Assembly: GCA_017619615.1 (NCBI GenBank)
Contig: JAFZRY010000020.1
Span: 1-64,000 of the forward strand
Reading direction: 5' to 3'
DNA length: 64,000 bases
From: Lachnospiraceae bacterium
GTDB lineage: Bacteria > Bacillota > Clostridia > Lachnospirales > Lachnospiraceae
Of the stretch, positions 1 to 64,000 are shown in pieces. How positions within the stretch are numbered: position 1 is the stretch's first letter; every line of letters starts with the position of its first letter. The translations under genes and the position numbers were made by a program. The notes beneath the pieces are model-generated. The model saw nothing but the letters and a program-made list of their open reading frames with translations. It had not been told where the DNA came from and did not search any database.

Positions 1-35
1 TCCCATTCGGGTCGTTTGTCTTTTATAAGACAATT

Positions 36-117
36 GGGGGAATTCCCGAGTGGCCAAAGGGGGCAGACTGTAAATCTGTTAGCAGTGCTTTCGGTGGTTC
101 GAATCCACCTTCCCCCA
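36..117 (+). tRNA. tRNA-Tyr (GTA)
   Basis: The acceptor stem GGGGGAA pairs with TTCCCCC and is followed by discriminator A117. The anticodon GTA lies at 70-72 in loop ACTGTAAAT. The long variable arm and the GGTTCGAATCC T-arm fit a class II tRNA-Tyr. The 3' CCA is not encoded. It is first in a three-tRNA cluster. Confidence 0.95.
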
Positions 118-135
118 CTGCAAGAGCCTGCATAA

Positions 136-208
136 GGGATCATAGCTCAGCTGGGAGAGCACTTGCCTTACAAGCAAGGGGTCACAGGTTCGAGCCCTGT
201 TGGTCCCA
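136..208 (+). tRNA. tRNA-Val (TAC)
   Basis: The acceptor stem GGGATCA pairs with TGGTCCC (one G-T pair), with discriminator A208. The anticodon stem CTTGC/GCAAG encloses loop CTTACAA, anticodon TAC at 169-171, with the normal T at position 33. CCA is not encoded. Unlike the tRNA-Val(GAC) at 34245, this one has no irregular positions. Confidence 0.95.
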
Positions 209-243
209 GAGAGGGCTCTTATTATTTTATATAAAATGTTTAT

Positions 244-315
244 GCCAACGTGGCTCAACGGCAGAGCAGCTGATTTGTAATCAGCAGGTTGCCGGTTCGA
301 ATCCGGCCGTTGGCT
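244..315 (+). tRNA. tRNA-Thr (TGT)
   Basis: The acceptor stem GCCAACG pairs perfectly with CGTTGGC, with discriminator T315. The anticodon stem GCTGA/TCAGC encloses loop TTTGTAA with anticodon TGT at 276-278. CCA is not encoded. It is last in the cluster, before a terminator. Confidence 0.94.
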
Positions 316-330
316 CTTTTTATATGGCAA

Positions 331-363
331 GGGCGGGTGTTTGCGGCACCCGCCCCGTTTTGT
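331..363. terminator. Terminator between the tRNA cluster and the convergent DUF5688 gene
   Basis: GGGCGGGTG (331-339) pairs perfectly with CACCCGCCC (347-355) around a 7-nt loop, followed by CGTTTTG. It ends the tRNA transcript. The stem lies just past the minus-strand DUF5688 stop, so it may also serve that operon. Confidence 0.8.
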
Positions 364-391
364 TGTGTTGATCTGCAGGTTGGCGCGGACG

Positions 392-1291
392 CTATTCCGC
401 GACTGACAACTCCTGTTTTCTGCTGTCGTAGTGATAGATGTTGTCAGAAAGGATTTCCGCTTCCTTCACCACGTTCTGATTGATCTCCCGCACCATCCGG
501 CGGAGGGCGGTGCTGTCCGTGCCGGTACTTTCGGGCACCATGATGCATTCGTTGACCGAGGAGGGCAGGATGAAGAAATCACCGCCGGCGATCTCGGTCA
601 GTTCGTCCAGGACGCCCGGGTAGAAGAGGGCGGCGGCGGAATCCCAGGTGCTGCGCGTGATCACGTACAGGGGGACCTCCTCCGGGGGAAGATCCGCGTC
701 CGGGCCGCAGTTTTCCTTCAGGATGTCGCGGATCGGACGGATGACCGCCGGCATGAGGGCGGCGCTGTTCCGGAAGGCCTGCTCAAAAAGCTGCGCTTCG
801 GTCAGACCCCATTGCTCCAGCATGTCATGGCTGATCAGGATACTGGCCTTGCTGCCGTCCGTTTCGCCCAGATAGGCGTGGCAGGTGACGGCGAGGTCCA
901 GCACTTTCCGGTGCGGCGCGCGGCCCAGCAGTTCTTCGTTTCCCTTTGTACCGCAGACGCGGACGAACAGGCGGGAGGCGATCCGGCCGTAGGAAAGCAG
1001 CTTTTCGCACAGTTCCCCGTATTGCGAGGGGAAGGAGATCTGGCGGATCATGTTCCCGATCTCCTGCAGGATGTCCTCCGGGTCCCGTCCGTTCAGGTAA
1101 TCCCGATAGAACAGGTCCAGCCGGATGGCCGGTGTGAACTGCTCCTGGTCCTTCCGGACGACGAGGCCCGTATAGGACTGATTGATCTTCCGGACGCGGG
1201 GGAGGGTGACTTCGCTGCCGGCGTATTCGGCCGGGAGATAGTCCAGGATCTGATGCGCGACAATATCGGCGAATTCTTCAAAACTCAGCAT
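392..1291 (-). CDS. DUF5688 family protein
   Basis: This 299-residue protein resembles the DUF5688 family, a group of uncharacterised soluble proteins common in Lachnospiraceae and relatives. No catalytic motif, signal peptide or membrane segment is evident. The ATG has a clear AAAGGAG site 7 nt upstream and overlaps the last codons of the adhesin gene by 7 nt (the ATGCTGA region), so the two are probably translationally coupled. Whether the product has any role in adhesin function is unknown; only the coupling suggests it. The family call is by recognition of overall sequence and is moderately secure. Confidence 0.75.
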   Translation of the reverse strand: MLSFEEFADIVAHQILDYLPAEYAGSEVTLPRVRKINQSYTGLVVRKDQEQFTPAIRLDLFYRDYLNGRDPEDILQEIGNMIRQISFPSQYGELCEKLLSYGRIASRLFVRVCGTKGNEELLGRAPHRKVLDLAVTCHAYLGETDGSKASILISHDMLEQWGLTEAQLFEQAFRNSAALMPAVIRPIRDILKENCGPDADLPPEEVPLYVITRSTWDSAAALFYPGVLDELTEIAGGDFFILPSSVNECIMVPESTGTDSTALRRMVREINQNVVKEAEILSDNIYHYDSRKQELSVAE

Positions 1292-4200
1292 GGCGTTCTC
1301 CTTTTGCGGCGGGGCAGCAGCAGGAAGAGCCCGCCCAGACCTGCGAGAAAGACGGCGGCGTACAGGCCAAGGGAGACGGTGTCGCCCATGGGCGGGACGG
1401 GTGTCACGGGGGGCGTTACCGGCGTCACGGGCGTGACCGGTTCCGCAGTCTTTTTGTAAACGTAAATGACTTCCTGAACACCGGCGGCAACGGTCCCTTC
1501 CCGCGGGGCGGAGCCTTCCCCCATCCGGACGAATTCATAGCTCTGAATGGTCTTCTGAACGGTCCGGTAAGCAGTACCGACCGGAACGTCCTGCAGGACG
1601 ACGGTCCGTCCGATCAGGACAGCGCCATCTTCATCCACATAGATCACGGTGACGGTCCCGGTCAGGACGGTAGGAACTTCCACCTCGACCGGCGGCGGGA
1701 CGATGGGGTCCTCGGGCCGGCCCGGGGTCCGGCCTTCCGAGGAGAGCACGTTCAGGACGCTGCCGCGCTGCGCGTCAGCTTCGGTGACGGTATAGGAGAC
1801 CGTCTTTTCCCACTCGCCGCCGACAGGGAGGTCCACGGTTTCCGTAAGACCGACCAGATCGTCCCGGACGGTGATCGTCAGAGGCTGGTTGCCGGTGTTT
1901 TGCAGGGTGAGCCGGTAGCGGACCGTCTCACCGGGGACGAAAGCGATGCCGTTCGCGGGCGAATTGAGCACCTGTTTGTCCTGAAGATAACCGGGATCGT
2001 ACGTCATGACGGGGACCGTTTCCGGATCCTCGGCCCGGAGAGTGGCCCCGGGGGCGGTCGGATCTTCCGCTTCGGCAACGGCAATATTGTCGTAAGTGTC
2101 CTGCTGCGCATCTTCTTCCGTGACCGTGTGCGAAGTGAAGAATTCCCGGGAATCGCCTGATGCGAGGAAAGGAATCACTTCGTTCAGACCGGTCCGGGCG
2201 TCTGTGACACGCACTGCGTGCAGGTCCGTTTCCCCCGTGTTCGTGACGGTGATCCGGTAGTTGACAGTCTCGCCCGGGATATAGGCGATGCCGTTGGCGG
2301 GCGAGGAGATCTCGTCTTTGACGATTACTAACGATGAGACGGGAGCGGGCCGGTAGGTCACGGTCTGGGCCGCGTCACGGAGCGATTTGTGCTCCGCGAG
2401 CAGCGTATCCGTCTCCGTGTCCCGCAGTTCCTCAAAGACCACGAGGCTCCGATCCGCGTACGGCGAGGCATCGAACGGAATCTCCACGGTCTCTCGGCAG
2501 AGAGGGGAGGGGGCGGTGAAGGTCTTGTCGACCCGGATGCCGGGGACCGGCGTGCCTGTTCCGTCGCCGTTTTTCACGGCCAGGGTGGCGGTCAGGCGGT
2601 ATTCCCGGCCCGGGACCAGTCCGCTGCAGGTGACTTCGTCCCGGATCACGGCGTCCGGGCGGGCGATGCCTTCATGCGTGCCGGACACGGCGTCCGTGGC
2701 TTCCGTCACGATCCCGGCTTCGCGGTTGAAGACGGTGCCGAAGGAGTGATACTGGCTGCCGTACCAGATGCGGAGTTCGTCGTAGCGGAACATGAAGTAT
2801 TTCTCGTTGGCGGGGGAGCGGAGCTCCTCGAGTTCGTAGGTGCCGCAGGGCAGCGCGAAATCCGCGTCGCTCACAGGCGCGTCGCCGAACCAGGTGCCCC
2901 ACGTCCAGGCCTCCTGTTCGGTCAGTTCGTCGATCACGGACTGCGGGATGACAGCGGCGTCGGCGTACGGCTCCAGCAGGGCATCGATGCCGTTGGTGCG
3001 GTTCGAATGTGGGTTGTAGAGCTGGTCCGTGCCGTAGAACGCGTTCGGATTCAGGAAGAGGTAATGGCTCTCGCCGGTCTCCTGCAGCGTGAGGCGGAAC
3101 AGGAGACAGGGCAGGTGCTGCTGGGTGGATTCGACCTTCTTTTCGAAGTAGAAGCCGCCGCGGAGGACTTTGTTGTCAAAATGCAGCAGGTCCGGCGTGT
3201 AAGCGGGCTGCCCGTCTTCGGCGGTGACGGCGCGGAAGGTTTTTTCCTCACGGTCGGTGAACAGGTAATAATCGTTGGCGTAGAGCTGGCCGAAACGATC
3301 ACCGCCGGAACCGTACTTTTCCATATCGGTGAGTTCGTCGATGAGGTCGCCGGACTTGACCGGGGAGGTGACGGGCAGTTCGGCGAGGCCGTATGTGCCG
3401 TAGGGCAGAAGATAAGGCAGATCGATGACGCCTTCCGCGTCGGAGAGGAGGATGTCGATGACCTGGCCGGGGCCGAACAGCTTGTCCGGGCCTTTCACAT
3501 AGACCGGGCCGGCGGAACGATTGATCAGGGCGAAGCGAATGCCGGAAAGATCGCCGGCGCCCTGCGCCCGGTTGGTCCCCAGATCGAGGTCGTATTTAAA
3601 CAGCTGCGGGGGCTCAAGGATAGCGGGAGCATTCTCAAAGACCTCCCCGTCCGGGCCGCAGGCTTCGACAATACGGCCTTCTTCCGCAAGGGTCACGGTA
3701 AAGTGTGTGTCCTGCCAGAGGTAGGAGCTGTTGGCCATTTTGTGCGTGCCGCGGATCAGTTCCCGGCCGATGAGGGCGGTGTCGTCGAGCCGGAGTTCCG
3801 TCACTTCATAGGTCCCCAGGGCCAGGAAACAAGGGGAAGAGGCGGCTTTGCCGGTTTCGTCCGCGGTCAGGATCAGGGCGACGGCGCCGGACGGGACCTG
3901 CGTGCCGTCGGGCAGGGGAACGGGGGCTTCCGAGCGGTTGATCACGGCGAAGCGGATGCCCGCGAAAGAAGTGTCGCCCTGCGGGACCGCGCCGGTGTAC
4001 GCATCGCGTTTCGTAACGGAGATGCCGCCGCGCAGGAAAATGTTTTCGGCGGTAACAGTAACGTTTTCATGAGCCTTGTCCAGAATCACGGGGTTCGGCG
4101 CGATCGTCCCGGGCCGGAAGTGCGCAGCCTGCCCGTCCGTCAGTTCCTCGGTCACGGTATAGCCGTCGACGTCGGAGAAGGGGACGTCCGCGAAGACCGC

Positions 4201-6005
4201 GCGGCCGTCTTCCCCGGTCACGGCGCTCATGTCCACGGTTTCGCCCAGGAGAGAGCGGCCGGTCAGGCGGAAAAGGAAACCCGCCGGGGAAAGCCCGGGC
4301 TCCGGGGCGCCGTCCGCCGCGGTCACGCGCTTGATTACGGTCACGGAGCCGCGCTGTACGGTATTGACGATCGTGCCTAGATCATAGGTCACGCCGGCAT
4401 CGCCGGTGATCGTGAGAGTAAGACCCGGAGCGGCGAAGGTTTCATCGGGCCAATAGCCGGCGGGGACATAGGTTTCCGTCAGGGCGGCTTCGGTGCCGCT
4501 TGGGATGTCCGTCCAGAGGATCTCACCGCGGTCATCAGTGGCCTTCTCGTGGTCCTGTCCGTCATAGCGGAGGTTGAAGCGGACGCCGGGGATCGGCGCG
4601 CCGGCGTCGTCCGTCTTCTTCAGGCAGGCGCTGACGAGGGAATGATTGGTGATCACGCCCAGGTCATAGGTAAAGGCGTCGTCCAGGGTTATCGTGACCG
4701 CCTGGCCATCGCCGGCATAGGACGGATCGATGGCGTAGATGCCGTCCGGGACGGAGACCTCGATGAGGCGGGCGGCAGTACCGGAACGGATGCCGGTCCA
4801 GGCGATGCGGCCCTGTGCGTCCGTGGTCTGTTCATGGTCCGTGCCGCCGTATTTCAGGTTGAAGACGACGCCTGCGACGGCGCGTCCCTGCTCATCGGTC
4901 TTCTGCAGGAGGACAGTTCCCGTTCGCGTGTTGACGACGGTACCGAGGTCGAAAACAGTGTCCGGATCGCCGCTGATCGTGACGCTTTTGCCGTTCGGCG
5001 CCTGATAAGCCGGATCGATCTGATAATGATCGTCCGGGACGGAGACTTCGATGAGCCGCGCAGGTTTGCCGTTTTTGGCCCAGGGGATACCGGTCCAGGA
5101 GGCGATGCCGCGGGAGTCGGAGACGGCCTGATGATCCGCGCCGTCATAGATCAGGTTGAAGACGACGCCTTCAACGGGTTTGCCCCGGTCGTCGACCTTC
5201 TTCACGGAGGCCTGCAGATATTTCTCGGCCGGCGCGTCCGATGCGGTCCCGGCGGCTTTGGCGGTCCCGGCTTCCGCGTCCGCGGCGGTGACAGTCACGG
5301 ACAGTTTGTTTTCCGCCCACAGGAAATGGTCGTTGGCCAGCGGCGAGGTGCCGAGTTTGCCGGAGCCTTCGTATTTGTCGCCGGCGGCGATCGTAGCGTC
5401 GCGGCGCAGTTCAAAAACCGTGTAGGAACCCGCGGGATAATTGCGGCCGGTGGTGAGGGAAGCGGAATTACCGGAGGCGCCGGAGACGGTCAGGATCTCC
5501 GTGACGCGGCCGGGCGCATAGTCTGTACCGCCCACGGTCACGCCGGCGCCGGAGTCATTGACCACGGCAAAGCGGATGCTGTTCAGGCTTGCTCCGGGCG
5601 GGATGTCGCCGGTCCCCTTTTTGGTGAGGGAGAGGGCGATCTTTTTGGGCTGCTCCGCGGAGATGATCTCCAGGTCCTCCGCCTCGTTTTCCTGGTTCCA
5701 GGTGCCTTTGTCCGCATGGATGTATCCGTCCGCGCCGATCGTGAAATGCACGGTGTAGACGGCCGGATCCAGCGCGTAGCCGGCGGGGGCTTTGGTCTCT
5801 TGCATGGTCAGCGTGCCGGCGGGAAAACCGGGCTTGCCGGAATCGTCGGTCAGCAGTGCAGGGCCGGAGACCTTGTAGGAATTGCGGTAATAGACGAAAC
5901 CGTCGGTGTCCGTTTTGAAGGTCCACGCCGTGACGGTGCCGTCTTCAGCGGTGAATTGCAGTTCATATTGTGCGTCGGCCAGGGAGAGGGCTCCCTGGGC
6001 GGTCC
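1285..6005 (-). CDS. Giant Cna-B/VaFE surface adhesin, 3' exon (C-terminal about 1,570 residues)
   Basis: The frame stays open upstream of the first Met (5805) into the intron end, and the extra residues complete a SpaA/Cna-B fold ending in ETKAPAGY, so 5805 is not the true start. Domains in order, counted from that Met: end of a SpaA fold; a variable domain (about 55-170); three tandem homologous Cna-B repeats (about 198-475), each with a G-V-x-F-N-L-x-Y-x-G-x-D-H core; four more prealbumin-like domains; a VaFE-type repeat (VVFEEL); two DUF11 repeats opening with SPANGI; a MucBP-like domain; a proline/valine-rich stalk; VPPMGD; a hydrophobic segment and RRKRR tail. This is a wall-anchor layout, but VPPMGD departs from LPXTG and no sortase is encoded here. 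The signal peptide and thioester head are in the 5' exon at 7886-8989. Confidence 0.85.
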
Positions 6006-6008
6006 ATA

Positions 6009-6070
6009 GCCGGAGGTTATGGGTTTCCTCCGGCGCACACCCGGCGTGCGGCTTTCACCGCACCGGGCGT
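6009..6070 (-). ncRNA. Group II intron domains V and VI
   Basis: Domain V pairs ACGCCCGG with CCGGGTGT (8 bp, one G-T). A second helix TGCGGT/GCCGCA is capped by GAAA, and a two-base CG bulge lies on the 3' side. This is the canonical 34-nt catalytic hairpin, with a CGC triad near its base. Two bases later domain VI forms GCCGGAGG/CCTCCGGC with a 10-nt loop AAACCCATAA, whose adenines near the 3' arm are branch-point candidates. Confidence 0.92.
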
Positions 6071-6098
6071 TCAGCCATTGAGTGGGGAAAAGGAACGG

Positions 6099-7151
6099 TC
6101 ATTCTTCGGCCCCGCAGCGGGCGCATTTCCGGATCTCCGCCGTTTCTTCCGGGATGACGACGGGAGCGTATTCTTCGTCGTGACGGATGACGGCGGTCTC
6201 GGCGGGGTGCTCGATGACGGCGACGACGACCGGTGCGGAATAGGTGCGGTCGCTTTCGCCCCGGAGCGCGTGCTCTTTGGCGTGCTGCGCGTCCCAGACC
6301 AGGCCCTCGTCCGTCCAGCGGCCGTCCGCGTCCAGGAGATCATGCTCCCGGGCGTAAACGGTCTGGTCCATGCCGCAGCCTTCGCAGAACCAGTGCATTT
6401 CCGTGACCTCTTCCGTCCAGGCGTCCTGCAGGGTGATCGTTTCGTCCCAGGCGTCCCGGACTTTGACGTATTCGATGCGGGCTTCGCAGACCACGACGGT
6501 CTCCGTGTGCCAGTCGTGGCCGGGGGCGGGGACGGGACGTGTCTCAAAGAGGCCGCAGGCGGAACAGGTCCGCGTCTCGGTGCCGTCGGTGGTGCAGGAG
6601 GGGGGCGAGGTCACGGCCCAGGGGGAGAAGCGGTGTTCGTGGGCCGTGGAGGAAGATGTTGTCGGCGCGATGGCCGTCGGGGCGATGGCCGTCGGGGTGA
6701 CGGTCGCCGGGGCGGCGGTGGTTGGAGCGGCGCTGGTCAGGGAGGCGGTCGTTAAAGCGGCGGCCGGCGCGGTTGTCGCCGGGGCAGCGGTCGATGGGAC
6801 GGCAGTCATCGGAATTACAGCCGTCGGGACGGCAGTTGCCGGAGCAGAAGCCGCCGCGGACGATGCCCCTTCGGAAACCGTCGGGAGCACAGCCGATACA
6901 GTGGTTTCCGAAAATACGATTATTGCAGAAGAAGTTGTATAAGTGGAGGCGGAAGAAGAGTATTCTGAAGAAACAGTCTGGCAGGTGGTGCCTGCCGGCA
7001 GCTTCCACTCTTTTCCGCAGGCCCGCACCAGCAGCGACAGCAACAGGATGATCAGGCCGGCCGGAAAGAGCCCGGCGGCATGCAAAACAGTGTGATCCTT
7101 ATCTTTGTGGTCCTTCATGATCCTTTCCGTTTTCCTTCTTTCTCTTCTCAT
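6099..7151 (-). CDS. Intron cargo: membrane-anchored Ala/Thr/Pro-rich cysteine protein, 350 residues
   Basis: I do not recognise a named family. After a short charged start there is a hydrophobic segment (about residues 24-45) ending LLVRACG, which could be a membrane anchor or a weak lipobox. A long low-complexity Ala/Thr/Pro stalk (about 50-170) follows, then a cysteine-containing region with GHDWHTE- and CSACGLFET-like pieces typical of extracellular Clostridia repeat proteins, further CxxC pairs and a terminal CARCGAEE. The product is therefore probably secreted or surface-tethered. The start is uncertain: Met at 7151 has a weak GGAAG site, Met at 7118 has AAAGGA very close to it. It overlaps the 76-residue gene and lies wholly inside intron domain IV. 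The stop (6099-6101) is 17 nt before the domain IV closing stem. Confidence 0.7.
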   Translation of the reverse strand: MRRERRKTERIMKDHKDKDHTVLHAAGLFPAGLIILLLSLLVRACGKEWKLPAGTTCQTVSSEYSSSASTYTTSSAIIVFSETTVSAVLPTVSEGASSAAASAPATAVPTAVIPMTAVPSTAAPATTAPAAALTTASLTSAAPTTAAPATVTPTAIAPTAIAPTTSSSTAHEHRFSPWAVTSPPSCTTDGTETRTCSACGLFETRPVPAPGHDWHTETVVVCEARIEYVKVRDAWDETITLQDAWTEEVTEMHWFCEGCGMDQTVYAREHDLLDADGRWTDEGLVWDAQHAKEHALRGESDRTYSAPVVVAVIEHPAETAVIRHDEEYAPVVIPEETAEIRKCARCGAEE

Positions 7152-7329
7152 ACAGCTTCCGGATCCGCACGCCCGGCGGATCCTTCCACGGCTCCTTTCT
7201 GCCGCTGACCGGCGGAATGTTCCGGATCAGCGCGCGCGGGCTCAGACCCAGTTCCTGCGCCATCACCAGTTCCTCCCGGCTCAGGCGGCAGCGGCGCCCG
7301 GCTTCCCGCCACGTCGGTTCTTTTTTCAT
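7099..7329 (-). CDS. Intron cargo: small basic protein, 76 residues
   Basis: This is a compact, highly charged protein containing WREAGRRCRLS, a helical AQELGLSPRALIRNIP segment, then PWKDP and a basic tail. I recall similar short uncharacterised proteins in Clostridia genomes but know no function. The helix and net charge would suit nucleic acid binding, which is inference only. A good site, AAGGA, lies 5 nt before the ATG. It is the first gene inside intron domain IV and overlaps the next cargo gene. It is far too small to be a maturase and shows no RT, maturase or HNH motif. Confidence 0.7.
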   Translation of the reverse strand: MKKEPTWREAGRRCRLSREELVMAQELGLSPRALIRNIPPVSGRKEPWKDPPGVRIRKLYEKRKKENGKDHEGPQR

Positions 7330-7363
7330 ATGGTTCCTTATTATCGTTCCTTGTTCAATGGCT

Positions 7364-7885
7364 CCCGGGCTGTTCCTCCCGCCTTCATTGCAAAGGTGAT
7401 CGTCAGTCGTGCCCGGGGCTCTCAGTCCGGCGCGCGCTCAGGCGGCCGGACCTTTCCCTGTTCCGGTCCCGCAGTCGTGCGATGCGTTTAGGTGCCTTCC
7501 CCGGTCCGTACGGACGCCCGGCCTGAGCCGGGAAGGAGGTTCGCGAGGATGGGTCACTACCGCTCCTCCCGTACGGACTGCCGTTTCCGGCAGCGTCCCG
7601 CCGGTGTATCCGAAGGTTCGTCAGGTCCCGCCGCACAAAAGCGGGATCATTCTCACCGTGCGCATCGGAAGCCGGTCTGCCTGTCCGTGCCCGGGAACCG
7701 CAGGGGCCATTTCCTGTGCCCTGCATTCCCCGGTTTAGGCCGGGCTTTCCCTGTCGCCGCGCTTTGCCGTCCGGGTCACCCCGTTCGGGCAGCGGTCTGG
7801 GCCGGAGGATCGCTCCTCCCTGCGGAATCAGTTCGCTTGTCATAAGCGGCGCTTCCTGTGGATTTCAAAGCGCAACGGGTCGCAC
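7364..7885 (-). ncRNA. Group II intron domains I to III
   Basis: This GC-rich structured region runs from the 5' splice site to the start of domain IV. Domains II and III form clear stems, and domain III contains the hairpin CCTT-TGCAATG-AAGG. I could not identify the exon-binding loops with confidence: no exact GTCATC partner for the last six exon bases is visible. The open frames crossing this region are by-products of GC content. Confidence 0.85.
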
Positions 7886-8989
7886 GTCATCCTGGGACTG
7901 GGCATCCTTTTTCTGCAGCAGGATGCCGACGGGGTCGTAGGGCAGCGACGCCGAACCGGCTTTCACATAGCCTTTCAGCGTGTCCGTCACCTGCTGCCCG
8001 GTGAGGGTGATGACCGCCTGGGGCGGTTCGCCGTAGCTGGCCGCGCGGTCCGTCCAGACGATGAACTGCGGGGTCGTGATGGTACGCGAGGCGGTGATCA
8101 GGACGCCCTCCGGGATCGCCCGGGAAGCGGTGATCTTCAGTACGCTGCCGGTCTTCGCGACGGTGACGACAGGGTCGGAGGTACTGAAAGAAAATGCCTC
8201 CAGCACACCGTTGGTGTCTGTCAGAGATGCGGTGTACTGTGCCCCGTTTTTGGCCAGTTCCACCGTCTGCGCGTTGCTTTCTTTTCGGTTCATGAAAGAA
8301 GGAATGGCAGGATTGACCAGTGCGTTTTTCACGGCGGTCACGATGCTGTTGTAATAGCTGTTGATCGTGCCGAGGCTCGGGCAGGCGGGGTTCAGGACCT
8401 CTTTGACCGCGTTCTTTCCGGCGGGCGGCGCGACGTGGCTGAAGTCCGCATCCCGTTCTCCCACAATGGTTTCCCAGATCAGGATCTGCGTGGCGTACCA
8501 TTTGCTCAGGACGTCGCGGTCAAAATCCGCGGGGATGAACCAGCCCGTGCCGTCGGCGGTCGGCTGCGTGCTGACCGCGCCGTTGTAGCCCTGCAGCATG
8601 ACCTGGCCCAACAGGAACTTGGTCACGTCGGGCGGGATGGTCTCGTTGAGGCTTTCCGGGTAGCCGTTCCAGTATTCGTCGCGGGTGAGCGAATTCACGG
8701 CCGTGCTGGCGCCCAGGGAAACGCCGGGCTCGATGCAGTAGGCCGCGGACCCGTTTGTGACGAATACGGTGAAGGCATTGCTCTTGCCGAGCTGCCAGCC
8801 GCTCATCAGGTCCAGGTCTTTCGGCCGGGCCCAGCCGGTATCAATGGCGCCCCATTCATTGGAAGCCAGATAGGGGGTGATCAGCGTTCCTTCCGCCGCT
8901 CTGACGGACAGCGCGCCGCCCAGAATGCCTGCGGCCAGGAGCAGCGCCGCAAGCAGAGCGCCGGCGCGCCGGACTCGTGTGTGAAACAT
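7886..8989 (-). CDS. Giant surface adhesin, 5' exon (signal peptide and thioester domain)
   Basis: The N-terminal 368 codons hold a signal peptide (about residues 9-32, with VRAAEG near the cleavage site) and a TQXA-type thioester domain. Cys85 in AYCIEPG and Gln168 in YATQILIWE are the expected cross-link pair of covalent host-binding adhesins. The exon ends in ILLQKKDAQSQDD, the first strand of a SpaA fold whose remainder (AQGALSLADAQYEL and onward) lies 1.9 kb away beyond the intron. Unspliced, the frame reads six more codons of intron and stops at 7865. The start has a strong AAAGGAG site. I see no clear promoter between 8990 and 9250 on this strand. Confidence 0.9.
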
Positions 8990-9379
8990 ACTTGTTTTTC
9001 TCCTTTCTTATACGGAAAATGTGACGGGAGCCCGGGAAAACGGCCTTCAGCGGCGTCCCTGACCGGAGAAGGCGTGTATGACGGACCCGCCCGGGGGGAG
9101 GGCGGGGAGTTGCAGCGGGAAAAGACGGGATAACGCCGGGGAGAAGACCGCGGCGGGAATCAAAAAGCAGATTTTGAGGGGAAAAACAGGAAAAAGACCG
9201 GACGGCCGGTTTTACGGTAAAGCAGAACGGCCGGTTTTGCAACTGCAGTTTACTGCATTTTATCCACAATCCGGCGGTCCGCCGCCTGCCGGTCCGCGTG
9301 TGCCCGGGAAAAAGCCGGAGATCCGCCGAAAAATACGCAACACACAGCGCGAAAAATCGAAAAGTTCACAAAAAACTTG
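8990..9379. other. Intergenic region between divergent adhesin and rpmF
   Basis: Apart from the adhesin ribosome binding site at its left edge, the only structure I see is the direct repeat ACGGCCGGTTTT at 9202-9213 and 9227-9238 (25-bp offset), followed by an ACTGCA pair. These could be regulator sites for the adhesin. No gene is supported here. Confidence 0.5.
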
Positions 9380-9408
9380 TTGACAGACTGACCCGCTTTC
9401 GTTATAAT
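9380..9408 (+). promoter_or_regulatory. Promoter of rpmF
   Basis: TTGACA (9380-9385) and TATAAT (9403-9408) with a 17-bp spacer form a consensus sigma-A promoter, about 60 nt before the rpmF start. Confidence 0.9.
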
Positions 9409-9474
9409 GGCAAAGCACGATTTATTCAGGCCGTTAAAGCCGTCGTGAAATTTGGGGTAAGGAGGTAAGGTCAT

Positions 9475-9657
9475 ATGTCTATTTGTCCCAAGAATAAGTC
9501 CTCTAAGGCAAGAAGAGACAGCCGCAGAGCCAACTGGAAAATGAGCAATCCTACATTAGTCAAATGCAGCAAATGCGGCGCGTTGATGGTACCTCACCAG
9601 GTATGCAAGGCTTGCGGCTCCTACAACAAGAAACAGATCGTTGAGGTAGCGGAGTAA
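9475..9657 (+). CDS. rpmF: 50S ribosomal protein L32
   Basis: This is the 60-residue zinc-ribbon protein of the large ribosomal subunit. It has a basic N-terminus (KNKSSKARRDSRRANWKM) and two pairs, CSKC and CKAC, that would bind zinc. The AAGGAGG site is strong. In many Firmicutes rpmF follows a DUF177/YceD gene, but here it has its own consensus promoter and terminator and is monocistronic. Confidence 0.97.
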   Translation: MSICPKNKSSKARRDSRRANWKMSNPTLVKCSKCGALMVPHQVCKACGSYNKKQIVEVAE

Positions 9658-9678
9658 AGATCCTCTCTTCAGAAATGA

Positions 9679-9703
9679 CCGGTCCCGAGGGACCGGCTTT
9701 TTG
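9679..9703 (+). terminator. Terminator of rpmF
   Basis: CCGGTCCC pairs with GGGACCGG across a minimal GA turn, followed by CTTTTTG. Confidence 0.88.
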
Positions 9704-9816
9704 TTTTCCGGGGTGTGTCAAAAAGACACGGAAAACAGCGTTCTGTTGCGTGCACGTTTTCCGGACCGTGCTACAGTAAGGGCAGGTCCTGACAGGACGG
9801 TACGAGAGGAGAAGCC

Positions 9817-10065
9817 GTGTTCATGGAAAACAGGTTGATATGTCACAAACAGAACAGCGACTTTACGGATGCGCTGGCTTCCTGCCTGTCCAGCGGACTC
9901 AGCGTCTGGCTGGACGGTGTGCCCCAGACCGGAGAGATCCTGACCGGATCCCTGCTTCTGAAAGAAGAAGCGGAATGGGTCGGCTCTTTCCTGAAAGCTG
10001 AGGACGGATCCCTCCTGGGCATCAGTTTTACCGACGCCCGCCATGGTAATACCCTTCCGAGTTAG
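9817..10065 (+). CDS. Small hypothetical protein, 82 residues
   Basis: I recognise no family. The protein is soluble and acidic, without signal peptide or membrane segment. Its length, a GAGGAG site 6 nt before a GTG start (9817) and its isolated position support a real gene. ATG at 9823 is an alternative start. Upstream, inverted repeats GTGTC-AAAAA-GACAC and CGGAAAAC/GTTTTCCG may mark regulation. No terminator is obvious before the GH18 promoter. Confidence 0.55.
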   Translation: MFMENRLICHKQNSDFTDALASCLSSGLSVWLDGVPQTGEILTGSLLLKEEAEWVGSFLKAEDGSLLGISFTDARHGNTLPS

Positions 10066-10084
10066 CGGAAATCCAGCCTTTTGG

Positions 10085-10113
10085 TTTACAGCGGGCTCCT
10101 TTTGTGGTATAAT
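10085..10113 (+). promoter_or_regulatory. Promoter of the GH18 gene, with flanking inverted repeat
   Basis: TTTACA (10085-10090) and TATAAT (10108-10113) are separated by 17 bp. CAGCGGG (10089-10095) and CCCGCTG (10114-10120) form an inverted repeat that encloses the spacer and -10, so a bound repressor or a hairpin near the transcript start is possible. Confidence 0.8.
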
Positions 10114-10136
10114 CCCGCTGTAAGAAGGAGGGCTCC

Positions 10137-11816
10137 ATGGCTTCAAGCAGGAAAAAAGAAAAAACCGTTCTTCCGACCGTTATCGTCCTTGTCGCGGTGG
10201 CTGTCCTTCTTTTGATCGCCGTACTGACTGACAGCCGGCCCAGCACGCTCCGTGTGGATCTGGAGAATTATTACTCCTCCCGGGACGGCGCGTTCGCCGT
10301 GGTGCGGGACAATCAGCTCACCCATGAGGATATCATCCTCCGGGACGGCGTCGTTTACACTTCTGTCACCTATCTGAAGGAAAAACTGAATAAGCGCTTT
10401 TACTACGACGAGACGGAAAAGCTGCTGCTGTACTCCCATCCTTCCGGCACCCGGGAGGCGGACATGAAATCCCTGTATGAGGGCGCGCCGGTCCTCCTGG
10501 AGGAAGACGGCGGGGTGTACGTGCAGCTCGGCTACGTCCAGCAGTACACGGCCCTGACCTGGCAGCTTTATGAAGAGCCGCAGCGCCTGGTGATGCGGAC
10601 GGTCTTCGGGGATTACGGCGAGGTGCAGGCGGTCCAGACCGCCACCATTCGCTCCGGTGCGTCCCAGACCAAACCGATCATGACCCAGGTAGAGAGCGGC
10701 GAGCCCCTGTATTATCTGGAAGAACAGGCGGAGTGGGATTACGTCTGCACCGCGGATGGCATCCCGGGCTACGTCTCCAAGGCGGAGGTGAACGACCCGG
10801 TCATCCGGAACGCCCCCACGCCTTACGCGGAGCCGGCCTACTCCATGCCGGAGCCCATGCAGAACATCGGGCTGGTGTGGCAGCAGATCCAGGTCAAGGC
10901 GGAAAACGGCGACCTGGAACGGTTGCTGTCCAAAGCCAGCGGTGTGGACGTCGTCTGCCCTACGTGGCTGTTCCTGAAGGACGGCGAGGGCAATTTCGAC
11001 TCCTCCGCTTCGGCGGATTACGTGCGGACGGCTCACCGGCTGGGAATCCAGGTCTGGGCGCTCCTGAACAACATGGATCATGCCATCTACGGGGATGAAC
11101 TGTGCAGCGTCTTTGACGTGACCAGCCACCGCCGGCGCCTGATCGACGGGATCATGGACGTGCTGCGGGAATGCGGCGCGGACGGGATCAACGTGGACAT
11201 CGAGAGCCTGCCCGAAGCGGGCGGCCCCGGCTTCCTGCAGTTCATCCGGGAACTGTCCCTGGCCTGCCACAAGGAGGGGCTGATCCTTTCCGTGGACAAC
11301 TATGTGCCTTCGGCCTGGACGGCTCACTACGACCGGAAGGAGCAGTCGGTCTTCGCGGACTACCTCATCGTGATGGCTTACGACGAGCACTACGCCGGCT
11401 CGGAAGCCGGATCTACCGCATCCCTCCCCTTTGTGATCAAAGGCGTGGAGGATTCGCTGGCGCAGATCCCCGCTTACAAACTGATCTGCGGCGTGCCGTT
11501 CTTCACCCGGCTCTGGGTGGGAAGCGGCCGGACGCCCAGCAGTTCCCCGCTGGACATGCGCTCCGTGTCATCCTATCTGGAACGCTATGAAGCGGAGCCG
11601 CAGTGGAACACGGAACTGGGGCAGTCCTATGCGGAGTTTATCCTGGACGGCGAGCAGGCGCGCATCTGGATCGAAGACGTCGAGTCCATGTCACTGCGCT
11701 TAGACAGACTGAGCACCTACGGCCTGGCCGGCATCGCGGCCTGGCGCCTGGGGATGGAAGTGGACGAGGTCTGGACGGTCTGGAACCAGTTTTTCGAGAG
11801 CAACCAGACCCCTTAG
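10137..11816 (+). CDS. Membrane-anchored GH18-family protein with SH3-like domain
   Basis: The 559-residue product has a single N-terminal membrane segment (about 12-30), placing the rest outside the cell. About 40-165 resembles a copper-amine-oxidase-N-type domain, about 165-225 is an SH3b-like wall-binding segment, and the C-terminal half is a glycoside hydrolase 18 barrel. The catalytic signature DGINVDIE (about residue 345) carries the proton-donor Glu, and VMAYDEH and AAWRLG are other barrel strands. The family resembles YaaH/YdhD spore-wall and cortex proteins, so peptidoglycan or another aminosugar polymer is the likely substrate. The gene is monocistronic, with its own promoter and terminator. 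Confidence 0.88.
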   Translation: MASSRKKEKTVLPTVIVLVAVAVLLLIAVLTDSRPSTLRVDLENYYSSRDGAFAVVRDNQLTHEDIILRDGVVYTSVTYLKEKLNKRFYYDETEKLLLYSHPSGTREADMKSLYEGAPVLLEEDGGVYVQLGYVQQYTALTWQLYEEPQRLVMRTVFGDYGEVQAVQTATIRSGASQTKPIMTQVESGEPLYYLEEQAEWDYVCTADGIPGYVSKAEVNDPVIRNAPTPYAEPAYSMPEPMQNIGLVWQQIQVKAENGDLERLLSKASGVDVVCPTWLFLKDGEGNFDSSASADYVRTAHRLGIQVWALLNNMDHAIYGDELCSVFDVTSHRRRLIDGIMDVLRECGADGINVDIESLPEAGGPGFLQFIRELSLACHKEGLILSVDNYVPSAWTAHYDRKEQSVFADYLIVMAYDEHYAGSEAGSTASLPFVIKGVEDSLAQIPAYKLICGVPFFTRLWVGSGRTPSSSPLDMRSVSSYLERYEAEPQWNTELGQSYAEFILDGEQARIWIEDVESMSLRLDRLSTYGLAGIAAWRLGMEVDEVWTVWNQFFESNQTP

Positions 11817-11872
11817 AAGGCGTGAAAAATACAATCCAGGGGGGACCGGACCATTTCACGGCCACAGGACCG

Positions 11873-11901
11873 GCGGCGGGGAGACCCGCCGCTCTCTTTT
11901 T
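11873..11901 (+). terminator. Terminator of the GH18 gene
   Basis: GCGGCGGG (11873-11880) pairs with CCCGCCGC (11885-11892) around a GAGA loop, followed by TCTCTTTTTG. Confidence 0.87.
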
Positions 11902-12012
11902 GTCCGGAAACAGCGCAACAGCCGTGTTGAAAAAATGCTTCCGGGGATTGTATTTTGCGGCCTGAAAAGGTACTATTTGCATAGAAGTACCGAAAGGAAA
12001 GCCGGAAGCCCC

Positions 12013-13407
12013 ATGCTGAAGATCTTTGCCTATCCCTCCCTGCTGGGCGGCGAATCCGTCCGGGGAGAACTGCCGCCCGAAAAGGAAATGTACGGGACGT
12101 TTCTGCGTCTCGCGTGGCCGTCCGTGATCGAGGCGGTCCTGGTTGGCCTGGTCGGCGTGGTGGATACTTTGATGGTGTCCACCCTGGGGGACGAGGCCAT
12201 TGCCGCGGTGGGGATCACCCAGCAGCCCAAATTCGTCCTGATGTGCTTCCTGTTCGCCCTGAACGTCGGCATCACCGCGGTGGTGGCACGCCGCAAGGGG
12301 GAAGACAACCGCGAAGGCGCGAACCACGCGACCCGCAACGGCCTGCTGATCGGCCTGGTCCTGGTCGTCATCCTTGCCTTCCTGGGCTACCGCTTCGCCG
12401 AACCTTTCCTGCGGCTGGCCGGCGCGAAAGACGACTACATCGCGGACGCCGTCACGTACTTCCGCATCATCGCGGTCTCCGTCATTTTCCAGTGCCTGAA
12501 CGGCTCGCTCAACGCGGCGCAGAAGGGCAGCGGGAACACGCGGATCTCGATGGTCAGCAACGTCATCGGCAACGTCGTCAACATCATTTTCAACTACCTG
12601 CTGATCAACGGCATCGGCCCGTTCCCGCGCCTGGAAGTGAAAGGCGCGGCCCTGGCCACGGCACTGGGAGCGTTCGTGTCCTTCGCCGTATCCCTGTCCC
12701 GCCTGTTCCAGAAGAAAAACTACATCAGCTTTTTCTGCCCGGCCCCGTGGCGGCCTGACCGCAAGGTGATCGGCCCTATTGTTAAAGTCGCCAGCAGCGC
12801 GCTGGTGGAGCAGCTCTGTATGCGTGCGGGCTTCTTCATTTTCAACCGCATCGTCGCCGACCTGAGCACGCTGGCCTACGCCACGCACATCGCGTGCATG
12901 AACTTCCTGGGCCTGTCCTTCTGCTGCGGCGACGGCTTCCAGGTGGCGTCCACGGCGCTTGCGGGCCAGAGTCTGGGGGCAAAAAGGCCGGATAAAGCGA
13001 TCATCTATTGCAATATCGGCCAGCGGGTGGTATTCTTTGTAGCAGTGATACTGAGTGTGACTATGGTGCTGCTGCGGCGGCAGATCATCGGCCTGTATTC
13101 GTCCACGCCCGAGGTGGTGGAGATGGGAAGCCGGGTGCTGCTGTTCATGGCGGTGATCACGTATATCCAGACGTCCCAGGTGATCTACACCGGATGTCTG
13201 CGCGGCGCGGGCGATACGCGCTTCACGGCCATCACTGCCGTCGTGAGCGTGGGCGTGGTGCGGCCGCTGATGGGCTACCTGCTGACCTATCCGGTGGGCT
13301 GGGGCCTGTACGGCGCCTGGACCGCCATTTTGCTGGACCAGCTGTGCCGCCTGGTTATGAATTCTACCCGTGTCCGCCGCCGGAAATGGCTGCAGATCAA
13401 ACTTTGA
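12013..13407 (+). CDS. MATE family efflux transporter
   Basis: This 464-residue multi-pass membrane protein has about 12 hydrophobic segments and the MATE repeat pattern (PSVIEAVLVGLVGVVDT in the first half, the related CRGAGDTRF region in the second). Members export cationic drugs or metabolites using Na+ or H+ gradients; the substrate cannot be told from sequence. The frame is open further upstream to 11935, but the Met at 12013 gives the usual family length and has GGAAG close by, so it is preferred. The gene's 3' end overlaps the -35 of the next promoter. Confidence 0.9.
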   Translation: MLKIFAYPSLLGGESVRGELPPEKEMYGTFLRLAWPSVIEAVLVGLVGVVDTLMVSTLGDEAIAAVGITQQPKFVLMCFLFALNVGITAVVARRKGEDNREGANHATRNGLLIGLVLVVILAFLGYRFAEPFLRLAGAKDDYIADAVTYFRIIAVSVIFQCLNGSLNAAQKGSGNTRISMVSNVIGNVVNIIFNYLLINGIGPFPRLEVKGAALATALGAFVSFAVSLSRLFQKKNYISFFCPAPWRPDRKVIGPIVKVASSALVEQLCMRAGFFIFNRIVADLSTLAYATHIACMNFLGLSFCCGDGFQVASTALAGQSLGAKRPDKAIIYCNIGQRVVFFVAVILSVTMVLLRRQIIGLYSSTPEVVEMGSRVLLFMAVITYIQTSQVIYTGCLRGAGDTRFTAITAVVSVGVVRPLMGYLLTYPVGWGLYGAWTAILLDQLCRLVMNSTRVRRRKWLQIKL

Positions 13408-13431
13408 TTTCATGAGAGGATCAGTTATAAT
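13404..13431 (+). promoter_or_regulatory. Promoter of the phosphosugar mutase gene
   Basis: TTGATT (13404-13409) and TATAAT (13426-13431) are 16 bp apart. The -35 overlaps the last codons of the MATE gene. Confidence 0.75.
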
Positions 13432-13472
13432 ATAAGACAGATCTCCGGGAAAACCGGAAGAAAGAGGTGACT

Positions 13473-15200
13473 ATGAACGCACGAGAAAGATTTGAGCAGT
13501 GGCTGAACGACCCCGTCTTCGATGAAGCCACCAAAGCAGAACTGAGAGAGATCGAAAACGACGAAAACGCGATCCGCGAACGTTTCGAGGGCGACCTGGA
13601 ATTCGGCACCGGCGGCATGCGCGGCCTGATCGGCGCGGGCACCCGCCGCATGAACGTGTACACCGTGCGCAAAGCCACCCAGGGCCTGGCCAACTATATC
13701 ATCAAAAAAGGCGCGCAGAAGCGCGGCGTGGCCCTGTCCTTCGACTCCCGCCGCTGCTCGGACGAATTCGCCCGCGAGGCGGCCCTGACCCTGTGCGCGA
13801 ACGGCATCCCGATCTACATCTTCCCGATCCTGCACCCGACCCCCATGCTGAGCTTCGCGGTGCGCGATCTGGGCTGCACGGCCGGCATCAACATCACCGC
13901 CAGCCACAACCCGCCGGACTACAACGGCTACAAGGCCTACTGGGACGACGGCGCGCAGGTCACCATCCCGGACGACGAACTGATCATTGAGGAAGTCAAT
14001 GCGATCCAGAGCTTCGCGGACGTCAAGACCATGAGCCTGGAAGACGCGCAGGCTGCCGGCCTGTACCACATCATCGGCCCGGAAGTGGACGAGCACTACT
14101 ATGCGGAACTCAAGAAGCTGATCCGCCATCCGGAAGCCATCGCGCAGGAAAAGGACAACATCACACTGGTCTACACGCCGCTGCACGGCACGGGCCTGAT
14201 CCCGGCCAAGCGCATCCTGGATGACCTGGGCTTCTCCCGCGTCTTCGTCGTGGAAGAGCAGGCGCAGCCGGACGGCAACTTCCCGACTGTGGGCTACCCG
14301 AACCCCGAAGATCCTAAGGCTTTCGTTCTGGCGCTGGAGCTGGCCCGCAAGGTGAACGCGGACATCGTGATCGCGAACGACCCCGACGCGGACCGTCTGG
14401 GCGTTTTCCTGAAGAACGGCGACGACTACATGCGCCTGACCGGCAACATGACCGGCTGCCTGCTGGCGGATTATGAGATCGGCGGCATCAAAGAGACCCG
14501 CGGCCTGAACGAGCACGGCGTGTTCATCAGCACTATCGTGACCTCCAACATGGCCGGCGCCATCGCCCGCAAGTACGGCGTGCGCTTCTATGAGACCCTG
14601 ACCGGCTTCAAGCACATTTGCGGAAAGCTGCGCGACCTGGAACAGACCGAGCCGGAAGTGGATTACCTGTACGGCTTTGAGGAAAGCTTCGGCTCCTCCT
14701 TCGGCCCGTACTGCCGCGACAAGGACGGCATCGCGGCCGTCATGGCGCTGTGCGAAGCGGTCTGCTACTACAAGACCAAAGGCATGAGCCTCTGGGACGG
14801 CCTGCAGGCGCTGTACAAGCAGGTGGGCTATTACAAGGACATCAATATCTCCAAGAACTTCCCGGGCCTGGACGGCAAGGACAAGATGGCGGCCATCATG
14901 AACTCGCTCCGCAACGACCCGCCGAAGACCCTGGGCGGCCTCCCCGTCGTCGCCATGCGCGATTACCAGAAGAAGACCACGAAGAACTTCGTGACCGGCG
15001 AGGAAGGCGTGACCACTCTGCCTGTCTCCAACGTCATCTACTTCGAACTCACCGACGACGCGTGGGTCTGCCTGCGTCCTTCGGGCACCGAGCCGAAGAT
15101 CAAGCTGTACTGCGGCGTGAAGGGCGAGACCGAGGCCGAAGCGGCGGCGAAGGAAAAAGTGATGGTGGAAGAGCTGAATGCCTTAATGGATTCGTTCTAA
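13473..15200 (+). CDS. Phosphoglucomutase/phosphomannomutase (alpha-D-phosphohexomutase)
   Basis: This 575-residue cytosolic enzyme interconverts hexose 1- and 6-phosphates and links glycogen breakdown (glgP in this window) with glycolysis. It has the catalytic phosphoserine motif TASHNP, the metal-binding loop DPDADR, the sugar-binding GFEESFGS and the phosphate-binding RPSGTEPK near the C-terminus. The length matches the Firmicutes PgcA-type group. The ATG at 13473 has AGAGGTG at good spacing and is preferred to the GTG two codons earlier, which lies inside that site. Confidence 0.93.
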   Translation: MNARERFEQWLNDPVFDEATKAELREIENDENAIRERFEGDLEFGTGGMRGLIGAGTRRMNVYTVRKATQGLANYIIKKGAQKRGVALSFDSRRCSDEFAREAALTLCANGIPIYIFPILHPTPMLSFAVRDLGCTAGINITASHNPPDYNGYKAYWDDGAQVTIPDDELIIEEVNAIQSFADVKTMSLEDAQAAGLYHIIGPEVDEHYYAELKKLIRHPEAIAQEKDNITLVYTPLHGTGLIPAKRILDDLGFSRVFVVEEQAQPDGNFPTVGYPNPEDPKAFVLALELARKVNADIVIANDPDADRLGVFLKNGDDYMRLTGNMTGCLLADYEIGGIKETRGLNEHGVFISTIVTSNMAGAIARKYGVRFYETLTGFKHICGKLRDLEQTEPEVDYLYGFEESFGSSFGPYCRDKDGIAAVMALCEAVCYYKTKGMSLWDGLQALYKQVGYYKDINISKNFPGLDGKDKMAAIMNSLRNDPPKTLGGLPVVAMRDYQKKTTKNFVTGEEGVTTLPVSNVIYFELTDDAWVCLRPSGTEPKIKLYCGVKGETEAEAAAKEKVMVEELNALMDSF

Positions 15201-15221
15201 AGCTTACCTGAGAAAAAGAAG

Positions 15222-15245
15222 GGGCGCCCATTGGGCGCCCTTTTC
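15222..15245. terminator. Bidirectional terminator
   Basis: The self-complementary GGGCGCCC (15222-15229) pairs with its second copy (15233-15240) around ATT, followed by TTTTC. It ends the mutase transcript and lies at the stop of the convergent DUF4037 gene. Confidence 0.85.
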
Positions 15246-16194
15246 ATATGGCAGATAAAATATGCAGATTTCGTATCCCACTGTCGCTTATCTGGTTATT
15301 CACGGAATACGCATGCTTCTCCAGATCCCCGCACGTGGCGCGGGTGATATCCTGATCCATGAGTTCGGCAATGAACACGCCGGCCAGATCTTCAATCAGC
15401 GTATATTTCTCCTCCGCCGTCTCCGTGTCATTCGGGCTGCTGATCAGGAAAGAGAGCGGCTCTGTCAGCTCGCTGAAAAGCGGAAGATCCTGCAGCGCGC
15501 GAAACTGCCATTTGTAGTAAGGCATGTAGGCGCGGTTCAGCAGGAAGCAGGTGTGGAGGGCGGCGCGGACGAATTCGCCGGCGGCCAGGGCGGCGGCGCC
15601 GGGATCGGCGCGGCGGACGCAGCGCATGTAGTTATACTGGCCGGACTGAGCCATCAGCAGGAGAGAGCCGGCCAGCTTTTTCAGGAGGATGTCTTCAGGC
15701 ATGACGGAGAGGCGGGAGAGCGGTTCGTTCATCAGGCCGCTATTATCAAGGAAGAACGTTCCCTTGCTCAGTTCAAAGAGGTTTTGTTCCGGAAGAGTCA
15801 GCCACTGTTCAGCGGTCAGATCACCGTCCGGCGTGCCGGTTTTTTCCAGAAAGAAATCCCCGGCGCGGATGACGCCGTGGCGGCTTCCTCCTACAGGATC
15901 GGGGCCGCTTTTTTGGATGCCCATGAATTCTTTGGGCAGTTTGGCGTAGGCCCGCTCCAGGCGGAAGGCTGTCTGGCGGTCCATCACGTCCTCCCCGGGG
16001 ATGAACAGGCAGAAGCCGGCTTCGAAGTCGTGGTCCCGGGAGGCCTCATCGTCATAGCCGAAGCATTCGGAGCCGCTGCCGATCAGGCCGGCGGCGACGC
16101 GGTCCAGCCAGTCGGGGAACTGGCCGTGCAGCATGGGAAGACCGAATTCTTCAAAGTATTTGCGGGAGATTTCAAGACCGTTCACGCTGCTCAT
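15244..16194 (-). CDS. DUF4037 protein with nucleotidyltransferase-like N-terminus
   Basis: The 316-residue protein matches the DUF4037 pattern: an N-terminal segment with IGSGSECFGYDDEASRDHDF, a nucleotidyltransferase-like G-S-x-x-x-G-x-D-D-x-S-R-D-x-D-F arrangement that suggests metal-binding acidic residues, and a helical C-terminal half. Substrate and role are unknown. Its ATG overlaps the stop of the TPR gene by 4 nt, so the pair is coupled. This TPR/DUF4037 pairing recurs in Clostridia (recollection, not tested here). Confidence 0.82.
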   Translation of the reverse strand: MSSVNGLEISRKYFEEFGLPMLHGQFPDWLDRVAAGLIGSGSECFGYDDEASRDHDFEAGFCLFIPGEDVMDRQTAFRLERAYAKLPKEFMGIQKSGPDPVGGSRHGVIRAGDFFLEKTGTPDGDLTAEQWLTLPEQNLFELSKGTFFLDNSGLMNEPLSRLSVMPEDILLKKLAGSLLLMAQSGQYNYMRCVRRADPGAAALAAGEFVRAALHTCFLLNRAYMPYYKWQFRALQDLPLFSELTEPLSFLISSPNDTETAEEKYTLIEDLAGVFIAELMDQDITRATCGDLEKHAYSVNNQISDSGIRNLHILSAI

Positions 16195-17042
16195 TCCTTT
16201 CGGTCATAGATTTCCTGCGCGGCCGCTTCCAACTCCTCCGCATCCATAAACCGCCCGTAATACCGGAACGCCGGCGCACAGGAACGGAGCACAAAGGCGT
16301 AATATCCGTTGCGGGGCAATGCAGGGGTGTCCAGGGCGGCACGGGCGCGGTCCAGCAGATCCTGAATCGTCTCATCGGCGTCCTCCGCCCCTTTTTCTGC
16401 GGCTTCCAGATCTGCCAGATTCAGGTACGTGACCGCCATTTCCAGCTCACCGTCGTCTATCTTCTCCATGACGGCCAGCGCTTTTTCATAATACGCACGG
16501 GCCTCCGGGAACCGGCCCAGATCCGCCAGCGCCAGAGCCATATTATTGTACAGCCCGCCCAAGCGGACATCCGGCCAGGTCAGATGGGATTCATAAACCG
16601 CCTGCGCCTTCTCATAATAGGGCAGCGCCTCCGCGGACCGCCCGAAGGTCTTGTACACCGTCGCGACGTTCACCCACGTGGTCGCACCGGTGAGGGAACC
16701 CTCCATCCCGGTCTCCGCCAGCAGCGCCAGCGCGGCCTTCACCGCTTCCATCGCCTCCGTCTCGCGTCCGCGCTTGCGGAACAGGCCCATCCGCTCGCCC
16801 TGGATGGCCAGCGCGCCTTTCCGGTCCCCGCCGGCCAGGGCATCCGCCAGCCAGTAATCCAGGTGGCGCTCCGCGGCGGCCCAGTCGTCACGGCTTAAGT
16901 GCTCGTCCAGCTTTTCAATGATGCGGGACATGGGGACGGGGCGCGCGGGGGCCTCGGGGAGGGCGGCGTTCATGTTGAGGAGGCACTGAGGCTCAGCATA
17001 GTCTTCTTTTTTCAATTCATCGGTCGTTTTATTGTCAGGCAT
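16191..17042 (-). CDS. Tetratricopeptide repeat protein
   Basis: The 283-residue soluble protein contains several TPR units, for example ALPYYEKAQAVYE and ARAYYEKALAVME. These form a helical scaffold for protein binding. There is no signal peptide. The Met at 17042 has GGAGG 6 nt upstream and is preferred to the Met at 17096. The gene is coupled to the DUF4037 gene through a 4-nt overlap and probably supplies a binding partner for it (inference). Confidence 0.85.
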   Translation of the reverse strand: MPDNKTTDELKKEDYAEPQCLLNMNAALPEAPARPVPMSRIIEKLDEHLSRDDWAAAERHLDYWLADALAGGDRKGALAIQGERMGLFRKRGRETEAMEAVKAALALLAETGMEGSLTGATTWVNVATVYKTFGRSAEALPYYEKAQAVYESHLTWPDVRLGGLYNNMALALADLGRFPEARAYYEKALAVMEKIDDGELEMAVTYLNLADLEAAEKGAEDADETIQDLLDRARAALDTPALPRNGYYAFVLRSCAPAFRYYGRFMDAEELEAAAQEIYDRKE

Positions 17043-17192
17043 GGCGGACCTCCGGATCATCAGTGACTGCTTCCATCTTAACTGGTGGAAGCGCAAAAAT
17101 CAAGGAGGGGTTAGTCAGCCATCCGCCAATTTCGATCCCATCTTCCCGGCCCGTGCAAATTCGTACTGTTGTCGGCCTTTTACGAAAAAACC

Positions 17193-17221
17193 TTGACATG
17201 CCAACTGATTTCCCCTATAAT
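17193..17221 (+). promoter_or_regulatory. Promoter of the ileS-glgP-valS operon
   Basis: A consensus TTGACA (17193-17198) and TATAAT (17216-17221) are separated by 17 bp, just upstream of the T-box leader. Confidence 0.92.
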
Positions 17222-17227
17222 GACCGG

Positions 17228-17516
17228 GTGAATTGAATACCCCAAAGACAGTGATGGAGAAAGTACCCTGCCGTCAAAAGCCACAGAGAGCCGGGCCCGC
17301 TGAGAACCGGTGCGAGTAGCAGCAGAGGGAAAGTCACTCCGGAGTCGCCGCCCGAAAGGGAGAGGTGCGGGGGCCGGCATGGAGCCGGCCCGGAAAGGAA
17401 TCTCTCGTCAGTAGGCCCGGCCGGGTTCCGCCCGTCAGCGCGGAGGGTCTGTGTTTGCAGACGCCAAATGGGTGGTACAGCGAGTCGGCTCGTCCCGTTT
17501 GGGATGAGTTTTTTTG
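17228..17516 (+). promoter_or_regulatory. T-box riboswitch leader, specifier reads GTC (Val)
   Basis: Stem I has a kink-turn region (GAC-AGTGAT-GGAG with CTCC-GGA-GTC), a loop-E strand AGTA (17262-17265), the AGAGAG element (17285-17290) and the GGAAAGTCACTCC strand of the specifier loop. Aligned with known leaders (GAA-N-codon-A), the specifier is GTC at 17333-17335. The T-box bulge TGGT in GGGTGGTACAGCG (17470-17482) pairs with an A-discriminator tRNA end. The terminator is CTCGTCCC/GGGATGAG (17489-17496 with 17501-17508) followed by seven T. Uncharged tRNA should stabilise the antiterminator and switch on ileS, glgP and valS. No ATC, ATT or ATA triplet sits at the specifier position. Confidence 0.9.
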
Positions 17517-17566
17517 TAGGAGAGGAGCCGATGTGGGGTCGGCCCGGAAAAAGGAGAGGAAACCGC

Positions 17567-20500
17567 ATGTATAAAAAAGTCCCTACCGATCAGAATTTTG
17601 TTTCCCGCGAGCAGGAAGTCCTGAAATTCTGGAAGGAAAACCACATCTTCGAGAAGTCCGAGGAGGGCCGCAAGGACCGCCCGTGCTACACCTTCTATGA
17701 CGGCCCGCCCACGGCCAACGGCAAGCCGCATATCGGCCACGTGGAGACCCGCGTGATCAAGGACATGATCCCGCGCTACCGCACCATGAAGGGCTACTAC
17801 GTGCCGCGCAAAGCCGGCTGGGATACCCACGGCCTGCCCGTGGAGCTGGAAGTGGAAAAGGCGCTGGGCTTGAATGGCAAGGAACAGATCGAAGAGTACG
17901 GCATCGAGCCGTTCATCCAGAAGTGCAAGGAATCGGTCTGGAAATACAAGGAAATGTGGGAGCGGTTCTCGGACATGGTCGGTTTCTGGGCTGACATGGA
18001 CAACCCCTACGTGACCTATCACGACGAATATATCGAGTCCGAATGGTGGGCCCTGTCCGAGCTGTGGAAGAAGGGACTGCTGTACAAGGGCTTTAAGATC
18101 GTCCCCTACTGCCCGCGCTGCGGCACGCCGCTGTCCACCGCGGAAGTCTCCCAGGGCTACAAGCTGGTCAAGGAGCGCTCCGCCGTCGCCCGCTTCAAAG
18201 TGAGGGGCGAGGACAACACGTACTTCCTGGTATGGACCACCACCCCCTGGACGCTGCCGTCCAACGTGGCGCTCTGCGTGAACCCGAACGAGAATTACGT
18301 AAAGGTCTACGTGCCGGCCGAGGACAGGAATTACATCCTGGCGGAAGCGCTGCTGAACGTGATCAGGACCAAGGACGGCGACCCTGCTCCGGAGATCCGG
18401 GAGCGCTGGGCCGGCAAGGAACTGGAATACAAGGAGTACGAGCCGCTGTTTGACTTCACGGGGAAATTCGTGGCGGAGCAGCGGCAGGAGAAGGCGTTCT
18501 ACGTGACGTGCGACAATTACGTCACCATGACCGACGGTACCGGCATCGTGCACATCGCGCCGGCCTTCGGCGAGGACGACGCGAACGTCGGCCGCCACTA
18601 CGGCCTGCCCTTCGTCCAGTTCGTGGACGGCAAGGGCGAAATGACGAAGGAAACCCCGTACGCGGGCCTGTTCGTCAAGAAGGCGGACATGGTGATCCTG
18701 CAGGATCTGGAAAACGCCGGCCTGCTGTATGAGGCGCCGAAGTTCGAGCACGAATATCCGCACTGCTGGCGCTGCGACACGCCCCTGATCTATTACGCCC
18801 GCGACTCCTGGTACATCCGCGAAAGCGATTACAAGGACGCGCTGGTAAAGAACAACAACACCGTCAACTGGCTGCCCGAAGCCATCGGCTCCGGCCGTTT
18901 CGGCAACTGGCTGGAGAATATCCAGGACTGGGCCATTTCCCGCAACCGCTACTGGGGCACGCCCCTCAATATCTGGGAGTGCGGCTGCGGCCACCGCGAA
19001 TGCATCGGGAGCCGCGCGGAACTGGCGGAGAAGAGCGGCGATCCGGCGGCGGCGACGATCGAACTGCACCGGCCGTACGTGGACGGGATCACGATCCCGT
19101 GCCCGAAGTGCGGCGGGACCATGCACCGCGTCCCCGAAGTCATCGACTGCTGGTTCGACTCCGGCGCCATGCCCTTCGCGCAGCATCACTATCCGTTTGA
19201 GAATCAGGACAAATTCGCGCAGCAGTTCCCGGCCGCGTTCATCTCCGAAGCGGTCGACCAGACGCGCGGCTGGTTCCATTCGCTGATGGCGGAAGGCACG
19301 CTGCTGTTCGACAAATCCCCGTACGAAAACGTCATCGTGCTGGGCCTGGTACAGGACAAGAACGGCCAGAAGATGAGCAAGTCCAAGGGCAACGTCGTGG
19401 ACCCGTTCGACGCGCTGGCGAAGTACGGCGCGGACGCGATCCGCTGGTATTTCTACAACAGCTCCGCCCCCTGGCTGCCCAAGCGCTTCTCCGAAGAAGC
19501 CGTGCTGGAAGGCCGCTCCAAATTCATGAGCACGCTGTGGAACAGCTATGCGTTCTACACGCTGTACGCGGAGATCGATCAGTTCAATCCCGCGGACTAT
19601 ATGACAAACGGCAAGTGGGAACCGAAGGACCTGCCGGTCATGGACCGCTGGCTGCTGTCTAAACTGAATACCCTTATTCTGACCGTGGACAATGCGCTGG
19701 ACGAATACCATGTCACCGAGGCGTCCCGCGCGCTGGCCGCGTTCGTGGAGGAACTCTCCAACTGGTACGTGCGCCGCTGCCGCGAGCGCTACTGGGCGCC
19801 GGGCATGGAGCAGGACAAGATCAACGCGTACATGACGCTGTTTGAAGCGCTGCGCACGGTCAGCCTGCTGTCCGCGCCGATGGTCCCGTTCATGACCGAG
19901 GCCATCTACCAGAACATCATCCGGCCGGTGATCCCGGGCTCGGAGGAGAGCATCCATCTGTGCGATTATCCGGTCGCGGACGAGAGCCTGATCGATCCCG
20001 CGCTGGAAGCGGACATGGACCACGCCGTGAAGCTGGTCGAAATGGGCCGCGCGGCCCGCAACGAGGCCGGCGTGAAGAACCGCCAGCCGCTGTCCCGCAT
20101 GCTGGTCAAGGCGCCGTTCGCGCTGAGCCAGTACTACGACGACATCATCGCGGAAGAACTGAACGTCAAGAAACTGGAGTTCACGGACAACGTAGAGAAC
20201 CTCATCGACTACTCCTTCAAGCCGCAGATGCGGACCCTCGGCCCGCGTCTGGGCAAGCTGCTGGGCGAAGTCAAAAAGCAGCTGGAGCAGATCGATGGCG
20301 CGGCCGCCATGGCGCAGCTTAAGAGCACCGGCAAACTGACGCTGGGTCTGTCCGCCGGCCCGGTGGATCTGACGGAGGACGACCTGCTGATCGCGGTGAG
20401 CCAGAAGGAAGGCTTCACCTCCAACCAGGACGGCGACTGCACGGTGGTGCTGGACACCTCCCTGACGCCGGAACTGATCGAGGAAGGCTTCGTGCGCGAG

Positions 20501-20737
20501 ATCGTCAGCAAGGTTCAGACCATGCGCAAGGAGGCCGGCTTCGAGGTCGTGGACCGCATCCGGCTCTCGCACCAGGGCAATGAGGTGATCGAAGGCATCT
20601 TCGCACGCAAGGGCGGCGTGATCGCCGCGGAAGTGCTGGCGGAGGAACTCGTGAGCGGCGAGGCCCGCGGCTTTACCAAGGAATGGAACATCAACGGCGA
20701 GACCGTGACACTGGGAGTGGAAAAATGGCAGAATTGA
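17567..20737 (+). CDS. ileS: Isoleucyl-tRNA synthetase
   Basis: The 1,056-residue class I enzyme charges tRNA-Ile. It shows the HIGH-type motif (PHIGHVETR), the Ile/Val-family GWDTHGLPVE, WTTTPWTLPSN in the editing domain, ISRNRYWGTP, and KMSKSKGN. The length and sequence style resemble the eukaryote-like IleRS2 group, which is often mupirocin-tolerant (inference). The ATG has GGAGAGG upstream; the frame is open further upstream only because it crosses the leader. It is first in an operon with glgP, whose start overlaps its 3' end by 13 nt. Confidence 0.97.
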   Translation: MYKKVPTDQNFVSREQEVLKFWKENHIFEKSEEGRKDRPCYTFYDGPPTANGKPHIGHVETRVIKDMIPRYRTMKGYYVPRKAGWDTHGLPVELEVEKALGLNGKEQIEEYGIEPFIQKCKESVWKYKEMWERFSDMVGFWADMDNPYVTYHDEYIESEWWALSELWKKGLLYKGFKIVPYCPRCGTPLSTAEVSQGYKLVKERSAVARFKVRGEDNTYFLVWTTTPWTLPSNVALCVNPNENYVKVYVPAEDRNYILAEALLNVIRTKDGDPAPEIRERWAGKELEYKEYEPLFDFTGKFVAEQRQEKAFYVTCDNYVTMTDGTGIVHIAPAFGEDDANVGRHYGLPFVQFVDGKGEMTKETPYAGLFVKKADMVILQDLENAGLLYEAPKFEHEYPHCWRCDTPLIYYARDSWYIRESDYKDALVKNNNTVNWLPEAIGSGRFGNWLENIQDWAISRNRYWGTPLNIWECGCGHRECIGSRAELAEKSGDPAAATIELHRPYVDGITIPCPKCGGTMHRVPEVIDCWFDSGAMPFAQHHYPFENQDKFAQQFPAAFISEAVDQTRGWFHSLMAEGTLLFDKSPYENVIVLGLVQDKNGQKMSKSKGNVVDPFDALAKYGADAIRWYFYNSSAPWLPKRFSEEAVLEGRSKFMSTLWNSYAFYTLYAEIDQFNPADYMTNGKWEPKDLPVMDRWLLSKLNTLILTVDNALDEYHVTEASRALAAFVEELSNWYVRRCRERYWAPGMEQDKINAYMTLFEALRTVSLLSAPMVPFMTEAIYQNIIRPVIPGSEESIHLCDYPVADESLIDPALEADMDHAVKLVEMGRAARNEAGVKNRQPLSRMLVKAPFALSQYYDDIIAEELNVKKLEFTDNVENLIDYSFKPQMRTLGPRLGKLLGEVKKQLEQIDGAAAMAQLKSTGKLTLGLSAGPVDLTEDDLLIAVSQKEGFTSNQDGDCTVVLDTSLTPELIEEGFVREIVSKVQTMRKEAGFEVVDRIRLSHQGNEVIEGIFARKGGVIAAEVLAEELVSGEARGFTKEWNINGETVTLGVEKWQN

Positions 20738-23175
20738 AAATCGATAAAACGATCCTGAAGCAGCGCATCCAGGAATTCCTGAAGCTGCAGATGGTCTCCT
20801 CCATCGAAGAGGCCACGCCGGAGCAGATCTACATGGCGATGTCCATGGCCCTCAAGGAGCAGTTCATGGACGCCTGGACCGAGACGCAGAAGCGCGTCAA
20901 GGCCGAGGACCGGAAGATGGTCTACTACATGTCCATGGAGTTCCTGATGGGCCGCGCGCTGGGCAACAACCTGATCAACCTGGGTGCGCAGGACGCCGTA
21001 AAGGAGATCCTGGACGAGTACGGGATCGACCTGAACGTCATCGAGGACCAGGAACGCGACTGGGCGCTGGGCAACGGCGGTCTGGGCCGGCTGGCGGCCT
21101 GCTTCCTGGATTCCCTGGCCTCCCTGGGCTATCCGGCCTACGGCTGCGGCATCCGCTATAAATACGGCATGTTCCGCCAGAAGATCGAAAACGGCTTCCA
21201 GAAGGAAGTCCCGGACGACTGGCTCAAGTACGGCAACCCGTTCGAAGTCCGCCGCGCCTATCACACCAAGGAGATCCGCTTTGGCGGCTACACCCGCGGC
21301 GAATACGACGAAAACGGCCGCGTGCGCTTCTTCCACGAAGGCTATTATTCGGTGCTGGCCGTGCCGTACGACATGCCTGTGGTGGGCTACAAAAACGGCA
21401 TCATCGACACCCTGCGCATCTGGAGCGCGGAGCCCGTGGAGCAGCTGGAACTGGCCTCCTTCGACGCGGGCGACTACGCGGGCGCGGACGCCGCCAAGAA
21501 CACGGCGGAGACCATCTGCAAGGTGCTCTATCCGAACGATAACCACTACACCGGCAAGGAACTGCGCCTGAAACAGCAGTACTTCTTCGTATCCGCCACG
21601 CTGCAGCGCGCGGTGGAGCGCTACATGGAAACGCACGACGACATCCACGGCCTGCCGGATAACGTCTGCATCCAAATGAACGACACGCACCCCGCCGTCT
21701 CCGTGGCGGAACTGATGCGCATCCTGCTGGACGATTACGACCTGGAGTGGGACGAGGCCTGGGCCATCACGACGAAGACCTGCGCCTACACGAACCACAC
21801 CATCATGGCGGAAGCGTCGGAGAAATGGCCCATCGACCTGTTCTCCCGCCTGCTGCCGCGCATTTACCAGATCGTGGACGAGATCAACCGCCGCTTCGTC
21901 AGCGAGATCCGCCGCCGTTATCCCGGCGACGAGAGCAAGATCCGGAACATGGCCATCCTGTACGAAGGCCAGGTGCGGATGGCGCCGCTCGCGATCGTGG
22001 GCAGCTACTCCGTCAACGGCGTGGCCGAACTGCATACGGAGATCCTGGAAAAGCGCGAATTCAAGGATTTCTTCGAAATGATGCCGGAGAAATTCAGCAA
22101 CAAGACCAACGGTGTGACCCAGCGGCGCTTCCTGCTGCACGGCAATCCGCTGCTGTCCGAGTGGATCACCCGCCATATCGGCTCCGGCTGGATTACCGAC
22201 CTGGATCAACTCAAGGGCCTGCTGCCGCTGGCGGCGGATCCCGCGGCGCGGCGCGAATTCATGGCCATCAAGCGCCAGAACAAGCTGCGCCTGGCGGAGT
22301 ACATCCGTGAGAACAACGGCATCGAAGTCAATCCGGACTCCATTTTCGACGTCCAGGTCAAGCGCCTGCACGAATACAAGCGCCAGCTGCTGAACATCCT
22401 GCACGTGATGTATCTGTATAACAAACTGTCGGATTTCCCGGACATGCCGTTCGTGCCGCGCACGTTCATCTTCGGCGCGAAGGCGTCGTCGGGGTATAAG
22501 CTGGCCAAGCTGACTATCAAGCTGATTAACAGCGTGGCGGACGTCGTGAACAACGATCCGCGCATCCAGGACAAGCTGAAAGTGGTCTTCATCGAGGACT
22601 ATCGGGTGTCCAACGCGGAGATCATCTTCGCGGCCAGCGACGTCAGCGAGCAGATCTCCACTGCGTCCAAGGAAGCCAGCGGTACCGGCAACATGAAGTT
22701 CATGCTGAACGGCGCACTGACCCTGGGCACCATGGACGGCGCCAACGTGGAGATCGTGGAGGAAGTCGGCCGTGAGAACGCTTTCATCTTCGGTATGAGC
22801 GCGGCCGAAGTCATGGCGCACGAACACTACCGCGACTACGATCCCGTCGCCGTCTTCCGTGAAAACGACGAACTGCGCCGCGTCGTGATGCAGCTCGTGA
22901 ACGGCTTCTACAGCCCGGACGATCCGGACCTGTTCCGCCCGCTGTACGATTCCCTGCTGACCGACAAGATCAACGGCCGCGCTGATATTTACTTCACGCT
23001 GCTCGATTTCGCGTCCTACGCGCAGGCGCAGGAGGCTGTCGAAGCCGCCTACCGCGACCGCGAGAGATGGGCCGCCATGGCCATCCGCAACGTCGCCTGC
23101 AGCGGCAAGTTCTCGTCCGACCGGACGATCGAGGAATATGTAAAAGATATCTGGCATCTGGAAAAGATGGTGTGA
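20725..23175 (+). CDS. glgP: Glycogen/maltodextrin phosphorylase
   Basis: This 816-residue PLP enzyme splits alpha-1,4-glucans with phosphate to give glucose 1-phosphate. The PLP-lysine motif is EASGTGNMKFMLNGA (Lys near residue 658), and GNGGLGRLAACF is the conserved N-terminal segment. Its start lies inside the end of ileS, with GGAG just upstream, so translation is coupled. It sits between two synthetase genes under a T-box, which is odd for a carbohydrate enzyme. Its product could feed the phosphosugar mutase encoded at 13473. Confidence 0.96.
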   Translation: MAELKIDKTILKQRIQEFLKLQMVSSIEEATPEQIYMAMSMALKEQFMDAWTETQKRVKAEDRKMVYYMSMEFLMGRALGNNLINLGAQDAVKEILDEYGIDLNVIEDQERDWALGNGGLGRLAACFLDSLASLGYPAYGCGIRYKYGMFRQKIENGFQKEVPDDWLKYGNPFEVRRAYHTKEIRFGGYTRGEYDENGRVRFFHEGYYSVLAVPYDMPVVGYKNGIIDTLRIWSAEPVEQLELASFDAGDYAGADAAKNTAETICKVLYPNDNHYTGKELRLKQQYFFVSATLQRAVERYMETHDDIHGLPDNVCIQMNDTHPAVSVAELMRILLDDYDLEWDEAWAITTKTCAYTNHTIMAEASEKWPIDLFSRLLPRIYQIVDEINRRFVSEIRRRYPGDESKIRNMAILYEGQVRMAPLAIVGSYSVNGVAELHTEILEKREFKDFFEMMPEKFSNKTNGVTQRRFLLHGNPLLSEWITRHIGSGWITDLDQLKGLLPLAADPAARREFMAIKRQNKLRLAEYIRENNGIEVNPDSIFDVQVKRLHEYKRQLLNILHVMYLYNKLSDFPDMPFVPRTFIFGAKASSGYKLAKLTIKLINSVADVVNNDPRIQDKLKVVFIEDYRVSNAEIIFAASDVSEQISTASKEASGTGNMKFMLNGALTLGTMDGANVEIVEEVGRENAFIFGMSAAEVMAHEHYRDYDPVAVFRENDELRRVVMQLVNGFYSPDDPDLFRPLYDSLLTDKINGRADIYFTLLDFASYAQAQEAVEAAYRDRERWAAMAIRNVACSGKFSSDRTIEEYVKDIWHLEKMV

Positions 23176-23187
23176 CAGGAGGGCCTT

Positions 23188-25902
23188 ATGAGAGACATGG
23201 AAAAAACCTACAGCCCCGCCGGGATCGAAGATAAGCAGTACGCCCGCTGGGAGAATAACGGCTATTTCAAGGCGGACGCGAAGTCCCCGAAGAAGCCCTA
23301 TACCATCGTCATGCCGCCGCCCAACATCACGGGTCAGCTGCACATGGGCCATGCCCTGGACAACACGCTGCCGGATATCCTGATCCGCATGAAGCGCATG
23401 CAGGGCTTCGAAACGCTGTGGCTGCCGGGCACGGACCACGCGTCCATCGCCACGGAAGCGAAGGTGGTGGAGTCCATGCGGGAGGAAGGCCTCACCAAGG
23501 ACATGCTGGGTCGCGAAGGCTTCCTGGAGCGCGCCTGGGCGTGGCGTGAAAAATACGGCACGCGCATCGTCCGGCAGCTCCGCAAGCTGGGCTGCAGCTG
23601 CGACTGGGACCGCGAGCGCTTCACGATGGACGAGGGCTGCTCGCACGCGGTGAAGACCGTGTTCGTGAAGCTGTACGACGAAGGCCTCATCTACCGCGGC
23701 AACCGCATGGTGAACTGGTGCCCCAGCTGCCGCACGTCGATCTCCGACGCGGAAGTGGAGCATGAGGAGCAGGACGGCTTCTTCTGGCATCTGCTGTATC
23801 CGGTGAAAGAGACCGGCGAGATGCTGGAACTGGCGACCACGCGCCCGGAGACCATGCTGGGCGATACCGCCGTGGCCATCAACCCGGAGGATCCGCGCTA
23901 CGCGCACCTGCACGGCTGCCACGTGATCCTGCCGCTGCTCAATAAAGAACTGCCGATCGTGCTGGACGAGCACGCCGACATGGAAAAGGGCACCGGCGTG
24001 GTGAAGATCACCCCCGCCCACGATCCCGACGACTTTGAAGTGGGCAACCGCCACGACCTGCCCCGCGTGCGCGTCCTGACCTACGACGGACGCATGACCG
24101 GCGCGGCGGAAGCGGCGGAAGCGGCCGAGCTCCTGGCCTCCGGCCGGGCGGCGCAGGGCGAACCGTCGGTCCTGGACTGCGGCAAATACGCGGGCATGAC
24201 CGCGAAAGAAGCCCGGAAGGCCATCGTGGCCGACCTGGAAGCCGGCGGCTACCTGAAGAAGGTCGAGCCCCTGAAGCACGAAGTGGGCACCTGCTACCGC
24301 TGCCACACCACCATCGAACCCATGGTGAGCAAGCAGTGGTTCGTGCGGATGGTCCCGCTCGCGGAACCGGCCATTAAGACCGTGGAAGACGGCAACATCC
24401 GCTTCGTTCCGGAGCGTTTCACCAAGATGTATCTGAACTGGATGAACAACACCCGCGACTGGTGCATTTCCCGCCAGCTCTGGTGGGGCCACCAGATCCC
24501 GGCCTGGTACTGCGACGACTGCGGCGAGACCGTCGTGGCCGCGGAAGCGCCTTCGGTGTGCCCGAAGTGCGGCGGCACGCATCTGACCCAGGATCCGGAC
24601 ACGCTGGATACCTGGTTCTCCAGCGCCCTCTGGCCCTTCTCCACGATGGGCTGGCCCGAGGACACCGAGGACATGCGCCGCTTCTATCCCACGGACGTGA
24701 TGGTGACCGGCTACGACATCATCGGCTTCTGGGTGAGCCGCATGATCTTCTCCGGCCTGGCCTACACGGGCAAGGACCCGTTCCACACCGTGCTGATCCA
24801 CGGCATCGTGCGCGACGACAAGGGCCGGAAGATGAGCAAGTCCCTGGGCAACGGCATCGACCCGCTCGAAGTCATCGAAAAGTACGGCGCGGACGCCCTG
24901 CGCATGATGCTCGTCACCGGCAACTCGCCGGGCAACGACATGCGTTTCTACTGGGAGCGCGTCGAAGCGAGCCGTAACTTCATTAATAAAGTCTGGAATG
25001 CGTCCCGCTTCATGCTGATGAATATCGACGGCATGGAGAGAAGAGCGGTGTCCGAAGTGGCGCTGCAGGACGAGGACAAGTGGATCCTGTCCCGCCTGAA
25101 CGAAGTCATCCGCGAGGTGACGGACAACATCGAGCGCTACGAGCTCGGCATCGCGCTGCAGAAGATCTACGACTTCGTTTGGGAAGAATTCTGCGACTGG
25201 TACATCGAAATGGTGAAGCCGCGCTTCTACGGCGAAAGTGAAGCCGCTTCCAAGGAGGCCGCCGCCGCCACGCTGTACCACGTGCTGCGCAACGCGCTGA
25301 AGCTGCTGCACCCGTTCATCCCATTCGTGACTGAGGAGATCTACGGCTACCTGGAGACGGGCGAGGAAACCATCATGCGCTCCGCCTGGCCGCAGCCCGA
25401 TCCCGCGCTGGACTTCCCGGAGGAAGAGCAGCGAATCGCCTGGGCGAAAGACGTGGTGAAGGCCGTGCGCCAGATCCGCGTGGACATGCAGGTGGCGCCG
25501 TCTAAAAAGGTGCACCTCACGCTGGTGAGCGAAGACGCGAAGGTGCGTGAGAGCCTCGAAAAGAGCGGCGGCTTCATCCGCTCCCTGGCCAACGCCTCCG
25601 GCCTCGCCGTGCAGGCGGATAAGACCGGCATCCCGTCCGACGCCGTCAGCGCCGTGACCCCCGCTTCCACGCTGTTCATCCCCATGGACGAACTCGTGGA
25701 CAAGGCGAAGGAGATCGACCGCCTCACCGGCGAACTGAAGCGTCTCACCGGCGAGCTCGCCCGCAGCCGCGGCATGCTCGGCAACGAGCGCTTCCTCAGC
25801 AAAGCGCCGCAGGCGAAGATCGACGAGGAAAAGGCGAAACTGGATAAATATGAAAAGATGTTCCGCGAAGTGGAAGAGCGCTTGGTGCAGCTGAAAGGCT
25901 GA
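23188..25902 (+). CDS. valS: Valyl-tRNA synthetase
   Basis: The 904-residue class I synthetase charges tRNA-Val. It has PPPNITGQLHMGHA (HIGH region), LPGTDHASIATE, ATTRPETMLGDTA in the editing domain, KMSKSLGN and a C-terminal coiled coil (tRNA-binding arm, about 830-900). A GGAGG site lies 7 nt before the ATG, 12 nt after glgP. It is the last gene of the operon, and the leader's apparent Val specifier suits this gene better than ileS. Confidence 0.97.
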   Translation: MRDMEKTYSPAGIEDKQYARWENNGYFKADAKSPKKPYTIVMPPPNITGQLHMGHALDNTLPDILIRMKRMQGFETLWLPGTDHASIATEAKVVESMREEGLTKDMLGREGFLERAWAWREKYGTRIVRQLRKLGCSCDWDRERFTMDEGCSHAVKTVFVKLYDEGLIYRGNRMVNWCPSCRTSISDAEVEHEEQDGFFWHLLYPVKETGEMLELATTRPETMLGDTAVAINPEDPRYAHLHGCHVILPLLNKELPIVLDEHADMEKGTGVVKITPAHDPDDFEVGNRHDLPRVRVLTYDGRMTGAAEAAEAAELLASGRAAQGEPSVLDCGKYAGMTAKEARKAIVADLEAGGYLKKVEPLKHEVGTCYRCHTTIEPMVSKQWFVRMVPLAEPAIKTVEDGNIRFVPERFTKMYLNWMNNTRDWCISRQLWWGHQIPAWYCDDCGETVVAAEAPSVCPKCGGTHLTQDPDTLDTWFSSALWPFSTMGWPEDTEDMRRFYPTDVMVTGYDIIGFWVSRMIFSGLAYTGKDPFHTVLIHGIVRDDKGRKMSKSLGNGIDPLEVIEKYGADALRMMLVTGNSPGNDMRFYWERVEASRNFINKVWNASRFMLMNIDGMERRAVSEVALQDEDKWILSRLNEVIREVTDNIERYELGIALQKIYDFVWEEFCDWYIEMVKPRFYGESEAASKEAAAATLYHVLRNALKLLHPFIPFVTEEIYGYLETGEETIMRSAWPQPDPALDFPEEEQRIAWAKDVVKAVRQIRVDMQVAPSKKVHLTLVSEDAKVRESLEKSGGFIRSLANASGLAVQADKTGIPSDAVSAVTPASTLFIPMDELVDKAKEIDRLTGELKRLTGELARSRGMLGNERFLSKAPQAKIDEEKAKLDKYEKMFREVEERLVQLKG

Positions 25903-25947
25903 GGCGGCTTCCGCCGGAGGAACGGACCGGGGCGAAATGCTCCGCAG

Positions 25948-25974
25948 GGGCCGATGTTTCATCGGCCCTGTTTT
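25948..25974 (+). terminator. Terminator of the ileS-glgP-valS operon
   Basis: GGGCCGATG (25948-25956) pairs with CATCGGCCC (25960-25968) around TTT, followed by TGTTTTG. Confidence 0.87.
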
Positions 25975-25993
25975 GTTGGCCGATTAATTTGAA

Positions 25994-26041
25994 AAAAAGC
26001 AACTAAATTTAGTTGCTTTTTGTTTGGAGCCGTGGTATTAT
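25994..26041 (+). promoter_or_regulatory. hicAB promoter overlapping a perfect 28-bp palindrome
   Basis: The sequence 25994-26021 is a perfect palindrome without spacer (AAAAAGCAACTAAA and its reverse complement). The likely -35 TTGCTT (26013-26018) lies in its right arm, and the -10 TATTAT (26036-26041) follows at 17 bp. It may be the operator for HicB autoregulation, a second terminator with a T-tract, or both. Confidence 0.65.
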
Positions 26042-26060
26042 GTAGACGGAGGAATTACCG

Positions 26061-26318
26061 ATGGGACAGAAAGAAAAACTCATCCAACGATTGTTGTCAA
26101 TGCCGGCAGACTTCAGTTTTGAGGAAGCGGTGCGATTGCTGGAATATCTGGGCTGTTCTTTGCAGAATAAAGGAAAAACCAGCGGTTCCCGTGTGATGTT
26201 TTTCCATAAGGAGAAAGGTATAAAAATCATTTTGCATAAGCCGCACGGCAGGAAAATGCTTCTGGCTTATCAAGTGAAGCAGATCATTGATTTATTGAAT
26301 CAGGAGGGACTGCTGTGA
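26061..26318 (+). CDS. hicA: HicA-family mRNA interferase toxin
   Basis: The 85-residue protein has the HicA double-stranded-RNA-binding fold pattern: an N-terminal helix, SFEEAVRLLEYLGC, KTSGSRVMFFH, then IILHKPHGR and a final helix. In classical HicA the residue after GS is the catalytic His; here it is Arg, with His in FFH and LHKPH nearby, as in a recognised longer subgroup. The toxin would cleave mRNA on the ribosome unless bound by HicB. GGAGG lies 8 nt before the ATG, and the gene overlaps hicB by 4 nt. Confidence 0.88.
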   Translation: MGQKEKLIQRLLSMPADFSFEEAVRLLEYLGCSLQNKGKTSGSRVMFFHKEKGIKIILHKPHGRKMLLAYQVKQIIDLLNQEGLL

Positions 26319-26656
26319 ACAACACGATGGAATACAAAGGTTACGTGGGAAGTGTGGAGTTTTCCCAAAAAGACAGCCTTCTTTACGGGAAAGTCCTGGG
26401 AATCCGCTCATTAGTTTCCTATGAAGGTTCGTCAGTCGAAGAACTTATCAAAGACTTTCATGAAGCAGTGGACGAGTATCTGGCCGCCTGCGCGCAGGAA
26501 GGCACGGAACCCGAACAGGCCTATAAAGGAAGCTTCAACGTACGTCTTGGCAGTGATCTTCACAGAAGAGCCGTCATTTACGCCCTGTCACACGGTCAGA
26601 CGCTGAACAGCCTGGTAGAAGAAGCTGTCAGAGAAAAAATAACATACGGAGAATAA
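26315..26656 (+). CDS. hicB: HicB-family antitoxin
   Basis: The 113-residue protein has the partly degraded RNase-H-like HicB domain ([28 protein letters not shown]) followed by a ribbon-helix-helix-type tail ([26 protein letters not shown]). It should neutralise HicA and repress its own promoter, for which the palindrome at 25994-26021 is a candidate site. Confidence 0.9.
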
Positions 26657-26667
26657 GGAGGTATCCC

Positions 26668-27129
26668 ATGTTTTTACAGATCGGCATCCCGGCGCCGGAT
26701 TTCACGCTGCCGGACAAGGACGGAAAACCCGTGAGCCTGTCGGACTTCCGGGGCAAAAAAGTCGTGCTGTATTTCTACCCGAAGGATAACACCCCGGGCT
26801 GCACCCGCCAGGCCTGCGCGTTCGCGGCGCGGTATGAAGGATTCAAGGCCAAAAACGTGGCGGTGATCGGGATCAGCAAGGATTCCGTGGCGTCACACCA
26901 GCGGTTCGCGGAAAAGTACGGGCTGCCGTTCGTGCTGCTCGCAGATCCGGAGCGGCAGGCCATCGAAGCGTACGGCGTCTGGCAGGAGAAGAAGAATTAC
27001 GGCAAGGTCAGTATGGGCGTCGTGCGCTCCACATACATCATCGATGAGCAGGGGATCATTGAAAAAGTGATGCCCAAGGTGAAGCCGGACACGAATGCGG
27101 AGGAGATCCTGGCGTATCTGGGAGAGTGA
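26668..27129 (+). CDS. bcp: Thioredoxin-dependent peroxiredoxin (Bcp/PrxQ)
   Basis: This 153-residue cytosolic peroxidase reduces hydroperoxides. The peroxidatic Cys is in [11 protein letters not shown], with the resolving Cys five residues later, the PrxQ arrangement. APDFTLPD and the family length agree. A strong AAGGAGG site lies 12 nt after hicB, so it may be co-transcribed with the toxin-antitoxin pair. Confidence 0.93.
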
Positions 27130-27259
27130 ACGGACGGCAGGTCTACTTGAAGTTTTTCGGATTTTTTCAAAAAGCCGCTCCGCATGTGTGACCGAACATG
27201 AAAAAAGGGCAGATGACAGGTGAAAGGCCTTTTAATTTTTATGGGAAGGAGGGGGACCT

Positions 27260-27820
27260 GTGGAAGACAGTCAGATCGTGGTACTATACTGGAAGCGGGA
27301 CGAAAAGGCGATCTCCGAATCGGAGACGAAATACGGCCGGTACTGCTATTCCATCGCGGACGGCATTCTGCATGACCGCGGAGACGCGGAAGAGTGCGTG
27401 AACGATACCTGGCTCGGGGCCTGGCATGCGATGCCGCCTCACCGTCCGGAGATCCTGCCGACGTTCCTGGGAAAGATCACGAGACGCATCTCCCTGAAAA
27501 AGTGGCGGGCGCGGAGCGCGGAAAAGCGCGGCGGCGGAAGCGTCGCCGTATCGCTGGACGAACTGGAGGAATGCATCCCGGCCGGACAGAAGATCGAGGA
27601 AAGCCTTGAGGCCGCCGGACTGGCGGAGATCATCAATGCTTTTCTGGAAACGCTGCCCGCAGCGGAACGCCGGGTCTTCCTGCGCCGCTACTGGTATTTC
27701 GATTCCGTCCGAGATATTGCTTTGCGGTTCGGTTTCGGGGAAAGCAAAGTGAAAATGATGCTGAAGCGCACCCGGGACAAACTCCTTCTCCATTTGCAAA
27801 AGGAGGACATCTGGGTATGA
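27260..27820 (+). CDS. ECF-type RNA polymerase sigma factor
   Basis: The 186-residue protein starts at GTG with GGAGG upstream. Region 2 contains DAEECVNDTWLGAW (the D-x-E-D/E-x-V-x-D-x-W/F core), and region 4 has LPAAERRVFLRRYWYFDSVRDIALRFG with a helix-turn-helix. The subfamily with GKITRRISLKKWR resembles Clostridia sigma factors that pair with a downstream membrane protein. Its gene overlaps that partner by 4 nt. The 130 nt before it hold several short T-rich inverted repeats but no consensus sigma-A promoter that I can defend, so autoregulation is possible. Confidence 0.88.
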   Translation: MEDSQIVVLYWKRDEKAISESETKYGRYCYSIADGILHDRGDAEECVNDTWLGAWHAMPPHRPEILPTFLGKITRRISLKKWRARSAEKRGGGSVAVSLDELEECIPAGQKIEESLEAAGLAEIINAFLETLPAAERRVFLRRYWYFDSVRDIALRFGFGESKVKMMLKRTRDKLLLHLQKEDIWV

Positions 27821-28971
27821 GATCGGAAAAACTGCAGGATGCGATCGGAGAAGTAAGGGATTCGTTTATTCAGGATGCGGATATCACCGCGCCGAAGAAA
27901 ACACGCGTCTGGCGGAAATGGGCAGCCGCGGCGGCCTGCCTTTGCCTGATCGCGGGCGGCATTGCCTGGCTGGTTCGTTCCGGCGGAAAGCCTTCTGCGG
28001 AGCCGCTTCCGAAAATCACGGTCCCCGCGTATGTGAGCGAGGGCGGCTATTTTGAAGGCCTGATGTATTACAGCGCGGATGAGCTGCAGAACGGCAACCC
28101 CTGGCAGGAAGATGCGGGACTGAAAACGCTGCCTGTTTACAGAAACGGCTGCTATGACCCGGCGGGTACCGGGAAACCGTACGGCCTGAGCGAAGCCGAA
28201 ATGACGGAAAAACTGACGGAAGCCGCGCAGGCGCTGGGGATCAGCAGCGATAAGATCGAACGGGAAACGGATATTAGTAACGAGACGCTCTTCGGTATCC
28301 GGACGCTCTTCGACGGCGGAACGCTGTCGGTCAGCGCTGACGGAAGCGTGACCTGCATTTGGTCACCCGGCCGGGCGCTTCCCGAAAACTATCATTTTAC
28401 CCATACGGATACTTCGCAGGAAGAAGCGGAGGCAGTTCTGGGATATCTGGCGGAGACGTATGCTTCCCTGTTGGATCTCGACCGGCCCGAACCCGTTTCG
28501 TGGGGGAATTATTCCTTCGATGGAGAATTCGGACGCAGTTATCATATTTATGACGCCGCGCCGGATCTTACGGAGAAGATCCTCAATTACTGGTTCCGCT
28601 GCGCGCAGTTTGCTCCGGATGACGAGGGCTCCCTCATGCTGATCCGACTGTATGACGGTCTGGCCAAAGCGGAAAAACTGGGGGATTACCCGCTGATCTC
28701 CGTGGCGGAGGCGCGGGAGAAACTGCTGAACGGACAGTATCAGACGAGCGTTCCGGAGGCGATGCCGGGAGAGGAATTCATTGCAAAGGCGGAGCTGGTC
28801 TACCGGACCGGGGCGGGCGAAGAGACGCTGCTGCCGTATTACCGGTTTTATGTGGAACTGGAGGATATGGCAAGGGAGAACGGACTGAAGACATTCGGGG
28901 CGTATTATGTTCCGGCGGTAAAGGACGAGTATATAGAGGGGATAGCGACGTACGACGGACGTTTTAATTGA
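27817..28971 (+). CDS. Membrane protein partnered with the ECF sigma factor (putative anti-sigma)
   Basis: The 384-residue protein has a short cytosolic N-terminus, one membrane segment (about residues 34-51, AAAAACLCLIAGGIAWLV) and a large extracellular part with no recognised enzyme motif. The coupling (ATGA overlap) and topology are those of an anti-sigma factor or sensor that holds the sigma factor at the membrane. That role is inferred from position. Confidence 0.7.
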   Translation: MRSEKLQDAIGEVRDSFIQDADITAPKKTRVWRKWAAAAACLCLIAGGIAWLVRSGGKPSAEPLPKITVPAYVSEGGYFEGLMYYSADELQNGNPWQEDAGLKTLPVYRNGCYDPAGTGKPYGLSEAEMTEKLTEAAQALGISSDKIERETDISNETLFGIRTLFDGGTLSVSADGSVTCIWSPGRALPENYHFTHTDTSQEEAEAVLGYLAETYASLLDLDRPEPVSWGNYSFDGEFGRSYHIYDAAPDLTEKILNYWFRCAQFAPDDEGSLMLIRLYDGLAKAEKLGDYPLISVAEAREKLLNGQYQTSVPEAMPGEEFIAKAELVYRTGAGEETLLPYYRFYVELEDMARENGLKTFGAYYVPAVKDEYIEGIATYDGRFN

Positions 28972-28997
28972 AAGTAGGACATAGGGATAATCCATAG

Positions 28998-29028
28998 AAA
29001 AAGCGACGTGCCGGTCACGTCGCTTTTT
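28998..29028. terminator. Bidirectional terminator between the sigma operon and tRNA-Ser
   Basis: AAAAAGCGACGTG (28998-29010) pairs with CACGTCGCTTTTT (29016-29028) around CCGGT. It has a T-tract on both strands, so it can end the sigma operon and the minus-strand tRNA. Confidence 0.9.
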
Positions 29029-29031
29029 TCG

Positions 29032-29119
29032 CGGAGAAGAGGGGATTTGAACCCCTGCGCCGGTTGCCCGACCTGTCGGATTTCAAGTCCGATACCTTCA
29101 GCCTCTTGGTTACTTCTCC
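29032..29119 (-). tRNA. tRNA-Ser (TGA)
   Basis: On the minus strand, acceptor stem GGAGAAG pairs with CTTCTCC, with discriminator G. The anticodon loop in CGGACTTGAAATCCG carries TGA. The long variable arm (AGGTCGGGCAACCGGCGC region) is typical of tRNA-Ser. CCA is not encoded. Confidence 0.95.
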
Positions 29120-29179
29120 GGGTTCAGGTTTAGATTGTAATCGGTTTGGAGGCCTTTGTCAAGGTGCGGAAAAGGAGGC

Positions 29180-29274
29180 TTGACTTCGCCGTACGGCTTG
29201 ATATATAATGACGGCGAAGAGATTTGTCCGTACGGCTAAATTTCGTGGGATTGCGAGAAAATTTATCCGTACGG
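29180..29274 (+). promoter_or_regulatory. hipBA promoter with three evenly spaced palindromic operators
   Basis: The promoter is TTGACT (29180-29185), an 18-bp spacer and TATAAT (29204-29209). The palindrome CCGTACGG occurs at 29189-29196 (inside the spacer), 29228-29235 and 29267-29274. The centres are exactly 39 bp apart both times. All three copies are followed by C. They are probable binding sites for the HipB-like repressor: site 1 would block polymerase directly, while sites 2 and 3 lie in the transcribed leader. Confidence 0.8.
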
Positions 29275-29293
29275 CGAAATATGGGAGGCGGAT

Positions 29294-29506
29294 ATGCGGG
29301 CTGATTCAGCAAAATCTTTCGGGGAAGCGATCCGGAGGCGCCGGAAGGAACTGGGGTATACCCAGACGTTTTTGTCGCAGACGTGCGGGGTCAGCGTGAG
29401 TTTTCTGTCGGATCTGGAAAACGGAAAAGAGACGGCGGAGCTGGGGAAATCGTTATATCTGGCGTCCCTGCTGGGGCTGGACGTGATGCTGGAGGCAAGA
29501 GGATAG
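29294..29506 (+). CDS. hipB: HipB-like antitoxin, XRE helix-turn-helix
   Basis: This 70-residue protein is almost entirely an XRE/Cro-type helix-turn-helix (FGEAIRRRRKELGYTQTFLSQTCGVSVSFLSDLENGK, in parts), the HipB fold. It should bind the CCGTACGG sites upstream and restrain HipA. GGGAGG lies just before the start, and its stop is 3 nt before the HipA ATG. Confidence 0.88.
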   Translation: MRADSAKSFGEAIRRRRKELGYTQTFLSQTCGVSVSFLSDLENGKETAELGKSLYLASLLGLDVMLEARG

Positions 29507-29509
29507 TTG

Positions 29510-30793
29510 ATGGAACGGTTTCTGGTAACGATCGAGCGGGAAGGCAGAGAAGTCCCGGTGGGAAGCATCAGCGGGGAGAACAGCGCGGATGCGTGTTTTT
29601 GCTATGCTTCGGATTATCTGACAGGACCGGACGCCGCGCCGGTTTCGGTCAGTCTGCCGCTGCAGAAAGAAGCCTTTTCCGCGGCCCGTACCAAAACGTT
29701 TTTTGAAGGTCTGCTGCCTGAGGGCTTTACGCGGCGGGCGGTCGCCGAATGGATGCGCACGGATGAGGACGACGATCTGGCGCTGCTGTACGGCCTGGGC
29801 CGGGAATGCCTGGGGGCCTTGCGGATCCGGCGGGAGGGACCGGAACCGGAGCCCGCGTATGAGCCGCTGTCCCTGGAAGAAGTCAGGGCCCTGGCGGCGG
29901 AAGGAGCGACGCGCTCTGCGGAGTTGGTAACGAAGGCGCATCTTTCACTGACCGGCGCGTCGGGCAAGGTCGGTCTGTACCGGGACGAAGCGTCCGGAAC
30001 GTGGTATCTGCCCGTCGGGACCGCGCCAAGCACGCATATCGTGAAACAGAGCCACATCCGCCTGCGGCAGATCGTGACGAACGAGCAGCTGGTGCAGATG
30101 ACGGCCGGACGGCTGGGGATCGACGTGCCGGAGAGCCGGATCATCAATACCGGCAGCGGAGAGGACGGCGAAGTGCTGTTTGCGACCGGACGGTATGACC
30201 GGGTGATCCCGGAAAACGCGGACAGGATCGGCGGCCTGCCCCGCCCGCAGCGCCTCCATCAGGAGGACGTGGCGCAGGCGCTGGCGATCCCGGCTTCCGC
30301 GAAATATGAACGGGCAGCGGAACAGGGTTATCTGCGGCGCTTGTTTGACCTGCTGCGCAGCGTTTCCGCGAATCCCGTGGAGGATCAGCTGAAACTCTGG
30401 GACCGGATCGTGTTCTGTGTCCTGGCGGGCAATACGGATGCGCATATCAAAAACATTTCCCTGCTGTACAGCCCGAATCTGAAAGGGGTCCGGCTGGCGC
30501 CGGCTTATGATCTGGTCAGTACGGCAGTGTATGAGAGCAGTACGCGCGACATGGCGTTCCGCATCGGCGGGGTGCTCCGGCTGGATGACATCGATGCGGA
30601 AGCACTGCGGCGCGCCGCCCGGGATGCCGGCCTGGGCGGCCGCATGGCGATGCAGCGGGCCGAAAGGATGCGGGAGGCATTTCCGGCAGCGCTGCTGGAG
30701 TCCGCGGAAGCGCTGGAAAAGCAGGGCTTTTCGCAGGCGGGAACGATCGCACGGAAGATATTGGAAAGGGGTGGAATCAGTCATGTCATGTAA
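29510..30793 (+). CDS. hipA: HipA-type serine/threonine kinase toxin
   Basis: The 427-residue protein has the HipA N-terminal domain (FFEGLLPEG, LYGLGRECLGAL), the P-loop-like LTGASGKVGLY, STHIVK, the catalytic GNTDAHIKN (about residue 307) and the APAYDLVST metal-binding segment. All the active-site elements I can check are present. HipA kinases inactivate translation factors such as glutamyl-tRNA synthetase in known cases; the target here is unknown. The ATG at 29510 is preferred over the adjoining TTG. Confidence 0.92.
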   Translation: MERFLVTIEREGREVPVGSISGENSADACFCYASDYLTGPDAAPVSVSLPLQKEAFSAARTKTFFEGLLPEGFTRRAVAEWMRTDEDDDLALLYGLGRECLGALRIRREGPEPEPAYEPLSLEEVRALAAEGATRSAELVTKAHLSLTGASGKVGLYRDEASGTWYLPVGTAPSTHIVKQSHIRLRQIVTNEQLVQMTAGRLGIDVPESRIINTGSGEDGEVLFATGRYDRVIPENADRIGGLPRPQRLHQEDVAQALAIPASAKYERAAEQGYLRRLFDLLRSVSANPVEDQLKLWDRIVFCVLAGNTDAHIKNISLLYSPNLKGVRLAPAYDLVSTAVYESSTRDMAFRIGGVLRLDDIDAEALRRAARDAGLGGRMAMQRAERMREAFPAALLESAEALEKQGFSQAGTIARKILERGGISHVM

Positions 30794-31322
30794 ATGGACC
30801 GGCCGGATGGCTGTTTTGGCTGTTATACTGCTGTTGGTGATCGGAACTGTCTCCGGTTGCGGAAAAGACGGATCCTTGGAAACATCGCCCGCCGTGATCC
30901 GCGAAACCTGGAACGATTACGGGACAGAGGGACTCGCTTCGGTCAGCTTGAAACTCAGTGATCCCCGTCTGAAGGAAAAAACGACGGACCGGCAGGAAGA
31001 TAGAGAGGCACTGTTGGGACAGTTCCAAAAACTGAAATACCAGCAAACCAGTCTGAAGCCCGGGGACTGCGAAAAAGTCGCCGACATCGTCATGCGCTGG
31101 GAAGACGGGGACCTGGTCCGGATCTCGGTCGGCAAGGTGCTGATGACGGAATATGCCATGGGAATCGACGGGGTCTGCCGGGAATACTCGGAAGAAGACG
31201 GACTCGTTTTTATTGAAAATGCAAAAGGCGAACTGCTGCAGTGCGGGATGATCTCGCAAAAGGAGTTTGCGGCGCTGGAATCAGAGCTGGAAGCGGTGTA
31301 TCAAAGAACACCGGACAGATAA
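30783..31322 (+). CDS. Predicted lipoprotein, 179 residues
   Basis: A signal peptide with lipobox (VIGTVSGC, Cys near residue 26) shows export and lipid anchoring. The mature part is acidic, with no recognised domain. The ATG lies inside the last codons of hipA (11-nt overlap) with GGAAAGGGG upstream, so it is translated from the hipBA transcript. Whether it belongs functionally to the module is unknown. Confidence 0.75.
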   Translation: MSCKWTGRMAVLAVILLLVIGTVSGCGKDGSLETSPAVIRETWNDYGTEGLASVSLKLSDPRLKEKTTDRQEDREALLGQFQKLKYQQTSLKPGDCEKVADIVMRWEDGDLVRISVGKVLMTEYAMGIDGVCREYSEEDGLVFIENAKGELLQCGMISQKEFAALESELEAVYQRTPDR

Positions 31323-31334
31323 AGGACCGTCCCG

Positions 31335-31364
31335 TTGACAACCGCCCCGCGGACTTGCTACAAT
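31335..31364 (+). promoter_or_regulatory. mutY promoter, probably giving a leaderless mRNA
   Basis: TTGACA (31335-31340) and TACAAT (31359-31364) are 18 bp apart. The mutY ATG starts at 31372, only 7 nt past the -10, and the intervening TTGCCAT has no Shine-Dalgarno sequence. Confidence 0.8.
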
Positions 31365-31371
31365 TTGCCAT

Positions 31372-32454
31372 ATGAAAAACATCTTGCCCAAAACTGAACC
31401 GTCGCCGGAAGACCGGGAGAAACTGCTCCGTGCGGCACCGCTGCTGCAGGCCTGGTTCGCGGAAAACGCGAGGCCGCTGCCCTGGCGGGGCGAGCGGGAT
31501 CCGTACCGGATCTGGGTATCGGAGACGATGCTGCAGCAGACGCGGATCGAGGCGGTGCTGGGCTATTATCCGCGGTTTACGGAGGCGTTCCCGACACTGC
31601 AGGCGCTGGCCGAAGCGCCGGAGGAGCGCGTGCTGAAACTGTGGGAAGGGCTGGGATATTATTCGCGGGCCCGGAACCTGCATAAGGCGGCGCGGATGTG
31701 CGTGGAGCAGTACGGCGGCGCGCTGCCGCGGACGGCGGCGGAACTGAAAAAACTGCCGGGCGTCGGCGCTTATACCGCGGGAGCGGTGGCTTCGCTGGCC
31801 TTCGGGGAAGCGGCGCCGGCCGTGGACGGGAACGTGCTGCGGATCCTGGCGCGTCTGCTGAACGACGAACGGGACGTGCTGCAGCCGGCGGTGAAAAGAG
31901 AGGCGGAAGCGCTGCTGCGGGAAGTGCTGGAGCAGCAGGAGCGGCCCGGCCTGTTCAATGAGGCGCTGATGGAACTGGGTGAGGTGGTCTGCCTGCCGAA
32001 CGGCGATCCGCGCTGCCGCCGCTGCCCGCTGCGGGAGATTTGCGGCGCGCTGGCTGCGGGGACGGAAAAGGATCTGCCCAACCGCGGGGAGGCCCGGCCG
32101 CGCCGGGTCGAGGAAAAAACGGTATTGCTGCTGCGCTCGGGCGGCCGCGTCGCGCTGGAAAAGCGCCCGGACAAAGGTCTGCTGGCGGGGCTGTACGGCT
32201 TCCCGATGCTGGACGGGACGCTGGAGAAAACGGACATCCTGCCCTGGCTGAAAAGCTTCGGGATCCCGTTCCGCGGCCTGCGGCCGGCGGGACAGGCGAA
32301 GCACGTTTTTACCCGTGTGGAGTGGCGGATGAGCGCCTGGGAGGCGGAGACGGAAACCGCTCTGCCCGGCTACACGTATGCGGACAAAGAAGAACTGGAG
32401 ACCCGGTACGCGCTGCCTACAGCGTTTAAGGCGTTCCGGGACCGGTGGGAATAA
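31372..32454 (+). CDS. mutY: A/G-specific adenine glycosylase
   Basis: The 360-residue base-excision repair enzyme removes adenine mispaired with 8-oxoguanine. It has WVSETMLQQTR, the helix-hairpin-helix LPGVGAYTAGA, the catalytic Asp in AVDGNVLR, a four-cysteine iron-sulfur site (C-x7-C-x2-C-x5-C, one residue longer than the usual first gap) and a NUDIX-like C-terminal domain (about 240-355) for 8-oxoG recognition. No alternative start fits the family, so the leaderless ATG is taken as real. Confidence 0.95.
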   Translation: MKNILPKTEPSPEDREKLLRAAPLLQAWFAENARPLPWRGERDPYRIWVSETMLQQTRIEAVLGYYPRFTEAFPTLQALAEAPEERVLKLWEGLGYYSRARNLHKAARMCVEQYGGALPRTAAELKKLPGVGAYTAGAVASLAFGEAAPAVDGNVLRILARLLNDERDVLQPAVKREAEALLREVLEQQERPGLFNEALMELGEVVCLPNGDPRCRRCPLREICGALAAGTEKDLPNRGEARPRRVEEKTVLLLRSGGRVALEKRPDKGLLAGLYGFPMLDGTLEKTDILPWLKSFGIPFRGLRPAGQAKHVFTRVEWRMSAWEAETETALPGYTYADKEELETRYALPTAFKAFRDRWE

Positions 32455-32499
32455 ACGCGGGCACGGGCCCGCGGAACAGGATCGGGAGGAGCATGATTC

Positions 32500-34254
32500 A
32501 TGCAGGAAAAATGGATCATTCTGAATAAAAAAGGCGATTTCGAGGGGATGGCGAAGGAACTGTCCCTGGACCCGCTCACCGCGCGCATCCTGGCGAACCG
32601 CGACGTGCGGGACGTGGCGGCCGCGCGCGCGTATCTCCAAGGCACGCTGGCCGATCTGCCGGATCCCGCGCTGCTGCGGGACGCGGAGAAGGCGGCGTCC
32701 CTGCTGGCAGACGCCCTGCGGGCCGGGCAGAAGATCGCCGTGGCATCAGATTATGACGTGGACGGCGTGTTTGCGGGCCAGATCCTGAAGGAGAGCCTGG
32801 AAGCGCTAGGCGCGTCCGTGAAGGTGTTTGCTCCGGACCGGGTCACAGAGGGGTACGGGATCAACCGGCGGATCGTGGACGACGCGGCGACCTTCGGGGC
32901 CGGCCTGATTGTCACCTGCGACAACGGGATCGCGGCGGAGGACGCCGTGGCGTACGCGAAGGAGCAGGGCCTGGCCGTCGTCGTGACGGACCATCACGAA
33001 GTCCCGGAAAAGGACGGCGTGTACTCGCTGCCGCCGGCCGACGCGGTGATCGACCCGAAGCGGCCGGACTGCGGGTACCCGTACGCGGGCATCTGCGGGG
33101 CGGTCGTGGCGCTGAAACTGGCGCAGCTGCTGTGCCGGAAGCTCGGCCGGGACGAAACGGCGCTGCTGCGGGAGATGATGCCGTACGCGGCCGTCGCGAC
33201 CGTGGCGGACCTGATGGAGCTGCGCGAGGAGAACCGCATCATCGTCCGCGAAGGGTTGGAGAGCCTGCCCGGCTGCCGCAATCAGGGCCTGCAGGCCATG
33301 ATGCGCGAACTGGGCCTCACGGACAAAAAACTGACGCCGTACCACATCGGCTTCATCATCGGCCCCTGCTTCAACGCGGCGGGGCGCCTGGAGACTGCGG
33401 ACCTGGCGCAGGAACTGCTGGGAGAGAAGAACGCGGCGCGCGCGACAGGCATTGCGGCCCGCCTGATCGAGTTGAATAAAAAACGCCAGAACCTGACGGA
33501 AGAGGGCGCCGCGGCGGCGGATCTTCTGGTGCAGGAAATGGCGGCGGACAAAGTCCTGGTGCTGCATCTGCCGGACCTTCACGAGTCCATCGCGGGCATC
33601 GTGGCCGGCCGGATCAAAGAAAAATATAACAGGCCTGCGCTGGTCGTCACCGGAAGAGGAGACGCCTGCAAGGGCTCCGCCCGCTCGATCGCGGCTTATC
33701 CGCTGTTCGAAAAGATGAAAGAATGCGCGGATCTCTTCACCCGTTTCGGCGGCCACGCCCTGGCGGCCGGCTTTTCGCTGCTGGAGGAAAATATCGATAT
33801 CCTGCGAAGAAAAATGAATGAAAATTCCCATTTGACAGATGAGGATTTATGTCCTATAATAAAACTCGATGCGGCGATGCCTCCCGAGTACGCGTCGGCG
33901 GAACGGATCCGCGAATGGGACTCTTTAGGCCCCTTCGGAAACGGCTTCGAACGCCCGCTGTTCGGCAGGAGCAACCTCACGGTCAGCCGCATCACGGTTC
34001 TGGGACAGAAACGGAACGCCCTGCGCCTCCGCTTTGAAGGCGAAAGCGGCCGAAACTTCGAGGGCATCTGGTTCGGCGACGTCACGGTCTGGGAGAACTT
34101 CCTCCGCACGCATTACGGAGAGAAAGCCTTCACCATGCTGGAGCGCAGCCAGATGAAAGTGAAAATGGCGCTGGCCTACCAGCCCATGCTCCACGAGTAC
34201 GGCGGCCTCACCGGCATCCAGTTCCAGATCCGGCATTTTCAGGCGGTGACTTAG
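32500..34254 (+). CDS. recJ: Single-stranded-DNA exonuclease RecJ
   Basis: The 584-residue DHH-superfamily nuclease acts 5' to 3' in repair. The motifs are DYDVDG, TCDNGI, TDHHE (DHH) and, in the C-terminal DHHA1 domain, GRGDACKGSARS and FGGHALAAGFS. The gene begins 45 nt after mutY, both repair functions. Its last codons and stop (34252-34254) lie inside the downstream tRNA-Val gene, a 10-nt overlap. Confidence 0.95.
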   Translation: MQEKWIILNKKGDFEGMAKELSLDPLTARILANRDVRDVAAARAYLQGTLADLPDPALLRDAEKAASLLADALRAGQKIAVASDYDVDGVFAGQILKESLEALGASVKVFAPDRVTEGYGINRRIVDDAATFGAGLIVTCDNGIAAEDAVAYAKEQGLAVVVTDHHEVPEKDGVYSLPPADAVIDPKRPDCGYPYAGICGAVVALKLAQLLCRKLGRDETALLREMMPYAAVATVADLMELREENRIIVREGLESLPGCRNQGLQAMMRELGLTDKKLTPYHIGFIIGPCFNAAGRLETADLAQELLGEKNAARATGIAARLIELNKKRQNLTEEGAAAADLLVQEMAADKVLVLHLPDLHESIAGIVAGRIKEKYNRPALVVTGRGDACKGSARSIAAYPLFEKMKECADLFTRFGGHALAAGFSLLEENIDILRRKMNENSHLTDEDLCPIIKLDAAMPPEYASAERIREWDSLGPFGNGFERPLFGRSNLTVSRITVLGQKRNALRLRFEGESGRNFEGIWFGDVTVWENFLRTHYGEKAFTMLERSQMKVKMALAYQPMLHEYGGLTGIQFQIRHFQAVT

Positions 34255-34318
34255 CTCAGTTGGGATGAGCGCTTGGTCGACAACCAAGAGGTCGGCGGTT
34301 CGAGCCCGCCAGCCACCA
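34245..34318 (+). tRNA. tRNA-Val (GAC), atypical
   Basis: All four arms fold, with anticodon stem CTTGG/CCAAG and loop TCGACAA, giving anticodon GAC. Two positions are odd: residue 33 is C rather than the near-invariant T, and the acceptor stem GGTGACT/AGCCACC has an A-C mismatch at the fifth pair. CCA is present only as the last acceptor bases plus the discriminator. The 5' end overlaps recJ by 10 nt. It could be functional, decayed or specialised; its anticodon matches the GTC specifier of the T-box at 17228. Confidence 0.8.
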
Positions 34319-34324
34319 CGAATC

Positions 34325-34357
34325 AGTGCACCGGGACCCTGCGCCGGTGCACTTTTT
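34325..34357 (+). terminator. Terminator after recJ/tRNA-Val
   Basis: AGTGCACCGG (34325-34334) pairs with CCGGTGCACT (34344-34353), followed by TTTTC. Confidence 0.88.
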
Positions 34358-34359
34358 CG

Positions 34360-34388
34360 TTGACAAAAACCCGGGGCGGGGCTACAAT
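34360..34388 (+). promoter_or_regulatory. Promoter of apt
   Basis: TTGACA (34360-34365) and TACAAT (34383-34388) with a 17-bp spacer, directly after the terminator. Confidence 0.87.
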
Positions 34389-34415
34389 GAAACCGGTGCG
34401 AAAGGAGCGCGAAAG

Positions 34416-34943
34416 ATGGAAAAACGATTAGAAGATTATGTAGTGACTATCCCGGATTTCCCCGAGCCCGGCATTATGTTCCGCGACGTGACCGGCATCC
34501 TGCAGGACGCGGACGGATTCCGGCTGGCGGTCGATCAGATGTGCGAGCTGGTGGACGGCCTGGACTTTGACGTGATCGTCGGCGCGGAAGCCCGCGGTTT
34601 CATTTTCGGCGCCGCCATGGCGTACAAACTGGGCAAGGCGTTCGTCCCGGCCCGCAAAAAGGGCAAACTGCCCCGCGAGACTATCCAGGTGGAATACGCG
34701 CTGGAATACGGCACCGCCATCATGGAAATGCATAAGGACGCCGTGCAGCCCGGCCAGAAGGTCATCATCGTGGACGACCTGATCGCGACCGGCGGTACCG
34801 TGCGCGCCATTGCGGAAATGGTGGAACTGCTGGGCGGCGAAGTCGTGAAAATGTGCTTCGTCATGGAGCTGGCGGGCCTGGGCGGCCGCAAACTCCTGGA
34901 AGGCTACGACGTCGCCAGCTGCATCACCTACGAGGGGAAATAA
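34416..34943 (+). CDS. apt: Adenine phosphoribosyltransferase
   Basis: The 175-residue salvage enzyme makes AMP from adenine and PRPP. The PRPP-binding motif VIIVDDLIATGGT (about residues 120-132) and the N-terminal PDFPEPGIMFRDVT are diagnostic. The ATG at 34416 follows GGAG and gives the family length. It abuts the methyltransferase gene, whose GTG is the next base after the stop. Confidence 0.96.
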   Translation: MEKRLEDYVVTIPDFPEPGIMFRDVTGILQDADGFRLAVDQMCELVDGLDFDVIVGAEARGFIFGAAMAYKLGKAFVPARKKGKLPRETIQVEYALEYGTAIMEMHKDAVQPGQKVIIVDDLIATGGTVRAIAEMVELLGGEVVKMCFVMELAGLGGRKLLEGYDVASCITYEGK

Positions 34944-35714
34944 GTGATCACCTCCCTGTCGAACCCGCTGGTCAGGCGCGTCAGCCTGCTGAATAAAAAG
35001 GCCTCTCTTCGCAAAGAAGAGGGCCTTTTTGTGGTGGAAGGACGGCGCTTTGCGGAGGAGATCCCCGCGGACCGGCTGGAGCAGGCCTTCGCGAGCGAAG
35101 CATTCCTGGAGACGGAGGAAGGCGCGTCCCTGGCCCGCCGCCTGCGCGCGGAAACGGTCAGCGAAGCCGTCATGGAAAAAATGTCGGACACCCGCACGCC
35201 GCAGGGCATCCTGGCGCTCGTCCGCATGCAGGAAACGCCGCCGGAAGCCTGGGGCCCCGGCCCGCTGCTGCTTCTGGAACGCGTGCAGGACCCGGGCAAC
35301 CTGGGAACCATTTTCCGCATCGCGGAAGCGGCCGGCGCGGGCGGCATCATCCTGGATGAAGAGACCGCCGACCCCTACAGCCCCAAAGTCCTGCGCTCCA
35401 CCATGGGCGGGATCTTCCGCGTCCCGTTCCGCACGGTCCCGCGCATCGGGGACGAAGTGAAGCGCCTGCAGCGGGAGGGCGTGCGCGTCTACGCGGCGCA
35501 CCTGCAAGGCAGCTCGGAGTTCGACCGCGTGACCTATCCGCCGCGCTGCGCGTTCCTTCTGGGCAACGAAGGCAGCGGCCTGACGGACGAAGTCAGCGCC
35601 CTCGCGGACGAACGGGTCCGCATCCCCATGGAGGGCCGCGCGGAGTCTCTGAACGTGGCAGTGGCCGGCGCGCTGCTGCTGTATGAGGCGTACCGGCAGA
35701 GACGGAACGGGTGA
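34944..35714 (+). CDS. TrmH/SpoU-family RNA 2'-O-methyltransferase
   Basis: The 256-residue enzyme has an N-terminal RNA-binding domain and a knotted SPOUT domain with motifs NLGTIFRIA, LLGNEGSGL and IPMEGRAESLNVAVA, which bind S-adenosylmethionine. It probably methylates 23S rRNA; the exact site is not evident and it differs from the RlmB at 58528. It starts at GTG immediately after apt, so the two are co-transcribed. Confidence 0.9.
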   Translation: MITSLSNPLVRRVSLLNKKASLRKEEGLFVVEGRRFAEEIPADRLEQAFASEAFLETEEGASLARRLRAETVSEAVMEKMSDTRTPQGILALVRMQETPPEAWGPGPLLLLERVQDPGNLGTIFRIAEAAGAGGIILDEETADPYSPKVLRSTMGGIFRVPFRTVPRIGDEVKRLQREGVRVYAAHLQGSSEFDRVTYPPRCAFLLGNEGSGLTDEVSALADERVRIPMEGRAESLNVAVAGALLLYEAYRQRRNG

Positions 35715-35839
35715 GAGGCGGAAGACGGGACCGGCGAGCGGCAGAAGACGTCCGTCCGCCCGCGGACCGGCTCCTGCAAAAATGTTATATCATCCGCGGA
35801 AGTATAAAAAAGATTAACCGTTTTTTCGGAAATTTCCCC

Positions 35840-35868
35840 TTGAACAGCCCCGTATAATCCGATATAAT
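35840..35868 (+). promoter_or_regulatory. Promoter of the thiolase gene
   Basis: TTGAAC (35840-35845) and TATAAT (35863-35868) are 17 bp apart. A second TATAAT at 35853 has no -35 at suitable distance. Confidence 0.8.
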
Positions 35869-35924
35869 TATTGCGGAAAACGACGATGTGTGATCCAATC
35901 CAAACCCAAATAAAGGAGAACAAC

Positions 35925-37184
35925 ATGAAAGACCTCTATGTAGTAAACTGCTGCCGTACGGCCGTCGGTTCCTTTGGCGGTTCCCTGAAGGACACCCCCG
36001 CTGCCGACCTTGGCGCGATCGTGGTGAAGGAAGCCTTAAAGCGTGCCAATGTTGCCCCCGAAAACGTGGATGAGCTGATGTTCGGCTGCATCCTGACCGC
36101 TGCCCAGGGCCAGAACGTGGCCCGTCAGGTCGGCGTGAAGGCCGGTCTGCCTTTCAGCGTTCCCGCCTACACCGTCGGCATGGTCTGCGGTTCCGGCATG
36201 AAGTCCGTCATTGAAGCGGCCCGCGCCATCCTGGCCGGCGACGCCAACATCGTCGTCTGCGGCGGTACCGAAAACATGAGCGCCGCTCCTTTCGCCTCCA
36301 TGGAAGCCCGCTGGGGCGCCCGCATGGGTGACAAGAAGCTGGTCGACACCATGATCAAGGACGGCCTGTGGGATGCGTTCAACAACTACCATATGGGCAC
36401 CACCGCAGAGAACATCTGCGACGTCTGGGGCATCACCCGCGAAGAACTGGACGAGTTCGGCCTGAATTCCCAGTTAAAGACCGAAGCGGCCCAGAACAGC
36501 GGCCGTTTCGACGATGAGATCGTTCCCGTTCCCGTGAAGGTCAAGAAGCAGATCGTGGAATTCAAGCGCGACGAGTTCCCTCGCGCCGGCTCCACGGCGG
36601 AAGGCATGGCCAAGCTGCGCGGCGCGTTCCCGGCCGGCCCCGAAGGCGTGGAAGATGAGATCGTCCACACGTTCCAGCCCACCGAGATCCACGAAGCCGA
36701 CACCCGCAAGCACGTCCAGCGCGTGACCGCCGGCCAGGCCTCCGGCATCAACGACGGCGCGGCCGCCATCGTGCTGGCCTCCGGCGAAGCCGTTGAGAAG
36801 TACGGCCTGAAGCCCATGGCCAAGCTGATCGGCTGGGGCCAGGGCGGCGTCGATCCCAAGATCATGGGCGTAGGTCCCGTGGTCGCCTCCCGTCAGGCCA
36901 TGGCGAAAGCCGGCGTGACCATCGAGGACATGGATCTGGTGGAAGCCAACGAAGCGTTCGCGGCCCAGTCCATCGCGGTCGCCCGTGAGCTGCACTTCGA
37001 CATGAGCAAGGTCAACGTGAACGGCGGCGCCATCGCCATCGGCCACCCCGTAGGCGCTTCCGGTGCCCGCATCATCGTCACCCTGCTGCATGAGATGCAG
37101 AAGCGCCCCGAAGCTAAGAAAGGCCTTGCCACCCTGTGCATCGGCGGCGGCCAGGGCGTTGCCACCGTATTTGAAAAGTGCTGA
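35925..37184 (+). CDS. Acetyl-CoA acetyltransferase (thiolase)
   Basis: The 419-residue enzyme condenses two acetyl-CoA to acetoacetyl-CoA (butyrate-type fermentation) or cleaves 3-ketoacyl-CoA. The nucleophile Cys is in GMVCGSGMKS; NEAFAAQS, the GHPVGASGAR His and the final CIGGGQG Cys complete the active site. The protein is about 25 residues longer than usual because of an insert rich in His and acidic residues (VEDEIVHTFQPTEIHEAD region) before TAGQASGINDGAA. The ATG follows AAAGGAG. It is monocistronic with strong codon bias, suggesting high expression. Confidence 0.93.
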   Translation: MKDLYVVNCCRTAVGSFGGSLKDTPAADLGAIVVKEALKRANVAPENVDELMFGCILTAAQGQNVARQVGVKAGLPFSVPAYTVGMVCGSGMKSVIEAARAILAGDANIVVCGGTENMSAAPFASMEARWGARMGDKKLVDTMIKDGLWDAFNNYHMGTTAENICDVWGITREELDEFGLNSQLKTEAAQNSGRFDDEIVPVPVKVKKQIVEFKRDEFPRAGSTAEGMAKLRGAFPAGPEGVEDEIVHTFQPTEIHEADTRKHVQRVTAGQASGINDGAAAIVLASGEAVEKYGLKPMAKLIGWGQGGVDPKIMGVGPVVASRQAMAKAGVTIEDMDLVEANEAFAAQSIAVARELHFDMSKVNVNGGAIAIGHPVGASGARIIVTLLHEMQKRPEAKKGLATLCIGGGQGVATVFEKC

Positions 37185-37205
37185 TAACGTCAGCACGTCC
37201 GCAGG

Positions 37206-37231
37206 GGGAAGGGCTCAGGCCCTTCCCTTTT
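37206..37231 (+). terminator. Terminator of the thiolase gene
   Basis: GGGAAGGGC (37206-37214) pairs with GCCCTTCCC (37219-37227), followed by TTTTG. Confidence 0.87.
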
Positions 37232-37348
37232 GCGTTTCGGGGAAATAAAAAATTTTACTCCCTGTCCCGTTTCCTCTTATTCGCGTGTATGATAAGTGAG
37301 GGCAGCAAAGAGCGGATCGTCCGCCTGCCTTCCCCGGGAGTGACCGTC

Positions 37349-37822
37349 ATGGATTTTGAAGCGCTTTACGAACAGCATGCCGGATGGATGTACCGCCTGG
37401 CTTTTGCGATCCTGCGGCAGCCGCAGGACGCGGAAGATGCCGTCCAGGAGGCTTTCCTGACTGTTGCCCGGAAACCCGGATTCTACGGCGCGCTGACGGG
37501 CGGCCCTCTGAAGGCGGCGCTGACGGTCATCACCCGCAGCCGGGCGCTCAATATCCTGCGGAAACGCCGCGAGATCGCCGACAGCGAACTGACGGACCGG
37601 AATCTGCCGGGCGATCGGGTGTCCTTCACGTTCGGACTTTCCTGGGAAGAAGCGGTGGCGTCGCTGCCGTCCTTCGTACGGGAAATGGTCCTGCTGCATT
37701 TCGCGGACGGCTTCACGGCGGCCGAGATCGCGGACCTGCTGGATGTCAAACAGGAAACCGTGCGGAAAACGCTGTACCGGGCCCGGAAACAGATCCGCCG
37801 GCATCTGGAGGAGGGGGATTAG
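37349..37822 (+). CDS. ECF-type RNA polymerase sigma factor
   Basis: The 157-residue protein has region 2 (WMYRLAFAILRQPQDAEDAVQEAF) and region 4 with a helix-turn-helix (GFTAAEIADLLDVKQETVRKTLYRAR). The start at 37349 has GGGAG 8 nt upstream; the open frame extends further back only by chance. It lies 3 nt before its membrane partner. The promoter is not obvious, consistent with self-activation. Confidence 0.9.
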   Translation: MDFEALYEQHAGWMYRLAFAILRQPQDAEDAVQEAFLTVARKPGFYGALTGGPLKAALTVITRSRALNILRKRREIADSELTDRNLPGDRVSFTFGLSWEEAVASLPSFVREMVLLHFADGFTAAEIADLLDVKQETVRKTLYRARKQIRRHLEEGD

Positions 37823-37825
37823 ATC

Positions 37826-39478
37826 ATGTTGTCAGATAAAGAAAAACGGGAACTGGAAAAAGCCGCCTCGTCCGTGCAGGATGCCTGGCTGGCCGAACTG
37901 GACGAGGAGATCGGTGGGATCGGCGCGGAGCCGCCCGCCGGGATGAAGGAACGGCTGGCGCAGGCGTACCGGGACGCGCAGGCAGAGCAGACAGGGAAAG
38001 CGGAGCCGAAGAAGAAACGGTCGCCCCGCCGCCCGGTGCTCCGCTGGGCTTTGTCCGCGGTCGCCATGCTGATCGTCCTGATCGGCAGCTGGCTGGCCTT
38101 TGACAAAACGGCACGCGCGGAAGCCTCGGACTGGATGAAAAGCGTCCTGGGGATCGAATCCACTGCCCAGGAAGCCTATGACCGCCTGCTCCGCTTCCTG
38201 GGCGGCACGCCGGATCAGAGAGACCGGTACCGGGATCCGAAGGGCGAAGCCTGGCGTCCGGTTTTCGGCGGCGCGTGGCTGAACGGAGAAAAGAACCTGG
38301 TCGTGGCGGTGACGGACGATTCTTCGGAGGTCACCAAAGTGTTTCAGGACGTCCTGCGTTTCGACAGCGCGCAGTTCCGGAAAGTGAAATACAGTTATGA
38401 CGAACTGTATGACACATATGAAACGATCCATGAAAGGCTGAAAGCAGAACCGTTTCAGGGACTTGCCGCTTACTCGGTAAATGTGGAGGAGAACCGGATC
38501 GATCTCAGTTTTGCCGAGGATGCCATAGATGTGCAATATCGCTTTCTGACCTGGCTGGACGCGGATGTCCGGAAGATCGATCTGTTCGGATTTGATTCCG
38601 AACCGATCTGGATCATCAGAGACCAGGAGGACGCGGATCTGAAACTGGCAAATGATCTTGCCGCGGAGGGATTGCTGGAAAGCTGCCGCCTGACGCAGCT
38701 TGGAGACGTGGAGGCCGCCAGGACGCCGGCGCAGGAACTGCCTCCGGAAATGCTGCAGGACATCGAAGAATACATGCAGTATAAAGCGGAAAGCGAATTC
38801 ACGGTCACGAGACTGGACAAACAGGTCGTGGAAGAAGGCGATCTGATCAGGATCAGCTATCGGCCCTACACAAAAACACAGTTCCTGGAAATGAACAGCA
38901 TCGAACTGCCCTGCCGGTGCGGCGGAGAGACAGCTCCCGGCCTGGAAGCGATCCAGTCGTCCGTCACCCCGGGCCGCCGGGTGGGAGAGTCCTATACCAT
39001 CGATTACGCCGGCGCGCCGTACGACACGGACGAACCGGTCTTCTGTGACATCACGATCCTCTATATATACCGGGCGGAACCGCATGAACTGGACGACGCC
39101 TTCGTGCAGGAATTTACGGAATATTCCTCAGTGGAAGAATGGCGTGACGCGCTGATCCGGGGAAAAATGAGCTGGGGATCCGTGCCGAATGCCTGGCATC
39201 AGGTACTGGAAAAACTGCTCCCGGTCTGTCAGTTTGAACTGGATGAGGACCGGATCCGGGAGAAAATGACAGACCCGCAAATGGCGAAAGCGGCGATCCG
39301 GGAATATCTGCTGGTGCAGGCGATAGCGGAGCATTACGGAATAGCGGTGACCGACGCGGACGTACAGGCGTACATCAGCGAACACCAGATCTATCTTTAC
39401 GGTCTGCCGGGAACGGCCCTGACCGCCTGCAAGTGGCGCGCCATGCGGGAAAAGGTCATTGAAAAGATGACGGAGTAA
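37826..39478 (+). CDS. Membrane protein with extracellular trigger-factor-like domain, partner of the ECF sigma factor
   Basis: The 550-residue protein has a cytosolic N-terminus (1-70, basic just before the membrane), one membrane segment (about 71-92), an unassigned extracellular middle (about 95-330), then a region that follows the trigger factor order: an FKBP-like domain (about 337-418, EEGDLIRISY..PGLEAI..GESYTIDY) joined by ELDDAFVQEFTEYSSVEEWR to a helical C-terminal domain (to 550, with VTDADVQAYI). This layout suggests an exported folding helper or substrate sensor fused to an anti-sigma-type anchor. The assignment rests on motif order and was not tested by alignment. Confidence 0.75.
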   Translation: MLSDKEKRELEKAASSVQDAWLAELDEEIGGIGAEPPAGMKERLAQAYRDAQAEQTGKAEPKKKRSPRRPVLRWALSAVAMLIVLIGSWLAFDKTARAEASDWMKSVLGIESTAQEAYDRLLRFLGGTPDQRDRYRDPKGEAWRPVFGGAWLNGEKNLVVAVTDDSSEVTKVFQDVLRFDSAQFRKVKYSYDELYDTYETIHERLKAEPFQGLAAYSVNVEENRIDLSFAEDAIDVQYRFLTWLDADVRKIDLFGFDSEPIWIIRDQEDADLKLANDLAAEGLLESCRLTQLGDVEAARTPAQELPPEMLQDIEEYMQYKAESEFTVTRLDKQVVEEGDLIRISYRPYTKTQFLEMNSIELPCRCGGETAPGLEAIQSSVTPGRRVGESYTIDYAGAPYDTDEPVFCDITILYIYRAEPHELDDAFVQEFTEYSSVEEWRDALIRGKMSWGSVPNAWHQVLEKLLPVCQFELDEDRIREKMTDPQMAKAAIREYLLVQAIAEHYGIAVTDADVQAYISEHQIYLYGLPGTALTACKWRAMREKVIEKMTE

Positions 39479-39484
39479 AAAAGA

Positions 39485-39629
39485 GTGCCATTGGGGGACT
39501 GTCCCCGAACGGCACAAAAAATCTGACAAAGGAACCGTCCCCCTGTCAGAAAAAAGCAGGCCGGGCTGTCTGTCGCCGGCCTGCCGCGCGGAAGTCGAAA
39601 CCTGACGAAGGAACCGTCCCTCTGTCAGG
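39485..39629. repeat. Cluster of four hairpin repeats
   Basis: Four inverted repeats follow each other: GTGCC..GGCAC (39485-39515); CTGACA..TGTCAG (39523-39549) with a following A-run; GCAGGCCGG..CCGGCCTGC (39556-39584); and CCTGACG..CTGTCAGG (39601-39629). The second and fourth share the core AAGGAACCGTCCC. They can terminate both convergent genes and resemble short dispersed repeats known from Clostridia. A related core, AAAGGACCGTCCC, lies at 31321 before mutY. Confidence 0.75.
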
Positions 39630-39635
39630 TTTCTG

Positions 39636-40469
39636 TTATTTCCCGAGCATCTTCATCAGATCCGGCAGGGTGGCTTCAAAGTCCACGCCGTACCAGGGGC
39701 GCTCGGGATTCTGCAGGGTGACGTCGATGGTGTGGGCGGTGTAATCCGCGGCGATGCGGAAAGCGTCGGGGAGGGAGAGGCCCTGCACCAGGCCGCCGAC
39801 GGCGACGCTGGAGAAGAGGTCGCCCGTGCCGTGGTAGGAGGCGTCGATGCGGCCGTTCTGGTAGACGAAGTGTTCGCCGGTCTCCGTGTTCAGGCCGTAG
39901 ATGCCGGTCTTGCCGGGCGACAGGGACACGCCGGTCAGCACGACGATCTTCGAGCCCAGCGCGGCCAGCTTGTCCAGCAGGCCCAGGATGTAGGCTTCGT
40001 CGTACACTTCCTTATACTCCGTGCCGGTCATGAAGCAGGCCTCAGTGATGTTGGGGACGATGATGTCCGCCTCGCCGCAGAGCCCCGCGTTCAGGCGCGC
40101 GTAGTTCTCGTCGAAGGCCGGGTACATCTTGCCGTTGTCCGCCATGACGGGGTCGATGAAGACCAGCGTGCCGTCCTCGCGGAACATGCGGAAGATTTCC
40201 TTGCTGATCTCGATCTCCTCCGCGGAGCCCAGGTAGCCCGTGTAGATCGCGTCAAAATGGATGCCCTCGGCTTTCCAGTGGGCGGTGATGGGCCGCAGCT
40301 GGTCCGTCAGGTCCTTGACGGTGAAGCCCTTGAACATGGTGTGCGTGGAGAGGACGGCGGTCGGCAGGATCGCCGTTTCCACGCCCATGGCGGAAATGAC
40401 GGGCAGGGCGATGGTGAGGGAGCATTTCCCGAAGCAGGAAATGTCCTGGATGGTCAGAACTCTTTTCAT
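39636..40469 (-). CDS. pdxY: Pyridoxamine/pyridoxal kinase
   Basis: The 277-residue ribokinase-fold enzyme phosphorylates B6 vitamers with ATP. QDISCFGKCSLT at the start, VFIDPVMADNGKMY, and YHGTGDLFSS (anion hole and catalytic Asp) match the PdxY/PdxK group. The ATG at 40469 has GAGG 8 nt upstream on the minus strand and is preferred over the GTG three codons earlier. The gene is transcribed alone. Glycogen phosphorylase in this window is a PLP user, but no direct link is implied. Confidence 0.93.
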   Translation of the reverse strand: MKRVLTIQDISCFGKCSLTIALPVISAMGVETAILPTAVLSTHTMFKGFTVKDLTDQLRPITAHWKAEGIHFDAIYTGYLGSAEEIEISKEIFRMFREDGTLVFIDPVMADNGKMYPAFDENYARLNAGLCGEADIIVPNITEACFMTGTEYKEVYDEAYILGLLDKLAALGSKIVVLTGVSLSPGKTGIYGLNTETGEHFVYQNGRIDASYHGTGDLFSSVAVGGLVQGLSLPDAFRIAADYTAHTIDVTLQNPERPWYGVDFEATLPDLMKMLGK

Positions 40470-40685
40470 ATCTATCACCTCGGAAAGTGTTAATTGTCAA
40501 ATTCATATTATACACACTTCTGTTGAGAAATGGAATACCCCGGAGCATAATTGTTGCCGGCCGCAGAAATCGGCCGCGGAACCGGCTGCGTTAGACAAAA
40601 TACGGCCGGTTATTTTGCTGCCCCGGCCCTTTATCCTGCGCGGCGCGGCGTTTATCATAGCGTTAAGAAAGAGAGGTGATACGTC

Positions 40686-40781
40686 ATGAGGGTCAGAGCA
40701 AAAAAACGGCGCGGAGGCGGCGAACGCCTTGCAACGCCGCAGATTTTCTGGTATGATTCCCGAGAGGAGGTGACAGTATGA
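40686..40781 (+). CDS. Possible 31-codon leader peptide before nfeD
   Basis: A short frame starts at ATG 40686 with GAGAGGTGAT upstream, encodes a basic N-terminus (RVRAKKRRGGG), and its TGA overlaps the nfeD ATG (ATGA). The layout fits translational coupling to nfeD. There is no homology support; it could be chance. The 200 bp upstream back to pdxY hold no clear promoter. Confidence 0.35.
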   Translation: MRVRAKKRRGGGERLATPQIFWYDSREEVTV

Positions 40782-41275
40782 ATAGCCTGTACGTCTGGCT
40801 GGGCATATTCGTCCTGGCTGTGATCATTGAGGTGGCGACCGCGGGGCTGGCCACCGTCTGGTTTGCCTGCGGCGCGTTCGTCGCGTTTATCCTGGCGGTC
40901 CTGAAGGTGGACATCGTCTGGCAGGTGGTCGCGTTCGTCGTGGTCTCCCTGGTGCTCCTGGCCTTCACACGCCCGATGGCGAAGAAATACCTGAACCGGA
41001 AGACCGAAAAGACCAACGTGCTGGATAAGATCATCGGCCGCACCGCCCTGGTGACGGAGGAGATCAACAATATCCTGGCCACCGGCAAGGTCACGGTGGA
41101 CGGCATGCCCTGGACGGCCCGCAGCGCGGACCCGGACGGCATCATCCCGGTCGGGAAGGAAGTCGTGATCGAGCAGCTGGTGGGCGTCAAACTGATCGTA
41201 AAAGCTTTGGAAAGCAAAATAGAGGAACTGAGCCCGGCGGAAGAGGAACCCGCCCAGTCAAAGGAGGAAGAGTAA
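40778..41275 (+). CDS. NfeD family membrane protein
   Basis: The 165-residue protein has three hydrophobic N-terminal segments (about 5-70) and a C-terminal OB-fold domain (RTALVTEEINN..KVTVDGMPWTARS), the truncated NfeD1b type. Such proteins partner SPFH/stomatin-like proteins in membrane microdomains. GAGGAGG lies upstream and the SPFH gene follows by 1 nt, as expected. Confidence 0.92.
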   Translation: MNSLYVWLGIFVLAVIIEVATAGLATVWFACGAFVAFILAVLKVDIVWQVVAFVVVSLVLLAFTRPMAKKYLNRKTEKTNVLDKIIGRTALVTEEINNILATGKVTVDGMPWTARSADPDGIIPVGKEVVIEQLVGVKLIVKALESKIEELSPAEEEPAQSKEEE

Positions 41276-41276
41276 T

Positions 41277-42227
41277 ATGTTGACGATGGAAATCTCGGAG
41301 AAACTTTTCGGCAGCATCGCGATCATCGCGGTCGTCCTGGTCGTCCTGGCCATTATCGTATCCTGCATCAAGATCGTGCCGCAGGCCACCGCGTTCGTCG
41401 TGGAACGGCTGGGCGCCTATATCGGGACCTGGGGTGTGGGCCTGCACTTCAAACTGCCCTTCGTGGATAAAGTGGCCCGCCGCGTGAGTTTAAAGGAACA
41501 GGTCATCGACTTCAAGCCGCAGCCCGTTATCACCAAGGATAACGTCACCATGCAGATCGACACGGTCGTGTTCTTCCAGATCACGGACCCCAAGCTGTAT
41601 GCCTACGGCGTCGTGAACCCCATCATGGCCATTGAGAACCTGACCGCCACCACGCTGCGTAACATCATCGGCGAACTGGAACTGGACCAGACGCTGACCT
41701 CCCGCGAGATCATCAACACCAAGATGCGGACCCAGCTGGACGTCGCGACCGACCCCTGGGGCATCAAGGTAAACCGCGTGGAACTGAAGAACATCATCCC
41801 GCCGCGCGAGATCCAGGATTCCATGGAGAAGCAGATGAAGGCGGAACGCGAACGCCGTGAGAAGATCCTGCAGGCCGAAGGTGAGAAGAAGTCCACCATC
41901 CTGGTGGCTGAAGGTCACAAGGAACGCGCGATCCTGGACGCCCAGGCGGAAAAGGAAGCGGCCATCCTGCGGGCGGAAGCCAAGAAGGAAGCCATGATGC
42001 GCGAGGCGGAAGGCCAGGCGGCCGCGATCCTCAAGGTGCAGCAGGCGAACGCCGAAGGCATCCGGCTGATCAAGGAAGCCGGCGCGGACCAGGCGGTCCT
42101 GCAGATCAAGAGCCTGGAAGCCTTCGCCAAGGCGGCGGAAGGCCAGGCCACCAAGATCATCATCCCTTCGGAGATCCAGGGGCTGGCCGGCGCGCTGACC
42201 GCGCTGAAGGAAACCGTGAAAGACTGA
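41277..42227 (+). CDS. SPFH/stomatin-like protein (QmcA/paraslipin type)
   Basis: The 316-residue protein has an N-terminal membrane segment (about 14-36), an SPFH domain (about 40-190; [17 protein letters not shown]-like [21 protein letters not shown]) and a long alanine/glutamate-rich coiled coil (about 190-285, repeated [22 protein letters not shown]-like units) that drives oligomerisation. It is the expected partner of the NfeD protein just upstream. Confidence 0.94.
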
Positions 42228-42300
42228 GAATACTGACAGCGGAAAAGGATGCGCCGTGCCCCGGCGCATCCTGCCGTTGTACAAAACCGCAGAGGACTTT

Positions 42301-43809
42301 ATGGAAAAATTTATCTTGTCCCTGGATCAGGGAACCACCAGTTCGCGCGCGATCCTGTTCGATCATGAGGGCAGGATCCGCGCGATGGTGCAGGAAGAAT
42401 TCACGCAGTATTACCCCCAGCCCGGCTGGGTGGAGCACGACCCCCGCGATATCTGGCGCTGCCAGCTGAAGACGGGGCGTCTGGCCATCGAGCAGCTCGG
42501 CATTAAGGCGGAGCAGATCGCGGCCGTCGGCGTCACCAACCAGCGGGAGACCACCATCGTGTGGGAGAAGGAGAGCGGCCAGCCCGTGTATCCGGCCATC
42601 GTATGGCAGTGCCGCCGCACGGCCGGCATGATCGACAAACTGGTGGAGCAGGGCTGGAGCGAAAAGATCAAGGCCAAGACCGGCCTGATCCCGGACGCCT
42701 ATTTCAGCGCGTCCAAGATCGCCTGGATCCTCGAAAACGTGGACGGCGCGCGCGAAAAAGCGGAGCGCGGAGAACTGCTCTTCGGCACGGTGGACACCTG
42801 GCTGATCTGGAACCTCACCGGCGTCCACGTCACGGACTACACCAATGCCTCCCGCACCATGCTGTACAACATCCATGAGCGCCGCTGGGACGACGAACTG
42901 CTTGACCTGTTCAATATCCCGCGCTCGATGCTGCCGGAGGTGAAACCGTCCAGTTGCGTTTACGGGAACACCAAACCCTTCTGGTTCGGCGGCGAGATCC
43001 CCGTGGCCGGCGCGGCGGGCGATCAGCAGGCGGCTCTGTTCGGCCAGTGCTGCTTCCAGCCCGGCGAGGTGAAGAGTACCTACGGCACCGGCGGCTTCAT
43101 GCTGATGAACACCGGCAGACAGGCGGTGGCGTCGCAGAGCGGCCTGCTGACCACCATGGCGGCCTCCCTGGGCGAGGAAGCCGAGTACGCGCTGGAAGGC
43201 AGCGTCTTCGTGAGCGGCGCCGTGGTCCAGTGGCTGCGCGACGAGCTGCGCATCCTGGACGCGAGCCCGGATTCCGAATACTTCGCGGTCAAAGCGAAGG
43301 ACAACGGCGGCGTCTACATGGTCCCCGCCTTCACGGGCATCGGCGCGCCGTACTGGAACCAGTACGCCCGCGGCATGATCGTGGGCCTGACCCGCAGCAC
43401 CAGCAAGGCGCAGATCGTGCGCGCGGCGCTGGAAGCCATCGCCTACCAGACCGCCGACGTGTGCGAAGCCATGGAGAAGGACTCCGGCCTGGACTTAACG
43501 AGCATCCAGGTGGACGGCGGCGCCTCCAAAAACGATTTCCTGATGCAGTTCCAGAGCGACGTCCTGAACGCCGTGGTCTGCCGCCCCGCCTGTGTCGAAA
43601 CCACCGCGATGGGCGCGGCCTTCCTGGCCGGCCTGGCCGTCGGCTTCTGGGGCAGCAAAGAGGAGATCAAGCAGCTCTGGTCCGTGGATGCCCTGTTCCG
43701 CCCGCAGATCAGTGCGGAAAAACGCAGCGGACTGCTGGCTGACTGGCACCTGGCCGTGGAATGCGCCCTGCGCTGGGGCAATGCGAAACGCGATATGACC
43801 GACAAATAA
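42301..43809 (+). CDS. glpK: Glycerol kinase
   Basis: The 502-residue FGGY-family enzyme makes glycerol 3-phosphate. It has [15 protein letters not shown] (ATP site), the family length and [11 protein letters not shown]; both FGGY signature regions are present. GAGG lies 5 nt before the ATG. It starts 73 nt after the SPFH gene without a visible terminator, and is followed at 25 nt by the Ldh2-family dehydrogenase. No glpF or glpD is in the window. Confidence 0.96.
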
Positions 43810-43834
43810 ATTCTTCTGAAGGAGGACTTAACAT

Positions 43835-44941
43835 ATGGAGACCCGTCCCTACGTCCCGTGGGATCTGATGAACAGCTTCATGATCGACGTGTTCAAGGCA
43901 TACGGCGTGCCGGAAGAGGACGCCGCCATCTGCGCGGACGTCCTGCTGGAATCCGACCGCCGCGGCATTGAAAGCCACGGCTGCAACCGCTTTAAGCCGA
44001 TCTATCTGGACCGCATCGACAACGGCACCCTGCTGCCGGTCACAAAGATCGATATCCTGAAGGAAACGCCCACCACGCTTGTCATGGATGCCAATAACGG
44101 CATGGGCATGGTGGCCAGCTACCGGATGATGGAAAAACTGATCGAAAAGGCGAAAACGTACGGCATGGCCGGCGGCGCCATCTGCAATTCCACCCATTAC
44201 GGCATCGCGGGCTACTGGACCACCATGGCGGAAAAGGCCGGCATGATCGGCATTTCCGGCACCAACGCCCGGCCTTCCGTCGCCCCCACCTGGGGCGTGG
44301 AGCCCATGATGGGCACGAACCCCCTGACCTTCACCATGCCCACCGACGAGGATTTCCCGTTCAACTTCGACTGCGCGACCTCCATCGTCCAGAACGGCAA
44401 GATCGAATTCTATGAACGCAGCGGCAAGGAGACCCCGCCCGGCCTGGTCGTCACGAAGGACGGCGGCACCATGACCGATTCCGGCCGGATCCTGAAGACC
44501 ATGCGCGCCGGCAACTGCGCGCTCCTGTCCATCGGCGGCCTCGGCGAGGCGACCGGCGGCTACAAGGGCTACGGCTTCACCACCATCGTGGAGATCCTCT
44601 CCGCGGCGCTGACCGGCGGCCCGTTCATGAAGGAGCTCTCCGGCAAGAACCCCGACGGCACGAACCGCATGTACCGCCTGGGCCACTTCTTCTTCGTGAT
44701 CAACCCTGAGTTCTTCATGGGCCTGGACACTTTCAAGCACACGACCGGCGAGATCCTGCGCGGCCTGCGCGCCTCCGAAAAAGCCCCCGGCGCGGACCGC
44801 ATCTACACCGCGGGCGAAAAGGAATGGGACGCCTGGCAGGAGCGCAAGGACAAGGGCGTGCCCGTCGGCGAGACGATCCAGAAGGAACTGATCGCGCTGC
44901 GCGACAGGTTCGGGCTGGATTACCGCTTCCCGTTTGAATAA
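43835..44941 (+). CDS. Ldh2-family malate/L-lactate dehydrogenase
   Basis: The 368-residue NAD(P)-dependent oxidoreductase of the malate/L-sulfolactate/ureidoglycolate family (distinct from classical Rossmann malate dehydrogenase) has ESHGCNRF with the catalytic His near the N-terminus, STHYGIAGYWT, and GTNPLTFTMP. The substrate is probably malate or another 2-hydroxyacid, judged from the malic enzyme encoded 21 nt downstream. GGAGG lies upstream. Confidence 0.87.
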   Translation: METRPYVPWDLMNSFMIDVFKAYGVPEEDAAICADVLLESDRRGIESHGCNRFKPIYLDRIDNGTLLPVTKIDILKETPTTLVMDANNGMGMVASYRMMEKLIEKAKTYGMAGGAICNSTHYGIAGYWTTMAEKAGMIGISGTNARPSVAPTWGVEPMMGTNPLTFTMPTDEDFPFNFDCATSIVQNGKIEFYERSGKETPPGLVVTKDGGTMTDSGRILKTMRAGNCALLSIGGLGEATGGYKGYGFTTIVEILSAALTGGPFMKELSGKNPDGTNRMYRLGHFFFVINPEFFMGLDTFKHTTGEILRGLRASEKAPGADRIYTAGEKEWDAWQERKDKGVPVGETIQKELIALRDRFGLDYRFPFE

Positions 44942-44962
44942 TTCCGAAGGAGACCGTACAAC

Positions 44963-46135
<1,173 letters not shown>

Positions 46136-46218
46136 TTCCGCTTCCCATTTGGCGGAGACTGTGTTATACTAAATAGTTGAGATATCACCCCCGGCCCGGG
46201 GGAAGGGAGGACAAGCCG

Positions 46219-46656
46219 ATGAAGTCCCTGAAAAAACTCATATCCGTCCTGATGCTGTTTACGATCCTGCTCCTGTCCGCCTGCGGCAACCAGTCGGGCA
46301 CGAACCAGAAGACCGACGGCGTGGACGTGGACCTCAGCAAAATGGGCGGCGCCGTGGTCTACGGCAAAGTCTACGACATGGTCAACAACGGCGCGAATTA
46401 CGAGGGCCAGGTCGTCCGCATGGCGGGGGTCGTCAACGAGATCCCGGTCACGCAGCGCGGCGTCCAGGTGGACCTGCTGCATTCGTGCGTGATCTTCGAC
46501 GCCACCAAGTGCTGCTCGCAGGGCATCGAATTCGTCCTGCCGGAAGGAACCGAGTACCCGCCCGTCGGGACGGAAGTCGTCGTGGAGGGCATCTGGAACA
46601 ACTACCAGCTCTACGGCATCGACCGCTACCGCCTGCTGGACGCGAAGCTCCTGTAA
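46219..46656 (+). CDS. Small lipoprotein, 145 residues
   Basis: A lipoprotein signal (LLLSAC, Cys near residue 22) is followed by a compact domain with GKVYDMVNN, VVRMAGVV and two Cys-containing stretches (HSCVIFDATKCCSQG) ending VVEGIWNNYQLYG. It may be an OB-like fold, function unknown. GGGAGG lies 8 nt before the ATG. A weak promoter (TATACT at 46165-46170) and a short TCCGC/GCGGA hairpin lie just upstream. Confidence 0.8.
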   Translation: MKSLKKLISVLMLFTILLLSACGNQSGTNQKTDGVDVDLSKMGGAVVYGKVYDMVNNGANYEGQVVRMAGVVNEIPVTQRGVQVDLLHSCVIFDATKCCSQGIEFVLPEGTEYPPVGTEVVVEGIWNNYQLYGIDRYRLLDAKLL

Positions 46657-46699
46657 GCCCGCCCCGAACCATATTACCTGAAAGGAAATCCTGTCCTTT

Positions 46700-47200
46700 A
46701 TGGATTCCATCATCCGATCCATTGCCGAGGCCTTGAACGGCCTGCCCAAGGAACTGGTGGTGTTCATCATCTCCATGTTCCCGATCCTGGAACTGAGGGG
46801 CGGACTCATCGCGTCCGCCCTTTTGGGACTGCCCATCGAACGGGGCATCCTTTTTGCTTTGCTGGGCAATATCGTCCCGATCCCCTTCATCCTGCTGCTG
46901 ATCACCCCGATCTTCGACCGGCTGAAGAAGACGAAGCGCATCCGTCCCCTGGTGGAAAAGCTGGAAGCAAAATCCATGGGCAAAAGCGAGCGCATCCAGA
47001 AATACGAATTCTGGGGCCTGCTGCTGTTCGTGGGCATCCCGCTGCCGGGCACGGGCGCCTGGACGGGCGGGCTGATCGCCTCCCTGCTCAACATCAAACT
47101 GAAAAAAGCCGTGCCCGCCATCTTCCTCGGACTGCTGATGGCGACGGTGATCATGTGCATCATTACCTATGGGATCCCTGCCCTGGTGCGGGGCGCGTAA
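46700..47200 (+). CDS. COG2426 (small multidrug export family) membrane protein
   Basis: The 166-residue protein has four to five hydrophobic segments and the family signatures FPILELRGGLIAS and GIPLPGTGAWTGGLIAS, a pair of inverted re-entrant motifs related to the VTT/DedA fold. The name 'small multidrug export' is historical; the real substrate is unknown. It lies 9 nt before the AAA+ gene. Confidence 0.9.
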   Translation: MDSIIRSIAEALNGLPKELVVFIISMFPILELRGGLIASALLGLPIERGILFALLGNIVPIPFILLLITPIFDRLKKTKRIRPLVEKLEAKSMGKSERIQKYEFWGLLLFVGIPLPGTGAWTGGLIASLLNIKLKKAVPAIFLGLLMATVIMCIITYGIPALVRGA

Positions 47201-47209
47201 GGAGTCGTT

Positions 47210-48688
47210 ATGGCAGTAAAAGACCGTGTGGAAAACTGTTTCGGTATGTGCGACCTCATCACGGCCGCGGGCGTTTCCGATTCCGCCCAGCGGAACCTGC
47301 GGAGCATGCTTCGCGTGGACATGGTGAATTTCTGTGTCTATCTGGCATATGAAGACAGCGTCATGACCCAGGACGAGGAGCGCTTCATCAGCACGATGTT
47401 CTCGTATCCTCTGAACTGGGCCACCCGTGCCGACGCGCTGGCCGAACTGAACAAGGTGGAAGGCTTCCCTAAGAAGATCCCGACCTCCATCAAGTATTTC
47501 ATCCTGGCCGACGCGGGGCGCCGCGTGCCGAACGACCCCTACCGCCACCAGAAGACCGCCTACCTGATCCAGACCTATGAGGAACTGGGCAAGGGCATGG
47601 CGCTCTTCAGCGGCAGCAAGGCCGTGGAAGCCGCCGCAACCGCCTACGTCAAGATGCTGGATAAATTCGTGGAGGGCTACGGCCTGTTCCGCAATAAAAA
47701 CGTGCGCATCAGCGGCGGCAAGCCGAAAACGGACGGGACGAAGCCATCCACCGGCGTCCGCATCACCACGGAAAAAACGGGCGGCAATGCGACTCCCTCC
47801 GGAACCGAATCCCAGGCTCCTTCGGACGTCGCGGAAGTCCCGCCCCGTCCCGTGGACCTGGACCCCAAGCGCGTGGACGAGATCATGAGCGAACTGAACG
47901 CGCTGGTGGGCCTGGAGACCGTCAAAGAAGAGATCGGCCGCCTGGTGAACCTGCTGCGCGTGCAGCAGATGCGCCAGGAATTCGGCCTGCAGAATAAGGG
48001 GACGTCCCGCCACATGGTGTTCTACGGCAACCCCGGCACTGGCAAGACCACAGTGGCCCGCCTGCTCGCGGACATCTACCGTGAACTGGGCCTGCTGCCC
48101 ACCGGCCAGTTGGTGGAAGTGGACCGCGCCGGCCTCGTGGGCGGCTACGTGGGCCAGACCGCCATCAAGACCAGCGAAGTCATCGAGCAGGCCATCGGCG
48201 GCGTCCTGTTCATCGACGAAGCCTACACGCTGACCGCCAACAAGGGCCAGAACGACTTCGGCCAGGAAGCGGTGGAGACCATCCTCAAGGCGATGGAGGA
48301 CTACCGCGACGAACTTATCGTGATCGTGGCCGGCTATACCGAACTGATGCAGGAATTCCTGGAGACCAACCCGGGCCTCAAATCCCGCTTCAACTATTTC
48401 ATTGAATTCCCGGACTACACCCCCGAAGAACTCGTGGCGATCCTGGAACTCATGTGCAAAAAGAACGAATACACGCTGTCCCCGGAAGCGAAGGAGAAAG
48501 CGCTGGATATCTTCACGGCGCGCTGTGAAGACAAACCCGAAAATTTCGCCAACGCCCGCGAGGTGCGCAACTTCATGGAAGACGCGATGCTGAACCACGC
48601 CGGCCGGGTGACGAAACTGCCCAAGAAAGCCCGCACCAAGAAGGTGCTGAGCCAGCTGGAGGCGGAGGACCTGGGAGAACTGACATGA
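47210..48688 (+). CDS. AAA+ ATPase of the CbbX/SpoVK group
   Basis: The 492-residue protein has an N-terminal helical domain of its own (1-150, CDLITAAG..MTQDEERF), a low-complexity linker (about 165-215), then an AAA+ module: Walker A GNPGTGKTTVARLL, pore loop GGYVGQTA, Walker B VLFIDEAY, sensor and arginine-finger helices, and NAREVRNF near the C-terminus. Such hexamers remodel proteins. SpoVK acts in spore formation and CbbX on Rubisco; neither role can be assigned here. It overlaps the next gene by 4 nt. Confidence 0.88.
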   Translation: MAVKDRVENCFGMCDLITAAGVSDSAQRNLRSMLRVDMVNFCVYLAYEDSVMTQDEERFISTMFSYPLNWATRADALAELNKVEGFPKKIPTSIKYFILADAGRRVPNDPYRHQKTAYLIQTYEELGKGMALFSGSKAVEAAATAYVKMLDKFVEGYGLFRNKNVRISGGKPKTDGTKPSTGVRITTEKTGGNATPSGTESQAPSDVAEVPPRPVDLDPKRVDEIMSELNALVGLETVKEEIGRLVNLLRVQQMRQEFGLQNKGTSRHMVFYGNPGTGKTTVARLLADIYRELGLLPTGQLVEVDRAGLVGGYVGQTAIKTSEVIEQAIGGVLFIDEAYTLTANKGQNDFGQEAVETILKAMEDYRDELIVIVAGYTELMQEFLETNPGLKSRFNYFIEFPDYTPEELVAILELMCKKNEYTLSPEAKEKALDIFTARCEDKPENFANAREVRNFMEDAMLNHAGRVTKLPKKARTKKVLSQLEAEDLGELT

Positions 48689-50652
48689 GCGTGCTGGTGA
48701 TCGGAGGCGGCGCGGCCGGCATGATGGCCGCGCTCTTCGCCGCCCGGGAGGGGGAGCGCGTCCTCCTCCTCGAAAAGAACGAAAAACTCGGCAAAAAACT
48801 GTATATCACCGGGAAGGGGCGCTGCAACTTAACGAATACGGCCGAAACGGAGGCGTTTCTGGGAAAAGTCTTCCGGAACCCCCGTTTTTTACGTTCCGCG
48901 CTCGCTTCCTTTGACAATACCGCAATGATGTCGCTGCTGGAAGAGGCCGGCCTGCCCTTAAAGACCGAACGGGGCGGGAGAGTGTTCCCGCAGAGCGATA
49001 CCGCCTCGGATGTGACGCGCACGCTGGAAAAACTGCTGCGCGCCGCAGGCGTCAAAGTCCTGCTGAACACCGAGACCGTGTCGCTGATCATCAAAGAAAA
49101 ACGCATCCGCGGCGTCATTACGCGGGAAAACGGCCGGATCCTGGCCCGTCCCGCGGACAAAGTGATCCTGGCCATGGGCGGCCTGTCCTACCCCTCCACC
49201 GGCTCCACCGGCGACGGCTTCCGCCTCGCGAAGAACGCCGGCCACACGGTCACGGACCTGCTGCCCTCCCTGGTCCCCTTCAACGCGTCCTTTGCGGAGC
49301 CCGTGCGTGCGGCGGGCCTGACGCCGGGCGATCTGTCCGGCCTCACCATAAAAAACGTCTCCCTGAAACTGACCGCCGGCGGGAAAAAACGCTTTGAGGA
49401 ACAGGGCGAATTGATGTTTACCCACTTCGGGATCACCGGCCCGCTGGTGCTCAGCGCCTCCGCGTTCGCCGGGGACTGCGTCCTGAAAGGGGAGGAGATC
49501 GGTGTTGCGATCGACCTGAAGCCGGCCCTCACGGAAGAGCAGCTGGACCAGCGCCTGATCCGGGACCAGAAAGAAGCGGGAAAGACCGCGCTGTCCACCA
49601 TGCTGGGCGGCTACCTGCCCCGGGCCCTGATCCCGGTGATCCTGGCCCAGGCGGGCCTGGACGGCGCTGAGAAGGCGGCGCGCCTCTCCCGGGAGGAACG
49701 CGGCGCCCTGATCCGCGCGCTGAAAGGGCTGGCCCTGACCGATATCAGCCTGCGCGGCTTCCCGGAAGCCGTCGTCACCCGCGGCGGCGTCGCGGTAAAG
49801 GAGATCGATCCGAAAACGATGGAGTCGAAACGCGTCAGCGGCTTGTACCTGACCGGCGAGATGCTGGACCTGGACGCGGCCACCGGCGGCTACAACCTGC
49901 AGATCGCCTGGTCGACGGGCGCGGCGGCCGGCCGGGCCGCGGGACGGAAGGAGAAAGAAATGGAAGAGCAGAATCGGGAAGCAAGACAGAACCGCCACAT
50001 CGCCATTGACGGCCCCGGCAGCTCCGGCAAGAGCACCATTGCGAAGCTGGTCGCGAAAGAGACCGGCCTCGTCTACGTGGACACCGGCGCGATGTTCCGC
50101 GGCCTGGCCATCCATTTCCTGCGCAAGGGCCTGGACGCTTCGGACGAGGCGGGCATCACCGCCGCCTGCGAAGACGCGGACGTGACCATCGCTTACGAGG
50201 ACGGCGTGCAGCAGGTTTACCTGAACGGCGAAAACGTGACGCCGTACCTGCGTGAGGAAAAGACCGGCCAGATGGCCTCCGCCTCCTCCGTGTACGGCCC
50301 CGTGCGCGATAAAATGAAGGAACTGCAGCAGAAACTTGCCCGCGAAAAAGACGTCGTCATGGACGGCCGCGACATCGGCACCGTCATCCTGCCCGACGCC
50401 TTCCTGAAGATCTACCTGACCGCTTCCGCGGAAGTGCGTGCGGAACGCCGTTACCGCGAACTCCTCGAAAAAGGCCAGGAAGCCGACCTCGAGACCATCC
50501 GCAAGGAACTCGAAGAGCGCGATTACCGCGACATGCACCGGGAGATCGCCCCTCTCAAACAGGCAGACGACGCGGTGCTGATCGATTCCTCGCAGATGAC
50601 CATAGAAGAAGTGAAGGACGCGGTCCTGCAGCTTTACGGATGGGAGAAATAA
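48685..50652 (+). CDS. BaiN-like flavoprotein fused to cytidylate kinase
   Basis: A single 655-residue frame joins two usually separate proteins. Residues 1-420 are a BaiN/HI0933-type FAD oxidoreductase (VIGGGAAGMMAAL, TGKGRCNLTN, LTGEMLDLDAATGGYNLQIAWSTG). Residues from about 435 are (d)CMP kinase, cmk (AIDGPGSSGKSTIAK P-loop, VDTGAMFR, MDGRDIGTVI, RRYREL). The junction is GRKEKEMEEQN. Met426 (ATG at 49960) has its own GGAAGGAG site 7 nt upstream, so a free Cmk may be made as well as the fusion. The gene order into ispH and S1 is usual for Clostridia, with the two as separate genes. Confidence 0.9.
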   Translation: MSVLVIGGGAAGMMAALFAAREGERVLLLEKNEKLGKKLYITGKGRCNLTNTAETEAFLGKVFRNPRFLRSALASFDNTAMMSLLEEAGLPLKTERGGRVFPQSDTASDVTRTLEKLLRAAGVKVLLNTETVSLIIKEKRIRGVITRENGRILARPADKVILAMGGLSYPSTGSTGDGFRLAKNAGHTVTDLLPSLVPFNASFAEPVRAAGLTPGDLSGLTIKNVSLKLTAGGKKRFEEQGELMFTHFGITGPLVLSASAFAGDCVLKGEEIGVAIDLKPALTEEQLDQRLIRDQKEAGKTALSTMLGGYLPRALIPVILAQAGLDGAEKAARLSREERGALIRALKGLALTDISLRGFPEAVVTRGGVAVKEIDPKTMESKRVSGLYLTGEMLDLDAATGGYNLQIAWSTGAAAGRAAGRKEKEMEEQNREARQNRHIAIDGPGSSGKSTIAKLVAKETGLVYVDTGAMFRGLAIHFLRKGLDASDEAGITAACEDADVTIAYEDGVQQVYLNGENVTPYLREEKTGQMASASSVYGPVRDKMKELQQKLAREKDVVMDGRDIGTVILPDAFLKIYLTASAEVRAERRYRELLEKGQEADLETIRKELEERDYRDMHREIAPLKQADDAVLIDSSQMTIEEVKDAVLQLYGWEK

Positions 50653-51497
50653 TGGAGATCAGAGTCGCCGGGACCGCCGGCTTCTGCTTCGGCGTGGAAC
50701 GCGCCGTGGAGCGCGTGGAATCCCTGCTGCGGCAAGGGAAAACGCCTTTATACACCTACGGCCCCATCATCCATAACGAGCAGGTGGTGGAAGACTTCGC
50801 CGCCCGCGGCGTGCGCGTGCTGCACAGTCTGGAGGAGGCGCAGACCGCCCCGCCGGGCACGCTCGTGATCCGGTCCCACGGCGTCAGCCGCGCGGAGCAG
50901 GAACGCATGGAGGAACTCGGCTTCGACCTGGAGGACGCCACCTGCCCCTTCGTGAAGAAGATCCATCACCTGGTGCAGCAGGCGGATGAGGACGGCCGGC
51001 AGGTTATCATCACCGGCGACCCGCGCCATCCGGAGGTGCGGGCCATCACGGGATGGTGCGGGCAGACGCCCTTCGTGATCGGGGAAGAAGCGGAGATCCC
51101 GGACCTTCCGGCGGATACGCCGCTGCTGCTCGTAAGTCAGACAACATTCATGTTGGAAAAATTTCAAAAAATAGTTGAAAATATAAAAAAGAAATATTAT
51201 AATGTCTCCGTTGTGAATACCATCTGTCATGCCACACAGAAGAGGCAGCAGGAAGCGGAGGAACTCGCCGCCGCCGCGGACGCCATGATCGTCATCGGCG
51301 GAAAGCAGAGTTCCAACACGGCCAAGCTTGCGGAAATCTGTGAGGCACATTGTGCTAACACTTACTACGTCCAGTCCGCCGAGGACCTGGATCATCAAGG
51401 CTTTGTACCGGTACGTGTTGTGGGCATCACAGCAGGGGCCAGCACCCCAAAGAAAATTATTGAGGAGGTTCAAAATTTTGTCGGAAGTAAGTTTTGA
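50652..51497 (+). CDS. ispH: 4-hydroxy-3-methylbut-2-enyl diphosphate reductase
   Basis: The 281-residue iron-sulfur enzyme carries out the last step of the non-mevalonate isoprenoid pathway. Three conserved cysteines are present (GFCFGV, DATCPFV, NTICHATQKRQ), as are SHGV and the TTFM segment. The ATG overlaps the cmk stop (TAATG). Its 3' end overlaps the S1 start by 20 nt; in related Clostridia these two are often fused (recollection). Confidence 0.96.
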   Translation: MEIRVAGTAGFCFGVERAVERVESLLRQGKTPLYTYGPIIHNEQVVEDFAARGVRVLHSLEEAQTAPPGTLVIRSHGVSRAEQERMEELGFDLEDATCPFVKKIHHLVQQADEDGRQVIITGDPRHPEVRAITGWCGQTPFVIGEEAEIPDLPADTPLLLVSQTTFMLEKFQKIVENIKKKYYNVSVVNTICHATQKRQQEAEELAAAADAMIVIGGKQSSNTAKLAEICEAHCANTYYVQSAEDLDHQGFVPVRVVGITAGASTPKKIIEEVQNFVGSKF

Positions 51498-52701
51498 ACA
51501 AATGCTGAATGAAGAAGGTTCCCTGAACCAGATACGTACGGGCGAGATCGTTACGGGTACCGTTATCGGTGTGAAAGATAACGAGATCAACCTGAACATC
51601 GGTTACAAGGCCGACGGTGTGATCACCAAGTCGGAGTACACCATGGATCCTTCCCTGGACCTCAAGAGCGCCGTCAAGGTCGGCGACCAGCTGCGCGTCA
51701 AGGTCCTGAAAGTCAACGACGGCGAAGGCCAGGTCCTGCTTTCCTACCGCAGACTGGCTTCGGACCGCGCCTATGAAGTCCTGCAGGAATCCTGCGAAAA
51801 CGGGACGGTCCTGACCGGTACCGTGTCCCAGGTCACCGACGGCGGCCTGTCCGTCATGGTGGACGGCGTCCGGGTGTTCATCCCCGCCAGCATGGTCTCT
51901 CCCCGCTTTGAGAGAGATCTGTCCCACTACATGGGCCAGGAAGTGGAATTCGTCATCACCGAGTGCGTGCCGCGTAAGCGCCGCGTGATCGGCAACCGCA
52001 AGAAAGTGATCCAGGAGCGCCGCGAGGCCGCCGAGTCCGAACTGCTGTCCCGTATCGAAGTCGGCATGATCCTGACCGGCAAGGTCAGCTCCATCATGGA
52101 CTACGGCGCCTTCATCGACCTGGGCGGCGCAGACGGCCTGCTGCACATCTCCGAGATGAGCTGGGGCCGCTTCGAGAAGCCCAAGAAGCTCCTGACCGTC
52201 GGCCAGGAAGTCGAAGTGTTCGTCAAGAGCATCAACGGCAAGAAGATCAGCCTGTCCATGAAGTTCCCGGACCAGAACCCCTGGCTGCACGCGGATGAGA
52301 AGTACGCCATCGGCAACATCGTCACCGGTACGGTGGCCCGCATGACCGATTTCGGCGCCTTCGTCCAGCTGGCTCCCGGCGTGGATGCCCTGCTGCACGT
52401 CTCCCAGATCTCTTCCGAGCGCGTGGAGAAGCCTTCGGACGTCCTGAAGATCGGCCAGCAGATCGAAGCCAAGGTCCTGGAGTACAATCCGGACGACCGC
52501 AAGATCAGCATCTCCATCAAGGCCCTTGAAATGGACCGCGAGCAGCCCGCCGGGACCGCTCCGATCTCCATCCCCGAGGAAGTCGTGGAAGCCGTCAGCG
52601 AAGCGAAGCCCGAAGAGGCCGTGCAGACGCTGGGCGACGCCCTTCCCAGCCTGGAGGAAGTGATTCCGGAAGCCGCTCCCGAAGAGAAGCCGGAAGACTG
52701 A
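51478..52701 (+). CDS. rpsA: S1 RNA-binding domain protein (ribosomal protein S1 homologue)
   Basis: The 407-residue protein has four S1 OB-folds (about 15-90, 100-165, 185-255, 270-345), e.g. GTVIGVKDNEINLNIGYKADG and GKVSSIMDYGAFIDLGGADG in parts, and an acidic C-terminal tail. It binds mRNA at the ribosome. The start is taken as TTG 51478, because GAGGAGG lies 8 nt upstream and no better Met precedes it; ATG 51508 is an alternative. The start lies inside ispH. Confidence 0.9.
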   Translation: MSEVSFEQMLNEEGSLNQIRTGEIVTGTVIGVKDNEINLNIGYKADGVITKSEYTMDPSLDLKSAVKVGDQLRVKVLKVNDGEGQVLLSYRRLASDRAYEVLQESCENGTVLTGTVSQVTDGGLSVMVDGVRVFIPASMVSPRFERDLSHYMGQEVEFVITECVPRKRRVIGNRKKVIQERREAAESELLSRIEVGMILTGKVSSIMDYGAFIDLGGADGLLHISEMSWGRFEKPKKLLTVGQEVEVFVKSINGKKISLSMKFPDQNPWLHADEKYAIGNIVTGTVARMTDFGAFVQLAPGVDALLHVSQISSERVEKPSDVLKIGQQIEAKVLEYNPDDRKISISIKALEMDREQPAGTAPISIPEEVVEAVSEAKPEEAVQTLGDALPSLEEVIPEAAPEEKPED

Positions 52702-52725
52702 TCCCGGAAAGGACCTCAGGAAAGA

Positions 52726-52751
52726 AGCGGGGACTCTGCTCCCCGCTTTTT
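52726..52751 (+). terminator. Terminator after rpsA
   Basis: AGCGGGGA (52726-52733) pairs with TCCCCGCT (52740-52747), followed by TTTTG. Confidence 0.88.
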
Positions 52752-52820
52752 GCTTGGCAGGAAGCTTCGGAAAGCGAGCCGCCGGGGCGGGAGCGAAACG
52801 GACTGCCGGGATGAAAACAC

Positions 52821-52849
52821 TTGATTTTCTCTCCGGTTTGCGGTATTAT
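52821..52849 (+). promoter_or_regulatory. Promoter of the lipoprotein gene at 52881
   Basis: TTGATT (52821-52826) and TATTAT (52844-52849) with a 17-bp spacer. Confidence 0.78.
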
Positions 52850-52880
52850 TTTACTGCCTATGGCTTATAGGAGGCTTTTT

Positions 52881-53657
52881 ATGTTAAAAAAGAGTTTAAT
52901 ATCCGTCATTCTGATCCTGGGCCTGCTTCTGATGCTGACCGCATGCGGCGGGAAAGAAGACCCTCCCACGCTTCCGGGACCGGGGACCGCTGAAACGACA
53001 GCGCCCGTCACGGAATCCGAACAGGGTTCCACCACGAAGGAACCCACCACCACGGCCCGCAGGACCAAGGCTCCTACGACGACACAGCCCACCACGGAGC
53101 CGCCTCTCGCGGACTATCCGTTCGAGCCTACCGGTTCCGGCATCTACGTCACCCGGGACGGCGTGCTCAAGAGCGCCGAAGTCACTTCCTTTGACAACCG
53201 GAAGTTCCCGCAGGTGCGCTATGACGAGGCGGAACTGAAGGAATTCATCGACAAGGAAGTCAAGGCCTTCAACGACAGCAAAAAGGAAAACGCCGTGACC
53301 GTGGAGGAGCTGACCGTCAAGGGCGGCGAGGCCACGCTGGTCCTGAACTACGCCGATTTTGACAGCTTCCTGGAATTCCAGGGCCCGGACTTTGACGTCA
53401 AGCATCTGGCACTGCTGGAGCGCGAAGACGCAGTCCGGAAATATAATATATCCAATCTCGTGGATACGTCCGGCGTCAAGACCGATCTGCTGATCGCCTT
53501 GCAGGACAGCGACGTCAAGGTACTGGTCGTGACCGGCAAAACGCTGGTCACCCTGAACGGGGACATCCTTTACATGTCCGCCGGGATGAGCATGACCGGC
53601 GTGAACATGGTCCGCTGCGAGGATGACGTGAATTATTCGTACGTCGTATTCCGTTAA
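52881..53657 (+). CDS. Predicted lipoprotein, 258 residues
   Basis: A lipobox (LMLTAC, Cys near residue 22) and a Thr/Pro-rich linker (about 35-75, with TTARRTKAPTTTQPTT) precede a globular domain of unknown family. The protein is probably lipid-anchored outside the membrane. AGGAGG lies upstream, and the Met at 52881 is preferred over earlier in-frame Mets that lie in the promoter. About 100 nt separate it from glyS, with no terminator or T-box seen. Confidence 0.85.
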   Translation: MLKKSLISVILILGLLLMLTACGGKEDPPTLPGPGTAETTAPVTESEQGSTTKEPTTTARRTKAPTTTQPTTEPPLADYPFEPTGSGIYVTRDGVLKSAEVTSFDNRKFPQVRYDEAELKEFIDKEVKAFNDSKKENAVTVEELTVKGGEATLVLNYADFDSFLEFQGPDFDVKHLALLEREDAVRKYNISNLVDTSGVKTDLLIALQDSDVKVLVVTGKTLVTLNGDILYMSAGMSMTGVNMVRCEDDVNYSYVVFR

Positions 53658-53753
53658 TACGGCGGAAGACCTGCCGCTGCCTGCCGGGGCATGCCGTGCC
53701 CTGCGGACGGCGGCATTTGTGCAAACGGGATCATAAGGAAAAGAGGTTAGCAT

Positions 53754-55148
53754 ATGGAAAAGACAATGGACAAGATCGTAGCGCTGTGCAAATCCCGGGG
53801 CTTTATCTTCCCCGGTTCCGAAATATACGGCGGCCTGGCCAACACCTGGGATTACGGCCCCCTCGGCGTGGAACTGAAGAATAACGTCAAACGGGCCTGG
53901 TGGCTGAAATTCGTGCAGGAAAACCCCTACAACGTGGGCCTGGACGCCGCCATCCTGATGAACCCGCTGACCTGGGAAGCCAGCGGCCACCTGGCCGGCT
54001 TCTCGGATCCCCTGATGGACTGCCGCGAGTGCCACGAGCGTTTCCGCGCGGACAAACTGATCGAGGACTGGTGCGGTGCGAACGGCTTCGAACTGCCGAA
54101 GCCCATCGACGCTTTTTCCCAGGAAGAAATGAAAGCCTTCGTGGAAGAGCACCAGATCCCCTGCCCCACCTGCGGCAAGCACAACTTCACCGACATCCGC
54201 CAGTTCAACCTGATGTTCAAGACCTTCCAGGGCGTCACCGAAAACAGCAAGAACACGCTGTACCTGCGCCCCGAGACCGCGCAGGGCATCTTTACGAACT
54301 TCGTGAACGTCCAGCGGACCACCCGTAAGAAAGTCCCGTTCGGCATCGGCCAGATCGGCAAGTCCTTCCGCAACGAGATCACGCCCGGCAACTTCATCTT
54401 CCGCGTGCGTGAATTCGAGCAGATGGAGCTGGAATTCTTCTGCAAGCCCGGCACGGACCTGGAATGGTTCACCTACTGGCGCAGCTTCTGCAAGAACTGG
54501 CTGCTCAGCATCGGCCTGAAGGAAGAGGACATCCGCCTGCGCGACCACGATCCGGAGGAACTGTGCTTCTACTCCAAGGCCACGACGGACTTTGAATACC
54601 TGTTCCCGTTCGGCTGGGGCGAACTCTGGGGCGTGGCGGACCGCACGGATTACGACCTGACGCAGCATCAGAACACCTCCGGCCAGGATCTGAGCTATTT
54701 CGATCCGGAGACCAACGAACGCTATATCCCGTACGTGATCGAGCCCTCGCTCGGTGTGGAGCGCAGTGTGCTGGCCCTGCTCTGCGGTGCGTACGATGAG
54801 GAAGTGCTGGACGAAGCCAAGGGCGACGTCCGCACCGTCATGCATTTCCACCCGGCCATCGCGCCGGTCAAGATCGCGGTGCTGCCGCTCTCCAAGAAAC
54901 TCAGCGAGCCGGCGGAGAAGCTGTACGCGCAGCTGGCGAAGAAGTGGAACTGCGAATTCGACGTGACCGGCAACATCGGCAAGCGCTACCGCCGCCAGGA
55001 CGAGATCGGCACGCCTTACTGCGTGACCTACGATTTCGACTCCGAAACGGACGGCGCGGTCACGATCCGCGAACGCGACACCATGGAACAGGTCCGCGTC
55101 CCGGTCGCTGAACTGGCGGCCTGGTTTGCGGACAAATTCGATCTGTAA
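53754..55148 (+). CDS. glyS: Glycyl-tRNA synthetase (dimeric type)
   Basis: The 464-residue class II enzyme is of the single-chain alpha2 type, not the alpha/beta GlyQS type. It has [18 protein letters not shown] at the start, motif 2 ([20 protein letters not shown]), a motif 3-like [14 protein letters not shown], and a C-terminal anticodon-binding domain (about 365-464). AGAGG lies before the ATG. No T-box precedes it. Confidence 0.96.
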
Positions 55149-55169
55149 AGATCCACGCAGGGAGGACGG

Positions 55170-56723
55170 ATGAAGAGGAAACTGCTCGGTTTTCTGCTGC
55201 TCCTCGTGATGGCGCTCAGCGTCCTGCGCCCGGTCGTCCGGGCCGACGACCCGCTGTCGGAAGAGGAACGGAAAAAACAGGAGGCGGAATCCCAGGCGGC
55301 CCGCGTCAGCGGCCTCCGGGACGACCTCCTTCTTGAACTGTCCGAAAAACGCGCCGCTTCCGACGTCCTGATGGACGAAATGATCTCCCTGAATAATCAA
55401 ATCACCGCCGCGCGCGAAAACATCGACCGGATCACGCAGGAGATGGCCTCCCAGGAAACGGACCTGGACGAACAGAGAGCCGCCATGGCCCTCCGCATCC
55501 AGTACGCCTACGAACAGCCGCCGGCCTCCTACCTGGAGATCCTGTTCGGCTCCCGCTCCCTGAGCGAGATCCTGAATAACGCCGAATACATCCGCTCCAT
55601 CTCCGAATACGACGCGCAGATGAAGGAGGAATTCGAGAAGGCGCTGGACGCCTCCGAACAGAGCCTCATGCAGATGCGGGAAGAGGAGAGCCGCCTGACG
55701 ACGCTTCTGGCGGACACCGCGGCCCGGTTCGAACAGTATCAGCAGATGACGGAAGACCTTCTGAAGAAGATCGACGAATACACGAAAGAAGCGGAAGAGT
55801 ATTCCGCGGAAGCGGCCGCCCACGACAGGGAAATCGCCGAGATCACCGAGCGCCTGAAACGCGAAGAGGAAGCCGCGAAGAAAGCCGCGGAACTGGCCCG
55901 CGCGCAGCAGGAAGCGGAGGAAAAAGCCCGCCGTGAAGAGGAGAGCCGGGCTGCCGAAGAGGAATCCAGACGGCGCGAAGCGGAGAGCCGCGCGGCCGAG
56001 ACCACCGCCGCCCCGGAAGTCCCCGAAACGCTCCCGGTCATCACCGAAGCGCCGGAAACCGCCCCGCCCGAAACGGCCCCGCCTTCCACGGAGGCTACGC
56101 AGCCGCCTGAATCGGAAACGGTCCCGCCCACGCAGCCGCCGGAATCGGAGACCGTGCCTCCGGAAACGGAGCCGCCGGAAACGACGCCTGCGGAGACCGA
56201 CCCTTCCGAGACCGATCCGCCGGAGACCGACTCTCCTGAGACCACGCCGCCCGAAACGACGGAGGAAATGAGCGAGCTCCAGCGCCGTTACCTGATCAAG
56301 TCCGATGAGCGCGGCGTCGGTTCCCTGGAGATAGACCCCAACTGGCTAAACCCCAGCGGCTACACCAACCTGTACTTCCTGGCGGCCATCATCGACGCGG
56401 AAGCCGGCGGCCAGCCCTACGAGGGGCGCCTCGGGGTCGGCGACGTGATCTTCAACCGCATCCTGGACCCGCGCTTCCAGATGACGATCTACGACGTGGT
56501 CTACGCCCAGAACCAGTTCACGCCGACCATTAACGGCCTGCTGGACCTGGTCCTCGCGCGCGGCGCCCGCGAATCCTGCATGCAGGCGGCGCAGGACTGC
56601 TTCAACGGCATCCATCACTTTGACACGCGCTGGCTGTACTTCTGCGCGCCGAGCACCTGGGAGGCCTGTCACCCCCCGTACACCGAATACATCCAGCTCG
56701 GCGACCATATTTTCTACTATTGA
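55170..56723 (+). CDS. Secreted CwlO-like coiled-coil protein with SleB-type hydrolase domain
   Basis: The 517-residue protein has a signal peptide (1-25, LRPVVRADD near cleavage), a long coiled coil (about 30-285) like the N-terminus of PcsB/CwlO peptidoglycan hydrolases, a Pro/Glu/Thr-rich spacer (about 285-375, repeated PPETxPPE units) and a C-terminal cell-wall hydrolase_2/SleB-type domain (about 395-517; AAIIDAEAGGQPYEGRLGVG, FNRILDPRF, FTPTINGLLD). In PcsB the coiled coil is controlled by FtsEX, so a similar control is possible. It starts 21 nt after glyS with GGAGG. Confidence 0.88.
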   Translation: MKRKLLGFLLLLVMALSVLRPVVRADDPLSEEERKKQEAESQAARVSGLRDDLLLELSEKRAASDVLMDEMISLNNQITAARENIDRITQEMASQETDLDEQRAAMALRIQYAYEQPPASYLEILFGSRSLSEILNNAEYIRSISEYDAQMKEEFEKALDASEQSLMQMREEESRLTTLLADTAARFEQYQQMTEDLLKKIDEYTKEAEEYSAEAAAHDREIAEITERLKREEEAAKKAAELARAQQEAEEKARREEESRAAEEESRRREAESRAAETTAAPEVPETLPVITEAPETAPPETAPPSTEATQPPESETVPPTQPPESETVPPETEPPETTPAETDPSETDPPETDSPETTPPETTEEMSELQRRYLIKSDERGVGSLEIDPNWLNPSGYTNLYFLAAIIDAEAGGQPYEGRLGVGDVIFNRILDPRFQMTIYDVVYAQNQFTPTINGLLDLVLARGARESCMQAAQDCFNGIHHFDTRWLYFCAPSTWEACHPPYTEYIQLGDHIFYY

Positions 56724-56745
56724 TCCGGGAGGTCATGATACATCC

Positions 56746-58140
56746 ATGAAAGTTTTCAATACCCTGTCCCGTCAGAAAGAAGAGTTCATCACCCGCGAGC
56801 CCGGCAAGGTCAGCATGTACGTCTGCGGGCCTACGGTTTACGATTATATCCATATCGGCAACGCCCGCCCCATGATCTTCTTTGACAGCGTCCGCCGCTA
56901 TCTGGAATACAAGGGCTACGATGTGAACTACGTCTCCAACTTCACGGACGTGGATGACAAGATCATCAAGCGCGCCCTGGAAGAAGGCGTGGATTCCTCC
57001 GTGATCTCCGAGCGCTTCATCAAAGAGTGCAAAACGGACATGGCGGGCATGGACGTGCGTCCGGCCACCACGCATCCGAAGGCGACCGAGGAGATCGGCG
57101 GCATGATCGAAATGATTCAGGCCCTGATCGACAAAGGCTACGCCTACGAAGTGAACGGCACGGTCTATTACCGCGTCAAAGCCTTCCGCCGCTACGGCGA
57201 GCTGTCCGGCAAGAACCTGGACGACCTGATCAGCGGCAACCGCACCCTGCTCGTGACCGGCGAGGACGAGAAGGAGAACCCGGCGGACTTCGTGCTGTGG
57301 AAGCCGAAAAAGGAAGGCGAACCGTTCTGGCCCTCCCCCTGGGGCGAAGGCCGGCCCGGCTGGCACATCGAATGCTCCGTGATGTCCAAAAAATACCTGG
57401 GCGAGCAGATCGACATCCACGGCGGCGGCGAGGACCTGATCTTCCCGCACCATGAGAATGAGATCGCGCAGAGCGAGGCCGTCAGCGGCAAACAGTTCTC
57501 GCGCTACTGGATGCACAACGCGTTCCTGAACATCGACAACCGGAAAATGTCCAAATCCCTGGGCAACTTCTTCACTGTCCGCGGGATCTCCGAAAAATAC
57601 GACCTGAAGGTCCTCCGCTTCTTCATGCTGAGCGCGCATTACCGCAGCCCGCTGAACTACAGCGCGGAACTGATGGAAGCCGCGAAGAACGGCCTGGACC
57701 GCATCGAGACCGGCCTCGTCCGCCTGCGCGACGAAGCCGCCAAATGCCCGGCCGGCCCGGCCACCGAAGAAGGCAAAGCGAAGACCGACGCCTTCCGTAT
57801 CAAGTTCGAAGAGGCGATGGACGATGATTTCAACACCGCCGACGCGATCTCCGTCCTGTTCGAACTGATCCGCCACGCCAACACCCTGGCCCCGGAGACC
57901 ACCTCCCGCGGCGACTGGGACTACCTGCGTGAAACCGTCCTGAAACTGGCGGACATCCTGGGCATCGGCGAGCCGAAGCAGGAACTGCTGGACGAGGCGG
58001 TGGAAGCCCTGATCGAAGAGCGCCAGGCCGCCCGGAAAGCGAAGAATTACGCGCGGGCCGACGAGATCCGCGCCATGCTGGCGGCCCAGGGCATCCTGCT
58101 GGAAGACAGCAAAGACGGCGTCAAATGGAAAAGAGCATAA
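56746..58140 (+). CDS. cysS: Cysteinyl-tRNA synthetase
   Basis: The 464-residue class I synthetase has CGPTVYDYIHIGNARP (HIGH motif and first zinc Cys), GWHIECSVMS, the HGGGEDLIFPHHENE zinc ligands and KMSKSLGNF. The frame is open upstream, but the ATG at 56746 gives the normal N-terminus (KVFNTLSRQKEEF). GGGAGG is 13 nt upstream, rather distant. It overlaps mrnC by 16 nt. Confidence 0.97.
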   Translation: MKVFNTLSRQKEEFITREPGKVSMYVCGPTVYDYIHIGNARPMIFFDSVRRYLEYKGYDVNYVSNFTDVDDKIIKRALEEGVDSSVISERFIKECKTDMAGMDVRPATTHPKATEEIGGMIEMIQALIDKGYAYEVNGTVYYRVKAFRRYGELSGKNLDDLISGNRTLLVTGEDEKENPADFVLWKPKKEGEPFWPSPWGEGRPGWHIECSVMSKKYLGEQIDIHGGGEDLIFPHHENEIAQSEAVSGKQFSRYWMHNAFLNIDNRKMSKSLGNFFTVRGISEKYDLKVLRFFMLSAHYRSPLNYSAELMEAAKNGLDRIETGLVRLRDEAAKCPAGPATEEGKAKTDAFRIKFEEAMDDDFNTADAISVLFELIRHANTLAPETTSRGDWDYLRETVLKLADILGIGEPKQELLDEAVEALIEERQAARKAKNYARADEIRAMLAAQGILLEDSKDGVKWKRA

Positions 58141-58541
58141 GAGAAGCCTTCGGCCTGAAGCCGGCTGACCCCCTGCGGGTCTCCAGCCTTTCCCTGGCCT
58201 ACGTGGGAGACGCGGTCTTCGCCCTGTTTTTCCGGACCGTGCTCCTGGAACAGAAAAACGGTCCCAACGGCGCCCTGCACAGCCGGGCGCTTGCCTATGT
58301 CTCCGCGGTGGGCCAGGCCAAAATGGCGCAGGGCCTGCAGGAGATGCTGACGGAGGAGGAAGCGGCGGTGTTCCGCCGCGGCCGCAACGCCAAGCCGGAG
58401 CACGGCGCGAAAAACGCCACCGGCCGGGAATATCACCTGGCCACCGGACTGGAAGCCCTGATCGGCTACCTGTACCTGCAGGGCCGGGAAGACCGCATCA
58501 TCGAACTCATGAAAGCAGGAATGCCCTATGCCGAACAATGA
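58125..58541 (+). CDS. mrnC: Mini-ribonuclease III
   Basis: The 138-residue RNase III-type nuclease lacks the dsRNA-binding domain and matures 23S rRNA. LSLAYVGDAVFALF carries the catalytic acidic residues, and GLEALIGYLYL the second metal-binding Glu. Overlaps with cysS and rlmB give the standard Firmicutes order cysS-mrnC-rlmB. Confidence 0.95.
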   Translation: MEKSIREAFGLKPADPLRVSSLSLAYVGDAVFALFFRTVLLEQKNGPNGALHSRALAYVSAVGQAKMAQGLQEMLTEEEAAVFRRGRNAKPEHGAKNATGREYHLATGLEALIGYLYLQGREDRIIELMKAGMPYAEQ

Positions 58542-59265
58542 GCTGCTGGAAGGCCGCCACGCGGTCACCGAAGCCCTCCGCGCCGGCCTCACGCCGGAAG
58601 TGATCTACCTGCAGAAAGACCTGAAGGAAGAGCAGAAGAACAGCGTGCTGGAAGCGGCTAAAAAAGCCGGAGTGCGGGTGCGCCTCTGCGAAAAAGAAAA
58701 ACTCGACGCCCTGTCGGCGACCGGCCGGCACCAGGGCGTGATGGCCGAACTGGCGCCGCTGCCTTACGCGGAAGTCGCCGACATGCTGGCCGCCGCCCGC
58801 GCGAAAGGCGAGGATCCCTTCCTGATCCTGCTGGACGGGATCGAGGATCCCCATAACCTGGGCGCCGTCATCCGCTCGGCCCACCAGGCCGGCGCGCACG
58901 GGGTGATCCTTCCCAAAAACCGCTCTGCGGGCCTCAACGCGACGGTCGCGCGCACCTCGGCCGGCGCCGTGCATTTCCTCCCCGTGGCCCAGGTGATTAA
59001 CCTGTCGCGCACCATGGAGGAACTGAAGAAGGAAGGCCTGTGGTTCGCCTGCGCGGACATGGATGGGCAGGTGCTGTTCCAACAGGACCTGAAAGGTCCC
59101 ATCGGGCTGGTGATCGGCAGCGAGGGGGCGGGGATCTCCCCCAACGTCCGGAAGCACTGCGATTTCGTGGTCTCGATCCCCATGAAGGGGCAGATCGATT
59201 CCCTGAACGCATCGGTGGCGGCCGGCATCCTGATGTTTGAAGTCGTCAGACAGAGAAGTCTGTAA
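58528..59265 (+). CDS. rlmB: 23S rRNA (guanosine-2'-O)-methyltransferase RlmB
   Basis: The 245-residue SPOUT enzyme has an N-terminal RNA-recognition domain (LLEGRHAVTEAL) and the motifs DPHNLGAVIRSA, GLVIGSEGAGI and IPMKGQIDSLNASVAAGI. Position after cysS and mrnC supports the RlmB assignment (G2251). Confidence 0.94.
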   Translation: MPNNELLEGRHAVTEALRAGLTPEVIYLQKDLKEEQKNSVLEAAKKAGVRVRLCEKEKLDALSATGRHQGVMAELAPLPYAEVADMLAAARAKGEDPFLILLDGIEDPHNLGAVIRSAHQAGAHGVILPKNRSAGLNATVARTSAGAVHFLPVAQVINLSRTMEELKKEGLWFACADMDGQVLFQQDLKGPIGLVIGSEGAGISPNVRKHCDFVVSIPMKGQIDSLNASVAAGILMFEVVRQRSL

Positions 59266-59282
59266 ATCTGAGGAGATATATC

Positions 59283-60506
59283 ATGCCTGTATGTGTAAGG
59301 AGTGAGATCGGTCCTTTAAAAAAGGTCATGCTCAAGCGCCCCGGCAAGGAACTGGAGCACCTGGTCCCGGAGACCATGGGAAGCCTGCTCTTTGACGATA
59401 TTCCTTTCCTGTACCGCGCGCAGGAAGAGCACGACCAGTTTGCCGCGCTGCTGCGCAGCCAGGGCGTACAGGTCCTGTACCTGGACGAACTGACGGCGGA
59501 GACGCTGAAGGCGAACCCGGGCCTGCGCGAGCAGTTCATCCGCGACGCCGTCGAACAGGCCGGCCCCACCGCCCGCGGCTACCGCGAACCGGTGGAGGAA
59601 TACTTAAACAGCATCGAAGACGACCTGGAACTGATCCGCAGCGTCATGGCCGGCGTGCCGCGCCGGGAACTGTTCCCCGGCAATACGGGTCATCTGGCGG
59701 ACCTGATCGACGACAGCACGGACTTCGCGATCCCGCCCATGCCGAATCTGTATTTCACCCGCGATCCCTTTGCCGTCATCGGAGAGGGCGTCAGCCTGCA
59801 CCGCATGCATACGGAGATCCGGAACCGGGAAGTGCTGTTCGGACAGTACATTTTCAATTATCATCCGGATTATAAGGACTGCGTGAAGCAGTATTACAAG
59901 CGGCACGACCACTTCAGCCTGGAGGGCGGCGACATCCTGAACCTCAGCGAAACCGTGCTGGCGGTCGGAATCTCGGAGCGCACGCAGGCGGAAGCCGTGG
60001 ACCGGCTGGCCCGGAATATCTTCCGGGACGAGGAGTCGCGTATCGACACGGTCCTGGCGTTCTATATCCCGCACACCCGCGCGTTCATGCATCTGGATAC
60101 GGTGTTTACCCAGGTGGATCACGATAAATTCACGGTGCATCCCGGCATCCTGCCGTCCCTGCGCATCTTCGAGATCACGGGCCGCGGCGAACCGAAACCG
60201 CACTTCCGCGAACTGGATGAGAGCCCGCAGGAAGCTCTGGCCCGCTATCTGCACCGGGACAAAGTGGAACTCATCCGCTGCGGCGGCAGCGACCGCATCG
60301 CGGCGGACCGCGAGCAGTGGAACGACGGCTCCAACACGCTGTGCATCGCGCCCGGCAAAGTGCTGGTCTACGACCGCAACTACGTGACGAACCGCCTGCT
60401 GGAGGATGCGGGCATCACCGTCCTGTCCTTCAACGGCTCCGAACTGTCCCGCGGACGCGGCGGCCCCCGCTGCATGAGCATGCCGTTCGAACGGGAAGAT
60501 CTATGA
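59283..60506 (+). CDS. arcA: Arginine deiminase
   Basis: The 407-residue enzyme converts arginine to citrulline and ammonia. It has the N-terminal VRSEIGPLKKV, NLYFTRDPF, EGGDIL, the catalytic His in PHTRAFMHLDTVF and the nucleophile Cys in RGRGGPRCMSMP. No arcB, arcC or arginine/ornithine antiporter lies in the window, so the rest of the pathway must be elsewhere. It begins 17 nt after rlmB with GAGGAGAT; its stop overlaps the ABC transporter start (ATGA). Confidence 0.96.
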   Translation: MPVCVRSEIGPLKKVMLKRPGKELEHLVPETMGSLLFDDIPFLYRAQEEHDQFAALLRSQGVQVLYLDELTAETLKANPGLREQFIRDAVEQAGPTARGYREPVEEYLNSIEDDLELIRSVMAGVPRRELFPGNTGHLADLIDDSTDFAIPPMPNLYFTRDPFAVIGEGVSLHRMHTEIRNREVLFGQYIFNYHPDYKDCVKQYYKRHDHFSLEGGDILNLSETVLAVGISERTQAEAVDRLARNIFRDEESRIDTVLAFYIPHTRAFMHLDTVFTQVDHDKFTVHPGILPSLRIFEITGRGEPKPHFRELDESPQEALARYLHRDKVELIRCGGSDRIAADREQWNDGSNTLCIAPGKVLVYDRNYVTNRLLEDAGITVLSFNGSELSRGRGGPRCMSMPFEREDL

Positions 60507-62242
60507 AGAGGGACTTCAGCAAAAGCCGCTTATCCATCTTTATCTCGTACCTCCGGCCGCACCGCCGGGATTTTGCGCTGGACATGTTCTTTTCCTTCCT
60601 GATTGCCGCGGTGGATCTGGTATTCCCGTACGTGTCCCGCTGGTCCATGAACACGCTGCTGCCGAACCGCGCGTTCGGCGCTTTTTTTGCCGTCATGGCC
60701 TGCATGCTGGCAGCGTACCTGCTGCGCTCCGTATTCAACTACCTGATCACGGTGATCGGTCACGGCATGGGCATGAAGGTGGAGACCGACATGCGCCGCG
60801 ACGTGTTCAACCACATGCAGGAGCTGTCATACAGTTTTTTTGACAAAAACCGCACCGGCGTGCTGCTGGCGCGCGTGACCAACGACCTGTTCGAGGTCGT
60901 GGAACTGGCGCATCACGGGCCGGAAAACATCCTGATCTGCAGCCTGACGATCGTGGGCGCGATAGTCGTGCTCTTCCTGATCAACTGGCGTCTGGCGCTG
61001 GTCCTGCTGGTCCTGATACCCGTGCTGATCGGCTTCACGCTGCGGCAGCGGCGGCGCATGCAGCAGGCCAACCGCGAGGTGAAAGTCAAGGTGGGCGAGA
61101 TCAACGCGGCCATCGAGAGCGGCATTTCGGGCATCCGCACCTCCAAAGCGTTCGCGAACGAAGCGGAAGAGGACGCCAAGTTCGATAAAGCCAACGAGGC
61201 CTACCGCAGCAGCCGGAACTCGTTTTACAAGGCGATGGGGCTGTTCAACGGCGGCATCGAGGCGACCGTCGGCATTATGCAGGTGGCCGTGATCGCGGCC
61301 GGCGGCTTTCTGATCATGCGGGACCAGATGAATTACATCGACCTCATCACGTTCACGCTGTACATCTCCACGTTCACCTCGCCGGTGCGCAAACTGGCGC
61401 AGTTCATGGAAATCTATACTTCCGGGATGACGGGATTCGACCGCTTCCTGGAGATCATGCGCACGCAGCCGGATATCAAGGACGCGCCGGACGCGGAAGA
61501 ACTGAAGGACGTCCGCGGCGAGATCGCCCTGGAGCACGTGTCCTTCGGCTATACCGAGGACCGGCCGGTGCTGGAGGACGTCTCCCTGCACATCGCGCCG
61601 GGCGAGACCTACGCGCTGGTGGGCGCCTCCGGGGGCGGCAAGACCACGCTCTGCCACCTGATCCCGCGTTTCTACGACGTGCAGGAGGGCCGGGTGCTGG
61701 TGGACGGGCACGACGTGCGAAGCCTCACGCAGACCTCGCTGCGCCGCAATATCGGGATCATCCAGCAGGACGTGTTCATCTTTGCAGGCACGGTCATGGA
61801 AAATATCCGCTACGGGCGGCCGGAAGCGACGGATAAAGAAGTCTACGCGGCGGCCGTGCAGGCGGAGATCCATGAGGACATCATGCAGATGCCCGACGGC
61901 TATCAGACCTTCGTGGGCGAGCGCGGCGTGCAGCTGTCCGGCGGACAGAAGCAGCGCCTGTCCATCGCACGGGTCATTTTAAAGAACCCGCCCATCATCA
62001 TCCTGGACGAGGCGACCTCGGCGCTGGACAGCGTGACGGAGGTGAAGATCCAGGAGAGCCTGGACCGGCTGAGCGAGGGCAAGACCTGTCTCGTGATCGC
62101 ACACCGGCTGTCCACCGTGCGGCGGGCGAACCGCATCGCCGTGGTGGAAGGGCACCGGATCGCGGAAGAAGGCAGCCGCGACGAATTACTGGCATTGAAC
62201 GGGGCTTACGCCGCGCTGGAGCGGGCCCAGGAACTGAAATAA
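60503..62242 (+). CDS. ABC exporter, fused permease and ATPase
   Basis: The 579-residue half-transporter has six membrane segments (about 20-310) and a nucleotide-binding domain (about 335-579) with Walker A GASGGGKTTL, signature LSGGQKQRLS, Walker B IIILDEAT and the switch His in IAHRLST. It would dimerise to export lipids, peptides or drugs; the substrate is unknown. Its ATG overlaps the arcA stop. It has no second half-transporter gene beside it, so it is probably a homodimer. Confidence 0.92.
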   Translation: MKRDFSKSRLSIFISYLRPHRRDFALDMFFSFLIAAVDLVFPYVSRWSMNTLLPNRAFGAFFAVMACMLAAYLLRSVFNYLITVIGHGMGMKVETDMRRDVFNHMQELSYSFFDKNRTGVLLARVTNDLFEVVELAHHGPENILICSLTIVGAIVVLFLINWRLALVLLVLIPVLIGFTLRQRRRMQQANREVKVKVGEINAAIESGISGIRTSKAFANEAEEDAKFDKANEAYRSSRNSFYKAMGLFNGGIEATVGIMQVAVIAAGGFLIMRDQMNYIDLITFTLYISTFTSPVRKLAQFMEIYTSGMTGFDRFLEIMRTQPDIKDAPDAEELKDVRGEIALEHVSFGYTEDRPVLEDVSLHIAPGETYALVGASGGGKTTLCHLIPRFYDVQEGRVLVDGHDVRSLTQTSLRRNIGIIQQDVFIFAGTVMENIRYGRPEATDKEVYAAAVQAEIHEDIMQMPDGYQTFVGERGVQLSGGQKQRLSIARVILKNPPIIILDEATSALDSVTEVKIQESLDRLSEGKTCLVIAHRLSTVRRANRIAVVEGHRIAEEGSRDELLALNGAYAALERAQELK

Positions 62243-62273
62243 ACGGAAAAGAAGCAACAGAAGGAGAAATGAA

Positions 62274-63236
62274 ATGACGATCGGTGTTTTGACGAGCGGC
62301 GGGGATGCCCCGGGCATGAATGCGGCCATCCGGGCCATCGTGCGGGCCGGCCTTTCCCAGGGCTGGCGTGTCGTGGGGATCGAACGGGGCTATGCGGGCC
62401 TTTTAAGCGGTGATACCCGCGAAATGACTTCCAAAAGCGTCTCCGAGGTGATCCAGCGCGGCGGCACGATCCTGTATACCGCCCGCAGCGAGGAACTGAT
62501 GACGCTGGGCGGCCAGGCGCGGGCGGCGGCCAACTGCCGGGAAATGGGCCTGGACGCGCTGGTCGTGATCGGCGGCGACGGCTCGTACCGCGGCGCGTGC
62601 GCGCTGGCGGACCTGGGCATTCCGGTCATCGGGGTCCCCGGGACCATCGACCTGGACATCGCCTGCACGGACTACACCATCGGTTTCGATACCGCGATCA
62701 ACACGGCGATGGAAGCGATCGACAAGATCCGCGACACCTCCTCCTCGCACGAACGCTGCAGCATCGTGGAGGTCATGGGGCGTTCCGCGGGCTATATCGC
62801 GCTGTGCTGCGGCATTTCCACGGGCGCGGAGGACATCCTGCTGCCCGAGCGCTGGAAAGAAGAGGACATCCAGGATCTGATCCGCAGCGTGATCGAAGGG
62901 CGCAAGGCCGGCAAGAAGCACCACCTGATCATCAACGCGGAGGGCGTGGGCCATTCCGAGGAACTCGCGGAGCGGATCGAGGCGGCCACGGGCGTGGAGT
63001 CCCGGGCCACGATCCTGGGCTACCTGCAGCGCGGCGGCTCGCCCACCTGCCGGGACCGCATCATGGCGACCCGCATGGGCGTGAAGGCCGTGGAGCTGAT
63101 CGCGGCCGGCAAACTGAACCGGGTGGTCGCCTACCGGCGCGACGGCCTCGTGGATTACGAGATCCATGAAGCGCTGGCGATGCAGAAGGACATCACCGAC
63201 ACCTGGCTGGCGATGCTGCCGATGCTGAAACGGTAA
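62274..63236 (+). CDS. pfkA: 6-phosphofructokinase, ATP-dependent
   Basis: The 320-residue glycolytic enzyme has LTSGGDAPGMNAAIR, GGDGSYRGA (Gly at the ATP/PPi-selecting position, the ATP type) and the catalytic PGTIDLDI with both acidic residues; Leu replaces the usual Asn between them. VEVMGRSAGYIAL and YLQRGGSP complete the active site. AAGGAG lies before the ATG. Confidence 0.95.
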   Translation: MTIGVLTSGGDAPGMNAAIRAIVRAGLSQGWRVVGIERGYAGLLSGDTREMTSKSVSEVIQRGGTILYTARSEELMTLGGQARAAANCREMGLDALVVIGGDGSYRGACALADLGIPVIGVPGTIDLDIACTDYTIGFDTAINTAMEAIDKIRDTSSSHERCSIVEVMGRSAGYIALCCGISTGAEDILLPERWKEEDIQDLIRSVIEGRKAGKKHHLIINAEGVGHSEELAERIEAATGVESRATILGYLQRGGSPTCRDRIMATRMGVKAVELIAAGKLNRVVAYRRDGLVDYEIHEALAMQKDITDTWLAMLPMLKR

Positions 63237-63253
63237 AGAAAAATGATAGGAAC

Positions 63254-63283
63254 GGGCGGCCTGCGAGCCGCCCCTGCTTGTGT
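63254..63283 (+). terminator. Weak terminator of pfkA merging into the miaB promoter
   Basis: GGGCGGC (63254-63260) pairs with GCCGCCC (63267-63273). The following CTGCTTGTGTTTT is only partly T-rich, and the next -35 starts at 63278, so some read-through is likely. Confidence 0.55.
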
Positions 63284-63306
63284 TTTGGCGCGAAATGCGG
63301 TAAAAT
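63278..63306 (+). promoter_or_regulatory. Promoter of miaB, near-leaderless
   Basis: TTGTGT (63278-63283) and TAAAAT (63301-63306) are 17 bp apart. The ATG begins at 63315, 8 nt past the -10, with no Shine-Dalgarno sequence in AAATCGTT. Confidence 0.65.
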
Positions 63307-63314
63307 AAATCGTT

Positions 63315-64000
63315 ATGGAAAAATACCAGTTCACACAACGGGATATGGAACACCTGGTGGAGATGACGGCGGCCTACGCGGCGCGTCTGGGGCGTGTCCC
63401 CACGGCGTTCGTGCAGACCTTCGGCTGTCAGATGAACGCCCGCGATTCGGAAAAACTGCGGGGCATCCTGCAGGACGCCGGCTTCGCGGAAGGCGCGGAC
63501 GAGACCGCGGACGTCGTGGTCATCAACACCTGCACCGTGCGCGAGAACGCCAACGAGCGCCTCTACGGCCACCTGGGCCACCTGAACAGCATGAAGCGGG
63601 AGCACCCGGACAAGCTGATCGTGCTCTGCGGCTGCATGATGCAGGAACCGGACGAGGTCGCGCGCGTCCGCCGCACCTATTCCTTCGTGGACGTCGTCTT
63701 CGGCACCCACAACCTGTACCGCTTCCCCGAACTTCTGGCGCGCCGCCTGGGCGGCGAAAAGCGGGTCTTCGAAGTCTGGGAGGCCCCGCAGGAAATGGTG
63801 GAGGAACTGCCGAAAAAGCGCGAAGTGCCGTATAAGTCCGGCGTGAACATCAGCTTCGGCTGCGACAACTTCTGCAGCTACTGCATCGTCCCTTATGTGC
63901 GCGGACGCGAGCGCAGCCGCCGGCCGGAGGACATCCTGGAGGAAGTGCGGCGTCTGGCCGCGGACGGCGTCATCGAGATCATGCTGCTGGGCCAGAACGT
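63315..64000 (+). CDS. miaB: tRNA-2-methylthio-N6-dimethylallyladenosine synthase, 5' part
   Basis: The gene runs off the window, leaving 228 residues. The UPF0004 domain carries three cysteines for the auxiliary iron-sulfur cluster (TFGCQMN, NTCTVRENANE, LCGCMMQ), and the radical-SAM motif is FGCDNFCSYCIVPYVRGRE. Radical SAM MiaB methylthiolates A37 of tRNAs reading UNN codons. GTHNLYRFPEL before the SAM domain favours MiaB over RimO or MtaB. The start is at 63315; no usable site is seen upstream. Confidence 0.94.
   Translation, partial: MEKYQFTQRDMEHLVEMTAAYAARLGRVPTAFVQTFGCQMNARDSEKLRGILQDAGFAEGADETADVVVINTCTVRENANERLYGHLGHLNSMKREHPDKLIVLCGCMMQEPDEVARVRRTYSFVDVVFGTHNLYRFPELLARRLGGEKRVFEVWEAPQEMVEELPKKREVPYKSGVNISFGCDNFCSYCIVPYVRGRERSRRPEDILEEVRRLAADGVIEIMLLGQN

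Follow-up and report, generated by a model that had tools for sequence, protein, structure and literature searches.

Group II introns of bacteria are mostly retroelements. According to the sections of PMC4424553 that treat the exceptions, introns without a reverse transcriptase (RT) are rare in bacteria and nearly always stand alongside related introns, the maturase of which may act in trans for them, and C.te.I1 from Clostridium tetani was the sole case then known to depart from the rule that a related IEP is found in the genome. The same sections name LAGLIDADG proteins as the non-RT load of domain IV, known from fungal mitochondria and Thiomargarita (PMC4424553). As described in the portions of PMC3919590 devoted to it, C.te.I1 occupies a surface-layer gene in a genome with no IEP-related sequence; it splices in vitro by hydrolysis, and in vivo its unspliced RNA is dominant with no clear regulation. 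The S-layer genes of C. tetani also include intron remnants (PMC3919590, same portions).

The intron analysed here lies in a 64,000-nucleotide stretch of Lachnospiraceae DNA (the whole stretch is termed the window), and its closest known counterpart is C.te.I1, both being RT-less and placed within the gene of a cell-surface protein (for C.te.I1 here and below, the same portions of PMC3919590). In both introns the 5′ splice site lies upstream of the GUGCG motif, by 8 nt in C.te.I1 and by a predicted 2 nt in the window, a shift that is needed for in-frame fusion and is set by an altered EBS1-IBS1 pairing; both have an enlarged EBS1 loop (24 nt in C.te.I1, about 25 nt by eye in the window) and a boundary stop that ends the unspliced ORF. 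As predicted from its sequence, the window intron has the features of the C.te.I1 type, namely absence of an RT, a surface-protein host gene and a shifted 5′ site required by the reading frame. The two differ in that the domain IV loop of C.te.I1 comprises 311 nt with no recognisable protein, whereas that of the window intron holds two conserved protein genes (the cargo); in that domain V/VI is present four times in C.te.I1, serving alternative 3′ exons, whereas the fetched stretches here show a single domain V at each locus; and in that C.te.I1 was found in no other sequenced Clostridium, whereas the window type of intron spans three genera (PMC3919590). The possibility of several 3′ exons at the fetched cargo loci was rejected, there being no second strong domain V match in them (the match in L043 scores 16.9 bits and is on the opposite strand). 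The LAGLIDADG group II introns, in the sections of PMC4424553 cited above, likewise carry a non-RT protein in domain IV, but there it is a homing endonuclease; the window intron looks immobile, and neither of its proteins has a LAGLIDADG match in Pfam up to E 1. In B.a.I2 from Bacillus anthracis the choice of splice site likewise decides the fusion of two ORFs, but it does so through two 3′ splice sites 4 nt apart, with no cargo genes described in those portions of PMC3919590. Among the matches listed from the open-licence PMC literature, judged by titles and abstract starts, there was nothing like a partner-carrying intron.

Anatomy of the intron and its host gene

Comparison with related loci confirmed the prediction of a group II intron that lacks an RT and has two protein genes in its domain IV; it interrupts a sortase-type adhesin gene on the minus strand (approximately 7887-6006) of a 1.98-Mb, 91% complete assembly. 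Its parts and those of the host gene are as follows.

7888-8989, minus strand: 5′ exon, with signal peptide, thioester-like head and first part of an SpaA-type domain (from ORF 8989-7865 and homologues); its end at 7888 is based on the EBS1-IBS1 register
7888-7893, minus strand: IBS1 (AGGATG), the final 6 nt of the 5′ exon, which pairs with EBS1
7881-7887, minus strand: predicted intron 5′ end, a 2-nt extension AC followed by the GUGCG motif (7885-7881)
7865-7867, minus strand: in-frame stop closing the unspliced 5′ exon ORF, from reading-frame analysis
7546-7551, minus strand: EBS1 (CAUCCU), within a domain I loop of about 25 nt (loop size by eye)
7365-7416, minus strand: domain III, from alignment covariation and model R1
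7355-7363, minus strand: domain IV base stem, 5′ strand, from stem comparison across introns
7099-7329, minus strand: intron ORF 1, small basic helical protein of 76 aa
6099-7151, minus strand: intron ORF 2, surface protein of 350 aa, or about 340 aa from the likelier start, the second Met at 7118 (by eye)
6073-6081, minus strand: domain IV base stem, 3′ strand, a perfect 9 bp with 7363-7355
6037-6070, minus strand: domain V, 34 nt, from RF00029, covariation and model R2
6006-6034, minus strand: domain VI and 3′ end (...CUAU, AY rule), from the alignment, without a bulged A 7-8 nt from the end
1285-6005, minus strand: 3′ exon, with the rest of the SpaA-type domain and an SpaA / T-Q ester / DUF7507 stalk

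The adhesin ORF 8989-7865 has 374 codons and ends just inside the intron 5′ motif (GUGCGACCCG, 7885); a PF08341 match in the 5′ exon is below the cut-off. After approximately 1.9 kb the adhesin continues for 1,572 codons, with SpaA, T-Q ester and DUF7507 domains, to reach 1285, and its C-terminus presents by eye a sortase-type anchor. A promoter scan found none within the intron, but none ahead of exon 1 either. A 60-aa ORF on the opposite strand (9475-9657, plus strand), located upstream of the adhesin, resembles by eye ribosomal protein L32.

All elements quoted in an earlier reading of the sequence alone (the sequence-only reading) are present, the domain IV stem and the domain V of 34 nt among them. 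That reading had looked to covariance models to detect domains V and I, and this held for the former only: RF00029 finds domain V at 38.9 bits (E 1.3e-5), just under the curated cut-off of 40 bits, whereas domain I goes unrecognised in the window. At curated cut-offs tRNAs were the only Rfam matches in the window, and the Rfam D1-D4 models gave no match in 5900-8000 at E 10; in one relative (L083) RF02004 matches at 32 bits against a curated 34.5. Of domain I, the EBS1 region alone was recognised in the intron. Our own models R1 and R2, both built with the window sequence included, score its domain III at 83 bits and its domain V at 100.7 bits.

The alignments show 15 consensus pairs in domain III, ten of them with changes on both sides (nine sequences), and 21 pairs in domains V-VI, of which 11 are compensatory (ten sequences). 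The domain IV stem, of 6-10 bp, is present in 9/9 introns and the 3′ AY end in 10/10; the GUGYG 5′ motif is kept in 4/9 and lost in 5/9, and a bulged A 7-8 nt from the 3′ end is absent from the domain VI consensus stem. Recurrence of these elements at a homologous site in ten species, with compensatory changes, sets the anatomy apart from a chance resemblance; no weight was given to the folding energy computed for domains I-III on their own (z -2.64). From resemblance alone we infer that the intron, which has no RT for an IEP phylogeny, is class B-like.

Predicted splice sites and reading frames

The EBS1-IBS1 register and the reading frames together place the predicted 5′ splice site 2 nt upstream of the GUGCG motif (7885). 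Six distinct versions of EBS1 pair with their own IBS1 at 36/36 positions in register -2, while 13 other registers give 10-24 of 36 pairs, and on permutation of the EBS1/IBS1 assignments the true one alone among 720 gives 36; the EBS1 windows had been picked where complementarity was seen, at the same place in the loop by eye. In 9/9 introns exon 1 reaches the motif in phase 0 and, without splicing, translation terminates exactly 21 nt inside it; in each of them splicing from -2 onto the G that follows ...AU fuses the exon frames, the predicted exon junction in the window being ...CAGGATG to GGACCGCC. A cut at the motif itself joined to the same G breaks the frame. The frame is likewise kept by a canonical 5′ cut if the 3′ exon is entered 2 nt further on, an option disfavoured by the EBS1 register only. 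A 5′ site 8 nt upstream, as in C.te.I1, was rejected, being in frame yet giving 19/36 EBS1 pairs versus 36/36 at -2. Among intron-free homologues, SpaA loop length does not discriminate between registers.

With only ATG starts considered, the first in-frame ATG of exon 2 comes not before 44 nt past the splice site, so that an unspliced stalk would be without the exon 1 signal peptide. The 3′ exons are open for 1,110-2,013 codons in six stop-ended copies other than that of G114 (L082), which has a single in-frame stop after 47 codons, either an assembly error or the mark of a decaying copy or pseudogene. The dN/dS of the exons is 0.21-0.26 (three or four genomes, one genus), that of the 3′ exon being 0.22-0.25 in the four compared genomes.

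Proteins encoded in domain IV

A homologue of the small protein is found in 9/9 complete introns. It starts soon after domain III, where maturase ORFs begin in RT-encoding relatives, and its AF2 model is helical (pLDDT 74) with a helix order that is HTH-like by eye; pairwise dN/dS over four genomes is 0.16-0.49. In G349 and G344 (L089, L090) the small-protein ORF continues into an apparent second, diverged copy of the domain, seen as a weak second match in the former and by eye in the latter. The idea of a family specific to the intron was rejected, as of seven matches four are in such introns and three (L079-L081) elsewhere, in surroundings where no such intron was seen (our own models being applied to L081). 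Among 72,556 plasmid records there is one match to the small protein, and in phage records there is none.

The surface protein has an N-terminal membrane anchor or lipobox-like Cys, a long low-complexity spacer and a Cys-pair C-terminal domain, the last predicted mostly at pLDDT 85-95, and its dN/dS is 0.30-0.37 (four genomes). In structure searches neither intron protein had a match as good as E 0.001, and weaker ones were disregarded. Purine-rich stretches ahead of the intron ORFs are by eye ribosome-binding-site-like. In G001 domain IV extends to approximately 2.5 kb and places a MazE-like antitoxin / PIN pair (L045:7051-7711, minus strand) between the small and surface proteins.

Distribution and intron-free loci

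The search for the intron-plus-cargo unit in related genomes, as proposed in the sequence-only reading, found the same arrangement in nine more, all at one homologous site, for a total of ten species from three genera of one family; the RT-less intron with two domain IV genes in an adhesin that had been claimed from a single locus is in this way recurrent, with covarying domains. Both intron ends are intact in nine of the ten carriers, the exception being G015, whose contig breaks off within the cargo and so misses the 5′ half; the carrier assemblies have completeness values of 67-97%. A search for the intron 5′ part matched 4/61 genomes (own included), none of them outside the genus of the window, and 6/16 genomes of that genus have the domain V/VI end. 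The exact domain V core occurs in five GTDB records, all of them Lachnospiraceae MAGs and three named from goat abomasum or omasum. Searched with the small intron protein, 7/299 family genomes gave matches; those from other genera (G114 and G254) have the same order of head, intron, small protein, surface protein and stalk, and the arrangement is present in 3/15 genomes of the genus of G114 and in 1/1 of that of G254.

The domain III model matches 12/397 family genomes, of which four have cargo introns and six an RT-type ORF after domain III; the remaining two matches (G081, G253) were rejected as spurious, lying inside long ORFs. RT-encoding introns of the same family (L108-L114) have related domains III and V (R1 27-58 bits, R2 31-51 bits) and, like the window intron with its small protein, begin their domain IV ORF just after domain III; unlike the window intron, they carry there an RT/maturase-type ORF of 630-694 aa, recognised as a group II RT by HMM (TIGR04416 over cut-off) in G077, G085 and G371 and by ORF similarity in the others. 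GUGCG is found in 5/7 of them. Several lie by eye among conjugative-element-like genes, and G371 has four domain III matches of equal scores.

The surface protein was searched for at eleven loci of the same genus that lie outside the intron, including two in the own genome; it has matches at E below 1e-6 in eight of them, which come from eight other genomes. In 8/8 matching loci, a count that is conditional since loci had been fetched for matching the surface protein or exon 1, the homologue is followed directly, on the same strand, by an uninterrupted adhesin ORF (1,046-2,354 aa, that of G009 running to the contig end). By this gene order the intron carries the operon partner of its host gene, a cargo other than the unrelated one that the locus had seemed to hold when read alone. 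Exon 1 of G003 aligns to five intron-free adhesins with 47-52% identity over 537-604 residues, the alignments extending to within 3-7 residues of the intron site, and all eight intron-free adhesins continue across that site in one frame; the homologous adhesins are without the intron segment, rather than having it as coding sequence. No homologue of the small protein was found at E 0.01 in the compared intron-free loci, and at loci of the window type this protein appears to be the intron's own.

Reverse transcriptases and inheritance

Domain IV contains no RT ORF, and the genome-wide search for a maturase, which had been suggested as a check, returned no group II maturase over the cut-off in the own genome and a single RT (PF00078), typed UG26 by HMM and the sole carrier RT so typed. 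TIGR04416 was used for group II RTs because PF08388 (GIIM) missed the RT-encoding introns of the control G371; above cut-off it detects 0/10 carriers and 2/2 controls. Sub-threshold RT matches (approximately 20-124 bits) are present in all ten carriers, with extra weak ones in G254, G114, G344 and G015. An RT 57-97% identical to the own UG26 protein stands beside the same neighbour gene in all ten carriers (L120-L129, the own being L123, C2:40174-40974) and also occurs in the non-carrier G014 (L190), where the 1.97 Mb yielded one 20-bit R1 match (E 0.012) and nothing with the domain V/VI query. As a candidate trans-acting maturase the UG26-type RT was downgraded, being also in G014 without a convincing intron. 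The neighbour is a conserved 241-aa gene, and the RT is a conserved chromosomal one in the family.

The own assembly holds a single copy of the intron. In nine genomes the distances between small proteins follow those of the UG26-like RT gene (Mantel r 0.87, 3 of 5,000 permutations), as do those between second exons (r 0.78, 0 of 5,000). Because cargo and exons track this unlinked chromosomal gene, inheritance looks vertical and not trans-mobilised; mobilisation by a maturase elsewhere, which the sequence-only reading had considered, fits poorly with this, with the single own copy and with the absence of TIGR04416 matches over cut-off, although the sub-threshold RTs remain.

Discussion

It seems to us highly probable that the window holds a splicing-competent, non-mobile intron in the first SpaA-type domain of the adhesin, with the gene of a partner surface protein nested in its domain IV. 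Unspliced RNA would yield a short anchorless head protein together with the small protein and the partner, the intron ORFs presumably being translated from it. Splicing from 2 nt upstream of GUGCG to the end of ...CUAU would remove the in-frame stop along with both genes and give an RNA for the full-length adhesin; it is probably hydrolytic, given that domain VI has no bulged A. Each carrier transcript would then give either adhesin or partner, whereas in the intron-free relatives one mRNA could yield both. That the spliced fraction controls the ratio of adhesin to partner, as the gene order would allow, has in our estimate a chance a little short of even. A fuller version, in which the two surface proteins are mutually exclusive products of one transcript and the small protein is a dedicated regulator of splicing or expression that sets their ratio, strikes us as rather unlikely.

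The main challenge to ratio control comes from an intron that splices constitutively, with internal promoters or RNA processing uncoupling the cargo from the adhesin and no switch involved; this overlaps the nested-partner reading in all but ratio control, and we regard it as a serious possibility, if one with less than an even chance. The ribosome-binding-site-like stretches before the intron ORFs (by eye) would suit it, as would C.te.I1, with its unspliced RNA dominant in vivo and not clearly regulated (in the portions of PMC3919590 noted above). The promoter scan does not separate the two, having found none in the intron and none ahead of exon 1. A locus that no longer splices is a different matter. 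The intron would then be the decayed remains of a former class B element: the adhesin would be broken into a short secreted head and a 3′ part that is dead, with the cargo genes as a plain operon between the halves. The degenerate 5′ motif in 5/9 introns, the absence of a group II maturase over the cut-off, the stop in exon 2 of G114 and the remnants among the C. tetani S-layer genes (PMC3919590, in the same portions) all point that way, but the 3′ exons stay open in six copies and are under purifying selection in the four compared, EBS1 and IBS1 have changed together in six versions, exon phases are kept in 9/9 introns and domains III, V and VI covary, so that we hold decay to be improbable.

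Movement in trans by an RT encoded elsewhere, with the cargo as passengers of a non-autonomous mobile intron, we judge very improbable. RT-encoding introns with related domains III and V do exist in the family and a UG26-like RT accompanies the intron in all ten carriers, but that RT is also found in a relative (G014) where no convincing intron was detected, and a single own copy, one homologous site, vertical divergence and the lack of TIGR04416 matches over cut-off all argue against mobility. The window intron belongs to an RT-less lineage that persists in three genera, its domain IV holding host genes under purifying selection. Such introns would form a diverged set of natural ribozymes that may splice without a maturase, and since the domain V of the window falls just under the Rfam cut-off, surveys anchored on RTs or on curated cut-offs may overlook them. 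If the proposed arrangement is true, these bacteria would have nested genes resembling those of eukaryotes, and possibly a post-transcriptional switch between two cell-surface proteins.
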